Shown: piece after piece, positions 1 to 35,762 of the stretch | Layout: each line of letters begins with the position of its first letter | Numbering within the stretch: position 1 is the stretch's first letter | Assembly: GCA_004366385.1 (NCBI GenBank) | Contig: SIRU01000021.1 | Location: 1 to 35,762, forward strand | DNA length: 35,762 bases | Direction of reading: 5' to 3' | DNA from: Actinomycetota bacterium | GTDB taxonomy: Bacteria; Actinomycetota; Thermoleophilia; Gaiellales; Gaiellaceae | Program-made: the position numbers and the translations under genes | Notes under the pieces: model-generated | Seen by the model: only the letters and a program-made list of their open reading frames with translations | The model's database searches: none | What the model was told of the DNA's origin: nothing

Positions 1-96
1 TACTCACCTACCGGCGCTCGGGCCAGATGTCCTTTGTGCCGAGTTCGCAAGAAATCAGTCACACACGGCGGGATCGGACGTTCAGAAGTCGGGGCT

Positions 97-333
97 TCAT
101 GCCAGCTCCGGGAAGGTCTTCTCTATCAGCGCCTTTAGCTGAGCGGCAGACTCGGCGTTGAGTTGGATCGACTGACTCACCTTCCCCAGGATCTGGCGTT
201 CCAGCGACCCGTAGGTATCCAGCTGGAGGTAGCGGGCGCCACCGACGTCGAAGACGGTGTACCCGCACTCGACGACGCCATGCACCCGGTTTTGCTCCTT
301 CTGCAGCCTTGTGAAGTCTGTGATCAGCGCCAT
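97..333 (-). CDS. Small conserved protein of unknown function (78 aa)
   Basis: The protein is 78 residues long and starts at an ATG preceded by a strong AAGGAGG ribosome site about 4 bases away. It has a basic, polar N-terminus (ITDFTRLQKEQNRVHG), a beta-rich centre (CGYTVFDVGGARYLQLDTYG) and a helical end. I see no signal peptide or membrane segment. I recognise it as a short family that recurs in many bacteria, often beside restriction or accessory genes, but I know of no proven function. It stands alone: the stretch on its upstream side has no gene. Because it lies next to a tRNA half and gene fragments, it may belong to an old mobile segment; that is inference. Confidence 0.75.
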   Translation of the reverse strand: MALITDFTRLQKEQNRVHGVVECGYTVFDVGGARYLQLDTYGSLERQILGKVSQSIQLNAESAAQLKALIEKTFPELA

Positions 334-964
334 GACTCCTCCTTGGTGCGGACCGGTTCGCGCGCCATCAGCCGGTCGAATTACTCGGGTCGTGTATCAC
401 GCGAGGCAAGACGCTACTCCCGGCGTGCGTGCGCGGTAGAGGCGTCGTGCGCCGTCAGCCCGGGGCGGCCCTCGGCATCCGATCGAGTTCTCCAGGCCCC
501 CGCTTCAGCTCATGAGCCGGTCGGCCAAGGGAACACTGAGGGAACACGAACCCGACCTCGCGCGGGCAAGCGCGTCCACTTGCCCCGGCTCGACCCCACC
601 GGTCTGCAGGAGTTTCGTGGCCGGAGTGACCCGCGTTCCCCCTTGCTTCTTACTTCGAGCCTCCATGGTAAGGAGGGGGTCGACGGTTCGAGTCCGTCAG
701 AGGGCTTCGACAAAGGCCCTGCACATTGGGGGTACCCGCGCCGGCCGCGCGAGAGTGCGTCTTCGAGGCCCTCGCCGCAGTCGGCCCATGGTTGCGCCTC
801 GGAAGAGCGCGCGAAGCGGTCACTACGTTCGACCAAGACCGGCGGTGATCGCGCTTGCACACGGCGCGAGCCGAGCTCGCCGTCGCTAGTGCGAGGCCCA
901 GCTCATGGGAACGGCCGGGGTGGAGTCGGCCGACGTCGCCGCCTACGATGCGCATCAAGTCCAC
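334..964. other. Gene-free stretch with tRNA remnant
   Basis: About 630 bases hold no frame with recognisable protein similarity. Long open frames run through it on both strands but only because stop codons are rare in GC-rich DNA. The one recognisable element is the 3' half of a tRNA-Thr. Directly to the right, two gene fragments are joined. I read this as a decayed insertion or deletion junction. Confidence 0.6.
660..706 (+). tRNA. 3' half of tRNA-Thr (anticodon GGT), partial
   Basis: The bases fit the second half of a tRNA: anticodon stem CCTCC (660-664), loop ATGGTAA (665-671, anticodon GGT at 667-669), paired GGAGG (672-676), five variable bases, T-stem GACGG (682-686), T-loop TTCGAGT, paired CCGTC (694-698), acceptor strand AGAGGGC (699-705) and discriminator T. 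The expected 5' acceptor GCCCTCT and a D-arm are absent upstream, so it is not a working tRNA. A bare tRNA 3' end is the usual mark of site-specific integration by a tyrosine recombinase. No integrase is in view. Confidence 0.75.
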
Positions 965-1090
965 ATGACCGCGGTCACGCCCATCGGGCCGGTCCTCGTA
1001 GCGACGAAGCTCCAAGCGCCGCCGCTCCGGCCCGAGCTCGTCGCCCGGAAGGAGCTCGTGGAGCGCCTCGTCGCCGGGCGCGCGTGCAAA
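965..1090 (+). pseudogene. N-terminal fragment of a MalT/LuxR-type ATPase regulator
   Basis: From the ATG at 965 the frame reads VLVATKLQAPPLRPELVARK and on to ERLVAG, which matches the characteristic start of large MalT-like LuxR regulators, just before their P-loop. The similarity stops near 1085; no Walker A motif follows, and the next bases belong to a membrane-protein fragment in another frame. It is therefore a remnant of about 40 codons. Function is lost. Family assignment is by memory of the conserved N-terminus. Confidence 0.6.
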
Positions 1091-1091
1091 C

Positions 1092-1673
1092 GTGTACCTC
1101 TTCCTCGCCGTCGGGGGCTCGTTCGAACAGGAGCTCGGCTTCCTGGAGCGCCACCCGTGGGGAGTCGCGCTCGCCGTCTTCGTGGGCGCGGCCGTCGTCG
1201 CCGTCGGGGGACGGCTCGCCTCGCGCTGGCTGCGGCGCAGATGGGAGGAGGCCCGCGCGGGCGGCAAGATCCTTTCAGACTGGCGAGCGTACGTCCGGCG
1301 CGTTCTGATCCCGCAGCTGCTCTCCTGGGGGTGCAAGGTCGGCGTCGTCGCCGTGCTCCTCGCCGCATACGGCATTCCTGTCGGCTTCCACACGATCTTC
1401 AGCGTTCTCGCGGGCAACTCGCTCGCGAACCTCGCCTCGCTGACGCCGGGCGGCGTCGGCGTCAGTCAGGCGCTCCACGTCGCCTCGCTCCACGAGGTGA
1501 CGAGTGCGGCGACCGCGAGCGCCTTCTCGATCACGCAGCAACTGTTGACGACGGTCTGGAACATCGTCCTCGCCGTCGTCCTCGTCGCCGTCGCCTTCGG
1601 CCGCTCGGGGAAGCAGCTCGTCGAGGAGTCGTCCGTCCGGGCACGCGAGCTCCAGGCCGACCAGCGGGACTGA
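1092..1673 (+). CDS. Truncated flippase-like (LPG synthase TM / UPF0104) protein
   Basis: The 193-residue product matches the C-terminal half of the lysylphosphatidylglycerol-synthase transmembrane / UPF0104 family, integral membrane proteins of about 300-330 residues. The family signature is visible as GNSLANLASLTPGGVGVSQA (about 116-135), followed by the AFSITQQLLTTVWN helix and a last hydrophobic segment. The GTG at 1092 is only the first possible start after the junction with the MalT fragment; no ribosome site precedes it, and the family's N-terminal helices are missing. It is most likely a non-functional gene fragment, though it could still be translated into a four- to five-helix protein. 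Confidence 0.65.
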   Translation: MYLFLAVGGSFEQELGFLERHPWGVALAVFVGAAVVAVGGRLASRWLRRRWEEARAGGKILSDWRAYVRRVLIPQLLSWGCKVGVVAVLLAAYGIPVGFHTIFSVLAGNSLANLASLTPGGVGVSQALHVASLHEVTSAATASAFSITQQLLTTVWNIVLAVVLVAVAFGRSGKQLVEESSVRARELQADQRD

Positions 1674-1789
1674 GCTCGTCCCGAGGGGCGGCAGCAGAGG
1701 CACCTTCCGTGGCAGCGGCTTGACAGCGCGGCCTGCGAGCCTGCCGTCGATCGAGCTCCGCAACGACGGATTCCAAGGAGGTGGCGGAC

Positions 1790-2428
1790 ATGCCAACCGA
1801 CACGATATGGAGGCGAGTCGGCAGCCCCGGTCAGCACCACGGCGACCTGAACCTCGACCCGCCCGGGCTCGGGGAGAAGGGCGAACGGCTTCTCGCCCGC
1901 AACTGGAAGGCGATCGCGGCGCAGGGTCTCCTGTGGCTCGTCTGCGGGGTCGCCCTCGTCGCGTGGCCGGAGCCTGGCGCACGGACGCTCGCGGTGCTGA
2001 TGGCGGTGCTGGCGCTCGCCGACGGCGTGCTCTCGGGCTACGCCGCGTTCGCCGTGCCGCTGCTCCGAGGCGTGCAGCGCTGGCTCCTTCTCGAGGCAGT
2101 CGTGGCGATCGCACTGGGTGTCGCGCTGCTCGCGCTGCCCGGCCTGTCCGCGACCTCGCTCCTCACCGTCATCGCCGTCTGGGCCGTCACGAAGGGCTTC
2201 CTCAAGATCACCGCCGCGCGGAGGCTGCCACTGACCGGCGGCCGAGAGCTGCTGCTCGGCTGGAGCGGGATCCTCTCGGTCGTCTTCGGCCTGGTGATGC
2301 TCCTCGAGCCGGGCGGAGGTGCGCTCGTCCTCCTCCCGCTGATCGCGATCTTCGCGATCGTGACGGGCGTCATGCAGGTGGTGCTCGCGCTCGAGCTGCG
2401 TCTTCTCACGCGCCGAGCAGCGCCCTGA
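1790..2428 (+). CDS. HdeD/DUF308-family membrane protein
   Basis: The 212-residue protein has a polar N-terminal tail of about 38 residues and then six hydrophobic helices (about 41-60, 66-83, 97-115, 120-141, 153-172, 177-201) in three repeats, each ending in the small-residue/Gly-rich pattern of the HdeD/DUF308 family. HdeD proteins are linked to acid resistance in Escherichia coli, but the molecular role of actinobacterial members is not known. I chose the ATG at 1790 over the in-frame GTG at 1781 because AGGAGG (1776-1781) overlaps the GTG and is well spaced for the ATG. A TTGACA hexamer lies at 1720-1725, but no clear -10 follows. The gene converges on the patatin gene. Confidence 0.85.
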   Translation: MPTDTIWRRVGSPGQHHGDLNLDPPGLGEKGERLLARNWKAIAAQGLLWLVCGVALVAWPEPGARTLAVLMAVLALADGVLSGYAAFAVPLLRGVQRWLLLEAVVAIALGVALLALPGLSATSLLTVIAVWAVTKGFLKITAARRLPLTGGRELLLGWSGILSVVFGLVMLLEPGGGALVLLPLIAIFAIVTGVMQVVLALELRLLTRRAAP

Positions 2429-2432
2429 AGCA

Positions 2433-2450
2433 GAGACCTGTCTAGGTCTC
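2433..2450. terminator. Hairpin between convergent genes
   Basis: A perfect seven-base stem GAGACCT/AGGTCTC with a GTCT loop sits between the HdeD-like gene and the patatin gene, overlapping the last codons of the latter. There is no T-run, as is usual in GC-rich actinobacteria. Confidence 0.5.
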
Positions 2451-3416
2451 GAGCGCGTGCGCGATCGCGGAGAGATCTCGATCCTTCTCCGCGACGAGCT
2501 CGCGTGCGCGCTGGTGCAGGCAGGCGACGTTCTCGGGGCTCGAGTCGTCCATCGTGAAGCTGCAAGGGCCGACCGTCGTCTGCAGTCGCCAGTAGCGGAG
2601 CCGGTCGCCGTCGGCGAGGCGGGTGAGGAGCTCGTGGACCAGGCGCCCGCCACCCGTGGCAACGGCCTCGAGAACTGTACGGGCGAGCGCGCCGGCGTCT
2701 CGGATCTGCGCCCGCTCCGCCACGGGAAGCGGATCGTGTGGTGGTCGTGCCCCGGTGCCGAGCGACAGCAGCACGAGCGGTCGCTCCTCGCGAGCAGCGG
2801 CTCGTGAACCGAGCAGGTAGCCGAGGAGCGCCGGGCTGTTCGCGTAGAGGCCGCCGTCGACGAGCATCCGCTCGCGACCCCCGGACGTGACGACCTGGGG
2901 CTTGAAGAACATCGGCGCCGCGGACGTCGCGCGAGCCGCGACGGCCATCGTCACGTCGCTGACGTCACCGAGCTCCGGACGGCTTGCGAGCATCACCGGC
3001 TCGCCGTACGCGAGGTCGTAGCTCGTCACGACGACATCGGTGAAGGCTGCCGTCAGCGGCGTGTCGCCGAGAAAGCGAGCGAGCGCCTCCTCGAGTCCCT
3101 CGACGGAGTAGCGCGTGCCCTCGCGCACCCAGGCCGACCGCGCGAGCGGGATCGGCCCTCCTCCGGGAAAGATCGTCTGCCCGTCTGAGAGATAGAGATC
3201 GAGCAACCGTTCCGCGGGATGTCGCGGGTGCTCACCCTCGGGCACCGTGAGCCCGAGCGCGATGATCCCCCCGGTCGACGTGCCGACCATCAAGTCGAAC
3301 GCGCTCGCGAGGGGCCGTGGCGCGAGCCGCCGCTCAAGGTCGACGAGCACCGTGGCGGGGATGATCCCTCGGATCCCGCCACCGTCGATCGCGAGCACCC
3401 GGTAGGGGGCGGCCAC
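2442..3416 (-). CDS. Patatin-like phospholipase
   Basis: This 324-residue patatin-family lipid acyl hydrolase shows all catalytic elements: oxyanion-hole DGGGIRG (11-17), nucleophile elbow GTSTG (45-49, Ser47) and the dyad aspartate in DGG (187-189, Asp187). It has no signal peptide or membrane segment, so it probably acts in the cytosol on membrane phospholipid or acyl esters. The family includes metabolic lipases and defence effectors such as CapV; no nucleotide cyclase gene is near, so a metabolic role is more likely. The GTG start lies six bases behind a TAGGGT box, suggesting a leaderless transcript. Length and motifs indicate an intact enzyme. Confidence 0.9.
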   Translation of the reverse strand: MAAPYRVLAIDGGGIRGIIPATVLVDLERRLAPRPLASAFDLMVGTSTGGIIALGLTVPEGEHPRHPAERLLDLYLSDGQTIFPGGGPIPLARSAWVREGTRYSVEGLEEALARFLGDTPLTAAFTDVVVTSYDLAYGEPVMLASRPELGDVSDVTMAVAARATSAAPMFFKPQVVTSGGRERMLVDGGLYANSPALLGYLLGSRAAAREERPLVLLSLGTGARPPHDPLPVAERAQIRDAGALARTVLEAVATGGGRLVHELLTRLADGDRLRYWRLQTTVGPCSFTMDDSSPENVACLHQRARELVAEKDRDLSAIAHALET

Positions 3417-3422
3417 AGCGCC

Positions 3423-3428
3423 ACCCTA
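3423..3428 (-). promoter_or_regulatory. -10 box TAGGGT of the patatin gene
   Basis: TAGGGT on the minus strand is followed by exactly six bases and the GTG start. The same geometry recurs at seven starts in this window, and no Shine-Dalgarno sequence is present here. Confidence 0.5.
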
Positions 3429-3474
3429 CAACCGCGGCGATGCAGAGCTCACCGCGGCGGGCAGCGAGCTGCGC

Positions 3475-3903
3475 TCAGCGCACCGCTCTCTTCACGAGCG
3501 CGGCGATCTTCCGCTCCTCGGCGGCGGTCAGCTCCTTGAGCGCGAAGGACGTCGGCCACATGGCGCCCTGGTCGAGGTTCGCCTCGTCGCTGAAGCCGAG
3601 CGTCGCGTACCTCGACTTGAACTTCCCTGCGCTCTGGAAGAAGCAGACGACCTTGCCGTCCCTCGCGTACGCGGGCATCCCGTACCACGTCTTCGGCCAG
3701 AGGTCGGGCGCGCTGGCGGTGACGATCTCGTGCACCCGCTCGGCGAGGGTGCGATCCGCGCCCTTCATCTCCGCGATCTTCGCGAGCAGGTCCTTCTCTC
3801 CGGCCGCCCGGTCCCTGTTCGCGCGCTCCTCCGCCTTCAGCTCGCGGGCGCGCTCCCTCATCGCGGCGCGCTCCTCGGCCGTGAATCCCTTCTTCTCAGC
3901 CAT
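3475..3903 (-). CDS. DUF1801/YdhG-like domain protein
   Basis: The 142-residue product begins with a charged, Lys/Glu/Arg-rich helix (to about residue 45) and continues into a DUF1801/YdhG-like domain, marked by [20 protein letters not shown] and the later [11 protein letters not shown]. Members are small soluble alpha/beta proteins; one relative, FrataxinYdhG of Bacillus, was proposed as an iron chaperone, but this branch is uncharacterised. I chose the ATG at 3903, which has AGAGGAG about ten bases upstream, over the GTG at 3945. It stands alone, followed by the patatin gene on the same strand 58 bases away, so co-transcription is possible. Confidence 0.75.
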
Positions 3904-3975
3904 TGCGATCGGTCTCCTCTCGTCCCGTTCGGCCCGAGCATGCACGAACGGTCGCGGCCGACCAAGGGTCGCGGC

Positions 3976-4212
3976 CTACGCCGCGCTCCTCGGCCCGTGG
4001 ACGAAGCCGTCGCGCCAGCTCGGGTAGAGCGGCTGCCAGCCGAGGTCGCGCTCGGCCTTCGCGTTCGACGCGCCGCGGCCCTCGACCATCATCGTTGCCG
4101 GCATCTCGCCGGCGAAGAGCTTCCCGAGCCAGAACGGCACGCGGCGGGGCGGCTTCGCTCCGACGGCGCTCGCCGCGTATGGCAGCCACTCCGACACCGG
4201 GGCCCCGGTCGC
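3976..4212 (-). pseudogene. C-terminal fragment of an NAD-dependent epimerase/SDR
   Basis: The frame reads PVSEWLPYAASAVGAKPPRR, then a GEMPATMM segment and GASNAKAERDLGWQPLYPSW, which is the conserved C-terminus of extended short-chain dehydrogenases of the NAD-dependent epimerase group (about 310 residues when complete). The Rossmann fold with its GxxGxxG motif and the catalytic YxxxK are missing: similarity fades upstream of about 4212. Only some 78 codons remain, so the gene is dead. A hairpin at 4273-4306 and the terminator of the next gene lie just upstream. Confidence 0.7.
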
Positions 4213-4272
4213 CGACCTCCGCGCGATCCTGCGCCCGCCGGCGCGCGACCGGGTAGGTGCTGCGCGACGCAG

Positions 4273-4306
4273 CCCGGGCCGCCCCGCTGAGGCGAGGCGG
4301 CCCGGG
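4273..4306. terminator. GC-rich hairpin (11-bp perfect stem)
   Basis: CCCGGGCCGCC at 4273-4283 pairs perfectly with GGCGGCCCGGG at 4296-4306 around a 12-base loop. It lies in the space between the epimerase fragment and the collagen-like gene and may be the old terminator of a gene lost here. Confidence 0.5.
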
Positions 4307-4373
4307 TAGGTCGGCGGGCGTATCGGCTACGGCGTCACGTCGTGCGGAACCGGCGAGGACGCCGGCGTTGGGC

Positions 4374-4400
4374 GAGAAGGCCCCCTGCGCGGGCCTTCTC
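4374..4400 (-). terminator. Terminator of the collagen-like gene
   Basis: GAGAAGGCCC (4374-4383) and GGGCCTTCTC (4391-4400) form a perfect ten-base stem with a seven-base loop, about 47 bases after the stop of the collagen-like gene on the minus strand. Confidence 0.6.
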
Positions 4401-4447
4401 GTTCCCATGAGCCCCGGCGACGCTCACGACGACGACGCTCGCGCAGA

Positions 4448-5191
4448 TCACCGAGCCGCTGCGACCACCGTGAGCGTCGCCGTTTGGACGGTCAGCGCGG
4501 CGTTGCGTGTAGGAGCTACGACGACATTTGCGCGCCTGCAGCTGACCCGGACGTCGTAGCTGCCCGCCGGCTGGTCGACGGCAGCCGTGAGCGCGATCTG
4601 GCGGAAGACGACCTGGCCCGCATCCGTCTTCTCGAACGTCACGTCGGCGAGCTGCCCGATCGGCGTGTACACAGCGCCGACGCCGACCTCGAGTCGGCAG
4701 AACGCCTGCCCCGCGTTGTCGCCTGCGGTGGTCGGCTTGAACACGGCGAGCGTGGCGGTCGCCACGATACGCGCCGGGAACCCGACCGCGAGCGGGCCGG
4801 AGTGGTTGGGGCCGGCGGAGCCAAGATCGACCGCGACTTGCTCCACCGTCGTGAGCGAGAGGTTGGCCGTCCGCATCCCGAAGCCGGACGCCGTAGGCCC
4901 TGCCGGCCCGACGGCTCCCTGAGGCCCTGCAGGCCCCGCGGGACCCGCGGGACCTGCGGGCCCCCGGGATCCCTGCGGCCCGCGGGCTCCGCGCTGCCCC
5001 TTGAACAGCGCGACCGTGCTCTTCGCCACCTTGGGCGGCGTGACCGCTCCCTTCTTCAGCTGCGCGGCGCCGACGCTGTTTCTCGGTAGGGCGGCAGCGG
5101 CGGCGAAGGCGGTGCCGCTCAGGGCCACGAACAGCGCGAGCACCGCGACGACCATCGCCGGCGCCGGCCGGCGTCCCAGGATGAGTCTCAT
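4448..5191 (-). CDS. Secreted protein with short collagen-like tract
   Basis: The 247-residue product starts at an ATG behind an AAGGGGGA site. Residues about 10-33 (APAMVVAVLALFVALSGTAFA) form a signal peptide. A motif-rich linker of the type NSVGAAQLKKGAV follows, then a collagen-like Gly-X-Y run (about residues 65-92, GARGPQG...GPAGPAGPAGP) and a beta-rich C-terminal domain with a pair of cysteines. Such proteins are frequent and multi-copy in Thermoleophilia; they are thought to be exported surface or matrix proteins, but their role is not established. The 30712-31248 protein has the same plan. An inverted repeat AGGGCAG-N10-CTGCCCT at 5240-5263 upstream could be an operator. Confidence 0.8.
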   Translation of the reverse strand: MRLILGRRPAPAMVVAVLALFVALSGTAFAAAAALPRNSVGAAQLKKGAVTPPKVAKSTVALFKGQRGARGPQGSRGPAGPAGPAGPAGPQGAVGPAGPTASGFGMRTANLSLTTVEQVAVDLGSAGPNHSGPLAVGFPARIVATATLAVFKPTTAGDNAGQAFCRLEVGVGAVYTPIGQLADVTFEKTDAGQVVFRQIALTAAVDQPAGSYDVRVSCRRANVVVAPTRNAALTVQTATLTVVAAAR

Positions 5192-5344
5192 GAGATGTCC
5201 CCCTTTGTCCCGGATTCCCGCCAATGCTAGGCGCAAGCCAGGGCAGCCGCAGGCGCCTGCCCTCGGTGACGAGACGAGGGGTTGCGCGCTGGGTGCACCC
5301 ACTGAACGCAAGAGCCGGAGCGACATGGGCGCCGGCCCGGCGGG

Positions 5345-7138
5345 TCATGCGGAGGCCGCCCTGGCGTGCGTCACCTCGAGCAGGTAGGCGACCACCACGT
5401 CCTCGTCTCCCAGTCCGACGTGGTACGCGTCGGAGAGCTGTTCGACGCGCTCGATCTGCTCGCGGTGCTGCTCGAACAGCGGGCTGAAGGGGAAGAAGCT
5501 GAAGTCCACGACCCGGGCCTGCAGCCCCGAGGACGCGAGCAGCCGCTCCGTCGCCGCCTGCCCGACGAGCGAGAGCTGCATCACGTACGCGCGGCCCGCC
5601 GGCGCGAGCAGCTGCGGCAGCAGGCGGAGGAAGTGGTCGAGGACGGTGCGCCCCCAGTAGTCGAGAGGGCGGTGCCCCGTCGGCTCGGAGAACGGGTCGA
5701 CGGGGAGCTGGTACAGGCTCGCGACCACGACCTCGAAGCTCCGGTCCGGCTCCCAGTCGAAGAGGTCGACCGTGTCCCCGGTCACCCTGTCGGAGACGCC
5801 GTTGCGGAACGCGTTCGCGAGCGTGTTCGCGACGGCGTTGCGGTCGATGTCGATCGCGTGCACGCTCTCGGCCTCGTTGAGGGCGAGCTGGACGGCGAGG
5901 ATGCCCGTCCCGCAACCGACGTCGATGCAGCTCGCGCCCTTCCCGGCGCCGGTCTCGAAGAGGTGCTTCCAGACGAGGAACGACCCCTGCGTCGGCACGA
6001 ACACGCCCGGGTCGACCACGAGCTCGGGGAACGGGAGCGGGAAGAGCACGCGGCCGCGCTCGTCCACCCACGGCTCGGCCGGGGCCTCCGCCACGTCCTC
6101 CTCGTCGCCGCGGGTGGCGCCCGTCGGCTCGCGCCGCTCGCGCCCCGGCTTCGTGCCCGCGAGCGCGCGCGCGGCGGCCGCGAGGTGCTCGGGCGTCGTG
6201 CCGCAGCAGCCGCCGACGATCTGCGCGCCCTCCGCGCGCCACCCGAGCGCGAGCTCCGCGTACTCCTCCGGGCCGATCTCCTCGTCGAAGCGCCACAGCG
6301 GGCCGGCGAGGTGGCCGAGGTTCGGGTAGACGCCGAGCGGAAGCTCGGTGAAGTCGCGGAGCCAGGACAGCAGCCCCGGCACGTGGTCGACGGGGAGGCA
6401 GTTGATCAGGAGCGCGCCGACGCCCATCTCCTCGAAGCGCCGCGCCGCACGGCCGAAGAGGTCGCCCTCGGGCGGGCCCCAGTGCTGCCCGTAGACGCCG
6501 CAGACGCCGTGCCGGCAGCGGCGGAAGGACAGCCAGACGGGAAGGCCCGTCTTCAGCATTCGCTCGACCGTGACGAAGGTCTCCGGGTCGCGGAGCAGCG
6601 TCATCGTCTCGAGCAGGACGAGATCCGGCGGCTCCTCCTCGAAGACGCGGGCGAGCAAGTCGATGGTGCCCTGGCGCTGCGGCGAGTCGACCTCCTCCGA
6701 GATGGTGAACGCGACTGCGCACTCGCCCTCGCGGCCCGCGTCCGCGATCGCCTGCCGGGCGAGCCGCACGCCGAGGCGGGCGATGTCCATCCAATGCGCC
6801 TGGAGCGGCGCCGGGCGCCCGCTGCGGAGCTCGAGCTCGGGCGCGGAGAGGATCGACCACGTGTTCGTCGAGACGACGTCGCAGCCCGCGGCCACATAGC
6901 GCGCGTGCACCTCGTGGACGGCCTGCGGCGCGCGGTACAGCGCCCACGTGCCCCAGAGCTCGGGGTCCGGGCCCGCCTCGCCCTGCAAGGGGCGGAGACG
7001 CTGGAGCTCGGTCGCGATCCCGCCGTCGAGGATGACGCAGCGCTCCTCGGCCAGCAACTGCCGGAGGCGGCCGTACGCCGGCGACTCACGCGTCGGAGTC
7101 ACGTGCCCGCCGTGGGCCTCGGCGGCGCTACCGGACAC
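5345..7138 (-). CDS. Homocysteine S-methyltransferase fused to a class I SAM methyltransferase
   Basis: Two enzymes are joined in 597 residues. Residues about 30-328 are a homocysteine S-methyltransferase barrel: it begins ILDGGIATELQ and carries the three zinc/thiol cysteines in NCLP (Cys247) and GGCCGTTP (Cys311, Cys312). After a charged linker (330-360) comes a class I methyltransferase domain with the SAM loop DVGCGTG (406-412) and acidic DIDRNAV (430-436), similar to PrmA/HemK-type folds, but with ASLYQLPV where an NPPY motif would be expected. The first half should make methionine from homocysteine and a methyl donor; the second half's substrate is unknown. GTG start with GGAGG seven bases upstream. 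No neighbour is obviously co-transcribed. Confidence 0.85.
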   Translation of the reverse strand: MSGSAAEAHGGHVTPTRESPAYGRLRQLLAEERCVILDGGIATELQRLRPLQGEAGPDPELWGTWALYRAPQAVHEVHARYVAAGCDVVSTNTWSILSAPELELRSGRPAPLQAHWMDIARLGVRLARQAIADAGREGECAVAFTISEEVDSPQRQGTIDLLARVFEEEPPDLVLLETMTLLRDPETFVTVERMLKTGLPVWLSFRRCRHGVCGVYGQHWGPPEGDLFGRAARRFEEMGVGALLINCLPVDHVPGLLSWLRDFTELPLGVYPNLGHLAGPLWRFDEEIGPEEYAELALGWRAEGAQIVGGCCGTTPEHLAAAARALAGTKPGRERREPTGATRGDEEDVAEAPAEPWVDERGRVLFPLPFPELVVDPGVFVPTQGSFLVWKHLFETGAGKGASCIDVGCGTGILAVQLALNEAESVHAIDIDRNAVANTLANAFRNGVSDRVTGDTVDLFDWEPDRSFEVVVASLYQLPVDPFSEPTGHRPLDYWGRTVLDHFLRLLPQLLAPAGRAYVMQLSLVGQAATERLLASSGLQARVVDFSFFPFSPLFEQHREQIERVEQLSDAYHVGLGDEDVVVAYLLEVTHARAASA

Positions 7139-7325
7139 GGAGCGCCTCCGCGACGCTCGCGACGTCGTCGCGGCGCTTCGGGTGGTTGCACGGGTGGCTC
7201 CTCGGCGTCTTCATCCGCTCACGAGCATCATGCCGGGGTGTCCGACGGTCTGGACACGCCAGTACCGTGCATGGCGTCAGCGAGGCCGCAGGACACGCGG
7301 CCGGCCGCGCGAAAGGAGTCTGTCC

Positions 7326-8264
7326 ATGGGTTGGCGTCCCGGTGAGATCTGGCTCGAGGCCGAGCTGCGCTGGTTCAGGGAGCCGACGGACGGGAGCGCT
7401 GTCGCGCTGGCGCTGAACGCGCCGGCGTTCCTCGGGCTCTCGGCGGAGGCGCTGGCGGCGGCGATCCCGAACGGCCTCGCCGAGTCCCGCCGGCGGCGCG
7501 CGGAACACCGGCGCAGGCGCGACGCGCGGAAGACGCGGACCGCCGCGCTCGTGCTCGGCCCGGCCGTGGCGCTGACGCTCGCCACCGCGCGCCCCGGCGG
7601 CGCGTCGCGCGCGAGCGAGACGCTCGAACGGGATCCCCCGAGCCAGACGCTGCGGCTGGGCGCGGGCGGCCTCCGGCCGGCGCCGGGCACTGCCCGAGCC
7701 GAACGGCCGCAGCAGCGCGAGCGCGCCCCCTCGTTCCCGGCGGTCGAGTGGCGGGAGGCGACCGCGCACGGTCTCCCCTACGCCGGCTCGCTGACCGACG
7801 GCACGCAGCTCCCGGTAGAGGGGCCGGACTGGGTCACCTGGAACCCGGTGACGGACAGCGTCCCGAACCACCCGCGCCGGCTGTACGCGCACGAGCGCAC
7901 GATCAGGAGGCTCGTCTCCGTGCTCGCGGCCTACCGGGAGGCGAGCCCGGAGGCGCCGCGCGTGGTCGTCGGCGACATCAGCTTCCGCGGCGGCGGGCCG
8001 ATGGAGCTGCACCGCTCGCACCAGAACGGGCTCGACGTCGACGTCTACTACCCGCGGCTCGACCGCCGGCTGCGGGCGCCGCGGACGACGGATCAGGTCG
8101 ACCGGGAGCTCTCGCAGGCTCTCCTCGACCGCTTCCTCGCCGCGGGCGCGCAGATGGTCTTCGTCGGCTACCGGACCGGGCTCCGCGGGCCGAAGGACGT
8201 CGTGATCCCGTACCCGAACCACGAGGATCACCTGCACGTCCGCTTCCGCAAGCCGCGCGACTGA
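7326..8264 (+). CDS. MepA-like penicillin-insensitive murein endopeptidase domain protein
   Basis: The 312-residue protein has an N-terminal cytosolic part (1-70), a hydrophobic segment (about 72-87), a low-complexity Pro/Arg/Ala linker and a C-terminal domain (about 145-308) of the MepA/LAS metallopeptidase type. Zinc and catalytic residues are visible: SHQNGLDVD (His232, Asp239) and DHLH (His302, His304). The family cleaves D-Ala-meso-DAP crosslinks in peptidoglycan, and the helix would place the domain outside the membrane. The odd feature is the 70-residue cytosolic head, which is not usual in MepA. ATG at 7326 with AAAGGAG (7312-7318). An inverted repeat GTGTCC-N8-GGACAC lies upstream at 7238-7257. 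Confidence 0.8.
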   Translation: MGWRPGEIWLEAELRWFREPTDGSAVALALNAPAFLGLSAEALAAAIPNGLAESRRRRAEHRRRRDARKTRTAALVLGPAVALTLATARPGGASRASETLERDPPSQTLRLGAGGLRPAPGTARAERPQQRERAPSFPAVEWREATAHGLPYAGSLTDGTQLPVEGPDWVTWNPVTDSVPNHPRRLYAHERTIRRLVSVLAAYREASPEAPRVVVGDISFRGGGPMELHRSHQNGLDVDVYYPRLDRRLRAPRTTDQVDRELSQALLDRFLAAGAQMVFVGYRTGLRGPKDVVIPYPNHEDHLHVRFRKPRD

Positions 8265-8279
8265 TCGAGGTCCCGGACG

Positions 8280-8846
8280 TCAGCGCGCGCCGGGCTCCTG
8301 CCCGGCGTGGGGCCGGTACGAGAGGTACACGACGCCGTTGTCGAACGGCCTGCACGCCGCGAGCGACAGCGCGGCGGGCGCGGCGCCCTCGGGGAAGAGC
8401 CGTGGGCCCGACCCGCGCGTGAGCGGGTAGACGAGCAGGTGCAGCTCGTCGACGAGGCCGTCCGCGAGCAGCGCGTGGACGAGCGTGACGCTCCCCGAGA
8501 CGTAGAGGTCGCCGGTCTCGTCCTTCAGCCGCCGGATGGAGTCGGGGTCGTAGGGCCCGACGATCTCCGAGTTCCTCCAGGTCGCCTCGGCCAGCGTCCC
8601 CGAGACGACGTACTTCGTGGTGTCGTTGAAGAACGGCGCGCCCGGGTCGTCCTCCACGGTCCGCGTCGACCACGCGGGCTCGAACAGCTCGTACGTCGTG
8701 CGCCCGAGCAGGATCCCGCGGCAGCGCCCGGTGACCGCGCCGATCGCCTCGCCCATCTCGGGCAGGAACCCGTACTCGAAGGTCCACGTCGGCGCGTCGA
8801 TCACGCCGTCGAGGCTCATGAACTCGTGCACGTGGATCGCTCCCAT
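8280..8846 (-). CDS. RibD C-terminal/dihydrofolate reductase-like protein
   Basis: This 188-residue stand-alone RibD-C-terminal domain has the usual family landmarks: HVHEFMSLDGVIDAP at the start, ILLGRTTYELF (about 45-55), KYVVSGTL (about 78-85) and GDLYVSGSVTLVHALLADGL (about 111-130), the NADPH-binding region. Stand-alone members are NADPH-dependent reductases of unknown substrate; they are not the cell's main DHFR or riboflavin enzyme. ATG start with AGGAGGTGAG just upstream. The gene converges on the endopeptidase gene, and a hairpin overlaps its last codons. Confidence 0.85.
   Translation of the reverse strand: MGAIHVHEFMSLDGVIDAPTWTFEYGFLPEMGEAIGAVTGRCRGILLGRTTYELFEPAWSTRTVEDDPGAPFFNDTTKYVVSGTLAEATWRNSEIVGPYDPDSIRRLKDETGDLYVSGSVTLVHALLADGLVDELHLLVYPLTRGSGPRLFPEGAAPAALSLAACRPFDNGVVYLSYRPHAGQEPGAR
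8288..8307. terminator. Hairpin between convergent endopeptidase and reductase genes
   Basis: CGCCGGGC/GCCCGGCG, a perfect eight-base stem with a TCCT loop, lies 24 bases after the endopeptidase stop and inside the last codons of the reductase gene. Confidence 0.45.
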
Positions 8847-8937
8847 CTCTCACCTCCTGTCGCGGTTGGCCTGGAGACCGGGCGGCGGCGCCGAAGTCAT
8901 CGGTGCCGCCGCATCATCGGATACCGCGGGCCGACCG

Positions 8938-10971
8938 TCAGGAGGTGACGCTCGGTGTCCGCGGTGCGACTGCGGTCTCGTGCCCGGTCGCGACCGCCCG
9001 CTCGCGCGTGACGTCGAGCGCGATCAGCACGAGGTTCGCTCCGGCCGTCGCTCCGACGATCGCCGTGAGCAGCGCGACGAGGTCGTCCGCAGCGTGGAAG
9101 CCGAGCCAGGCGCCGACGAGGCCGCCTGCGACGGCCGCCGCGAGGCCGAAGCCCTTGCTCTGACCCGGGCTCACCCACGCGAGGTAGATCCCCAGGCCGA
9201 TCGGCAGGCCGACCGAGAGCGTCGCCAGCAGCTCGTCGTCGAGCGGCGTCCCCGGCATCGTCGTGAGCACGATGAGGGCGCCGAGCGCGTACCCGCCGGC
9301 GCCGAGCACGACCGGGAGCACCGTCCGCAGCACGACGCTCGCCGTGCGGCCGACCGCGCCGCGCCAGTGGACGCGGAGCGCCAGCAGCAGGAGCGAGAGC
9401 GCGGCGAGCGCCGCCAGGCCCACCAGCGAGCCGGCGACGATCTTCGCCATCCCGCCCTGGCCGAGCGGCGGCGTGAAGTCGACCTCGCCGGGCCGGTACT
9501 GCGAGTCGTCCACGCTGCCGCTCGCGAGGTACGTGGAGATCAGATGCGTGCCGGCGTCCTCCTGCTGCGTCCAGAAGTCGGTCGTGTGGCCGAACTTCTC
9601 GAGGACGACCTGCTCGCCGTTTCGGAGGTGCGGCATGAGCTGCCTCGTCGCGACCTGCGGCGGTGTCGCGACGTCGAGCTCGCCGCCGATCACGAGCGTC
9701 TCCACGCTCGACGGCCGCATGCGGGCGTACTCACCCTCGTCGGGTTGCGCGGGCCAGCCGTCCACGAGGCGGCCGCTCGCCCACAGGAGCTCGGTGCCGG
9801 GGTGGCCGAGCGCAGTGCCGCGGGCCCGGTCGGAGGCGAAGTACGCCTTCGCGGCGGCGACATCGGCGCGGGAGGCTGCTCCCATGTCGCCCCAGACGAA
9901 CGCGCTCGGGAAGGCCAGGTCGCCGAGCAGCGACTGGAACCAGAAGCCGCTCGCGTCGCCCTCCTCCACGGAGAGCCAGGAGTCGAGCGTCAGCGGCGCC
10001 GAGATCGGGTCCGCCGAGGCCGCCTCCACGAGCCCGTAGAAGGAGGCGATGCGCACGTTCCCGTCCTTGATCGGGAACAGGAGCCAGCGGTCGGGCAGGT
10101 CCGCACGCGTCCGCTCGAGCGACGCGGCGAGGTCGTCCGTCCGCGTGCTGCAGCTCTCGTCCTCGGCACACAGCGCGGCGTAGCGCCGGATCTGCTCGTC
10201 CGTGATCTTCGCGTCCCAGAGGAACCCGCCGGGCGGGTTCGCCCCCACGAGCACGGAACGGTGGACCTGCTGCGGGTAGCGCCAGGCGTAGATGAGCGCG
10301 GTGCGCGTCCCGGCGCTCTCGCTCAGGAGGTCGATGCGGTCGTAGCCGAGCGCGACACGCGCGGCCTCGAGGTCGTCGGCCCGCTGCGGGAGGCTGTACC
10401 CGCGGAGGTCGACGCCGTCGTTCGTGAGCCGGGCGGCGCACTCGCCGTAGGCGGCGGCGTACGCACGCTGCGTCTTCTCCCCGAGGAGGTCGGTGGAGTG
10501 CTTCAGCGCCGACTCGACCTCAGGGCAGTCGAGCACCGAGGAGCCGTCGACGCCGCGGTAGCCGACCAGGACGACGTCGTGGTCGCGGGCGAAGCGGCTC
10601 GCCATCGGGAACTCCATGTTCGTGCCGCCGGGGCCGCCCTCGAGCCGGAAGATCGGCTCCGCGGGGCCGGCGGAGGTGGCGCGGATGCGCGTCACCGGCA
10701 GCGCGATCAGCCGCGAGCCCGGGTCGTGGCGGTTCTCGGGAACGACGAGCGTGCCGCAGTCGCCTTTGTACGCGCCGTCCTCGGTCGCGTACTCGCAGTC
10801 CTCGAGGACGAGGTCGCCCGCCGTGGCGCCATCCGGTACGGAGACCGAGCCGCCGTCGGGCGCGAAGCGGATGAACGCCAGACCGCCGACCAGGAGCGCG
10901 ATGAGCGCGAGGGCGACGATCCGCGCGGGAGTGAAGGGGCTGCGCTGGTTGCTGTTGGCTGAAGCGTTCAT
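8938..10971 (-). CDS. S33-type alpha/beta hydrolase with C-terminal membrane domain
   Basis: The 677-residue protein starts at an ATG behind AAAAGGA. Residues 17-34 form an N-terminal membrane anchor or signal. The hydrolase (about 55-490) resembles tripeptidyl/prolyl aminopeptidases of the TAP family: oxyanion region EGGPGGTN, nucleophile elbow SESAG (Ser219), TAP-like C-terminal part with GGELDVATPP (Asp433) and GHTTDF (His462). The end (about 511-651) adds five hydrophobic helices, which ordinary S33 peptidases lack. It is probably an exported, membrane-held peptidase or esterase. It is last in a leftward operon after the MMPL gene; the 59-base gap contains a strong hairpin. Confidence 0.8.
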   Translation of the reverse strand: MNASANSNQRSPFTPARIVALALIALLVGGLAFIRFAPDGGSVSVPDGATAGDLVLEDCEYATEDGAYKGDCGTLVVPENRHDPGSRLIALPVTRIRATSAGPAEPIFRLEGGPGGTNMEFPMASRFARDHDVVLVGYRGVDGSSVLDCPEVESALKHSTDLLGEKTQRAYAAAYGECAARLTNDGVDLRGYSLPQRADDLEAARVALGYDRIDLLSESAGTRTALIYAWRYPQQVHRSVLVGANPPGGFLWDAKITDEQIRRYAALCAEDESCSTRTDDLAASLERTRADLPDRWLLFPIKDGNVRIASFYGLVEAASADPISAPLTLDSWLSVEEGDASGFWFQSLLGDLAFPSAFVWGDMGAASRADVAAAKAYFASDRARGTALGHPGTELLWASGRLVDGWPAQPDEGEYARMRPSSVETLVIGGELDVATPPQVATRQLMPHLRNGEQVVLEKFGHTTDFWTQQEDAGTHLISTYLASGSVDDSQYRPGEVDFTPPLGQGGMAKIVAGSLVGLAALAALSLLLLALRVHWRGAVGRTASVVLRTVLPVVLGAGGYALGALIVLTTMPGTPLDDELLATLSVGLPIGLGIYLAWVSPGQSKGFGLAAAVAGGLVGAWLGFHAADDLVALLTAIVGATAGANLVLIALDVTRERAVATGHETAVAPRTPSVTS

Positions 10972-10989
10972 GTGAGGGTTCCTTTTCGC

Positions 10990-11022
10990 GGTCGCCCCGG
11001 GCCGCGAGGGCCCGGGGCCGAC
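10990..11022 (-). terminator. Intercistronic hairpin between MMPL and hydrolase genes
   Basis: CCCCGGGCC (10995-11003) pairs with GGCCCGGGG (11009-11017) around GCGAG, and flanking GGTCG/CGACC extends the stem past one bulged base. It follows the MMPL stop by only a few bases, and the hydrolase ribosome site lies after it, so it may act as a partial terminator or an mRNA-end stabiliser. Confidence 0.5.
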
Positions 11023-11030
11023 CATTCGAG

Positions 11031-13295
11031 TTACGCGGAGACAGGGGTCGCTTCGGTCTCGAGCGTCACCTCGGGCTCGGAGAGGCCGAAGTGCGGCAGC
11101 CACTGAAGCCAGCCGGGCACGTACCAGTTCCAGTCCCCGAGCAGCTTCATCGAGGCGGGGAGGAGGACGCCCCGCACGATCGTCGCGTCGATCAGGATCG
11201 CCACGGCGAGGCCGACGCCGAACTGCTTGAAGAACAGCATCGAGAGGGCGATGAAGACCGAGAAGACGGCGACCATGACGAGCGCCGCGCTCGTGACGAC
11301 ACCGGCGGTCGACTTGATCCCGTGCGCGACCGCCTCGTCGTTGGACATCCCCCGCTGGACGGCCTCCCGGATGCGGCTCAGGAGGAACACGTGGTAGTCC
11401 ATCGAGAGCCCGAAGAGGATGACGAACAGCAGGAGCGGAACGACGGGGCTGATCCCGGCCGTCGAGCTGAACCCGAGCAGGTCCTTGCCGACGCCGTGCT
11501 GGAACACGAGCACCAGCACGCCGTACGCGGCGCCCACCGAGAGCAGGTTGAGGACGATCGCCTTCGCCGCGATCACGGGCGAGCGGAAGGCGAACAGCAT
11601 CAGCCCGAAAGCGAAGAGCAGCACGAACCCCATCACGGGCAGCAGGTTCGACTTCAGCTCGTCCTTGCTGTCGGTCCACTGGGCGGTGAGGCCCGTGACG
11701 CCGGCCTCGACCCCGGGCAACGCGCCGACGGTCGCGGGCACGATCTCGCCGCGAAGGGTGGCGAGCGAGGCATTCGACACCGAGTCGGTGCCCTGGCCGT
11801 CGATCGGCACGGTGATGTCGGCGACCGTCCCTGCCTCGTTGACCTCGACGGTGATCGGCTCGTGCATGCGACCGCTGGCGAGCGCTCGCTCACGGAGCTC
11901 GCGGATCGCCGTCTGGACGGCCGGTGCGTTCACGTCCGCGGCCCGGACGACCACGCTGGCGGGCAGCGCCGTGCCGGGGAACGCGTCCTGCATCCGGTCG
12001 TAGGCCTGCACGACCGGGAGCGACTTCGGGAACGTGTCCGGCCCCGGCTCGGCCAGGCGCAGCTGGAGCGCCGGGATCGCGAGCGCGACGAGGAGACCCC
12101 CGGAGAGCGCCGCCGACACCACGGGGCGACGCAGCACGCGGTCGACGATCCCGCCCCAGACCCGGCCTTCGCCGTCGTCGCGGCGGAGGCGGCTCACGAG
12201 CGGGATCCGGCCGCGGTCGACACCGTCGCCGAGCCTCGAGAGCAGGGCCGGGAGGACCGTCAGCGACCCGAGCATCGCGATCGCGACCACGAGGATCGTC
12301 GCGACGCCGAGCGACGCGAAGATCTCGTCGCCGGTCAGGAGCATCCCGGCCATCGCGATCATGACGGTCAGGCCGGAGACGAGCACCGAGCGGCCCGAGG
12401 TCGCGGCAGCGATCTCGAGCGCGTCACGCTTGCTGCGGCCGGCAGCGCGCTCCTCTCGCTCGCGCCGGAGGTAGAACATCGAGTAGTCGACGCCGACCGC
12501 GAGGCCGATCAGGAGCACGAGTGCGGGCGCCTGCATCGCCACGGGGAAGATGTGGCTGGGCAGCGCGATCAGCCCGAAGGTGGCGAACACCGCAGTCAGC
12601 GCGAGCAGCAGCGGGATGCCCGCGGCCACGAGCGCGCCGAACGCGACGACGAGGATGCCGAGCGTGATCGGGAGCGAGAGGAGCCCGGCGGTGCCGAGGT
12701 CGTCCTCGAACGCGGTCGCGAGCGCATCGACCGCGCTCGCGTCCCCGAACTCGCCGACGAAGAACTGCGGGTGGGCCTGCTGCAGCTCGTCGACCCGCTC
12801 GAGGACGGGGGCGATCTCGTCGACCGCGTCGTCGGCGTCGCCGCGGATCTCGAACTCGACGAGTGCCGCGTGGCCGTCTGCCGAGATCTGGCCGGCATTC
12901 CCAGCTGACAGCGGCGAGCTGACGTTCCGGACGACATCGAGCTTCGAGAGGTCAGAGACGACGTCCTCGACGACGATCTCGAACGCCGGATCCGTCGCCC
13001 GGAGCGACGTGCTCTGGATCAGCACGCTCTCGCCGGCGGGCTGCTCGAACCCCGCGTCGAGGATCCTGTCCATGCGGCCGGACTCGCCCGGCCCCGGACT
13101 GTTCGGGTCGATCTGCTGCATGCCGACCATGCCGCCGAGCCCGAAGGCGAGGACGACGAACGCGAGCCAGCCGAAGGTCGCGGTCTTCCAGTGACTCGCG
13201 CTCCAGCGGCCCATGCGGGCGGCCAGGTTCTCGGGCCGAGTGCCTTCCTTGGAAGCGGATTCGTCTCGGCTGCTGCGGTGCTCGGTGCGACTCAT
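11031..13295 (-). CDS. MMPL-family (RND superfamily) transporter
   Basis: The 754-residue protein has the two-fold RND/MMPL plan: helix about 38-58, an extracytoplasmic loop to about 200, five helices, a second helix about 390-408 and loop, and five more helices to about 730. The proton-relay motifs are visible as AVGVDYSMFYLRRERE and FGLSMDYHVFLLSRIRE. MMPL proteins export lipids or hydrophobic compounds using the proton gradient. The cytosolic tails are short and charged. ATG start behind AAGGAGGA. It follows two tiny genes and precedes the S33 hydrolase on the same strand; co-occurrence of an exporter and an exported hydrolase suggests a joint role in envelope or detoxification, but no substrate can be named. 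Confidence 0.9.
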   Translation of the reverse strand: MSRTEHRSSRDESASKEGTRPENLAARMGRWSASHWKTATFGWLAFVVLAFGLGGMVGMQQIDPNSPGPGESGRMDRILDAGFEQPAGESVLIQSTSLRATDPAFEIVVEDVVSDLSKLDVVRNVSSPLSAGNAGQISADGHAALVEFEIRGDADDAVDEIAPVLERVDELQQAHPQFFVGEFGDASAVDALATAFEDDLGTAGLLSLPITLGILVVAFGALVAAGIPLLLALTAVFATFGLIALPSHIFPVAMQAPALVLLIGLAVGVDYSMFYLRREREERAAGRSKRDALEIAAATSGRSVLVSGLTVMIAMAGMLLTGDEIFASLGVATILVVAIAMLGSLTVLPALLSRLGDGVDRGRIPLVSRLRRDDGEGRVWGGIVDRVLRRPVVSAALSGGLLVALAIPALQLRLAEPGPDTFPKSLPVVQAYDRMQDAFPGTALPASVVVRAADVNAPAVQTAIRELRERALASGRMHEPITVEVNEAGTVADITVPIDGQGTDSVSNASLATLRGEIVPATVGALPGVEAGVTGLTAQWTDSKDELKSNLLPVMGFVLLFAFGLMLFAFRSPVIAAKAIVLNLLSVGAAYGVLVLVFQHGVGKDLLGFSSTAGISPVVPLLLFVILFGLSMDYHVFLLSRIREAVQRGMSNDEAVAHGIKSTAGVVTSAALVMVAVFSVFIALSMLFFKQFGVGLAVAILIDATIVRGVLLPASMKLLGDWNWYVPGWLQWLPHFGLSEPEVTLETEATPVSA

Positions 13296-13325
13296 GGTCG
13301 TTCCTCCTTCGGAGCGGTGGGCAGG

Positions 13326-13571
13326 TCAGGGCCTGGGTCGAGAGAGGGCGGGGCTGCGGGCGGCGAGCGCCGCGCGCGCGCTCTGGATGTGGGCTTCGAT
13401 CGAGGCGGAGAGCTCGAGGAAGCGGCGCTCGGCGCGGATGAGCGACTCCGTGGCAGCGACGAGCCTCGCCTGGTAGCGACGGCGCGCGCTCAGTTCGCGG
13501 TCGCGTACGGTCTGGCCGAGCCGGGCGCCGCGACCGCCTGCCGGCGAACGGTGACGATCGTCAGGCGACAT
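13326..13571 (-). CDS. Small basic helical protein, unknown function
   Basis: The 81-residue product is strongly basic; residues about 30-70 (YQARLVAATESLIRAERRF and following) are predicted helical with heptad-like hydrophobic spacing, as in a short coiled coil. There is no signal or membrane segment and I recognise no family. Its ATG overlaps the stop of the preceding 66-residue gene by 11 bases, so translation is probably coupled, and it ends 30 bases before the MMPL gene. The tight packing is the best evidence that it is real. Confidence 0.55.
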   Translation of the reverse strand: MSPDDRHRSPAGGRGARLGQTVRDRELSARRRYQARLVAATESLIRAERRFLELSASIEAHIQSARAALAARSPALSRPRP

Positions 13572-13761
13572 GCGCGAACGGGTGGTAGAAGGCGTCGAGG
13601 GCGCGGTCGGGCGCGACCGCGAGCTGGAAGCGATCTCCGGCGTGGGCGTCCGCCACCGAGACGGTGAGCGTGTCCTCGTCCGGGTGCCAGAGGAGGACGA
13701 CGTGGATGCCGTCGCTCTCGCGGGCGGCGAGCTCGAGGGTCTTCGTTGCTGCGTGGCTCAT
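13561..13761 (-). CDS. Small protein of unknown function (66 aa)
   Basis: The product MSHAATKTLELAARESDGIH... is a compact beta-rich protein with the pattern VVLLWHPDEDTLTVSVAD followed by FQLAVAPDRALDAFYHPF. It has a strong AAGGAGG site six bases before its ATG. I recall similar short proteins in actinobacterial genomes but no function. It lies second in the leftward operon, 38 bases after the 80-residue gene, and overlaps the next gene by 11 bases. Confidence 0.65.
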   Translation of the reverse strand: MSHAATKTLELAARESDGIHVVLLWHPDEDTLTVSVADAHAGDRFQLAVAPDRALDAFYHPFAHVA

Positions 13762-13799
13762 GAGTGCCTCCTTCCCGGCACGTGCTCGAGGCGGGCGGA

Positions 13800-14042
13800 T
13801 CACGGGATCTCGACCTCGGACACGCGCGACACGGTCGTGCGCTCGGCGACGTAGTGGGGCAGCAGCGCGAGTGCGTCCAGCTCGGAGCCCGCCTCGACCG
13901 TCCACCAGATCGCGTGCCCGCCGGAGCGGCACGATGCGAGGGTCGACCGGCGGCGGAGCGGGCTCTCGTGCCCCTTGAACGAGGCGAAGACGACGCCGCA
14001 CTCGTGCGGCTCGTGGCGGTGCTGGAGCAGGTAGCGGGTCAT
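13800..14042 (-). CDS. Small conserved protein of unknown function (80 aa)
   Basis: The 80-residue product has His/Glu/Cys-rich motifs (QHRHEPHECGVVFASFKG, then STLASCRSGGHAIWWTVEA) and ends in HYVAERTTVSRVSEVEIP. The pattern of a short beta-alpha-beta with conserved Cys-Gly and His residues resembles small ferredoxin-like actinobacterial proteins, but I cannot name the family. It is the first gene of the leftward operon and lies 106 bases from the divergent AAA-LuxR regulator. No Shine-Dalgarno site is visible; a CACGCT six bases before the ATG resembles, imperfectly, the leaderless -10 boxes seen elsewhere here. Confidence 0.65.
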   Translation of the reverse strand: MTRYLLQHRHEPHECGVVFASFKGHESPLRRRSTLASCRSGGHAIWWTVEAGSELDALALLPHYVAERTTVSRVSEVEIP

Positions 14043-14085
14043 GCGTCGAGCGTGCCCGTCACGCGCGCTCCCGACATCGGGGCGG

Positions 14086-14117
14086 CACCCTGATCCCCCA
14101 CCCTGATTTCGGGGATC
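14086..14117. promoter_or_regulatory. Candidate operator in the divergent promoter region
   Basis: The space between the 80-residue gene and the LuxR regulator has a direct repeat CACCCTGAT (14086-14094 and 14099-14107) interleaved with an inverted repeat GATCCCC (14092-14098) / GGGGATC (14111-14117). It ends 15 bases before the TATCCT box of the regulator gene, where a dimeric HTH protein would control both directions. Confidence 0.5.
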
Positions 14118-14131
14118 GGTCGGCGCGGTTC

Positions 14132-14137
14132 TATCCT
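14132..14137 (+). promoter_or_regulatory. -10 box TATCCT of the AAA-LuxR gene
   Basis: TATCCT lies 11 bases before the ATG at 14149, giving a transcript with at most a few untranslated bases; no good ribosome site is present. Confidence 0.45.
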
Positions 14138-14148
14138 GGCCGGGGACC

Positions 14149-17073
14149 ATGAGCCAACGCGCAGACCGCCTCGTGGGACGAGCAGAGGAGCTCGGCTTGC
14201 TCGGGCTCGCTCTCGAGGACGTCGATCGCGGACGGAGCATGGCGATCGCCCTCGTCGGCGAGCCCGGGATCGGCAAGACGCGCCTTCTCGCCGAGCTCGC
14301 CGGCCGTGCGGACGCCGACGGTCGGCTGGTCCTCTCCGGCTCTGCCTCCGAGCTCGAGCGAGACCTGCCCTTCTCCGTCTTCGTCGATGCGCTCGACGAG
14401 TACCTGCGAGGGCTCGATCCGGCTCCTCTCGCCGACCGCCTCGACGAGGACGTGCGCACCGAGCTCGCGCACGTCTTTCCGTCGCTGACCGCGCTCGCAA
14501 GCGCAGGTCACCTGGCACTCCAGCACGAGCGCTATCGCACGCACCGCGCCGCCCGTGCGCTCCTCGAGCATCTCGCCGAGCGACGGCCGCTCGTCCTCCT
14601 GCTCGACGACGTCCACTGGGCGGACCCGGCCTCGGTCGAGCTCCTCGGCGCACTGCTCCGACGTCCCCCGGCGGCACCGGTGCTCATGGCGCTCGCGCTC
14701 CGTCCGCGCCAGGTGCCGGAGCGCCTCGCGGCTGCGCTCGGGCGCGCGCAGCGTGCGGGCGCGCTGACGCGCATCGAGCTCGGCGCGCTGACGCAGGAGG
14801 AAGCCCGTGACCTCCTCGGCGAGACGGTCGACAGCGCCCGCGCGGTCACCCTGTACGCGGAGAGCGGCGGGAACCCCTTCTACCTCGAGCAGCTCACGCG
14901 CTCCCTCGACCTCGTGGGGCCGCACGACGCGTCGGAGACGTCGCTCGCAGGCGTCGAGGTCCCGTCGGGGGTCGCAGCCTCCCTGAACGAGGAGCTCGGC
15001 CTCCTCTCGGAGCGTGCGCGCGTGGTGCTGGAAGGCGCGGCCGTGGCGGGAGACCCGTTCGAGCCGGAGCTGGCCGCCGCCGCAGCCGGCACGGACGAGG
15101 CGGAAGCAGTCGACGCGGTGGACGAGCTCCTCAGGCTCGATCTCGTCCGCACGACGGATGTGCCGAGGCGCTTCCGCTTCCGGCATCCGCTCGTCCGCCG
15201 CGCTGTCTACGAGGCCACCGCCGGGGGTTGGCGGCTCGGTGCGCACGAGCGCTGTGCCGCCGCGCTCTCCGAACGGGGGGCAACGGCGGCGGAGCGCGCT
15301 CACCACGTCGAGCGCTCGGCGCGCACGGGTGACGTCGAGGCCGTCGCGGTGCTGCGCGAGGCCGGCGAGGCGTCCGTCCGGCTCGCACCGGCGAGCGCTG
15401 CACGCTGGTTCGCGGAGGCCTTGCGCCTCCTGCCGCAGACGGAGCCCGTGGAGCAGCGCATCGACCTCCTCGTCGCTCGCGCGCGGGCGCTGACGTCAGC
15501 GGGGCACTTCGCCGACAGCCATGCGGCATTCCTCGACGCACTCGAGCTCGCGCCGCCCGGATCACACGAGCTCCGAGCCAGGCTCGCCCGCGACTGCGCC
15601 GGGGTGGAAGAGCTGCTCGGACGGCAGGAGGAGGCCGCCGCCCGCCTCGCGACCGCGCTCGAGGGCCTGCCCGACCGGAGCTCGCCCGAGGCGGTGTCGC
15701 TCATGGGCGAGCTCGCGGTGAACGCCGTGTGGCGTGCGAGGTACGAGGAGATGCACCGGTGGGCAGACGGCGCGGTGACGGCCGCCCGATCGCTCGGCGA
15801 CGCGGCTCTGACCGCCGCCGCCCTCGCCGTGCGGTCGTTCGCATGCTCGATGACGGACGCGGCCGAGCAGGCCGCCGCGGATCACGACGAGGCGGCCGTC
15901 CTCGTCGACTCGCTGTCCGACGACGAGCTCGCCCGCCACCTCGAGGCCGCCGCGTGGATCGCCGGTCTGGAGCTGTACCTCGGGCGCTACGTCGAGGGGG
16001 AAGCGCACGCCGCCCGCGGGCTCGCCGTGGCCCGATCCACAGGTCAGGGAGAGCTCGTCCTCGTGCTCGTGCAGACCCTGGGTGCGGTGTGGCGGATGCG
16101 CGGCAAGCTCGGTGAGGCCGGTGAGCTGCTCGACGGGGGGATCGAGGCCTCCCGGCTCCTCGGGAACACGCATGCGCTCGTCTGGAACCTCAACGGCCGC
16201 TCCGCGACGGCCCTGCATGCGGGTGACGTCGAGCTCGCGCTCGCGGCAGCGGAGGAGAGCGTCGAGCTGAGCCGCGACGCCCACGGCAGCTTCCACGCTG
16301 CCGAGGCTGCGCTCGCCCTCGCTGCCGCCCTCCTGGAGACCGGGCAGCCGGAGCGCGCGGTCGAGCTGCTCCTGAGCTCCGCCGGAGGCGAGGAGCTCAC
16401 GCTCATCGCCGGCGGCGCGCGAGCGCACGCCCTCGAGCTGCTCACTCGCGGCTGGCTCGCCCTCGACCGCCCGGACGAAGCGAGCGGGGCAGCCGCGCGC
16501 GCCGAGACGTGGGCGGACGCGATGCGCCTCCCGATGCCTGCCGCGTGGGCGGGCCGGGCGCTTGCGGCTGTCGACCTGGAGGGTGGCAACCCGGGCCGTG
16601 CGGCGGAGCGGGCTCTCGCGTCCGCGGCTGCAGCCGACGAGTCCGGGGCGCCGATCGAGGCCGCGCTGTCACGGGCGCTCGCCGGCCGCGCGCTCGCCCA
16701 GGCCGGCGACCGCGATCGTGCCGTCGAGGAGCTCCAGCGGGCGGCCTCGGAGCTGGAGGCGCACGGCGTCCTTCGCCGCCGAGACGAAGTGGAGCGCGAG
16801 CTCCGGCGGCTGGGGCGCAGGATCCACCGCCGCACACGCCCGGGTGAGGCCGGCGGCACGGGCATCGAGTCACTGACCGCGCGGGAGCTCCAGGTGGCAC
16901 GGCTGGTCGTCGACCGCAAGACGAACCCCGAGATCGCCGCCGAGCTGTACCTCAGCCAGAAGACGGTCGAGACGCACCTCCGCAACATCTTCCGCAAGAT
17001 CGACGTCTCGTCCCGCGTGGAGCTGGCGCGCGCGGTCGAGCGCGCCGACCGGGCCGGTCGAGCGGTGTCGTGA
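14149..17073 (+). CDS. Large AAA-ATPase LuxR-family transcriptional regulator
   Basis: The 974-residue regulator has an N-terminal STAND/AAA ATPase with Walker A GEPGIGKT (37-44) and Walker B LVLLLDDVHWADP (about 148-160), a long helical middle of TPR-like repeats, and a C-terminal LuxR/GerE helix-turn-helix (about 905-965: LTARELQVARLVVDRKTNPE ... KTVETHLRNIFRKI). Such LAL regulators bind a small ligand or partner through the middle region and activate promoters in an ATP-controlled way. It is divergent from the small-protein/MMPL/hydrolase operon, so that operon and its own gene are the likely targets. Length and motifs are complete. Confidence 0.9.
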   Translation: MSQRADRLVGRAEELGLLGLALEDVDRGRSMAIALVGEPGIGKTRLLAELAGRADADGRLVLSGSASELERDLPFSVFVDALDEYLRGLDPAPLADRLDEDVRTELAHVFPSLTALASAGHLALQHERYRTHRAARALLEHLAERRPLVLLLDDVHWADPASVELLGALLRRPPAAPVLMALALRPRQVPERLAAALGRAQRAGALTRIELGALTQEEARDLLGETVDSARAVTLYAESGGNPFYLEQLTRSLDLVGPHDASETSLAGVEVPSGVAASLNEELGLLSERARVVLEGAAVAGDPFEPELAAAAAGTDEAEAVDAVDELLRLDLVRTTDVPRRFRFRHPLVRRAVYEATAGGWRLGAHERCAAALSERGATAAERAHHVERSARTGDVEAVAVLREAGEASVRLAPASAARWFAEALRLLPQTEPVEQRIDLLVARARALTSAGHFADSHAAFLDALELAPPGSHELRARLARDCAGVEELLGRQEEAAARLATALEGLPDRSSPEAVSLMGELAVNAVWRARYEEMHRWADGAVTAARSLGDAALTAAALAVRSFACSMTDAAEQAAADHDEAAVLVDSLSDDELARHLEAAAWIAGLELYLGRYVEGEAHAARGLAVARSTGQGELVLVLVQTLGAVWRMRGKLGEAGELLDGGIEASRLLGNTHALVWNLNGRSATALHAGDVELALAAAEESVELSRDAHGSFHAAEAALALAAALLETGQPERAVELLLSSAGGEELTLIAGGARAHALELLTRGWLALDRPDEASGAAARAETWADAMRLPMPAAWAGRALAAVDLEGGNPGRAAERALASAAAADESGAPIEAALSRALAGRALAQAGDRDRAVEELQRAASELEAHGVLRRRDEVERELRRLGRRIHRRTRPGEAGGTGIESLTARELQVARLVVDRKTNPEIAAELYLSQKTVETHLRNIFRKIDVSSRVELARAVERADRAGRAVS

Positions 17074-17102
17074 CGAGCGACCCTGAGGCGGGCGTCTACG
17101 CC

Positions 17103-17173
17103 ACGAACGCCTCGACGCGCGCCGCCTCCTGGTAGCCAGCCCCGCGTCCCCGACGGCGGCGCATGCACGACGT
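17103..17173 (-). pseudogene. Collapsed copy of an AlkZ-like winged-helix gene
   Basis: Two blocks copy the neighbouring AlkZ-like gene. Bases 17103-17125 equal 17811-17833 (its last codons, RVEAFV), and 17130-17173 match 18333-18373 with few changes (the ADVVHAPPSGTWGYH segment). In this copy the roughly 500 bases between them are gone. It is a paralogue or partial duplicate reduced by deletion and cannot encode a working protein. Confidence 0.75.
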
Positions 17174-17189
17174 CTGCCCGCCCCACGGT

Positions 17190-17282
17190 CAGGAAGCACG
17201 TCACACACACCTCCTCGAGAAGCTCGGCCTCCGCGACCGCGTGCAGGCCGTCGTGCTCGCGTACCAGTCGGGGGCCGTTCGC
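17190..17282 (+). pseudogene. C-terminal scrap of a NarL/LuxR response regulator
   Basis: The frame reads THLLEKLGLRDRVQAVVLAY followed by QSGAVR, the typical end of a NarL/FixJ response regulator (the second half of the GerE helix-turn-helix plus tail). The receiver domain and the first half of the HTH are missing, so only about 30 codons survive. It does not belong to the AAA-LuxR gene upstream, which has its own complete HTH. Confidence 0.7.
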
Positions 17283-17352
17283 GGGCGAGGACGAGAGCGG
17301 TTGAGCCCCGCAGGACGGTGCCGGAGACGGCGCCGCCCCGCGAGTCGCTCGC

Positions 17353-17718
17353 TCAACCGACCTTGAACCCCCCGCGCATGTCGTCCGCGTGCGGAGCGCA
17401 GAAGAAGCGGTACGCGCCCTTCTTGAGCTTGAGGACGACCGACTTCGTCCCCGTGAACTCCTCACCCGTGATCACCCGGTTGACTCCGGGGCCGACGAGG
17501 CGGAAGTCGTGATCCTCCGAGCGGTCGGAGACCACGAACCGGTAGGCCGTCCCGGCCTTGAGCTTCGTCACCTTCTTGCCGCCGAGCTTGAGCGTGATCG
17601 TGTGGCCGGGCCCGACCGTTCCGGCCACCTTCACCGGCGCGGCCGCAGCGGGGGCGGCGACGACGAGCGCGCTGGTGGCGAGGACGGCCGCGAGCAGCGA
17701 GAGACTCTTCCGTGACAC
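17353..17718 (-). CDS. Secreted cupredoxin-like protein
   Basis: The 121-residue protein has a signal peptide (residues about 1-27, ending APAAAAP) and a plastocyanin/cupredoxin fold. All four type-1 copper ligands can be assigned: His70 in EDHDF, and Cys107, His110 and Met114 in FFCAPHADDM. It should bind one copper outside the membrane and act in electron transfer or copper handling; no redox partner gene is in the window. GTG start with AAGGAGG at good spacing. The stop is followed by the debris region. The nearest upstream gene, AlkZ-like, is on the same strand but 86 bases away. Confidence 0.85.
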   Translation of the reverse strand: MSRKSLSLLAAVLATSALVVAAPAAAAPVKVAGTVGPGHTITLKLGGKKVTKLKAGTAYRFVVSDRSEDHDFRLVGPGVNRVITGEEFTGTKSVVLKLKKGAYRFFCAPHADDMRGGFKVG

Positions 17719-17803
17719 GAAGACCTCCTTGAGGGTCGACTCCAGGAGCGGCGATGGTCGCCGTGTCGTGGTCCGGACGGCAATCGGACGTTCGTCCTAC
17801 GAC

Positions 17804-18865
17804 CTAGGTGACGAACGCCTCGACGCGCGCCGCTTCGTCGGCGAGCGCTGCCTTCGCCTCCCGCGGCAGCCGGCCGAACGGCTCCAGCCGCACGCGCCCC
17901 TTCTCCAGCTGCCACGTCCCCGCGACGAACCCGTCGACGAGGATCGTCGCGTGCACGAGCGCGTTCTTCGTGACGATGCGGCCCACCGGCACGTCGCCGA
18001 GGATCCGCGCGCGGTCGGCGTGGGCGAGGACGAGGTTGTCGTAGCGCGGGACGAGCCGCGGCGGCGCGGGCGTGTCGGCAGGAGGGAGCGGCGCGCGCGG
18101 AAGGTCGTACAGCGCGCGGCCCTGCTCGTCGCGGAAGCGCCGCAGCTCCATCCGCTCGACCGCCTCCGTCAGCGGCCCGATCCGCTGGAGGCCCGCCCAC
18201 TGCGCGGCGTCCTGCCTCGTCGCCGGCCCGAACGCGGCGAGATAGCTGCGGATCAGGTGCTCGGCGGCCGCGGCCTCGTCGGGTGGGCCGCCGTCGAGCG
18301 CCGCGTCGGCCGCCTCGTACACGCCCTCGCCGTGGTAGCCCCACGTCCCCGACGGCGGCGCATGCACGACGTCCGCGTGCCCCTGGATGCGCCGCCAGAG
18401 GAAGAGCGGAGGCACCTTCTCGCTCGCGTGCGGCTCCAGGAGCGCTCGCACGTCCTCGTACCTGCGGGGCCCGCCTCGCAGCTCCCCGAGGATCTCCTCT
18501 GCGAGCTCCGCGATCCTCGCCTGCGGCAGCAGCCGCTCGTACGCCGGCGGCCAGTACCCGGCGCCGAGCGCGCGCCGCGCCGCCGCGAACGCCCAGAAGT
18601 CGCGCGGCGTCACGAGATGCAGCGTCCCGCGCATGAGCAGGCTCTTCACGACGCGGCGGCGCACGAGCGCGCGCGTCAGCGCCTCCCGCTCGAGCCCGTC
18701 GAGCCGGGCGGCGAGCGCGAGGTACGGCGAGGGCGTGTACTGCGCCTGCAGCCCGGCGAGCGCCTCGACCGCCCGCGCGACGGGCAGCCGCCGCCGCTCG
18801 AGCAGAAGCTGCCGCGCGAGCAGCGCCCGGTTCAGCTCGACGCGGGTGAGGACGCGCTCGGCCAC
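17804..18865 (-). CDS. AlkZ-like winged-helix DNA glycosylase family protein
   Basis: The 353-residue product belongs to the winged-helix HTH_42 family that includes AlkZ and YcaQ, DNA glycosylases that remove bulky or crosslinked alkyl bases. The QxQ motif proposed as catalytic is present in LAGLQAQY (Gln40 and Gln42). Other family blocks are RGTLHLVTPRDFW, the HAPPSGTWGYHGEG segment and LVPRYDNLVLAHADR. GTG at 18865 is the first start before the homologous region; no strong ribosome site is visible. A decayed partial copy lies about 700 bases downstream. Nothing nearby makes a DNA-damaging metabolite, so the role is probably general repair. Confidence 0.85.
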   Translation of the reverse strand: MAERVLTRVELNRALLARQLLLERRRLPVARAVEALAGLQAQYTPSPYLALAARLDGLEREALTRALVRRRVVKSLLMRGTLHLVTPRDFWAFAAARRALGAGYWPPAYERLLPQARIAELAEEILGELRGGPRRYEDVRALLEPHASEKVPPLFLWRRIQGHADVVHAPPSGTWGYHGEGVYEAADAALDGGPPDEAAAAEHLIRSYLAAFGPATRQDAAQWAGLQRIGPLTEAVERMELRRFRDEQGRALYDLPRAPLPPADTPAPPRLVPRYDNLVLAHADRARILGDVPVGRIVTKNALVHATILVDGFVAGTWQLEKGRVRLEPFGRLPREAKAALADEAARVEAFVT

Positions 18866-18943
18866 GTGCGGCAATCCTGCCTGGACGAGCTCGAGCGGCT
18901 GACGGGGACGACGCCTCGCACGCGTCTCTAAGCTGCGCGCACC

Positions 18944-20236
18944 GTGGCGACTTCCCCTCGCACGCCCGCCCGCTCCGTGCCCCTCGAGATTCCCTTCGAG
19001 GCGACGCGGGCAGTGCGCGAGGCGCTCGCCGCGCTCGGGCGCACGGAGGACGTGAGGCTCTCGCCGAGCGGGCGCCGCCTCGCGCTCGCGGGCTTCGCGA
19101 ACGGCAGGATCGCGGTCGCGGACGTCGAGCTCTCGCGCGACGGATCCGAGCCGGCGGTCGCGGTCACGGCAGTCGCGGTGACGGAGTCCCCCGCGTTCCG
19201 CGACCCGCACGGCCTCGACTTCGTGGACGAGGAGACGCTCGTCGTCGGGAACCGCGGCGGAGGCATCGCAGTGCTGCGGCTGGCGCCGGGCAACGGCGCG
19301 GCCGAGCTCCTCGCCACGACCGACTCCGTCCGCGACGACCCGGCGAGCCTGCTCGACGCGCCGGGCTCGGTGGCCGTGCGCGCGAACGGGCCGGGCCGCG
19401 AGATCCTCGCCTGCAACAACTCGGGGCACTCGGTCACGCGCCACACGCTCGACGAGAGCGGACGCCTCGTCGACGGCGAGGTCGTCGTCCGCAGGTGGCT
19501 GGAGATCCCGGACGGGCTCGCGCTCAGCCACGACGGGCGCTGGCTCGCCGTGAGCAACCACGAGACGCACGGCGTCCTCCTGTACGAGACCGCGAGCCTG
19601 GGCGAGGACGTCGACCCAGTGGGGATCCTCCGCGGCGTCAACTACCCGCACGGCGTGCGCTTCACGGCGGACGACCGCTTCCTCGTCGTCGCGGACGCGG
19701 GGGCGCCGTTCGTGCACGTCTTCGCCGTGCGCGACGGCGGCTGGGCGGGCGTCGGCTACCCGGCGGCGTCGCTCGAGGTGATGGACGAGGCCGCGTTCGC
19801 ACGCGGCCGCCACAACCCGCAGGAGGGCGGGCCGAAGGGGATCGACCTCGACCCGCGCACGAACGTCCTCGTCGCGACCGCCGAGAACCTCCCGCTCGCG
19901 TTCTTCGATCTCGCGCCCGCGCTCGACGGCCGGCTGGCCCCCGCGCAGGACGCCCTCCTCCGCTACGAGCTCGACGCACTCGAGGAGGCCGCGGCGCGGA
20001 AAGCCGAGTGGGACGGCCACGCTGCGAACATGCAGGCCGAGATCGAGTGGCGCGCGTCCGTGAGCGCGCAGCTCGAGGAGAAGGCGCAGTGGCTCGAGAG
20101 CGAATGGGCGCAGGCGCAGCGAGCGGCCGACGACGTGCTCGCGCAGCTCCACCATGTGCACGGCTCGCTGTCGTGGCGCGTGACCGCGCCGCTCCGTCGC
20201 GCCGCGGCTGTCGCGCGGCGCGTCCGGCACCGATGA
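18944..20236 (+). CDS. Beta-propeller protein with C-terminal coiled coil
   Basis: The 430-residue protein starts with a seven-bladed-type propeller (about 35-330) of SMP-30/lactonase or YVTN style, with repeats such as RLSPSGRRLALAGFANGRI, DGLALSHDGRWLAVSNHET and GVRFTADDRFLVVADAG. Residues about 336-406 are a charged coiled coil (Glu/Ala/Gln/Lys-rich), followed by GSLSWRVTAPLRRAAA, a tail usually found at the end of glycosyltransferases and glycan-cluster proteins. No signal peptide. The fusion of a propeller with this tail is unusual. GTG at 18944 lies nine bases behind TAAGCT. It is divergent from the AlkZ-like gene. Confidence 0.8.
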   Translation: MATSPRTPARSVPLEIPFEATRAVREALAALGRTEDVRLSPSGRRLALAGFANGRIAVADVELSRDGSEPAVAVTAVAVTESPAFRDPHGLDFVDEETLVVGNRGGGIAVLRLAPGNGAAELLATTDSVRDDPASLLDAPGSVAVRANGPGREILACNNSGHSVTRHTLDESGRLVDGEVVVRRWLEIPDGLALSHDGRWLAVSNHETHGVLLYETASLGEDVDPVGILRGVNYPHGVRFTADDRFLVVADAGAPFVHVFAVRDGGWAGVGYPAASLEVMDEAAFARGRHNPQEGGPKGIDLDPRTNVLVATAENLPLAFFDLAPALDGRLAPAQDALLRYELDALEEAAARKAEWDGHAANMQAEIEWRASVSAQLEEKAQWLESEWAQAQRAADDVLAQLHHVHGSLSWRVTAPLRRAAAVARRVRHR

Positions 20237-20289
20237 GTTCCGGCCGCGTCTCCGGTCGTACCCGGTAGAGACGGACGAAAGGAGACACG

Positions 20290-20775
20290 ATGGACGACGG
20301 CTTCACCGTCTGCCTGTGGTTCGACGGCCAGGCCGAGGAGGCGGCCGAGTACTACACCTCGATCTTCCCCGGCTCGAGCATCGGGAAGGTCGGGCACTAC
20401 ACCGAGGCCGGGCCGGGCGAGCCGGGCTCCGTGCTCGCGGTCGAGTTCACGGCGAACGGGCAGAGGTTCGTGGCCCTGAACGGCGGCCCGCAGTTCACCT
20501 TCGACGAGGCGATCTCGCTCCAGATCTTCTGCGAGGACCAGGACGAGGTCGACCGCTACTGGGAGACGCTGACGGACGGCGGCGAGGAGAGCGTGTGCGG
20601 CTGGCTGAAGGACCGCTTCGGCCTCTCGTGGCAGGTCATCCCGAAGGGGCTCATGGAGCTCGTCGGCGATCCCGACCCGGAGAAGGCCGCGCGCGCGACC
20701 GAGGCGATGCTCGGGATGCGCAAGCTCGACCTCGCCGAGATCGAGCGGGCGCACGCAGGCGTCGGCGTCGCGTAG
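20290..20775 (+). CDS. PhnB-like VOC-superfamily protein
   Basis: The 161-residue protein is of the PhnB/3-demethylubiquinone-methyltransferase-like branch of the VOC superfamily: CLWFDGQAEEAAEYYTSIFP at the start, VEFTANGQRFVALNGG in the middle and SVCGWLKDRFGLSWQVIP near residue 110. Despite the old family name these proteins are not known methyltransferases; the function is unknown. ATG with AAAGGAG eight bases upstream. It ends immediately before the decapitated TMEM175-like frame, which shares its reading frame past the stop codon. Confidence 0.85.
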   Translation: MDDGFTVCLWFDGQAEEAAEYYTSIFPGSSIGKVGHYTEAGPGEPGSVLAVEFTANGQRFVALNGGPQFTFDEAISLQIFCEDQDEVDRYWETLTDGGEESVCGWLKDRFGLSWQVIPKGLMELVGDPDPEKAARATEAMLGMRKLDLAEIERAHAGVGVA

Positions 20776-20841
20776 CCGCGACGAGCCTCTCTCGCCCCAG
20801 AGGACGGAGATCGCCGCCGCGACGGTCCGGTCGCCGCGTTC

Positions 20842-21357
20842 GACGACCTCTGGCGCGGGATCCTCGAGCAGTGGCCGTCCTACCTCGCGTACGCGACCAG
20901 CTTCCTCACCATCGGCGGGATCTGGCTCGCCCACCACGGGATCTTCCGCAGGCTCCGGTACGCGAACGCGCGGATCATGCGGATCAACCTCCTGCTGCTG
21001 ATGGCGGTGGCGTTCCTCCCGTTCCCGACCCGTCTCGTGGCGGAGGCGATCCGCGACGCGGACGCCGAGCGCACCGCGGTCGTCTTCTACGGCCTCTCGC
21101 TGCTGATGATCTCGATCCTCGTGTGGGCGCTCTGGAGCTCGGCCGCGCGCGACCGCACCCTCCTGCGCCCCGAGGTGGGCGAGGAGGACGTTCAGCGGAT
21201 CCTGCGCGCGGTGACGCCCGGCCTCGGGTTCTACGCGCTGGTCATCGCGCTCGCGATCGTCGCGCCTCAGGTCGCAGCGTTCGGCTACCTCCTGGTGGCG
21301 GTCGTGGCGGTGCTGCGGGCCCGGGGCGACGCGAGCACGCCGCCCGAGCCCGCCTGA
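20842..21357 (+). pseudogene. TMEM175/DUF1211 channel gene lacking its N-terminus
   Basis: The frame reads LEQWPSYLAYATSFLTIGGI, then LAHHGIFRRL and LPFPTRLVAEAI, which are conserved stretches of bacterial TMEM175 potassium channels. The family's first helix with its RxxxFSDG filter motif is absent. The similarity starts near 20842, but the frame back to the preceding stop has no ATG, GTG, TTG or CTG; the first usable start is ATG 20977, inside the domain. The remainder has about four helices. It is probably a broken gene, cut exactly where the PhnB-like gene ends. Confidence 0.65.
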
Positions 21358-21372
21358 CCCGTCGCGTCGGAG

Positions 21373-22065
21373 CTACCCGCTCTGCGACTTCACGTAGTCG
21401 ATGTAGCCGCGGACGTCCGCGACCGGCTCGCTGTAGGCATCGCCCAGCGCCTCCTCGATCCGCTCCATGTAGTCCTCCGTCCACTGCGGGAAGTCGTAGT
21501 CGATGGCGCGGAGGAACTCGAGCGTCGCCGCCCAGCGCATGTCCGCGATCGACGGCGACGAGCCGCCGACGAAGTCGCGCCCGTCGAGGAAGAACCCGCG
21601 GAAGGCCTCGAGCGGCTTCGCGAGCGCGTCCTCGGCGTCCTGCCGCGCATGCTCCTTGATGTCGTCCGAGACGTCCGCGGTCGCGACCTCGCCCGGGTAC
21701 TGGCCGAAGCCGAGAGCCGGGTACGTCGCCCGCGCGAGCAGCGGGTACACCGTCCCGACCAAGTAGAACATCGCGCTGTCCGTCATCGCGCGCTCGCCGG
21801 GGTCGGTCGGGTAGAAGCGGTCGAGTGAGTGCTTGTTGCAGAGGTACTGCATGATCGCGCAGCTCTCCCAGAGCGAGCCCTTCGGCAGGCCCTCCTCCTC
21901 GAGCAGCGGCGTGAGGTCGGCCGGGTCCTTCGCGAGGAACTCGGGCGTCGACTTCTTGCCCCAGACGTCCGTCTCCTCGAACTCGAGGCCGGCGGCGCGC
22001 ACGAGGATGCGCGTCGTCAGGTTGTTCACGCTCGGCTTGAGGATGCTCAGCGTCGCGGTTGCCAT
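21373..22065 (-). CDS. Glutathione S-transferase family protein
   Basis: The 230-residue protein has the GST plan: a thioredoxin-like N-terminus (LSILKPSVNNLTTRILVRAAG) with the gamma-Glu-binding ESCAI motif (about residue 68-72) and an all-helical C-terminal domain with GGSSPSIADM. Actinobacteria of this type usually lack glutathione, so the thiol used is uncertain. ATG at 22065 behind AAGGGAG. It stands 60 bases after the VOC gene of the catabolic operon on the same strand and may be its last member. Confidence 0.85.
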   Translation of the reverse strand: MATATLSILKPSVNNLTTRILVRAAGLEFEETDVWGKKSTPEFLAKDPADLTPLLEEEGLPKGSLWESCAIMQYLCNKHSLDRFYPTDPGERAMTDSAMFYLVGTVYPLLARATYPALGFGQYPGEVATADVSDDIKEHARQDAEDALAKPLEAFRGFFLDGRDFVGGSSPSIADMRWAATLEFLRAIDYDFPQWTEDYMERIEEALGDAYSEPVADVRGYIDYVKSQSG

Positions 22066-22124
22066 GATTCTCCCTTCGTCGTTGGTCTGCACACGAGCGC
22101 AGCGGCCGCGAAAAACGGACGCCT

Positions 22125-22757
22125 CTAGGGGTTTGCGCGCTCGGGATCCGCGCGAGCGGATACCGAGCTGCGCAGGGAGTAGGGATCCTTCGGTGCCCTG
22201 TCGCCGGAGAGCGACTCGCGCGAGCGGGCGACGAGCCGCTCGATCGCGTCCGCGAGGTGGCCTTCGGCGATGTGGTGGTCGCCGCGCTCGACGCGCAGCC
22301 TGTGTGCCTCGAGCAGCACCTCGGCATGCGTCCACGGGTACGGCGGCTCGAAGCGATACGAGGCGAGCTCGATCAGGAGCCCGAGCGGGTCGTCGAAGTA
22401 GATCGAGTCCATGAAGCCGCGGTCCTTCACGCCCGAGTGGCGGATGCCGCGCTCGTCCAATCGCTCGACCACCTGCGCGAACGTCGCCTGCGAGAGCGAG
22501 AACGCGATGTGGTGCACGGTGCCGATGTCGGTGGAGGTGCGGCTCGGGTCCGCCTCCCGCTCCTCGTTCGTGAACACGGTGATGAGCCGCCCGTCGCCGG
22601 GGTCGAAGTACAGGTGGCTCTCGTTCTCGTTGTCGAGGTTCGGCTGCTCGAAGACGAACGGCATCCCGAGCACGCCCTCCCAGAAGCCGATCGACGTCTG
22701 CCGGTCCGCCCCGACGAGCGTGATGTGGTGGACGCCCTGGCTCTGGATCTTCCTCAT
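22125..22757 (-). CDS. VOC-family protein, ring-cleaving dioxygenase-like
   Basis: The 210-residue protein shows GVHHITLVGADRQTSIGFWE at its start and VHHIAFSLSQATF near the middle, the metal-site histidines of the VOC fold, with glutamate in LIELASYRFEPPYP as third ligand. The sequence is close to hydroquinone-dioxygenase-like (LinE/PcpA-type) VOC proteins, but at 210 residues it lacks the second half of those enzymes. Its ATG overlaps the stop of the PaaK-like gene (ATGA), so it is translationally coupled as the third gene of the operon. Substrate unknown. Confidence 0.85.
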   Translation of the reverse strand: MRKIQSQGVHHITLVGADRQTSIGFWEGVLGMPFVFEQPNLDNENESHLYFDPGDGRLITVFTNEEREADPSRTSTDIGTVHHIAFSLSQATFAQVVERLDERGIRHSGVKDRGFMDSIYFDDPLGLLIELASYRFEPPYPWTHAEVLLEAHRLRVERGDHHIAEGHLADAIERLVARSRESLSGDRAPKDPYSLRSSVSARADPERANP

Positions 22758-24040
22758 CGCCGCTCCACGAGTCTCGACTTGTACTCGCTCCGCTGCAAGG
22801 CCCCCCACTCCACGAGCTCGACCTCCGTCTGCACCACCAGCACGTCCCGAAGCCTGTCACGGATCGTGTCCGCGAGCGCCGCTTCCGCCGTCGCGCCCTG
22901 CGCGAGCTCGACGGCGACCGGCAGCGGCGGCTCCTGCTTCACGCCCGCGCGCGCGGTCCTGACGAGGATGTTCCCGCTCACGGCCGGCGCGAACCCTCCC
23001 ACGACCTCGCGCACCGCCGACGGGAAGACGTTGACGCCGCGCACGATCAGCATGTCGTCGGTGCGGCCGAGGCAGCGGACGCGGGGCCCCGTGCGGCCGC
23101 ACGCGCACGGGCTCGTGCGGACGACGACGTGGTCGCGCGTGCGGAACCGCAGGAGCGGGGCCGCGCGGTGGCGCAGGTGCGTGAGCACGAGCTCGCCCTC
23201 GGCGCCGTCCTCGAGCGGGAGCGCCTCGCCGCTCTCCGGGTCGATCAGCTCGGGGTGGACGAAGCCGCGCGCGCCGAGGTGCATCCCGTCCTGCTCCTCG
23301 CACTCGCCCCACAGCGAGATGCCGATGTCGCCGATCCCCATCGCCTCGGTCACGCGCGCGCCCCAGCCCGCCTCGAGCCGTGCGCGGAAGGCCGGCTCGC
23401 CGCCACCGGGCTCGCCGGCGACGAGGACGCGCTCCACGGACGACGCGGCGAGGTCGAGGCCCCGCTCGTGCGCGCGCTCGATCAGGTGCGCGGCGTACGA
23501 GGGCGTGCAGACGATCGCCTCCGGCTCGAGCAGCTCGATCGAGAGCAGCACGCGCTCGGTGTTGCCGGTGCCGACCGGGACGTGGGTGAGCCCGAGCCGG
23601 TCGAAGGACGCGAGCGCCGCGCCCGCGACGAACGGGCCGGCGTTGTACGTCGTCACGATCCGCTGGCCGGCCTCGACCCCGGAGGCGGCGTAGCTCCGCG
23701 CCGAGCCCTCGACCCAGTTCTCGAGGTCGCCGGCAGTGAGGGGGACGAAGCTGGGGGTCCCGGTCGTGCCGCTCGTCGAGTAGATGCGGGTGATCTCGTC
23801 GCTGGTCGCGCACAGGTGCGAGCCGACCGGGTTCTCGCGCGTCACCGTCTCGCGCAGCTCGCGCTTGTCGGTCAGCGGCAGGCGCGCGATGTCGCCGAGC
23901 TCGCCCGGCTCGAGCCCGCGCAGCTTCTCGCGGTAGAGCGGCGAGCGCTCGAGCAGGTACGCGAGCTGCTCGCGATACGCGACCGCGTCGAGCGCGAGCT
24001 GCTCGGCCCAGGGGCGGGTCTCGGCCTCAGTCGGCGGCAT
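22754..24040 (-). CDS. PaaK-like acyl/aryl-CoA ligase (AMP-forming)
   Basis: The 428-residue enzyme belongs to the phenylacetate-CoA ligase group. The ATP-binding loop YSTSGTTGTPS (87-97), EAMGIGDIG, the adenylate-binding RTRDHVVV, and the hinge/lysine region LGRTDDMLIVRGVNVFP are present, as is a CACGRTGPR cysteine motif typical of PaaK. It should activate a carboxylic acid, possibly aromatic, to its CoA thioester. Its start overlaps the citryl-CoA lyase-like gene by 14 bases and its stop overlaps the VOC gene, so the three genes are one operon. Confidence 0.88.
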   Translation of the reverse strand: MPPTEAETRPWAEQLALDAVAYREQLAYLLERSPLYREKLRGLEPGELGDIARLPLTDKRELRETVTRENPVGSHLCATSDEITRIYSTSGTTGTPSFVPLTAGDLENWVEGSARSYAASGVEAGQRIVTTYNAGPFVAGAALASFDRLGLTHVPVGTGNTERVLLSIELLEPEAIVCTPSYAAHLIERAHERGLDLAASSVERVLVAGEPGGGEPAFRARLEAGWGARVTEAMGIGDIGISLWGECEEQDGMHLGARGFVHPELIDPESGEALPLEDGAEGELVLTHLRHRAAPLLRFRTRDHVVVRTSPCACGRTGPRVRCLGRTDDMLIVRGVNVFPSAVREVVGGFAPAVSGNILVRTARAGVKQEPPLPVAVELAQGATAEAALADTIRDRLRDVLVVQTEVELVEWGALQRSEYKSRLVERR

Positions 24041-24794
24041 CCGGCTCGTACGTGACCGCCTCCTCCGCCGCCCCGGCGAGGAGGAAGCCGAGCGGGCGCT
24101 CCTGCTCCTCGGCGAGGTGCGCGAGCAGGCTCGCGACGCGCGCGAGGATCGGGACCGCCTTCACGGCATGGCTCGGGAAGCCGAGGTCGAGGAGGACGGC
24201 GGCGATCGCCATCGACACGTTGAGGGGCAGGGGCTTGCCCCACACCTCGGCGGCCGCCTCGCGGAAGTCGCGGGCGAGCGCGACGTGCGCGCTGCTGACG
24301 CCGCGCTCGTCGGCGAGCTCGAGGATCCGCTCCGCGCGCGGGTCGACCGGACGGTGCACCGGATGGCCGAAGCCGGGGAGCTTCTCGCCCGCGGCCTGCA
24401 GCTCGCGCGCGAGCTCCACGGCCGGCGTGCCCGTCTCGCGCGCCCGCTCGAGCAGCCGCGCGCACTCCTCGGTCGTCCCGAGCACGACCGGCCCCGCACC
24501 GAGGATCCCCGCGGCGACCGCCCCCTGCACCGACCCGGGATCCGCCGCAAGCGTCATCCGGGCCGCCACGTTCGTCGGCATCAGCCCGTGCTCCGCGATC
24601 GAGACGAGCAGCAGGTCGAGGAAGAAGCGCTGCTCCTCGGTCGGCTCCTCGCCGGTCAGGAGCAGGTGGAAGTACCCGGTGAAGGTGAGGCGTCCCATGA
24701 GGTCGCCGGTCAGGTCGCGCCCGCGCACCTCGACCCGGTCGGGATAGGCCTGCGCGATGCGGGTCACGGGCGGCCCGCTCTTCCCGATCTGCAT
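24027..24794 (-). CDS. Citryl-CoA lyase-like short citrate synthase homologue
   Basis: The 255-residue protein is a short member of the citrate synthase superfamily, usually named citryl-CoA lyase. Two active-site histidines can be placed (His69 in AEHG, His144 in GFGHPVH followed by DPRA), but the aspartate normally in the NVD motif is serine here (Asn192-Val193-Ser194 in LPLNVSMAIAAVL). Reaction: by family, aldol cleavage or formation of a citrate-like CoA ester; the change makes activity uncertain. First gene of the operon with the PaaK-like ligase. ATG lies six bases behind TACAGT with no ribosome site. Confidence 0.8.
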   Translation of the reverse strand: MQIGKSGPPVTRIAQAYPDRVEVRGRDLTGDLMGRLTFTGYFHLLLTGEEPTEEQRFFLDLLLVSIAEHGLMPTNVAARMTLAADPGSVQGAVAAGILGAGPVVLGTTEECARLLERARETGTPAVELARELQAAGEKLPGFGHPVHRPVDPRAERILELADERGVSSAHVALARDFREAAAEVWGKPLPLNVSMAIAAVLLDLGFPSHAVKAVPILARVASLLAHLAEEQERPLGFLLAGAAEEAVTYEPDAAD

Positions 24795-24800
24795 GCGGCG

Positions 24801-24806
24801 ACTGTA
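24801..24806 (-). promoter_or_regulatory. -10 box TACAGT of the citryl-CoA lyase/PaaK/VOC operon
   Basis: TACAGT, six bases, then ATG on the minus strand; same geometry as other apparent leaderless starts here. Confidence 0.5.
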
Positions 24807-24821
24807 GACGGCGGCCCGCGC

Positions 24822-26129
24822 CTACGCCTCGGCGTGCGCGACCGTGGTCGGCGCGCACGGGTGCGGCTCCTCGACGTGCAGCTCGGGCTCCGCGGGCACG
24901 GCCGTCACGTCGGCGGGCGCGTTCTGCTTCCGCGACAGCGCGTACAGCGGCGCGGCGAGCGCCGAGATCCCCGCCCCGATCACGTACGACGTCCCGTAGC
25001 CCCACACGTCGGCGGCGCGGCCGAGGGCGGGCTGCGCCCACACGCCGCCGGTCGAGCCCATCATCGAGTCGAACGAGAGGATCGTCGCCCGCTGCCGCGA
25101 CGGGATGAGGCCGTTCAGGTAGCTCTGGCGGATCGGCATCGAGGCGGCGAAGAGCAGGCCCCAGAACGCGATCAGCCCGATCGCCGGCCAGAAGCTGTCC
25201 ACGAAGCCGATCAGCCCGAGCGAGACCGCGCTCAGGATCGAGATCGCGATCAGCCCCGAGGTGCGGCGCCGGAAGAGCCTGCGAATCCACGGCGCCGCCA
25301 GCCCGCCGACGATCTGCGCGCCCGCGACCAGCGCAGCCACCAGCCCGGCCACCTGGTACGCCTCCGGGTCGCCGTACAGCTCGAGCAGGTACGGCTGGAG
25401 CGCGTAGAACGCGTAGATCCCGACGCCGCCGGTGACGAAGGCCTGCACCATCAGCCACTTCACCGCGGGCACGCGCAGCCCGTGCTCGACCGACGCGGAG
25501 GTGATCCTCCCCATCTCCTGGAGCGGGCCGCCGCCCCTCTCGGGCGTGAACCCGAGGTCGCGCATCAGCCGCCACGCGAGGGCGAACATCACGACGAGGA
25601 TCACGGCGCGGAGCACGAACGGGACGCCGAGGCTCGTCTGCGTCGCGATGAAGCCGCCCGCGACCGAGCCCGTGAGCATCCCGACGCCCGTGACCACCTG
25701 CCCGCGCGCGAAGATCGGCTCCAGCGCGCCCGTGAAGCCGGTCGAGGCCAGCGCGTCGACGAGCCACGCCTCGACGGCGCCGGAGAAGAACGTGAACCCG
25801 AAGCCGATGAGCAGGGACGCGATCGCCCACTGCCAGAACGGCGCCTCCAGCCGCCACAGCAGCACGTACAGGAGCGTCGAGGCGGCGAGGGTGAGCGTCC
25901 CGGCGAGGTACGAGGCGCGGCGGCCGACCGTGTCCGCGACGACGCCGGTCGGCACCTCGAACAGCACCATCCCCGCGGTGAAGAATGCGTTCGCCGCGAA
26001 GGCCTCGAGGTTCGAGAGCCCGGCGTCGAGCAGGAAGATCGTGTTGATCCCCCAGATCAGCGACGCCGCGAGCGTGTTCCCGAGCAGGAGCGTGAGGTAT
26101 GTGCGGCGGACGGACGTCGGGGTCGCCAT
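24822..26129 (-). CDS. MFS transporter
   Basis: The 435-residue protein has about twelve hydrophobic helices and the MFS signature after helix 2 (GVVADTVGRRASYLAG, residues about 62-77). The central cytosolic loop (about 193-215) is charged, and the C-terminal tail of some 30 residues is Pro/Glu/His-rich. It looks like a drug or metabolite exporter of the DHA type, but no substrate can be inferred. ATG at 26129 lies nine bases behind a TACGTT. It is on the same strand as the operon that follows 27 bases later, which has its own promoter box. Confidence 0.88.
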   Translation of the reverse strand: MATPTSVRRTYLTLLLGNTLAASLIWGINTIFLLDAGLSNLEAFAANAFFTAGMVLFEVPTGVVADTVGRRASYLAGTLTLAASTLLYVLLWRLEAPFWQWAIASLLIGFGFTFFSGAVEAWLVDALASTGFTGALEPIFARGQVVTGVGMLTGSVAGGFIATQTSLGVPFVLRAVILVVMFALAWRLMRDLGFTPERGGGPLQEMGRITSASVEHGLRVPAVKWLMVQAFVTGGVGIYAFYALQPYLLELYGDPEAYQVAGLVAALVAGAQIVGGLAAPWIRRLFRRRTSGLIAISILSAVSLGLIGFVDSFWPAIGLIAFWGLLFAASMPIRQSYLNGLIPSRQRATILSFDSMMGSTGGVWAQPALGRAADVWGYGTSYVIGAGISALAAPLYALSRKQNAPADVTAVPAEPELHVEEPHPCAPTTVAHAEA

Positions 26130-26180
26130 GCGTGGGGGAACGTACCGCCGCCCACCGGGAGTCCCGAGCCGGGCCGCGGG

Positions 26181-27206
26181 TCAGAGCTCGCCGCGGACGA
26201 TCTCCGCACCCGCGACCAGCGCCTCGAGCTTCGCGAAGGCCAGCTCGCGCGAGAGGTACTTCATCCCGCAGTCGGGCGCGGCGACGAGGCGCTCGGGCGG
26301 GACGACGTCGAGCGCGCGCCGCAACCGGCCTGCGACGACCCCGGGCGTCTCCGCCTCCGCCGAGCCGAGGTCGAGCACGCCGAGGAGGATCACCTTGTCC
26401 GGCACCTCGCGCAGCACCGCGGGATCGAGCCCCGGCTGCGCGGCCTCGAGCGAGAGGTGCGTCGCGGCGCACTCGTTCAGCTCGCGCAGGAACGGATAGC
26501 CGGAGAGCCGGTCGTGGACGATGTGCGCGTACCCGAAGCAGGTGTGGAGGACCGTGTCGCCCTCGATCCCGGCGAGCGCGCGGTCGATCGCCTCGAGCGC
26601 GTACTCGCGAGCCGGCTCCGGCCGCGCTTGGAGGTACGGCTCGTCGATCTGGACGACGTCCGCGCCCGCGGCCTTGAGGTCGCGGAGCTCCTCGTTCACG
26701 GCCTCCGCGTACGCGAGCGCCAGCTCCCGCCCGCTCCCGTAGAAGTCGTCCTGCGCCTGCTGCGCCATCGTGAACGGGCCGGGAACGGTGATCTTGATCC
26801 GGCGGTCGGTGAGCGAGCGCAGGAGCTCGACGTCGCGCACCTCGACCGGCCGAGCGCGGCGGATCGGGCCGACGACGCGCGGGACGGGGTTCTCGTGCCC
26901 GGTGCGATCGAGCGCGACGCCGGGGTCGTCGAGGTCGACCCCGTCGAGCGCGGTCGCGAAGCGGTTCGAGTAGCTCTCGCGCCGCATCTCGCCGTCCGTG
27001 ACGATGTCGACCCCGGCGCGCTCCATGTCCGCGACGGCGAGCCGCGTCGCGTCGTCCTGCGCCTCCTCGAGCCACGGCTCGGGCACGCGCCAGAGCTCCT
27101 GCGCCCGCACGCGCGGCGGCAGCCGCTCCCCGAGCCGCTCGCGGTCGATCAGCCAGGCGGGCTGCGGCCAGCTGCCGACGACGGAGGTGAGGAGGAGGTC
27201 GGCCAC
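26181..27206 (-). CDS. MetE-core cobalamin-independent methionine synthase-like protein
   Basis: The 341-residue protein is the catalytic (C-terminal) barrel of MetE without the N-terminal half. Zinc ligands are visible: His221 and Cys223 (HTCFGYAH), a glutamate in THLSLE (Glu254) and Cys313 (PDCGMKYL). The IDEP motif (188-190 region) is also kept. Short core-MetE enzymes can use methyl-cobamide proteins or other donors instead of methylfolate; the donor here is unknown. Its GTG start lies six bases behind TAGACT, and an inverted repeat covers that promoter. Another methionine-forming enzyme (homocysteine methyltransferase fusion) is in this window. Confidence 0.85.
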   Translation of the reverse strand: MADLLLTSVVGSWPQPAWLIDRERLGERLPPRVRAQELWRVPEPWLEEAQDDATRLAVADMERAGVDIVTDGEMRRESYSNRFATALDGVDLDDPGVALDRTGHENPVPRVVGPIRRARPVEVRDVELLRSLTDRRIKITVPGPFTMAQQAQDDFYGSGRELALAYAEAVNEELRDLKAAGADVVQIDEPYLQARPEPAREYALEAIDRALAGIEGDTVLHTCFGYAHIVHDRLSGYPFLRELNECAATHLSLEAAQPGLDPAVLREVPDKVILLGVLDLGSAEAETPGVVAGRLRRALDVVPPERLVAAPDCGMKYLSRELAFAKLEALVAGAEIVRGEL

Positions 27207-27207
27207 G

Positions 27208-27235
27208 GGCCGAGTCTAGGCGCGACGACTCGGCC
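27208..27235 (-). terminator. Inverted repeat after the lone receiver gene, spanning the MetE-like promoter
   Basis: GGCCGAGT (27208-27215) and ACTCGGCC (27228-27235) are a perfect eight-base inverted repeat. It lies 16 bases after the receiver stop and could end that transcript, but one arm contains part of the TAGACT box of the next gene, so it could equally be an operator. Confidence 0.45.
27213..27218 (-). promoter_or_regulatory. -10 box TAGACT of the MetE-like gene
   Basis: TAGACT, six bases, then the GTG start at 27206; no Shine-Dalgarno site. Confidence 0.5.
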
Positions 27236-27250
27236 GCTCGGGTCGGGGCG

Positions 27251-27706
27251 TCAGGCGGCGGCGGGCCGTTCGGTCAGGAGACGGTCGCGGACGAGCTCGA
27301 GCAGCTCGTCGAAGGAGAACGGCTTGGCGACGAAACCGTCGGCGCCGCCCGGCTCCTCCATCAGATCGCGAGCAGCGCGGCCCGCGGTCAGCATGACCAC
27401 CGGGAGCCGGCTGCTGTACTCGCGGAGCTCGCGCAGCACGTCGAGGGCGCTCATGTCCGGGAGGCCCGAGTCGAGGAGCACGAGGTCGAAGCGACCCGTG
27501 ACCGCGAGCGCCAGCGCATCCTCACCGGTGTCCGCGACCTCGGTCGTGAAGCCGCTCGCGCCGAGCCCCCGCTGGAGGAACGACGAGATCCGCGGCTCGT
27601 CCTCGACGACGAGGATCCGGCCGAGCGGGGCGGCGGCGACGACACGACGCCGCGCCGTCCAGGCCTCGGGAGCCGACCACCGTCGCGTGTCGAGTGCGAT
27701 CGCCAC
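27251..27706 (-). CDS. Single-domain response-regulator receiver
   Basis: The 151-residue product has a basic 28-residue lead and one receiver domain with intact phosphorylation residues: acidic pair in VVEDE (Glu35, Asp36), Asp79 in LLDSGLPD, Thr107 and Lys128. No output domain follows. It resembles the receiver of the OmpR-type regulator next door (SSFLQRGLGASGFTTEV is shared almost exactly), so it likely arose by partial duplication and could compete for or buffer phosphate from the same kinase. The GTG start is the best available but has a weak site. A triple 11-bp-spaced repeat lies upstream. Confidence 0.85.
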   Translation of the reverse strand: MAIALDTRRWSAPEAWTARRRVVAAAPLGRILVVEDEPRISSFLQRGLGASGFTTEVADTGEDALALAVTGRFDLVLLDSGLPDMSALDVLRELREYSSRLPVVMLTAGRAARDLMEEPGGADGFVAKPFSFDELLELVRDRLLTERPAAA

Positions 27707-27730
27707 GGCCGCGAGGTTCGCAAACGAATA

Positions 27731-27757
27731 CGAGAAGACGGTGAGAACTGGGTGAGA
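27731..27757 (-). promoter_or_regulatory. OmpR-type triple direct repeat upstream of the lone receiver
   Basis: On the minus strand TCTCA (27757-27753), TCTCA (27746-27742) and TCTCG (27735-27731) repeat at exact 11-base intervals. This is the usual form of PhoB/OmpR-family binding sites. The same word occurs at two other promoters of the locus. Confidence 0.6.
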
Positions 27758-27785
27758 CTTGCCTCACCCTTGCACGGGCGCGTGG

Positions 27786-28466
27786 TCAGGCTGCTGCGAC
27801 CCTGCCGCCCTTCTCGAGCCGGTAGCCCATCCCGCGCACGCTCGCGATCCGCTCCTTGCCGAGCTTCTTGCGCAGGTAGCCGACGTACACGTCGACGATG
27901 TTGGAGCCGGGGTCGAACGCGTAGCCCCAGACGAGGTCGAGGAGCTGCTCGCGGCTCAGCACCTGGCCCGGATGCCGGAAGAACGCCTCGGCCATCGCGA
28001 ACTCGCGCGCGCTCAGGTCGATCGCCTCGCTTCCGACGAGCACCTGCTTCGCCCGCAGGTCGAGCCGCATGTCGCCGACGCGGATCGACTTCACGGCGGC
28101 GTTCCGCTCGCTCTTGAGCCGGACGCGCACGCGCGCGAGCAGCTCCTGGAAGCGGAACGGCTTCGTGATGTAGTCGTCCGCGCCGCCCTCGAAGCCGGCC
28201 ACCGTGTCGCGCACGTTCTCGCGCGCGGTGAGGATCACCACGGGAAGCTCCTCGTTCTCCTCCCGCAGCCTGCGCAGCACCTCGAAGCCGTCCATCCCGG
28301 GAAGCCCGATGTCGAGGATCACGAGATCGAAGCGGCCGGAGAGCGCGAGCTCGAGCGCGGCGTCCCCCGACACCGCGACCTCGGTCGTGAACCCGCTCGC
28401 GGTCAGCCCGCGCTGGAGGAACGACGAGATCCGCTCCTCGTCCTCGGCGATCAGGATGGTGCTCAT
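27786..28466 (-). CDS. OmpR/PhoB-family response regulator
   Basis: The 226-residue regulator has a receiver (1-120) with Glu8-Asp9, phospho-acceptor Asp52 (LDIGLPGMDG), Thr80 and Lys102, and a winged-helix DNA-binding domain (about 125-220) ending in the typical VDVYVGYLRKKLG and VRGMGYRLEK. Its ATG overlaps the stop of the histidine kinase gene (ATGA), so the pair is translated together. It should bind the 11-bp-spaced TCTCA repeats found at three promoters nearby, including that of its own operon. Confidence 0.93.
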   Translation of the reverse strand: MSTILIAEDEERISSFLQRGLTASGFTTEVAVSGDAALELALSGRFDLVILDIGLPGMDGFEVLRRLREENEELPVVILTARENVRDTVAGFEGGADDYITKPFRFQELLARVRVRLKSERNAAVKSIRVGDMRLDLRAKQVLVGSEAIDLSAREFAMAEAFFRHPGQVLSREQLLDLVWGYAFDPGSNIVDVYVGYLRKKLGKERIASVRGMGYRLEKGGRVAAA

Positions 28467-29965
28467 ACCAGCTCCTCTCCCCGCTGCTGGTCGACTGGTA
28501 TCACGATAGTGAACGTCGAGCCGCGACCGAGCTCGCTCTCCACCTCGGCACGGCCTCCGTGCGCTTCCGCGATCGCCTTCACGATCGCCAGCCCGAGGCC
28601 CGAGCCGACCGTGCGGCGCCCGTCGCCTCCGCGCCGGAAGCGCTCGAAGATCCGCTCGCGGTCCTCGGGCGCGATCCCCGCGCCCTCGTCGCGCACCCAG
28701 AGCCGCGCGGTGTCGCCGGCGACGCTCGAGCCGATCCGGATCGGCCCGTCCTCGCCGCTGTGCCTCGCCGCGTTCTCGGCGAGCTGGAGCATCGCCTCGG
28801 TCAGCCGCTGGCGGTCGCCCACGACGAGACCCTGGCCGCGGCTCTCGACGATCCACTCCCGGGGCGCGAGCGCCGAGGCCTTCGACGCCAGCTCGTCCGT
28901 CAGCGCTCCGACGTCGACGGTGTCGAGCTGGAGGAAGTCTGGCTGCTCGCGCTTCGCGAGGAGCAGGAGGTCGTGGACGATCCGGCTCATCCGCTCGAGC
29001 TCGTCGGTGAGTAGGTCGACCGTCTCCTGGCGCTCGACCGGGTCGTCGGGCAGGAGCTCGAGGTTGCCGAGGACGATGGTCAGCGGCGTGCGCAGCTCGT
29101 GGCCTGCGTCGTCGAGGAACTGCCGCTGCTCCTGGAACGCGCGCTCGAGGCGCTCGAGCATCTCGTTGAAGGTCGCCGCCTGCTGCGCAACCTCGTCGCG
29201 GCCCTCGACCGGAATGCGCCGGCTGAGGTCGGTCTCGGAGATCGTGCGCGCGGTCGTCGTCAGCCGGGTGACGGGATCGACGACGCGGTCCGCCAGCCGC
29301 CAGGCGAGGAGCGAGCCGAGGAGGAGGACGCCGAGCCCGACCATCCCGGCCGCGAACACGGTCGCGTCGTAGTCGTCCTGGAGCAGGTCGCGGAAGGTCG
29401 CGGCGACGAAGACAGCCTCGGGGCGGCCGCCGATCGTGATCGGCACGGCGAGGTACTCGACCCGGCCGGCCGGCGTCGAGACGTGGCCCCGCCGCACCTG
29501 CGTCAGCCCGCTCCAGCGCGCGACGAGCTCGGGGTCGAGATCGAGGCGGTACGGGACGACAGGCTCGCTCCGCTTGTACGGCTTCCCCTTGACGAAGGCG
29601 ATCATCGCCTCGTTCCGAGAGGGGACGTTCCGCTCGAAGTACACGTCGAAGATCCGCTTGACGTCCATGGCGAACGGCTTCCCGGTACGCGGGTCGGTGC
29701 CGGCGACGAGGCGGCGCAGCTCCTGGGACTCCTGGCTGAGCTCGGCGTCGATCCGGTTGTCGAGCCGGATGTCGAGCACCGTCGTCGTCACCGCGACGAA
29801 GAGGATCGTGGCGACCGCGAGCAGCCCGATGACGTACGCGACGATCCGCGCCCGCAGGCTCCACGGGAACGCGAGCGCGCGCTCTCGGGCGGAGCGCATG
29901 CGCTCCGACAGCGTCCGGCTCTCGCGTGGTGCCTCGGTCCGCTCCACGTCCGCAAGATTGCCCAC
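28463..29965 (-). CDS. Sensor histidine kinase, partner of the OmpR-type regulator
   Basis: With a GTG start at 29965 the kinase has 500 residues: helix about 40-62, an extracytoplasmic sensor of about 140 residues, helix about 202-223, HAMP (224-275), H-box DDAGHELRTPL with His289, N-box around Asn398 (LAENAARHSG), G1 DEGAGI and G2 GSGLGLAIV. The open frame continues to a TTG at 29992, but TACCGT followed by six bases leads exactly to the GTG at 29965, matching other leaderless starts here, so I prefer that start; a further GTG is at 29947. Operator repeats lie just upstream. Signal sensed is unknown; the sensor loop is charged and without cysteines. Confidence 0.9.
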   Translation of the reverse strand: MGNLADVERTEAPRESRTLSERMRSARERALAFPWSLRARIVAYVIGLLAVATILFVAVTTTVLDIRLDNRIDAELSQESQELRRLVAGTDPRTGKPFAMDVKRIFDVYFERNVPSRNEAMIAFVKGKPYKRSEPVVPYRLDLDPELVARWSGLTQVRRGHVSTPAGRVEYLAVPITIGGRPEAVFVAATFRDLLQDDYDATVFAAGMVGLGVLLLGSLLAWRLADRVVDPVTRLTTTARTISETDLSRRIPVEGRDEVAQQAATFNEMLERLERAFQEQRQFLDDAGHELRTPLTIVLGNLELLPDDPVERQETVDLLTDELERMSRIVHDLLLLAKREQPDFLQLDTVDVGALTDELASKASALAPREWIVESRGQGLVVGDRQRLTEAMLQLAENAARHSGEDGPIRIGSSVAGDTARLWVRDEGAGIAPEDRERIFERFRRGGDGRRTVGSGLGLAIVKAIAEAHGGRAEVESELGRGSTFTIVIPVDQQRGEELV

Positions 29966-29971
29966 TCGGCC

Positions 29972-29977
29972 ACGGTA
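29972..29977 (-). promoter_or_regulatory. -10 box TACCGT of the kinase-regulator operon
   Basis: TACCGT, six bases, then the GTG at 29965. The regulator repeats at 30000-30015 end 22 bases upstream of it, suiting an activator next to RNA polymerase. Confidence 0.5.
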
Positions 29978-29999
29978 GTGCTGGGTGGCCAAGGAAAGA

Positions 30000-30015
30000 T
30001 GAGACGCGGGTGAGA
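30000..30015 (-). promoter_or_regulatory. OmpR-type direct repeat upstream of the kinase gene
   Basis: On the minus strand TCTCA (30015-30011) and TCTCA (30004-30000) are 11 bases apart. The sequence around the pair, GTCTCACCC-N3-TCTCA, is nearly the same as at the lone receiver promoter. Confidence 0.6.
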
Positions 30016-30089
30016 CCTCCTCTCATGCGCGCGGCCCGTCTCGCTCAACCACGCCGATCGCCCCCGCCCCTCCGCCGGATGAGAGCGCT

Positions 30090-30116
30090 TCTCAGCCTGC
30101 TTTCACCGCAGCTTCA
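30090..30116 (+). promoter_or_regulatory. OmpR-type triple direct repeat upstream of the acidic protein gene
   Basis: TCTCA (30090), TTTCA (30101) and CTTCA (30112) follow each other at exact 11-base steps on the plus strand, ending 54 bases before the ATG of the acidic secreted protein. Confidence 0.55.
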
Positions 30117-30170
30117 CCCGGCGGCGCGATGGTGTGCCCCGAAGCGAACGGCGAAGGGAGGACACGAGAC

Positions 30171-30581
30171 ATGGGCGTTGGCAAGGTTGCAGTTCTGATT
30201 CTGGCGCTGTCGATCGGCGCCTTCGGCCTCGGAGCGGCGCTCGCGGACTCCCGCAGCGCCGATCCCGGCGACCAGATCGAGCTCGAGCAGGTGCGCAAGA
30301 ACGAGCTCGACGACGAGGTGGAGGTCGCCGAAGAGGACGACCGGGGAGACGGAGACGACACGCCTGGTGACGACGGCACGAACGGCGGCGACAACACCGT
30401 CGCACCCGCAGGCGCCGGAGGCGCCAAGGCGGGCGGCGACGGCGACGACACCGCCGGCGACGACGGCACGGGCGGCGGCGACAACACCCGCGCGGGCAAG
30501 AGCGCGGGTGGCGGCGGCGCGGGTGGAGGTGGCGGCGACGACACCGGTGGAGGCGACACCGGTGGAGGCGACGACACGTAG
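30171..30581 (+). CDS. Acidic Gly/Asp/Thr-rich exported protein
   Basis: The 136-residue product has a hydrophobic N-terminal segment (residues about 4-25, ending GAALADS) that can act as signal peptide or anchor. A strongly acidic stretch (ELEQVRKNELDDEVEVAEED) follows, and the rest is low-complexity: the block GDDT-x-GDDGT-x-GGDNT occurs twice, then glycine runs and GGGDDT/GGGDT repeats. No domain is recognisable. The Asp/Gly repeats could bind calcium loosely, which is a guess. ATG at 30171 has AGGGAGGA nine bases upstream; I prefer it to the ATG at 30129. It is divergent from the two-component operon and carries matching operator repeats. Confidence 0.7.
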   Translation: MGVGKVAVLILALSIGAFGLGAALADSRSADPGDQIELEQVRKNELDDEVEVAEEDDRGDGDDTPGDDGTNGGDNTVAPAGAGGAKAGGDGDDTAGDDGTGGGDNTRAGKSAGGGGAGGGGGDDTGGGDTGGGDDT

Positions 30582-30610
30582 CCGCGAGCCGAGTCCGAGG
30601 GGGGAGCGAG

Positions 30611-30634
30611 CGCCCGGGCCGAGAGGCCCGGGCG
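30611..30634 (+). terminator. Terminator of the acidic protein gene
   Basis: CGCCCGGGCC and GGCCCGGGCG form a perfect ten-base stem with a GAGA tetraloop, followed by a TTTC, 29 bases after the stop codon. Confidence 0.65.
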
Positions 30635-30654
30635 CGCTCGTTTCGGGGAGCACA

Positions 30655-30689
30655 CGCGAACGCGCCCGGGGCTCCCGGGCGCGTTCGCG
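30655..30689 (-). terminator. 16-bp perfect hairpin ending the repeat-protein gene
   Basis: Bases 30655-30670 and 30674-30689 are perfect complements (16 pairs) around a three-base loop GCT. It follows the stop of the leftward repeat-protein gene by 22 bases and stands back to back with the previous terminator. Confidence 0.65.
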
Positions 30690-30711
30690 TTCGTCTCGGT
30701 GAGGAGGCGTG

Positions 30712-31248
30712 CTACGCGGCGACGGTCGCGCAGACGATCCTCACGTTGAGCCGCCAGTTCTCCAGGTACAGCGCGGGCAGCTCGTGCGCGGCGACGAACC
30801 AGGTGGACGCGGAGACCGGGTAGCTCCCGACCACGCCGACCTCCTTCGGAAGGCCGGAGACGAAGGCGCCGCCGCCGACGACCTTCTTGCCGGCCGGGCA
30901 CGCGGCCAGGACGGTCTTGAAGGCCACCGAGTTGAGGACCGACTGCGCCGTCACGATCTGGTGGCCGCTGAGGCCTGCGGGGCCCTGCGGACCGGCGGGG
31001 CCCTCGGGGCCCTGCGGGCCTTCCGGGCCGGCGGGGAACGAGCCGCCCTTGATGTCGACGGGCTTGATGGTGCCGTTCTTGATGTCGGCCGACGTGAGGG
31101 TGTTGTCCTTGATGTCGATGCCGGTGAGCGAGCCGTTCTTGACGTTCGCGCCGGTGATGAGCGCGCCGGCGACGGCCGTGCCGGTGAGCGAGAAGAGCAG
31201 TGCGAGGGTCGCGATGACGGTGGCGGGGCTGAGGGCGCGGATCTTCAT
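30712..31248 (-). CDS. Secreted I-K-N-G-S repeat protein with short collagen-like tract
   Basis: The 178-residue protein has a signal peptide (about 1-28, ending GTAVAGA), then four copies of a roughly ten-residue repeat (NVKNGSLTGI, DIKDNTLTSA, DIKNGTIKPV, DIKGGSFPAG) that can form a short beta-solenoid, a collagen-like GPEGPQGPEGPAGPQGP tract and a C-terminal beta domain with two cysteines. It shares its plan with the 4448-5191 protein. ATG behind AAGGAGGAG. Its promoter is a mirror copy of the one in front of the sigma-factor unit, making it the prime candidate target of that sigma factor. Confidence 0.82.
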   Translation of the reverse strand: MKIRALSPATVIATLALLFSLTGTAVAGALITGANVKNGSLTGIDIKDNTLTSADIKNGTIKPVDIKGGSFPAGPEGPQGPEGPAGPQGPAGLSGHQIVTAQSVLNSVAFKTVLAACPAGKKVVGGGAFVSGLPKEVGVVGSYPVSASTWFVAAHELPALYLENWRLNVRIVCATVAA

Positions 31249-31283
31249 GGTGTCTCCTCCTTGGTCGCGGTTTGCGAGATCCG

Positions 31284-31320
31284 TGCCCGTACAACCCACC
31301 CGCCGGCGATTCCTTACGCG
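31284..31320 (-). promoter_or_regulatory. ECF-type promoter of the repeat-protein gene
   Basis: Reading the minus strand: CGCGTAAGGAA (31320-31310), 12 bases, GGGTTGTACGGGCA (31297-31284). The AAGGAA -35-like and GTTGTAC -10-like words are 14 bases apart, a spacing suited to ECF sigma factors. Transcription would start about 35 bases before the ATG, leaving room for the ribosome site. Confidence 0.7.
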
Positions 31321-31385
31321 AGTCGCGAGATTCGTTGGAGATGGCCGTAGGGGCCGGGCGTACGCGGCCCGCGAAAACCACGGGC

Positions 31386-31422
31386 CGCGTAAGGAACCGT
31401 GACCCCGCGGGTTGTACGGGCA
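31386..31422 (+). promoter_or_regulatory. ECF-type promoter of the small ORF/sigma unit
   Basis: CGCGTAAGGAA (31386-31396), 12 bases, GGGTTGTACGGGCA (31409-31422) is the exact inverted copy of the promoter at 31284-31320, while the 12-base spacers differ. The start of transcription would fall near the ATG at 31422. Confidence 0.7.
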
Positions 31423-31604
31423 TGAGCACACACCACACCCAGCACAGCCACCTCGACGTCGACGAGGCCTGGATCGCCGAGTGGGCGGCCGAGGGCATCG
31501 CCGCGATCGAGCGTTACCTCGCCAAGCACGCGGCCTTCGCCGAGTACCTCGAGACGAGAGCCGTCGTACACTCGGACGATGGCGACCGTCGCCCGGACGC
31601 CTGA
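31422..31604 (+). CDS. Small His-rich ORF before the sigma gene (60 aa)
   Basis: The product MSTHHTQHSHLDVDEAWIAE continues as an amphipathic helix (EWAAEGIAAIERYLAKHAAFAEYLE) and a charged end. Five of its first ten or so residues are His or Thr. There is no signal or membrane segment and no known family. Its ATG coincides with the end of the ECF-type promoter, implying a leaderless start. It overlaps the sigma-factor gene by 26 bases in another frame. It could be a metal-responsive or regulatory peptide of the sigma system, which is speculation; codon use and overlap make it plausible but not certain. Confidence 0.5.
   Translation: MSTHHTQHSHLDVDEAWIAEWAAEGIAAIERYLAKHAAFAEYLETRAVVHSDDGDRRPDA
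31567..31572 (+). promoter_or_regulatory. Internal -10 box TACACT of the sigma-factor gene
   Basis: TACACT, six bases, then the ATG at 31579, inside the small upstream ORF. This gives the sigma gene a second, housekeeping-type leaderless start besides the ECF-type promoter. Confidence 0.5.
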
Positions 31605-33534
31605 CGCAGAGCTCCTCACCCGGCTCCGCGAGCGAGACCGCGCCGCCTGGGAGGAGCTCTACGCCGCGTACCAGCCGCGGCTGCGCGGCTTCGCCTTCCG
31701 GCTGGCCGGGAACGTGCACGACGCGGACGACCTCGTGCAGGAGACCTTCGTCCGCGCCGTGCCGCGCCTCGACAAGCTCGACCCCGAGACCGCGGACGTC
31801 GGCGCCTACCTGTTCACGACCATGCGGAACCTGTACTTCAAGCAGGTCGAGCGCGAGAAGCGCGCGCAGCCGGTCGCGGAGGTGCCCGAGCCGTCACTCC
31901 CCGCGCCGATCGAGGACGACCCCGTCCGCTCCACGCTGCTGCAGGGCCAGCAGGAGGAGGTCCGCGCCGCGAACGCGCGCCTCCAGCCGCGGCAGCGGCT
32001 CGTGCTCGCGCTCCGGGAGCTGGAGGAGCGCTCGTACGCGGAGATCGGCGAGCTCGTCGGGATGAAGGCGAACGCGGTCGCGCAGCTCATCTTCCGCGCC
32101 CGCGAGAGCCTGCGCGCCGAACTGCGGCTCGTGCAGGTCGACCCCGACCGGCTGCCGGGCGCCTGCCGCGCCTACCTGCCGCTGCTCGCCGCGCACCTCG
32201 ACGGCCAGCTGAAGGGCGCGAAGCGGGACGAGACCCTCGCCCACCTCGAGGGCTGCGAGCGCTGCCAGGCGTCGCTCGAGGACATGCGTGAGGCGTCGCG
32301 CCGCTACCGGATCCTGCTGCCGCCGATCGCCGCCGACGAGAGCCGGGCCGCGATCGACGAGCGGTTGACGAGCGCCGGCTACTGGAACACGGGCTGGCGG
32401 CGGCTGGTCGCGCGCAGCCCCGCGAAGATCGCCGCGCTCACCGTCGTCGTGCTCCTCGTCGGGAGCATGGGCACCGGGCTCGGCGTGGCGCTCTCCGGCG
32501 GGCCGAGGCCCACGTCGGCGCCCCTGTTGAAGCCGCCGGCGGTCGAGCCGACGACCGAGCAGCCCGCCACCGGGACGACGCAGCCCACGGGAACCACCGA
32601 GCCCGCGGCGACCACGACGGCCACGCCGCCGGCGACCGAGACGACGCAGCCCACGGAGACCACGGCACCGGCCAAGACCGTGACCGAGCCGGCGGCCACC
32701 GAGCAGGAGACCGAGCAGGAGCCGGAGCCGGCCACGACCGAGCCGCCCGCCGACACCACCGCCCCCGTCGTCCGCATCACGAAGGGGCCGCCGCCGAAGA
32801 CGACGTCGGCCACCGCGCGGATCGCCTTCGCGGCCGACGACGAGGACGTCACCTTCGCCTGCACGCTGGATCAGGGCGAGCCCGTGCCGTGCGCGAGCCC
32901 CGTCTCGCTCGCCGGGCTCACGGCGGGCGCGCACACGTTCTCGGTGCGCGCGACCGACGAGGCCGGGAACGTGAGCAAGCCCGCGTCGGTCTCCTGGACC
33001 TACACGCCGCCCGACACCACCCCGCCCGTCGTCACCATCGACTCCGCGCCCCCGATCGCCGGGCCCCGCTCGGACGCGACCTTCGCGTTCTCGGCCAACG
33101 AGCCGGCGACGTTCGCGTGCTCGCTCGACCGCGCCGCGTTCGCCCCCTGTACGAGCCCGGTGACGTTCCAGCGCCTGCCCGCCGGGACGCACGTCTTCTC
33201 CGTGCGCGCGACCGACCCGGCCGGGAACACGGGCACCGCGAGCCACACGTGGACGATCGGGGCCCCGCTTCCCGACCTCGTCATCACCGCGTTCTCGCGC
33301 TTCAGCATCACGATCGCGAACCAGGGCGGCGCGATCGCCGGCCCGTCGGTGCTGACGATCACCAACGTGGGCACGTTCAAGGTGCCGAGCATCGCGCCGG
33401 GCGCGACCGTTACGTTCTCCTGGAGGACGTGCCAGGAGGCCGTCTACACCGCCGTGGTGGACGCGACCCAGGCCGTCGCCGAGTCGAACGAGAAGAACAA
33501 CGCCGCCACCCTCAAGAACACCTGTACGCGATAG
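31579..33534 (+). CDS. ECF sigma factor fused to anti-sigma-like, membrane and Ig/CARDB domains
   Basis: One 651-residue chain carries sigma region 2 (about 12-95, with NVHDADDLVQETFVRA), sigma region 4 (about 134-183, RQRLVLALRELEERSYAEIG), a zinc-finger anti-sigma-like segment (Cys196, then His222-x3-Cys226-x2-Cys229), a membrane helix (about 283-307), a Thr/Pro/Glu linker (310-393), two Ig-like domains (about 394-478 and 479-562, each with a cysteine pair) and a CARDB-like domain (about 563-650). This is the plan of the C-terminally extended, membrane-held ECF groups of actinobacteria (ECF52/53-like), but with Ig/CARDB outside. An outside signal could release the sigma part. ATG behind TACACT; no Shine-Dalgarno. 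Confidence 0.9.
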   Translation: MATVARTPDAELLTRLRERDRAAWEELYAAYQPRLRGFAFRLAGNVHDADDLVQETFVRAVPRLDKLDPETADVGAYLFTTMRNLYFKQVEREKRAQPVAEVPEPSLPAPIEDDPVRSTLLQGQQEEVRAANARLQPRQRLVLALRELEERSYAEIGELVGMKANAVAQLIFRARESLRAELRLVQVDPDRLPGACRAYLPLLAAHLDGQLKGAKRDETLAHLEGCERCQASLEDMREASRRYRILLPPIAADESRAAIDERLTSAGYWNTGWRRLVARSPAKIAALTVVVLLVGSMGTGLGVALSGGPRPTSAPLLKPPAVEPTTEQPATGTTQPTGTTEPAATTTATPPATETTQPTETTAPAKTVTEPAATEQETEQEPEPATTEPPADTTAPVVRITKGPPPKTTSATARIAFAADDEDVTFACTLDQGEPVPCASPVSLAGLTAGAHTFSVRATDEAGNVSKPASVSWTYTPPDTTPPVVTIDSAPPIAGPRSDATFAFSANEPATFACSLDRAAFAPCTSPVTFQRLPAGTHVFSVRATDPAGNTGTASHTWTIGAPLPDLVITAFSRFSITIANQGGAIAGPSVLTITNVGTFKVPSIAPGATVTFSWRTCQEAVYTAVVDATQAVAESNEKNNAATLKNTCTR

Positions 33535-33558
33535 TGCGCAAGAGCACAGGACCTGAAG

Positions 33559-33586
33559 GCGACCGGCTTCGCGCGGCCGCGGTCGC
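33559..33586. terminator. Hairpin between convergent sigma-factor and PEP-mutase-family genes
   Basis: GCGACCG (33559-33565) pairs with CGGTCGC (33580-33586); the loop is itself GC-rich. It lies 25 bases after the sigma-fusion stop and 10 before the end of the converging gene. Confidence 0.5.
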
Positions 33587-33595
33587 TCCGCAAAG

Positions 33596-34405
33596 CTAGC
33601 CGTCGAGCGCAGAGCGCAGGTCCGCGCTCGAGATCCCCGACTCCGCGTAGCGCGACGTGCCCTCCTCGAGCAGCTCGCGCGCGCCGCGCACGAGCGCGCC
33701 GTACGCGGCCGAGGCGAGCAGGCTCCCGGTGGAGACGCGGCGCACCCCGGCGGACTCGAGCTCGGCGAGCGACGGCCCGGCCGGGAGCGCGAGCACGTTC
33801 ACCGGCACGCCGACCGCCTCGACCACCGCCCGGATCTGCCCGAGGTCCGTGAGCCCGGGCGCGTACACGCAGTCGGCGCCCGCATCCCGGTACGCGACGA
33901 GACGCGAGATCGTGTCGTCGAGGTCGTCGACGCCGCGGATGTGGTTCTCGCAGCGGCCGGTGAGGACGAGCGGGTCGGCGGGCGCGTGCGCGGCCTCGGC
34001 CGCCTCAGCCACCCGCTCGGCCGCGAGCGAGACGTCGTCCACGCGCCCGGTCGCCGGGTCGTAGTCCTCGATGGAGCACCCGGCCGCGCCCGCCTCGGCC
34101 AGCAGCCGCACCGTCTCGGCGACGCCGCCCGGGTCGTCCGGGTAGCAGCGCTCGCTGTCGACGTTCAGCGGGAGCGAGGTCGCCGCCGCCAGCTCGCGCA
34201 CGTGCGCGACGAGCTCGTCCCGCGTCACCTGCTGGTCGAGCTTGCCGAGCGCCCACGCGAAACCCGCGCTCGTCGTCGCCAGTGCCTCGAACCCGGCGGC
34301 GGCCAGGAGCCGAGCCGACCCGATGTCCCACGGGTTCGGCATGGCGAAGAGCCGCTCACGCGCGTGCAGCTCGCGGAAGCGCGCCCGCCTGTCGTCGCCG
34401 GCCAC
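33596..34405 (-). CDS. Isocitrate lyase/PEP mutase-family protein
   Basis: The 269-residue enzyme has the ICL/PEP-mutase barrel: [15 protein letters not shown] at the start, [12 protein letters not shown], metal-binding NVDSERCY (Asp83, Glu85), GCSIEDYD (Glu113) and GRCENHIRG (Arg151). Such stand-alone members include oxaloacetate decarboxylases, 2-methylisocitrate lyases and carboxy-PEP mutases; the cysteine loop KKCG of true lyases is absent, so I favour a decarboxylase- or mutase-like activity. GTG start six bases behind TAGAAC. It is divergent from the glycan genes. Confidence 0.87.
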
Positions 34406-34411
34406 GCCGGG

Positions 34412-34417
34412 GTTCTA
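34412..34417 (-). promoter_or_regulatory. -10 box TAGAAC of the PEP-mutase-family gene
   Basis: TAGAAC, six bases, then the GTG start at 34405; no ribosome site. Confidence 0.45.
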
Positions 34418-34465
34418 CCGCATCGACCGAACACCGGGGTCGCGGCGCTCGGCCGCAGCCGACGA

Positions 34466-34471
34466 TACGCT
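34466..34471 (+). promoter_or_regulatory. -10 box TACGCT of the glycosyltransferase gene
   Basis: TACGCT followed by six bases leads to an ATC codon at 34478, exactly where the start codon stands in the other leaderless genes. Confidence 0.5.
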
Positions 34472-34477
34472 CGTCAC

Positions 34478-35473
34478 ATCGCGGCCCCCTTCGGAACAGT
34501 CGTCGTCTGCACGCGCGACCGGCTCGCGCTGCTGCCCGGCTGCCTGGACGCGCTCGAGCGGCAGGAGGCCGGCCCCGGCCGCTTCGAGGTCCTCGTGATC
34601 GACAACGGCTCGACGGACGGGACCGCCGAATGGCTCGCCGCCTGGGCGGCGGAGGAGCCCGCGCGCCGCCGCGTCGCCGCCGAGCCGGAGGCGGGGATCT
34701 CGCGCGCGCGCAACCTGGCCGCGGAGCTCGCGCGCGGCGAGATCCTGCTCTTCGTCGACGACGACGCCGTCCCCGACGAGCGCTGGGTCGAGGCGCACCT
34801 CGCGCGCTACGCCGACCCGCGGGTGGGAGAGGTGGGCGGCCCGGTCCGGCTCGCGTGGCCCGACGGGCGGCCGTCCTGGCTCGGCCCGGAGCTGGAGCCG
34901 TGGTTCAGCGGGATCGACCTCGGCCCGGAGCGGCGCGAGATGCCGCCGCCGCTCCATCCCTTCGGCGCGAACATGTCCATGCGCCGCGCCGAGCTGCTCG
35001 CCGCCGGCGGCTTCGCGCTCGAGCTCGGGCGCAAGGGCAGAAGCCTCGTCTCGTGCGAGGAGTTCGAGCTCGCCGGGCGGCTCTGGCGGCGAGGCGTGCG
35101 CGTCGTGTGGGAGCCGTCCGCGGTCGTGGCGCACCGGATCAGGGCCGACCGGCTCAGCCGCCGCTGGATCCTGCGGCGAGGCTGGGCGCAGGGCAGGAGC
35201 ACGGCGCGCATGGATCGCCGCGCCGGCCTCCCCGCCGGAGCCACGGCAGCCGCGTGGACGGAGGCGCGCGCGGCGGCCGGCGACCTGCCCGCGCTCGCGG
35301 GCGCGCTCCGCCGCGGCTCGAGCAGCCGGCGCCTGCACGAGATCGCCCTCCGCCTCTGGCGCCTCGCCGCCGCGGTCGAGCACCTCACGCTGGCCGTGAA
35401 GAGACACCCGCGCGGTGCGATCCCGGCCGGCGAGCCCGCCTCCGCCGAGCAGCCCCACCGAACCGCCGCCTGA
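34478..35473 (+). CDS. Family 2 glycosyltransferase, apparent ATC start
   Basis: The 331-residue GT-A enzyme begins its first strand at once ([10 protein letters not shown]) and shows [10 protein letters not shown], the DXD-type [12 protein letters not shown] (about 90-101), [16 protein letters not shown] and [13 protein letters not shown]. It should transfer a sugar from an NDP-sugar to a glycan or lipid acceptor at the cytosolic face of the membrane. No ATG, GTG, TTG or CTG lies in frame between about 34406 and the first strand; ATC at 34478 fits the promoter spacing. The next gene starts two bases after its stop. A wrong base in the assembly is the alternative. Confidence 0.85.
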
Positions 35474-35475
35474 GC

Positions 35476-35762
35476 GTGCCCCCGCAGCTCGTCGCGTTCT
35501 ACCTCCCGCAGTTCCACCCGATCCCGGAGAACGACGCGTGGTGGGGCGACGGCTTCACGGACTGGGTGAACGTGAGGAAGGCCCGCCCGCTCTTCCGCGG
35601 GCATGAGCAGCCGCACGTCCCCGGCGAGCTCGGCTGGTACGACCTCCGCGACGCGACCGTCCGCGAGCGGCAGGCCGAGCTCGCCCGCGAGCACGGGATC
35701 GCGGCGTTCTGTTACTACCACTACTGGTTCGAGGGCAGGCGCCTGCTGCACGAGCCGCTCGA
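35476..35762 (+). CDS. WbsX/GH99-like glycan protein, cut by the window end
   Basis: The first 95 codons read [20 protein letters not shown], then [30 protein letters not shown] and [16 protein letters not shown]. These are the hallmarks of the glycoside hydrolase 99-like WbsX family found in polysaccharide biosynthesis clusters, where it is often fused to or next to glycosyltransferases. GTG start two bases after the GT2 stop, so the genes are one operon. The rest lies outside the window. Confidence 0.85.

Follow-up and report, generated by a model that had tools for sequence, protein, structure and literature searches.

The stretch of DNA analysed here (the window, 35,762 nucleotides) carries two outward-facing copies of a long promoter word, one upstream of an operon consisting of a small ORF and a fused ECF sigma gene, the other upstream of a gene for an exported repeat protein. 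We consider it likely (probability about 0.8) that a self-activating, membrane-tethered sigma factor reads both promoters and governs a very small regulon of surface proteins. Both sites would then be -35/-10 promoters recognised by the product of the adjacent sigma gene. The relevant features of the window are:

31386..31422, + strand: predicted promoter of the small-ORF/sigma operon, with CGTAAGGAA at 31388-31396, a gap of 13 bases (N13) and GGTT at 31410-31413
31284..31320, - strand: predicted mirror promoter of the exported-protein gene, with CGTAAGGAA at 31318-31310 and GGTT at 31296-31293
31422..31604, + strand: small ORF, 60 aa, with homologues directly before the sigma gene in three relatives (G171, G245, G040) and in family f5
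30712..31248, - strand: exported repeat protein with a short collagen-like stretch, 178 aa, with the Shine-Dalgarno site AAGGAGGAG before the ATG at 31248
31579..33534, + strand: fused sigma protein, 651 aa, with sigma regions 2 and 4, a zf-HC2 domain, one transmembrane helix, Ig-like repeats and a CARDB domain
31657..31863, + strand: sigma region 2, aa 27-95 (Pfam PF04542, E 4.2e-17)
31954..32112, + strand: sigma region 4, aa 126-178 (Pfam PF08281, E 5.9e-11)
32164..32268, + strand: zinc anti-sigma domain, aa 196-230 (Pfam PF13490, E 2e-6)
32437..32493, + strand: predicted transmembrane helix, about aa 287-305 (hydropathy)
33295..33510, + strand: CARDB domain at the outer end, aa 573-644 (Pfam PF07705, E 6.1e-10)

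The word CGCGTAAGGAA-N12-GGGTTGTACGGGCA is found at 31386-31422 (+) and 31284-31320 (-), pointing outward. As the original prediction had claimed, all 25 specified bases are shared by the two copies (25/25) and the spacers differ; we find the spacers to be unrelated. The match extends all the way through the predicted start bases, which are A31422 (where the small ORF begins) and 31284, respectively. Shuffled window sequences gave no match with up to 3 mismatches, and the window's own genome (2.73 Mb) contains just these two sites. The whole-genome search proposed with the original prediction, for AAGGAA-N14-GTTGTAC, likewise returned exactly 2 sites in 2,731,342 bases, both in the window, versus none for the reversed pattern; the assembly is 97% complete, so that a count of two could miss a site. 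For CGTAAGGAA-N13-GGTTG the same genome has 2 sites at zero mismatches, none at one mismatch, and numbers close to the control when more mismatches are allowed. Seven of the weaker sites were inspected as possible extra targets and rejected: all lie in or across long open frames, and none is followed by an exported-protein gene. Across ten sites, CGTAAGGA and GGTT are invariant and the gap between CGTAAGGAA and GGTT is always 13 bases, which fits the -35 words (AAC/GGAA type) and -10 words (CGT/GTT type) of ECF sigma factors (PMC8103513). The + promoter is kept in G245 and G040 with its spacing to the ATG unchanged.

A sample of 399 genomes of the class was searched for the exact core CGTAAGGAA-N13-GGTT, which is present in 5 of them. 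A profile of the sigma part yields four proteins at 413-464 bits, encoded in the window genome, G171, G245 and G040, with the next best at 220 bits. All four genomes with an ortholog (>400 bits) contain the core, as compared to 1 of the 395 genomes without (Fisher p 4.8e-9, a value that overstates independence as the four genomes share ancestry); the fifth motif genome, G147, has a single site within a coding region. Approximately 9 distinct sites are seen in the four genomes versus about 0.03 expected from the density of the reversed pattern at an assumed mean genome size of 3 Mb, with the site pair in G171 counted as one place (two contig ends overlapping by about 335 bases, with some differences). 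The promoter words and their near-exclusive co-occurrence with the sigma gene are established from sequence, and a chance origin of the word is ruled out by the shuffles, the reversed-pattern controls and the 399 genomes. The comparison with relatives, also proposed with the original prediction, therefore agrees with it. In the window's own genus, neither the motif nor the sigma gene occurs in any of the 10 sampled genomes, some of which are incomplete; the module is hence patchy.

Fused sigma factors that are less closely related, scoring about 170-220 bits (G026, family f5 and others), were considered as carriers of the same word, which was not borne out: the exact core is absent from their tested genomes, and the word is not found upstream of any of the 26 distant fused sigma genes inspected. 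A contig search with the sigma part returned two Microbacterium loci alone, with 33-35% identity. We note that five loci of family f5 (L148, L153, L165, L150, L147) harbor pairs of a small ORF and a fused sigma gene, with sigma parts about 40% identical. The CGTAAGGAA-GGTT word is absent at these loci; the pairs probably use a different promoter word that is derivable in the same way.

Rather than being scattered at random, every site in the four ortholog genomes is located just upstream of either the small-ORF/sigma operon or an exported-protein gene, some of them unlinked. Here, exported denotes a hydrophobic signal-like N-terminus, judged by eye and hydropathy and not by a signal-peptide program; such signal-peptide-like N-termini are established from sequence for the target proteins. 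The sites in relatives, four of them in G245, are:

G245: before the small-ORF/sigma operon
G245: before the gene for an exported protein of the beta-lactamase family (579 aa), 1.85 kb upstream
G245, second contig: before a 314-aa exported protein
G245, third contig (C183): before a 191-aa protein built like the collagen-like protein of the window
G171: before a single operon in which the gene for a 413-aa exported protein is followed by the small ORF and then by the sigma gene
G040: before the small-ORF/sigma operon
G040: before an exported protein of 147 aa carrying an LPFTG-like anchor

The 413-aa protein of G171 has Ig/fn3-like matches and is homologous to the 314-aa protein of G245. In G040, a site with one mismatch (GGAC for GGAA) precedes another exported repeat protein. 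The closed module of the original prediction is therefore an adequate description of the window genome, but not of the relatives, which add other unlinked exported targets. At the G245 operon (contig C178, loci L068/L098), the promoter word directly follows the end of a strong inverted repeat, GAGGAGCC-ctccgg-GGCTCCTC, which is perhaps the terminator of the upstream gene for the exported beta-lactamase-family protein.

The 178-aa exported protein of the window combines NGxLTxxDIK-type repeats with a short Gly-X-Y run. Its description as an exported repeat protein stands, whereas the term collagen-like rests on this short run, for which the Pfam Collagen match is below the cut-off; we found no relevant literature on collagen-like proteins in this class. 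Between the predicted start of the - promoter and the ATG lies a predicted leader of 36 nt that contains AAGGAGGAG. The protein has the same build as its counterpart on C183 of G245, with a resembling C-terminal part, and the same promoter word stands before both genes. The window genome (G000) also encodes 7 partial paralogues (C2:30280, C48:78891, C39:76109, C61:34298, C19:4838, C60:15541, C58:14366), of which the C19 copy corresponds to 4838-5170 (-) of the window. None of the 7 has an exact motif site; the word is found at the copy beside the sigma gene alone. Convergent with the collagen-like gene, positions 30129-30581 (+) hold an ORF of 150 aa without a Pfam match; its product has a signal-like N-terminus and ends in a long repeat tail rich in Gly, Asp and Thr (GGDDT...).

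ECF sigma factors possess sigma regions 2 and 4 and lack regions 1 and 3. The fused protein has Pfam matches to r2 and r4_2, and TIGR02937 (sigma70-ECF) matches above its cut-off. ECF sigma factors often, though not universally, recognise and activate their own promoter; here the sigma protein's own operon carries the promoter word, conserved in the ortholog genomes. The order of domains is likewise established from sequence. The transmembrane helix is found by hydropathy at the same place in the three other orthologs, and a Thr/Pro-rich linker connects it to the Ig-like repeats. The zf-HC2 domain contains an Hx3Cx2C signature (H222-x3-C226-x2-C229) whose H, C and C are invariant in all four orthologs, the recognition mark of zinc-binding class I anti-sigma domains (PMC7406223). 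The zinc segment also gives weak matches to RsiW and to 3hug chain B (E 0.04 each). In an AlphaFold model of the cytoplasmic part, the sigma and zinc-domain helices are confident at a low overall pTM (0.49). Foldseek matches of the model are ECF sigma chains, many from sigma/anti-sigma complexes, which makes a state in which the zinc domain occludes the sigma domains plausible.

Repeats in predicted giant proteins of the window genome share about 45-51% identity with the Ig-like portion of the ectodomain. Giant open frames full of Ig-like repeats are located on G000:C6 (7008 and 5595 aa), G000:C9 and G000:C27, and probably encode giant surface proteins. The identity of the repeats suggests, as a speculation, that the sensor might touch the same surface layer its target belongs to.

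The system represents a variation on the fused sigma factors already known, those of the ECF48/52/53 type. As in ECF52, an actinobacterial group that includes SCO4117 of Streptomyces coelicolor, a sigma domain, a zinc finger, a transmembrane segment and a long Pro-rich outer part are combined in one chain (PMC5826349). The same one-chain feature set is found in the window's protein. A defining feature of ECF52 is absent, namely the C-terminal carbohydrate-binding module, in place of which Pfam finds Ig-like and CARDB domains; we found no relevant literature on CARDB-sigma fusions. The window's unit also differs from ECF52 in its co-transcribed small ORF. There is evidence of positive self-activation for SCO4117, which affects many genes, with CSGYN-17-SRHA as a proposed motif, in contrast to the two promoters with CGTAAGGAA-N13-GGTT described here (PMC5826349). 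ECF48 and ECF53, with a C-terminal zinc anti-sigma domain and one or two transmembrane helices, are matched by general architecture alone, and release by proteolysis is expected for ECF48/52/53 (PMC8999054). IutY of Pseudomonas putida (ECF243) is likewise a single chain of sigma factor and membrane anti-sigma factor, and its cytoplasmic part has been demonstrated to be released through Prc and RseP; IutY differs in serving iron-siderophore surface signalling, in its other domains and in belonging to another phylum (PMC8999054). SigW/RsiW and other pairs of ECF sigma factor and zinc anti-sigma factor share the Hx3Cx2C class I domain, but as two separate proteins instead of one chain (PMC7406223).

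A possible mechanism is as follows. The cytoplasmic sigma domains, fused to their own zinc anti-sigma domain, would be tethered by the single transmembrane helix to the Ig-like/CARDB domain outside the cell. As long as no signal is received, the anti-sigma domain would hold the sigma domains off RNA polymerase. An event outside the cell, probably resulting in cleavage in or near the membrane, would free the sigma part, which could then act at the + promoter, giving small peptide and more sigma factor in a positive feedback, and at the - promoter, giving the exported surface protein. In the relatives, the same word would serve the respective sigma operon together with one to three further exported proteins. 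Within this scheme, we infer direct promoter recognition by the sigma factor, as well as the start sites, the release and the function of the small peptide.

The promoters might be real and nonetheless be read by another ECF sigma factor, with the fused sigma protein merely one of the targets. Candidates are not lacking, as the window genome encodes many ECF sigma factors, but other ECF genes occur in all genomes of the class, yet the word is confined to genomes with this ortholog, and a different reader would need a regulon made of this unit alone. We regard this explanation as improbable. The chances are smaller still that the word is not a sigma promoter but an operator to which an activator or repressor binds: operators can also be long identical words at two places, but the sites consist of two separate words with a fixed, ECF-typical spacing, are always oriented to the gene and keep a constant distance of 8 nt to the ATG in three genomes, and no regulator gene adjoins the site in the window. 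The identity of all 25 motif bases could also be the trace of a local duplication of one intergenic segment whose second copy has no function. This explanation is contradicted by the comparative data and deserves hardly any weight, as the spacers of the two copies are unrelated and the word is also present at unlinked genes of other genera and of another family.

A self-activating sigma factor with two promoters thus remains the preferred reading. For a fused membrane sigma factor, it provides a near-complete wiring diagram from sequence, comprising sensor-sigma, promoter word and small regulon, in a lineage that has been little studied and that we guess from gene content to be Thermoleophilia/Gaiellales. 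Even for SCO4117, the best-studied fused sigma factor of this kind, it is uncertain which promoters are the targets: the two motifs proposed for its group disagree (PMC5826349). The promoter word described here is unusually clean, and a regulon of two promoters that share its clear 25 bases is directly testable in a heterologous reporter.

The small ORF shares its last 26 bases with the sigma gene. It has the appearance of a genuine, conserved gene, with identities over the aligned part of 74% (G171), 63% (G245) and 38% (G040; E 6e-10 in a single comparison). Its ATG begins exactly 8 nt after GGTT in three genomes (the window's, G245 and G040), the position at which an ECF promoter is expected to start transcription. 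The operon mRNA is therefore probably leaderless, beginning at the A of the start codon, a property that the original prediction had missed. At the exported-protein genes, GGTT and ATG are separated by 33-56 nt (44 in the window), in most cases with a clear Shine-Dalgarno site; the small ORF of G171, which stands downstream in its operon, has a Shine-Dalgarno site too. As a preferred minimum reading, translation of the small ORF would lead into the overlapping sigma gene; possibly the peptide is also a sigma-binding modulator. More specifically, it might act on the fused sigma factor, for example by binding the sigma domain or the anti-sigma domain and so setting its threshold, having been recruited from a small-protein family that across the class otherwise occurs away from sigma genes. 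We consider this rather doubtful.

The small ORF was also considered as a fixed partner of sigma genes, and rejected because most homologues stand alone, beside a DUF2231-like gene. Many homologues of about 48 aa (pattern ...ETWLEDWAGAGVAEIEAYLAKHAAFLSFLE...) are found away from sigma genes, in numerous genomes of the taxonomic family, for example at L070, L073, L076, L081 and L084, and this protein family has no match in Pfam or NCBIfam. At all three lone loci inspected (L070, L076, L084), the gene for the protein of about 48 aa is located between a divergent kinase-like gene and a gene for a DUF2231-like membrane protein, and is preceded by a conserved upstream element around GAGCCGAACGGCCCAT.
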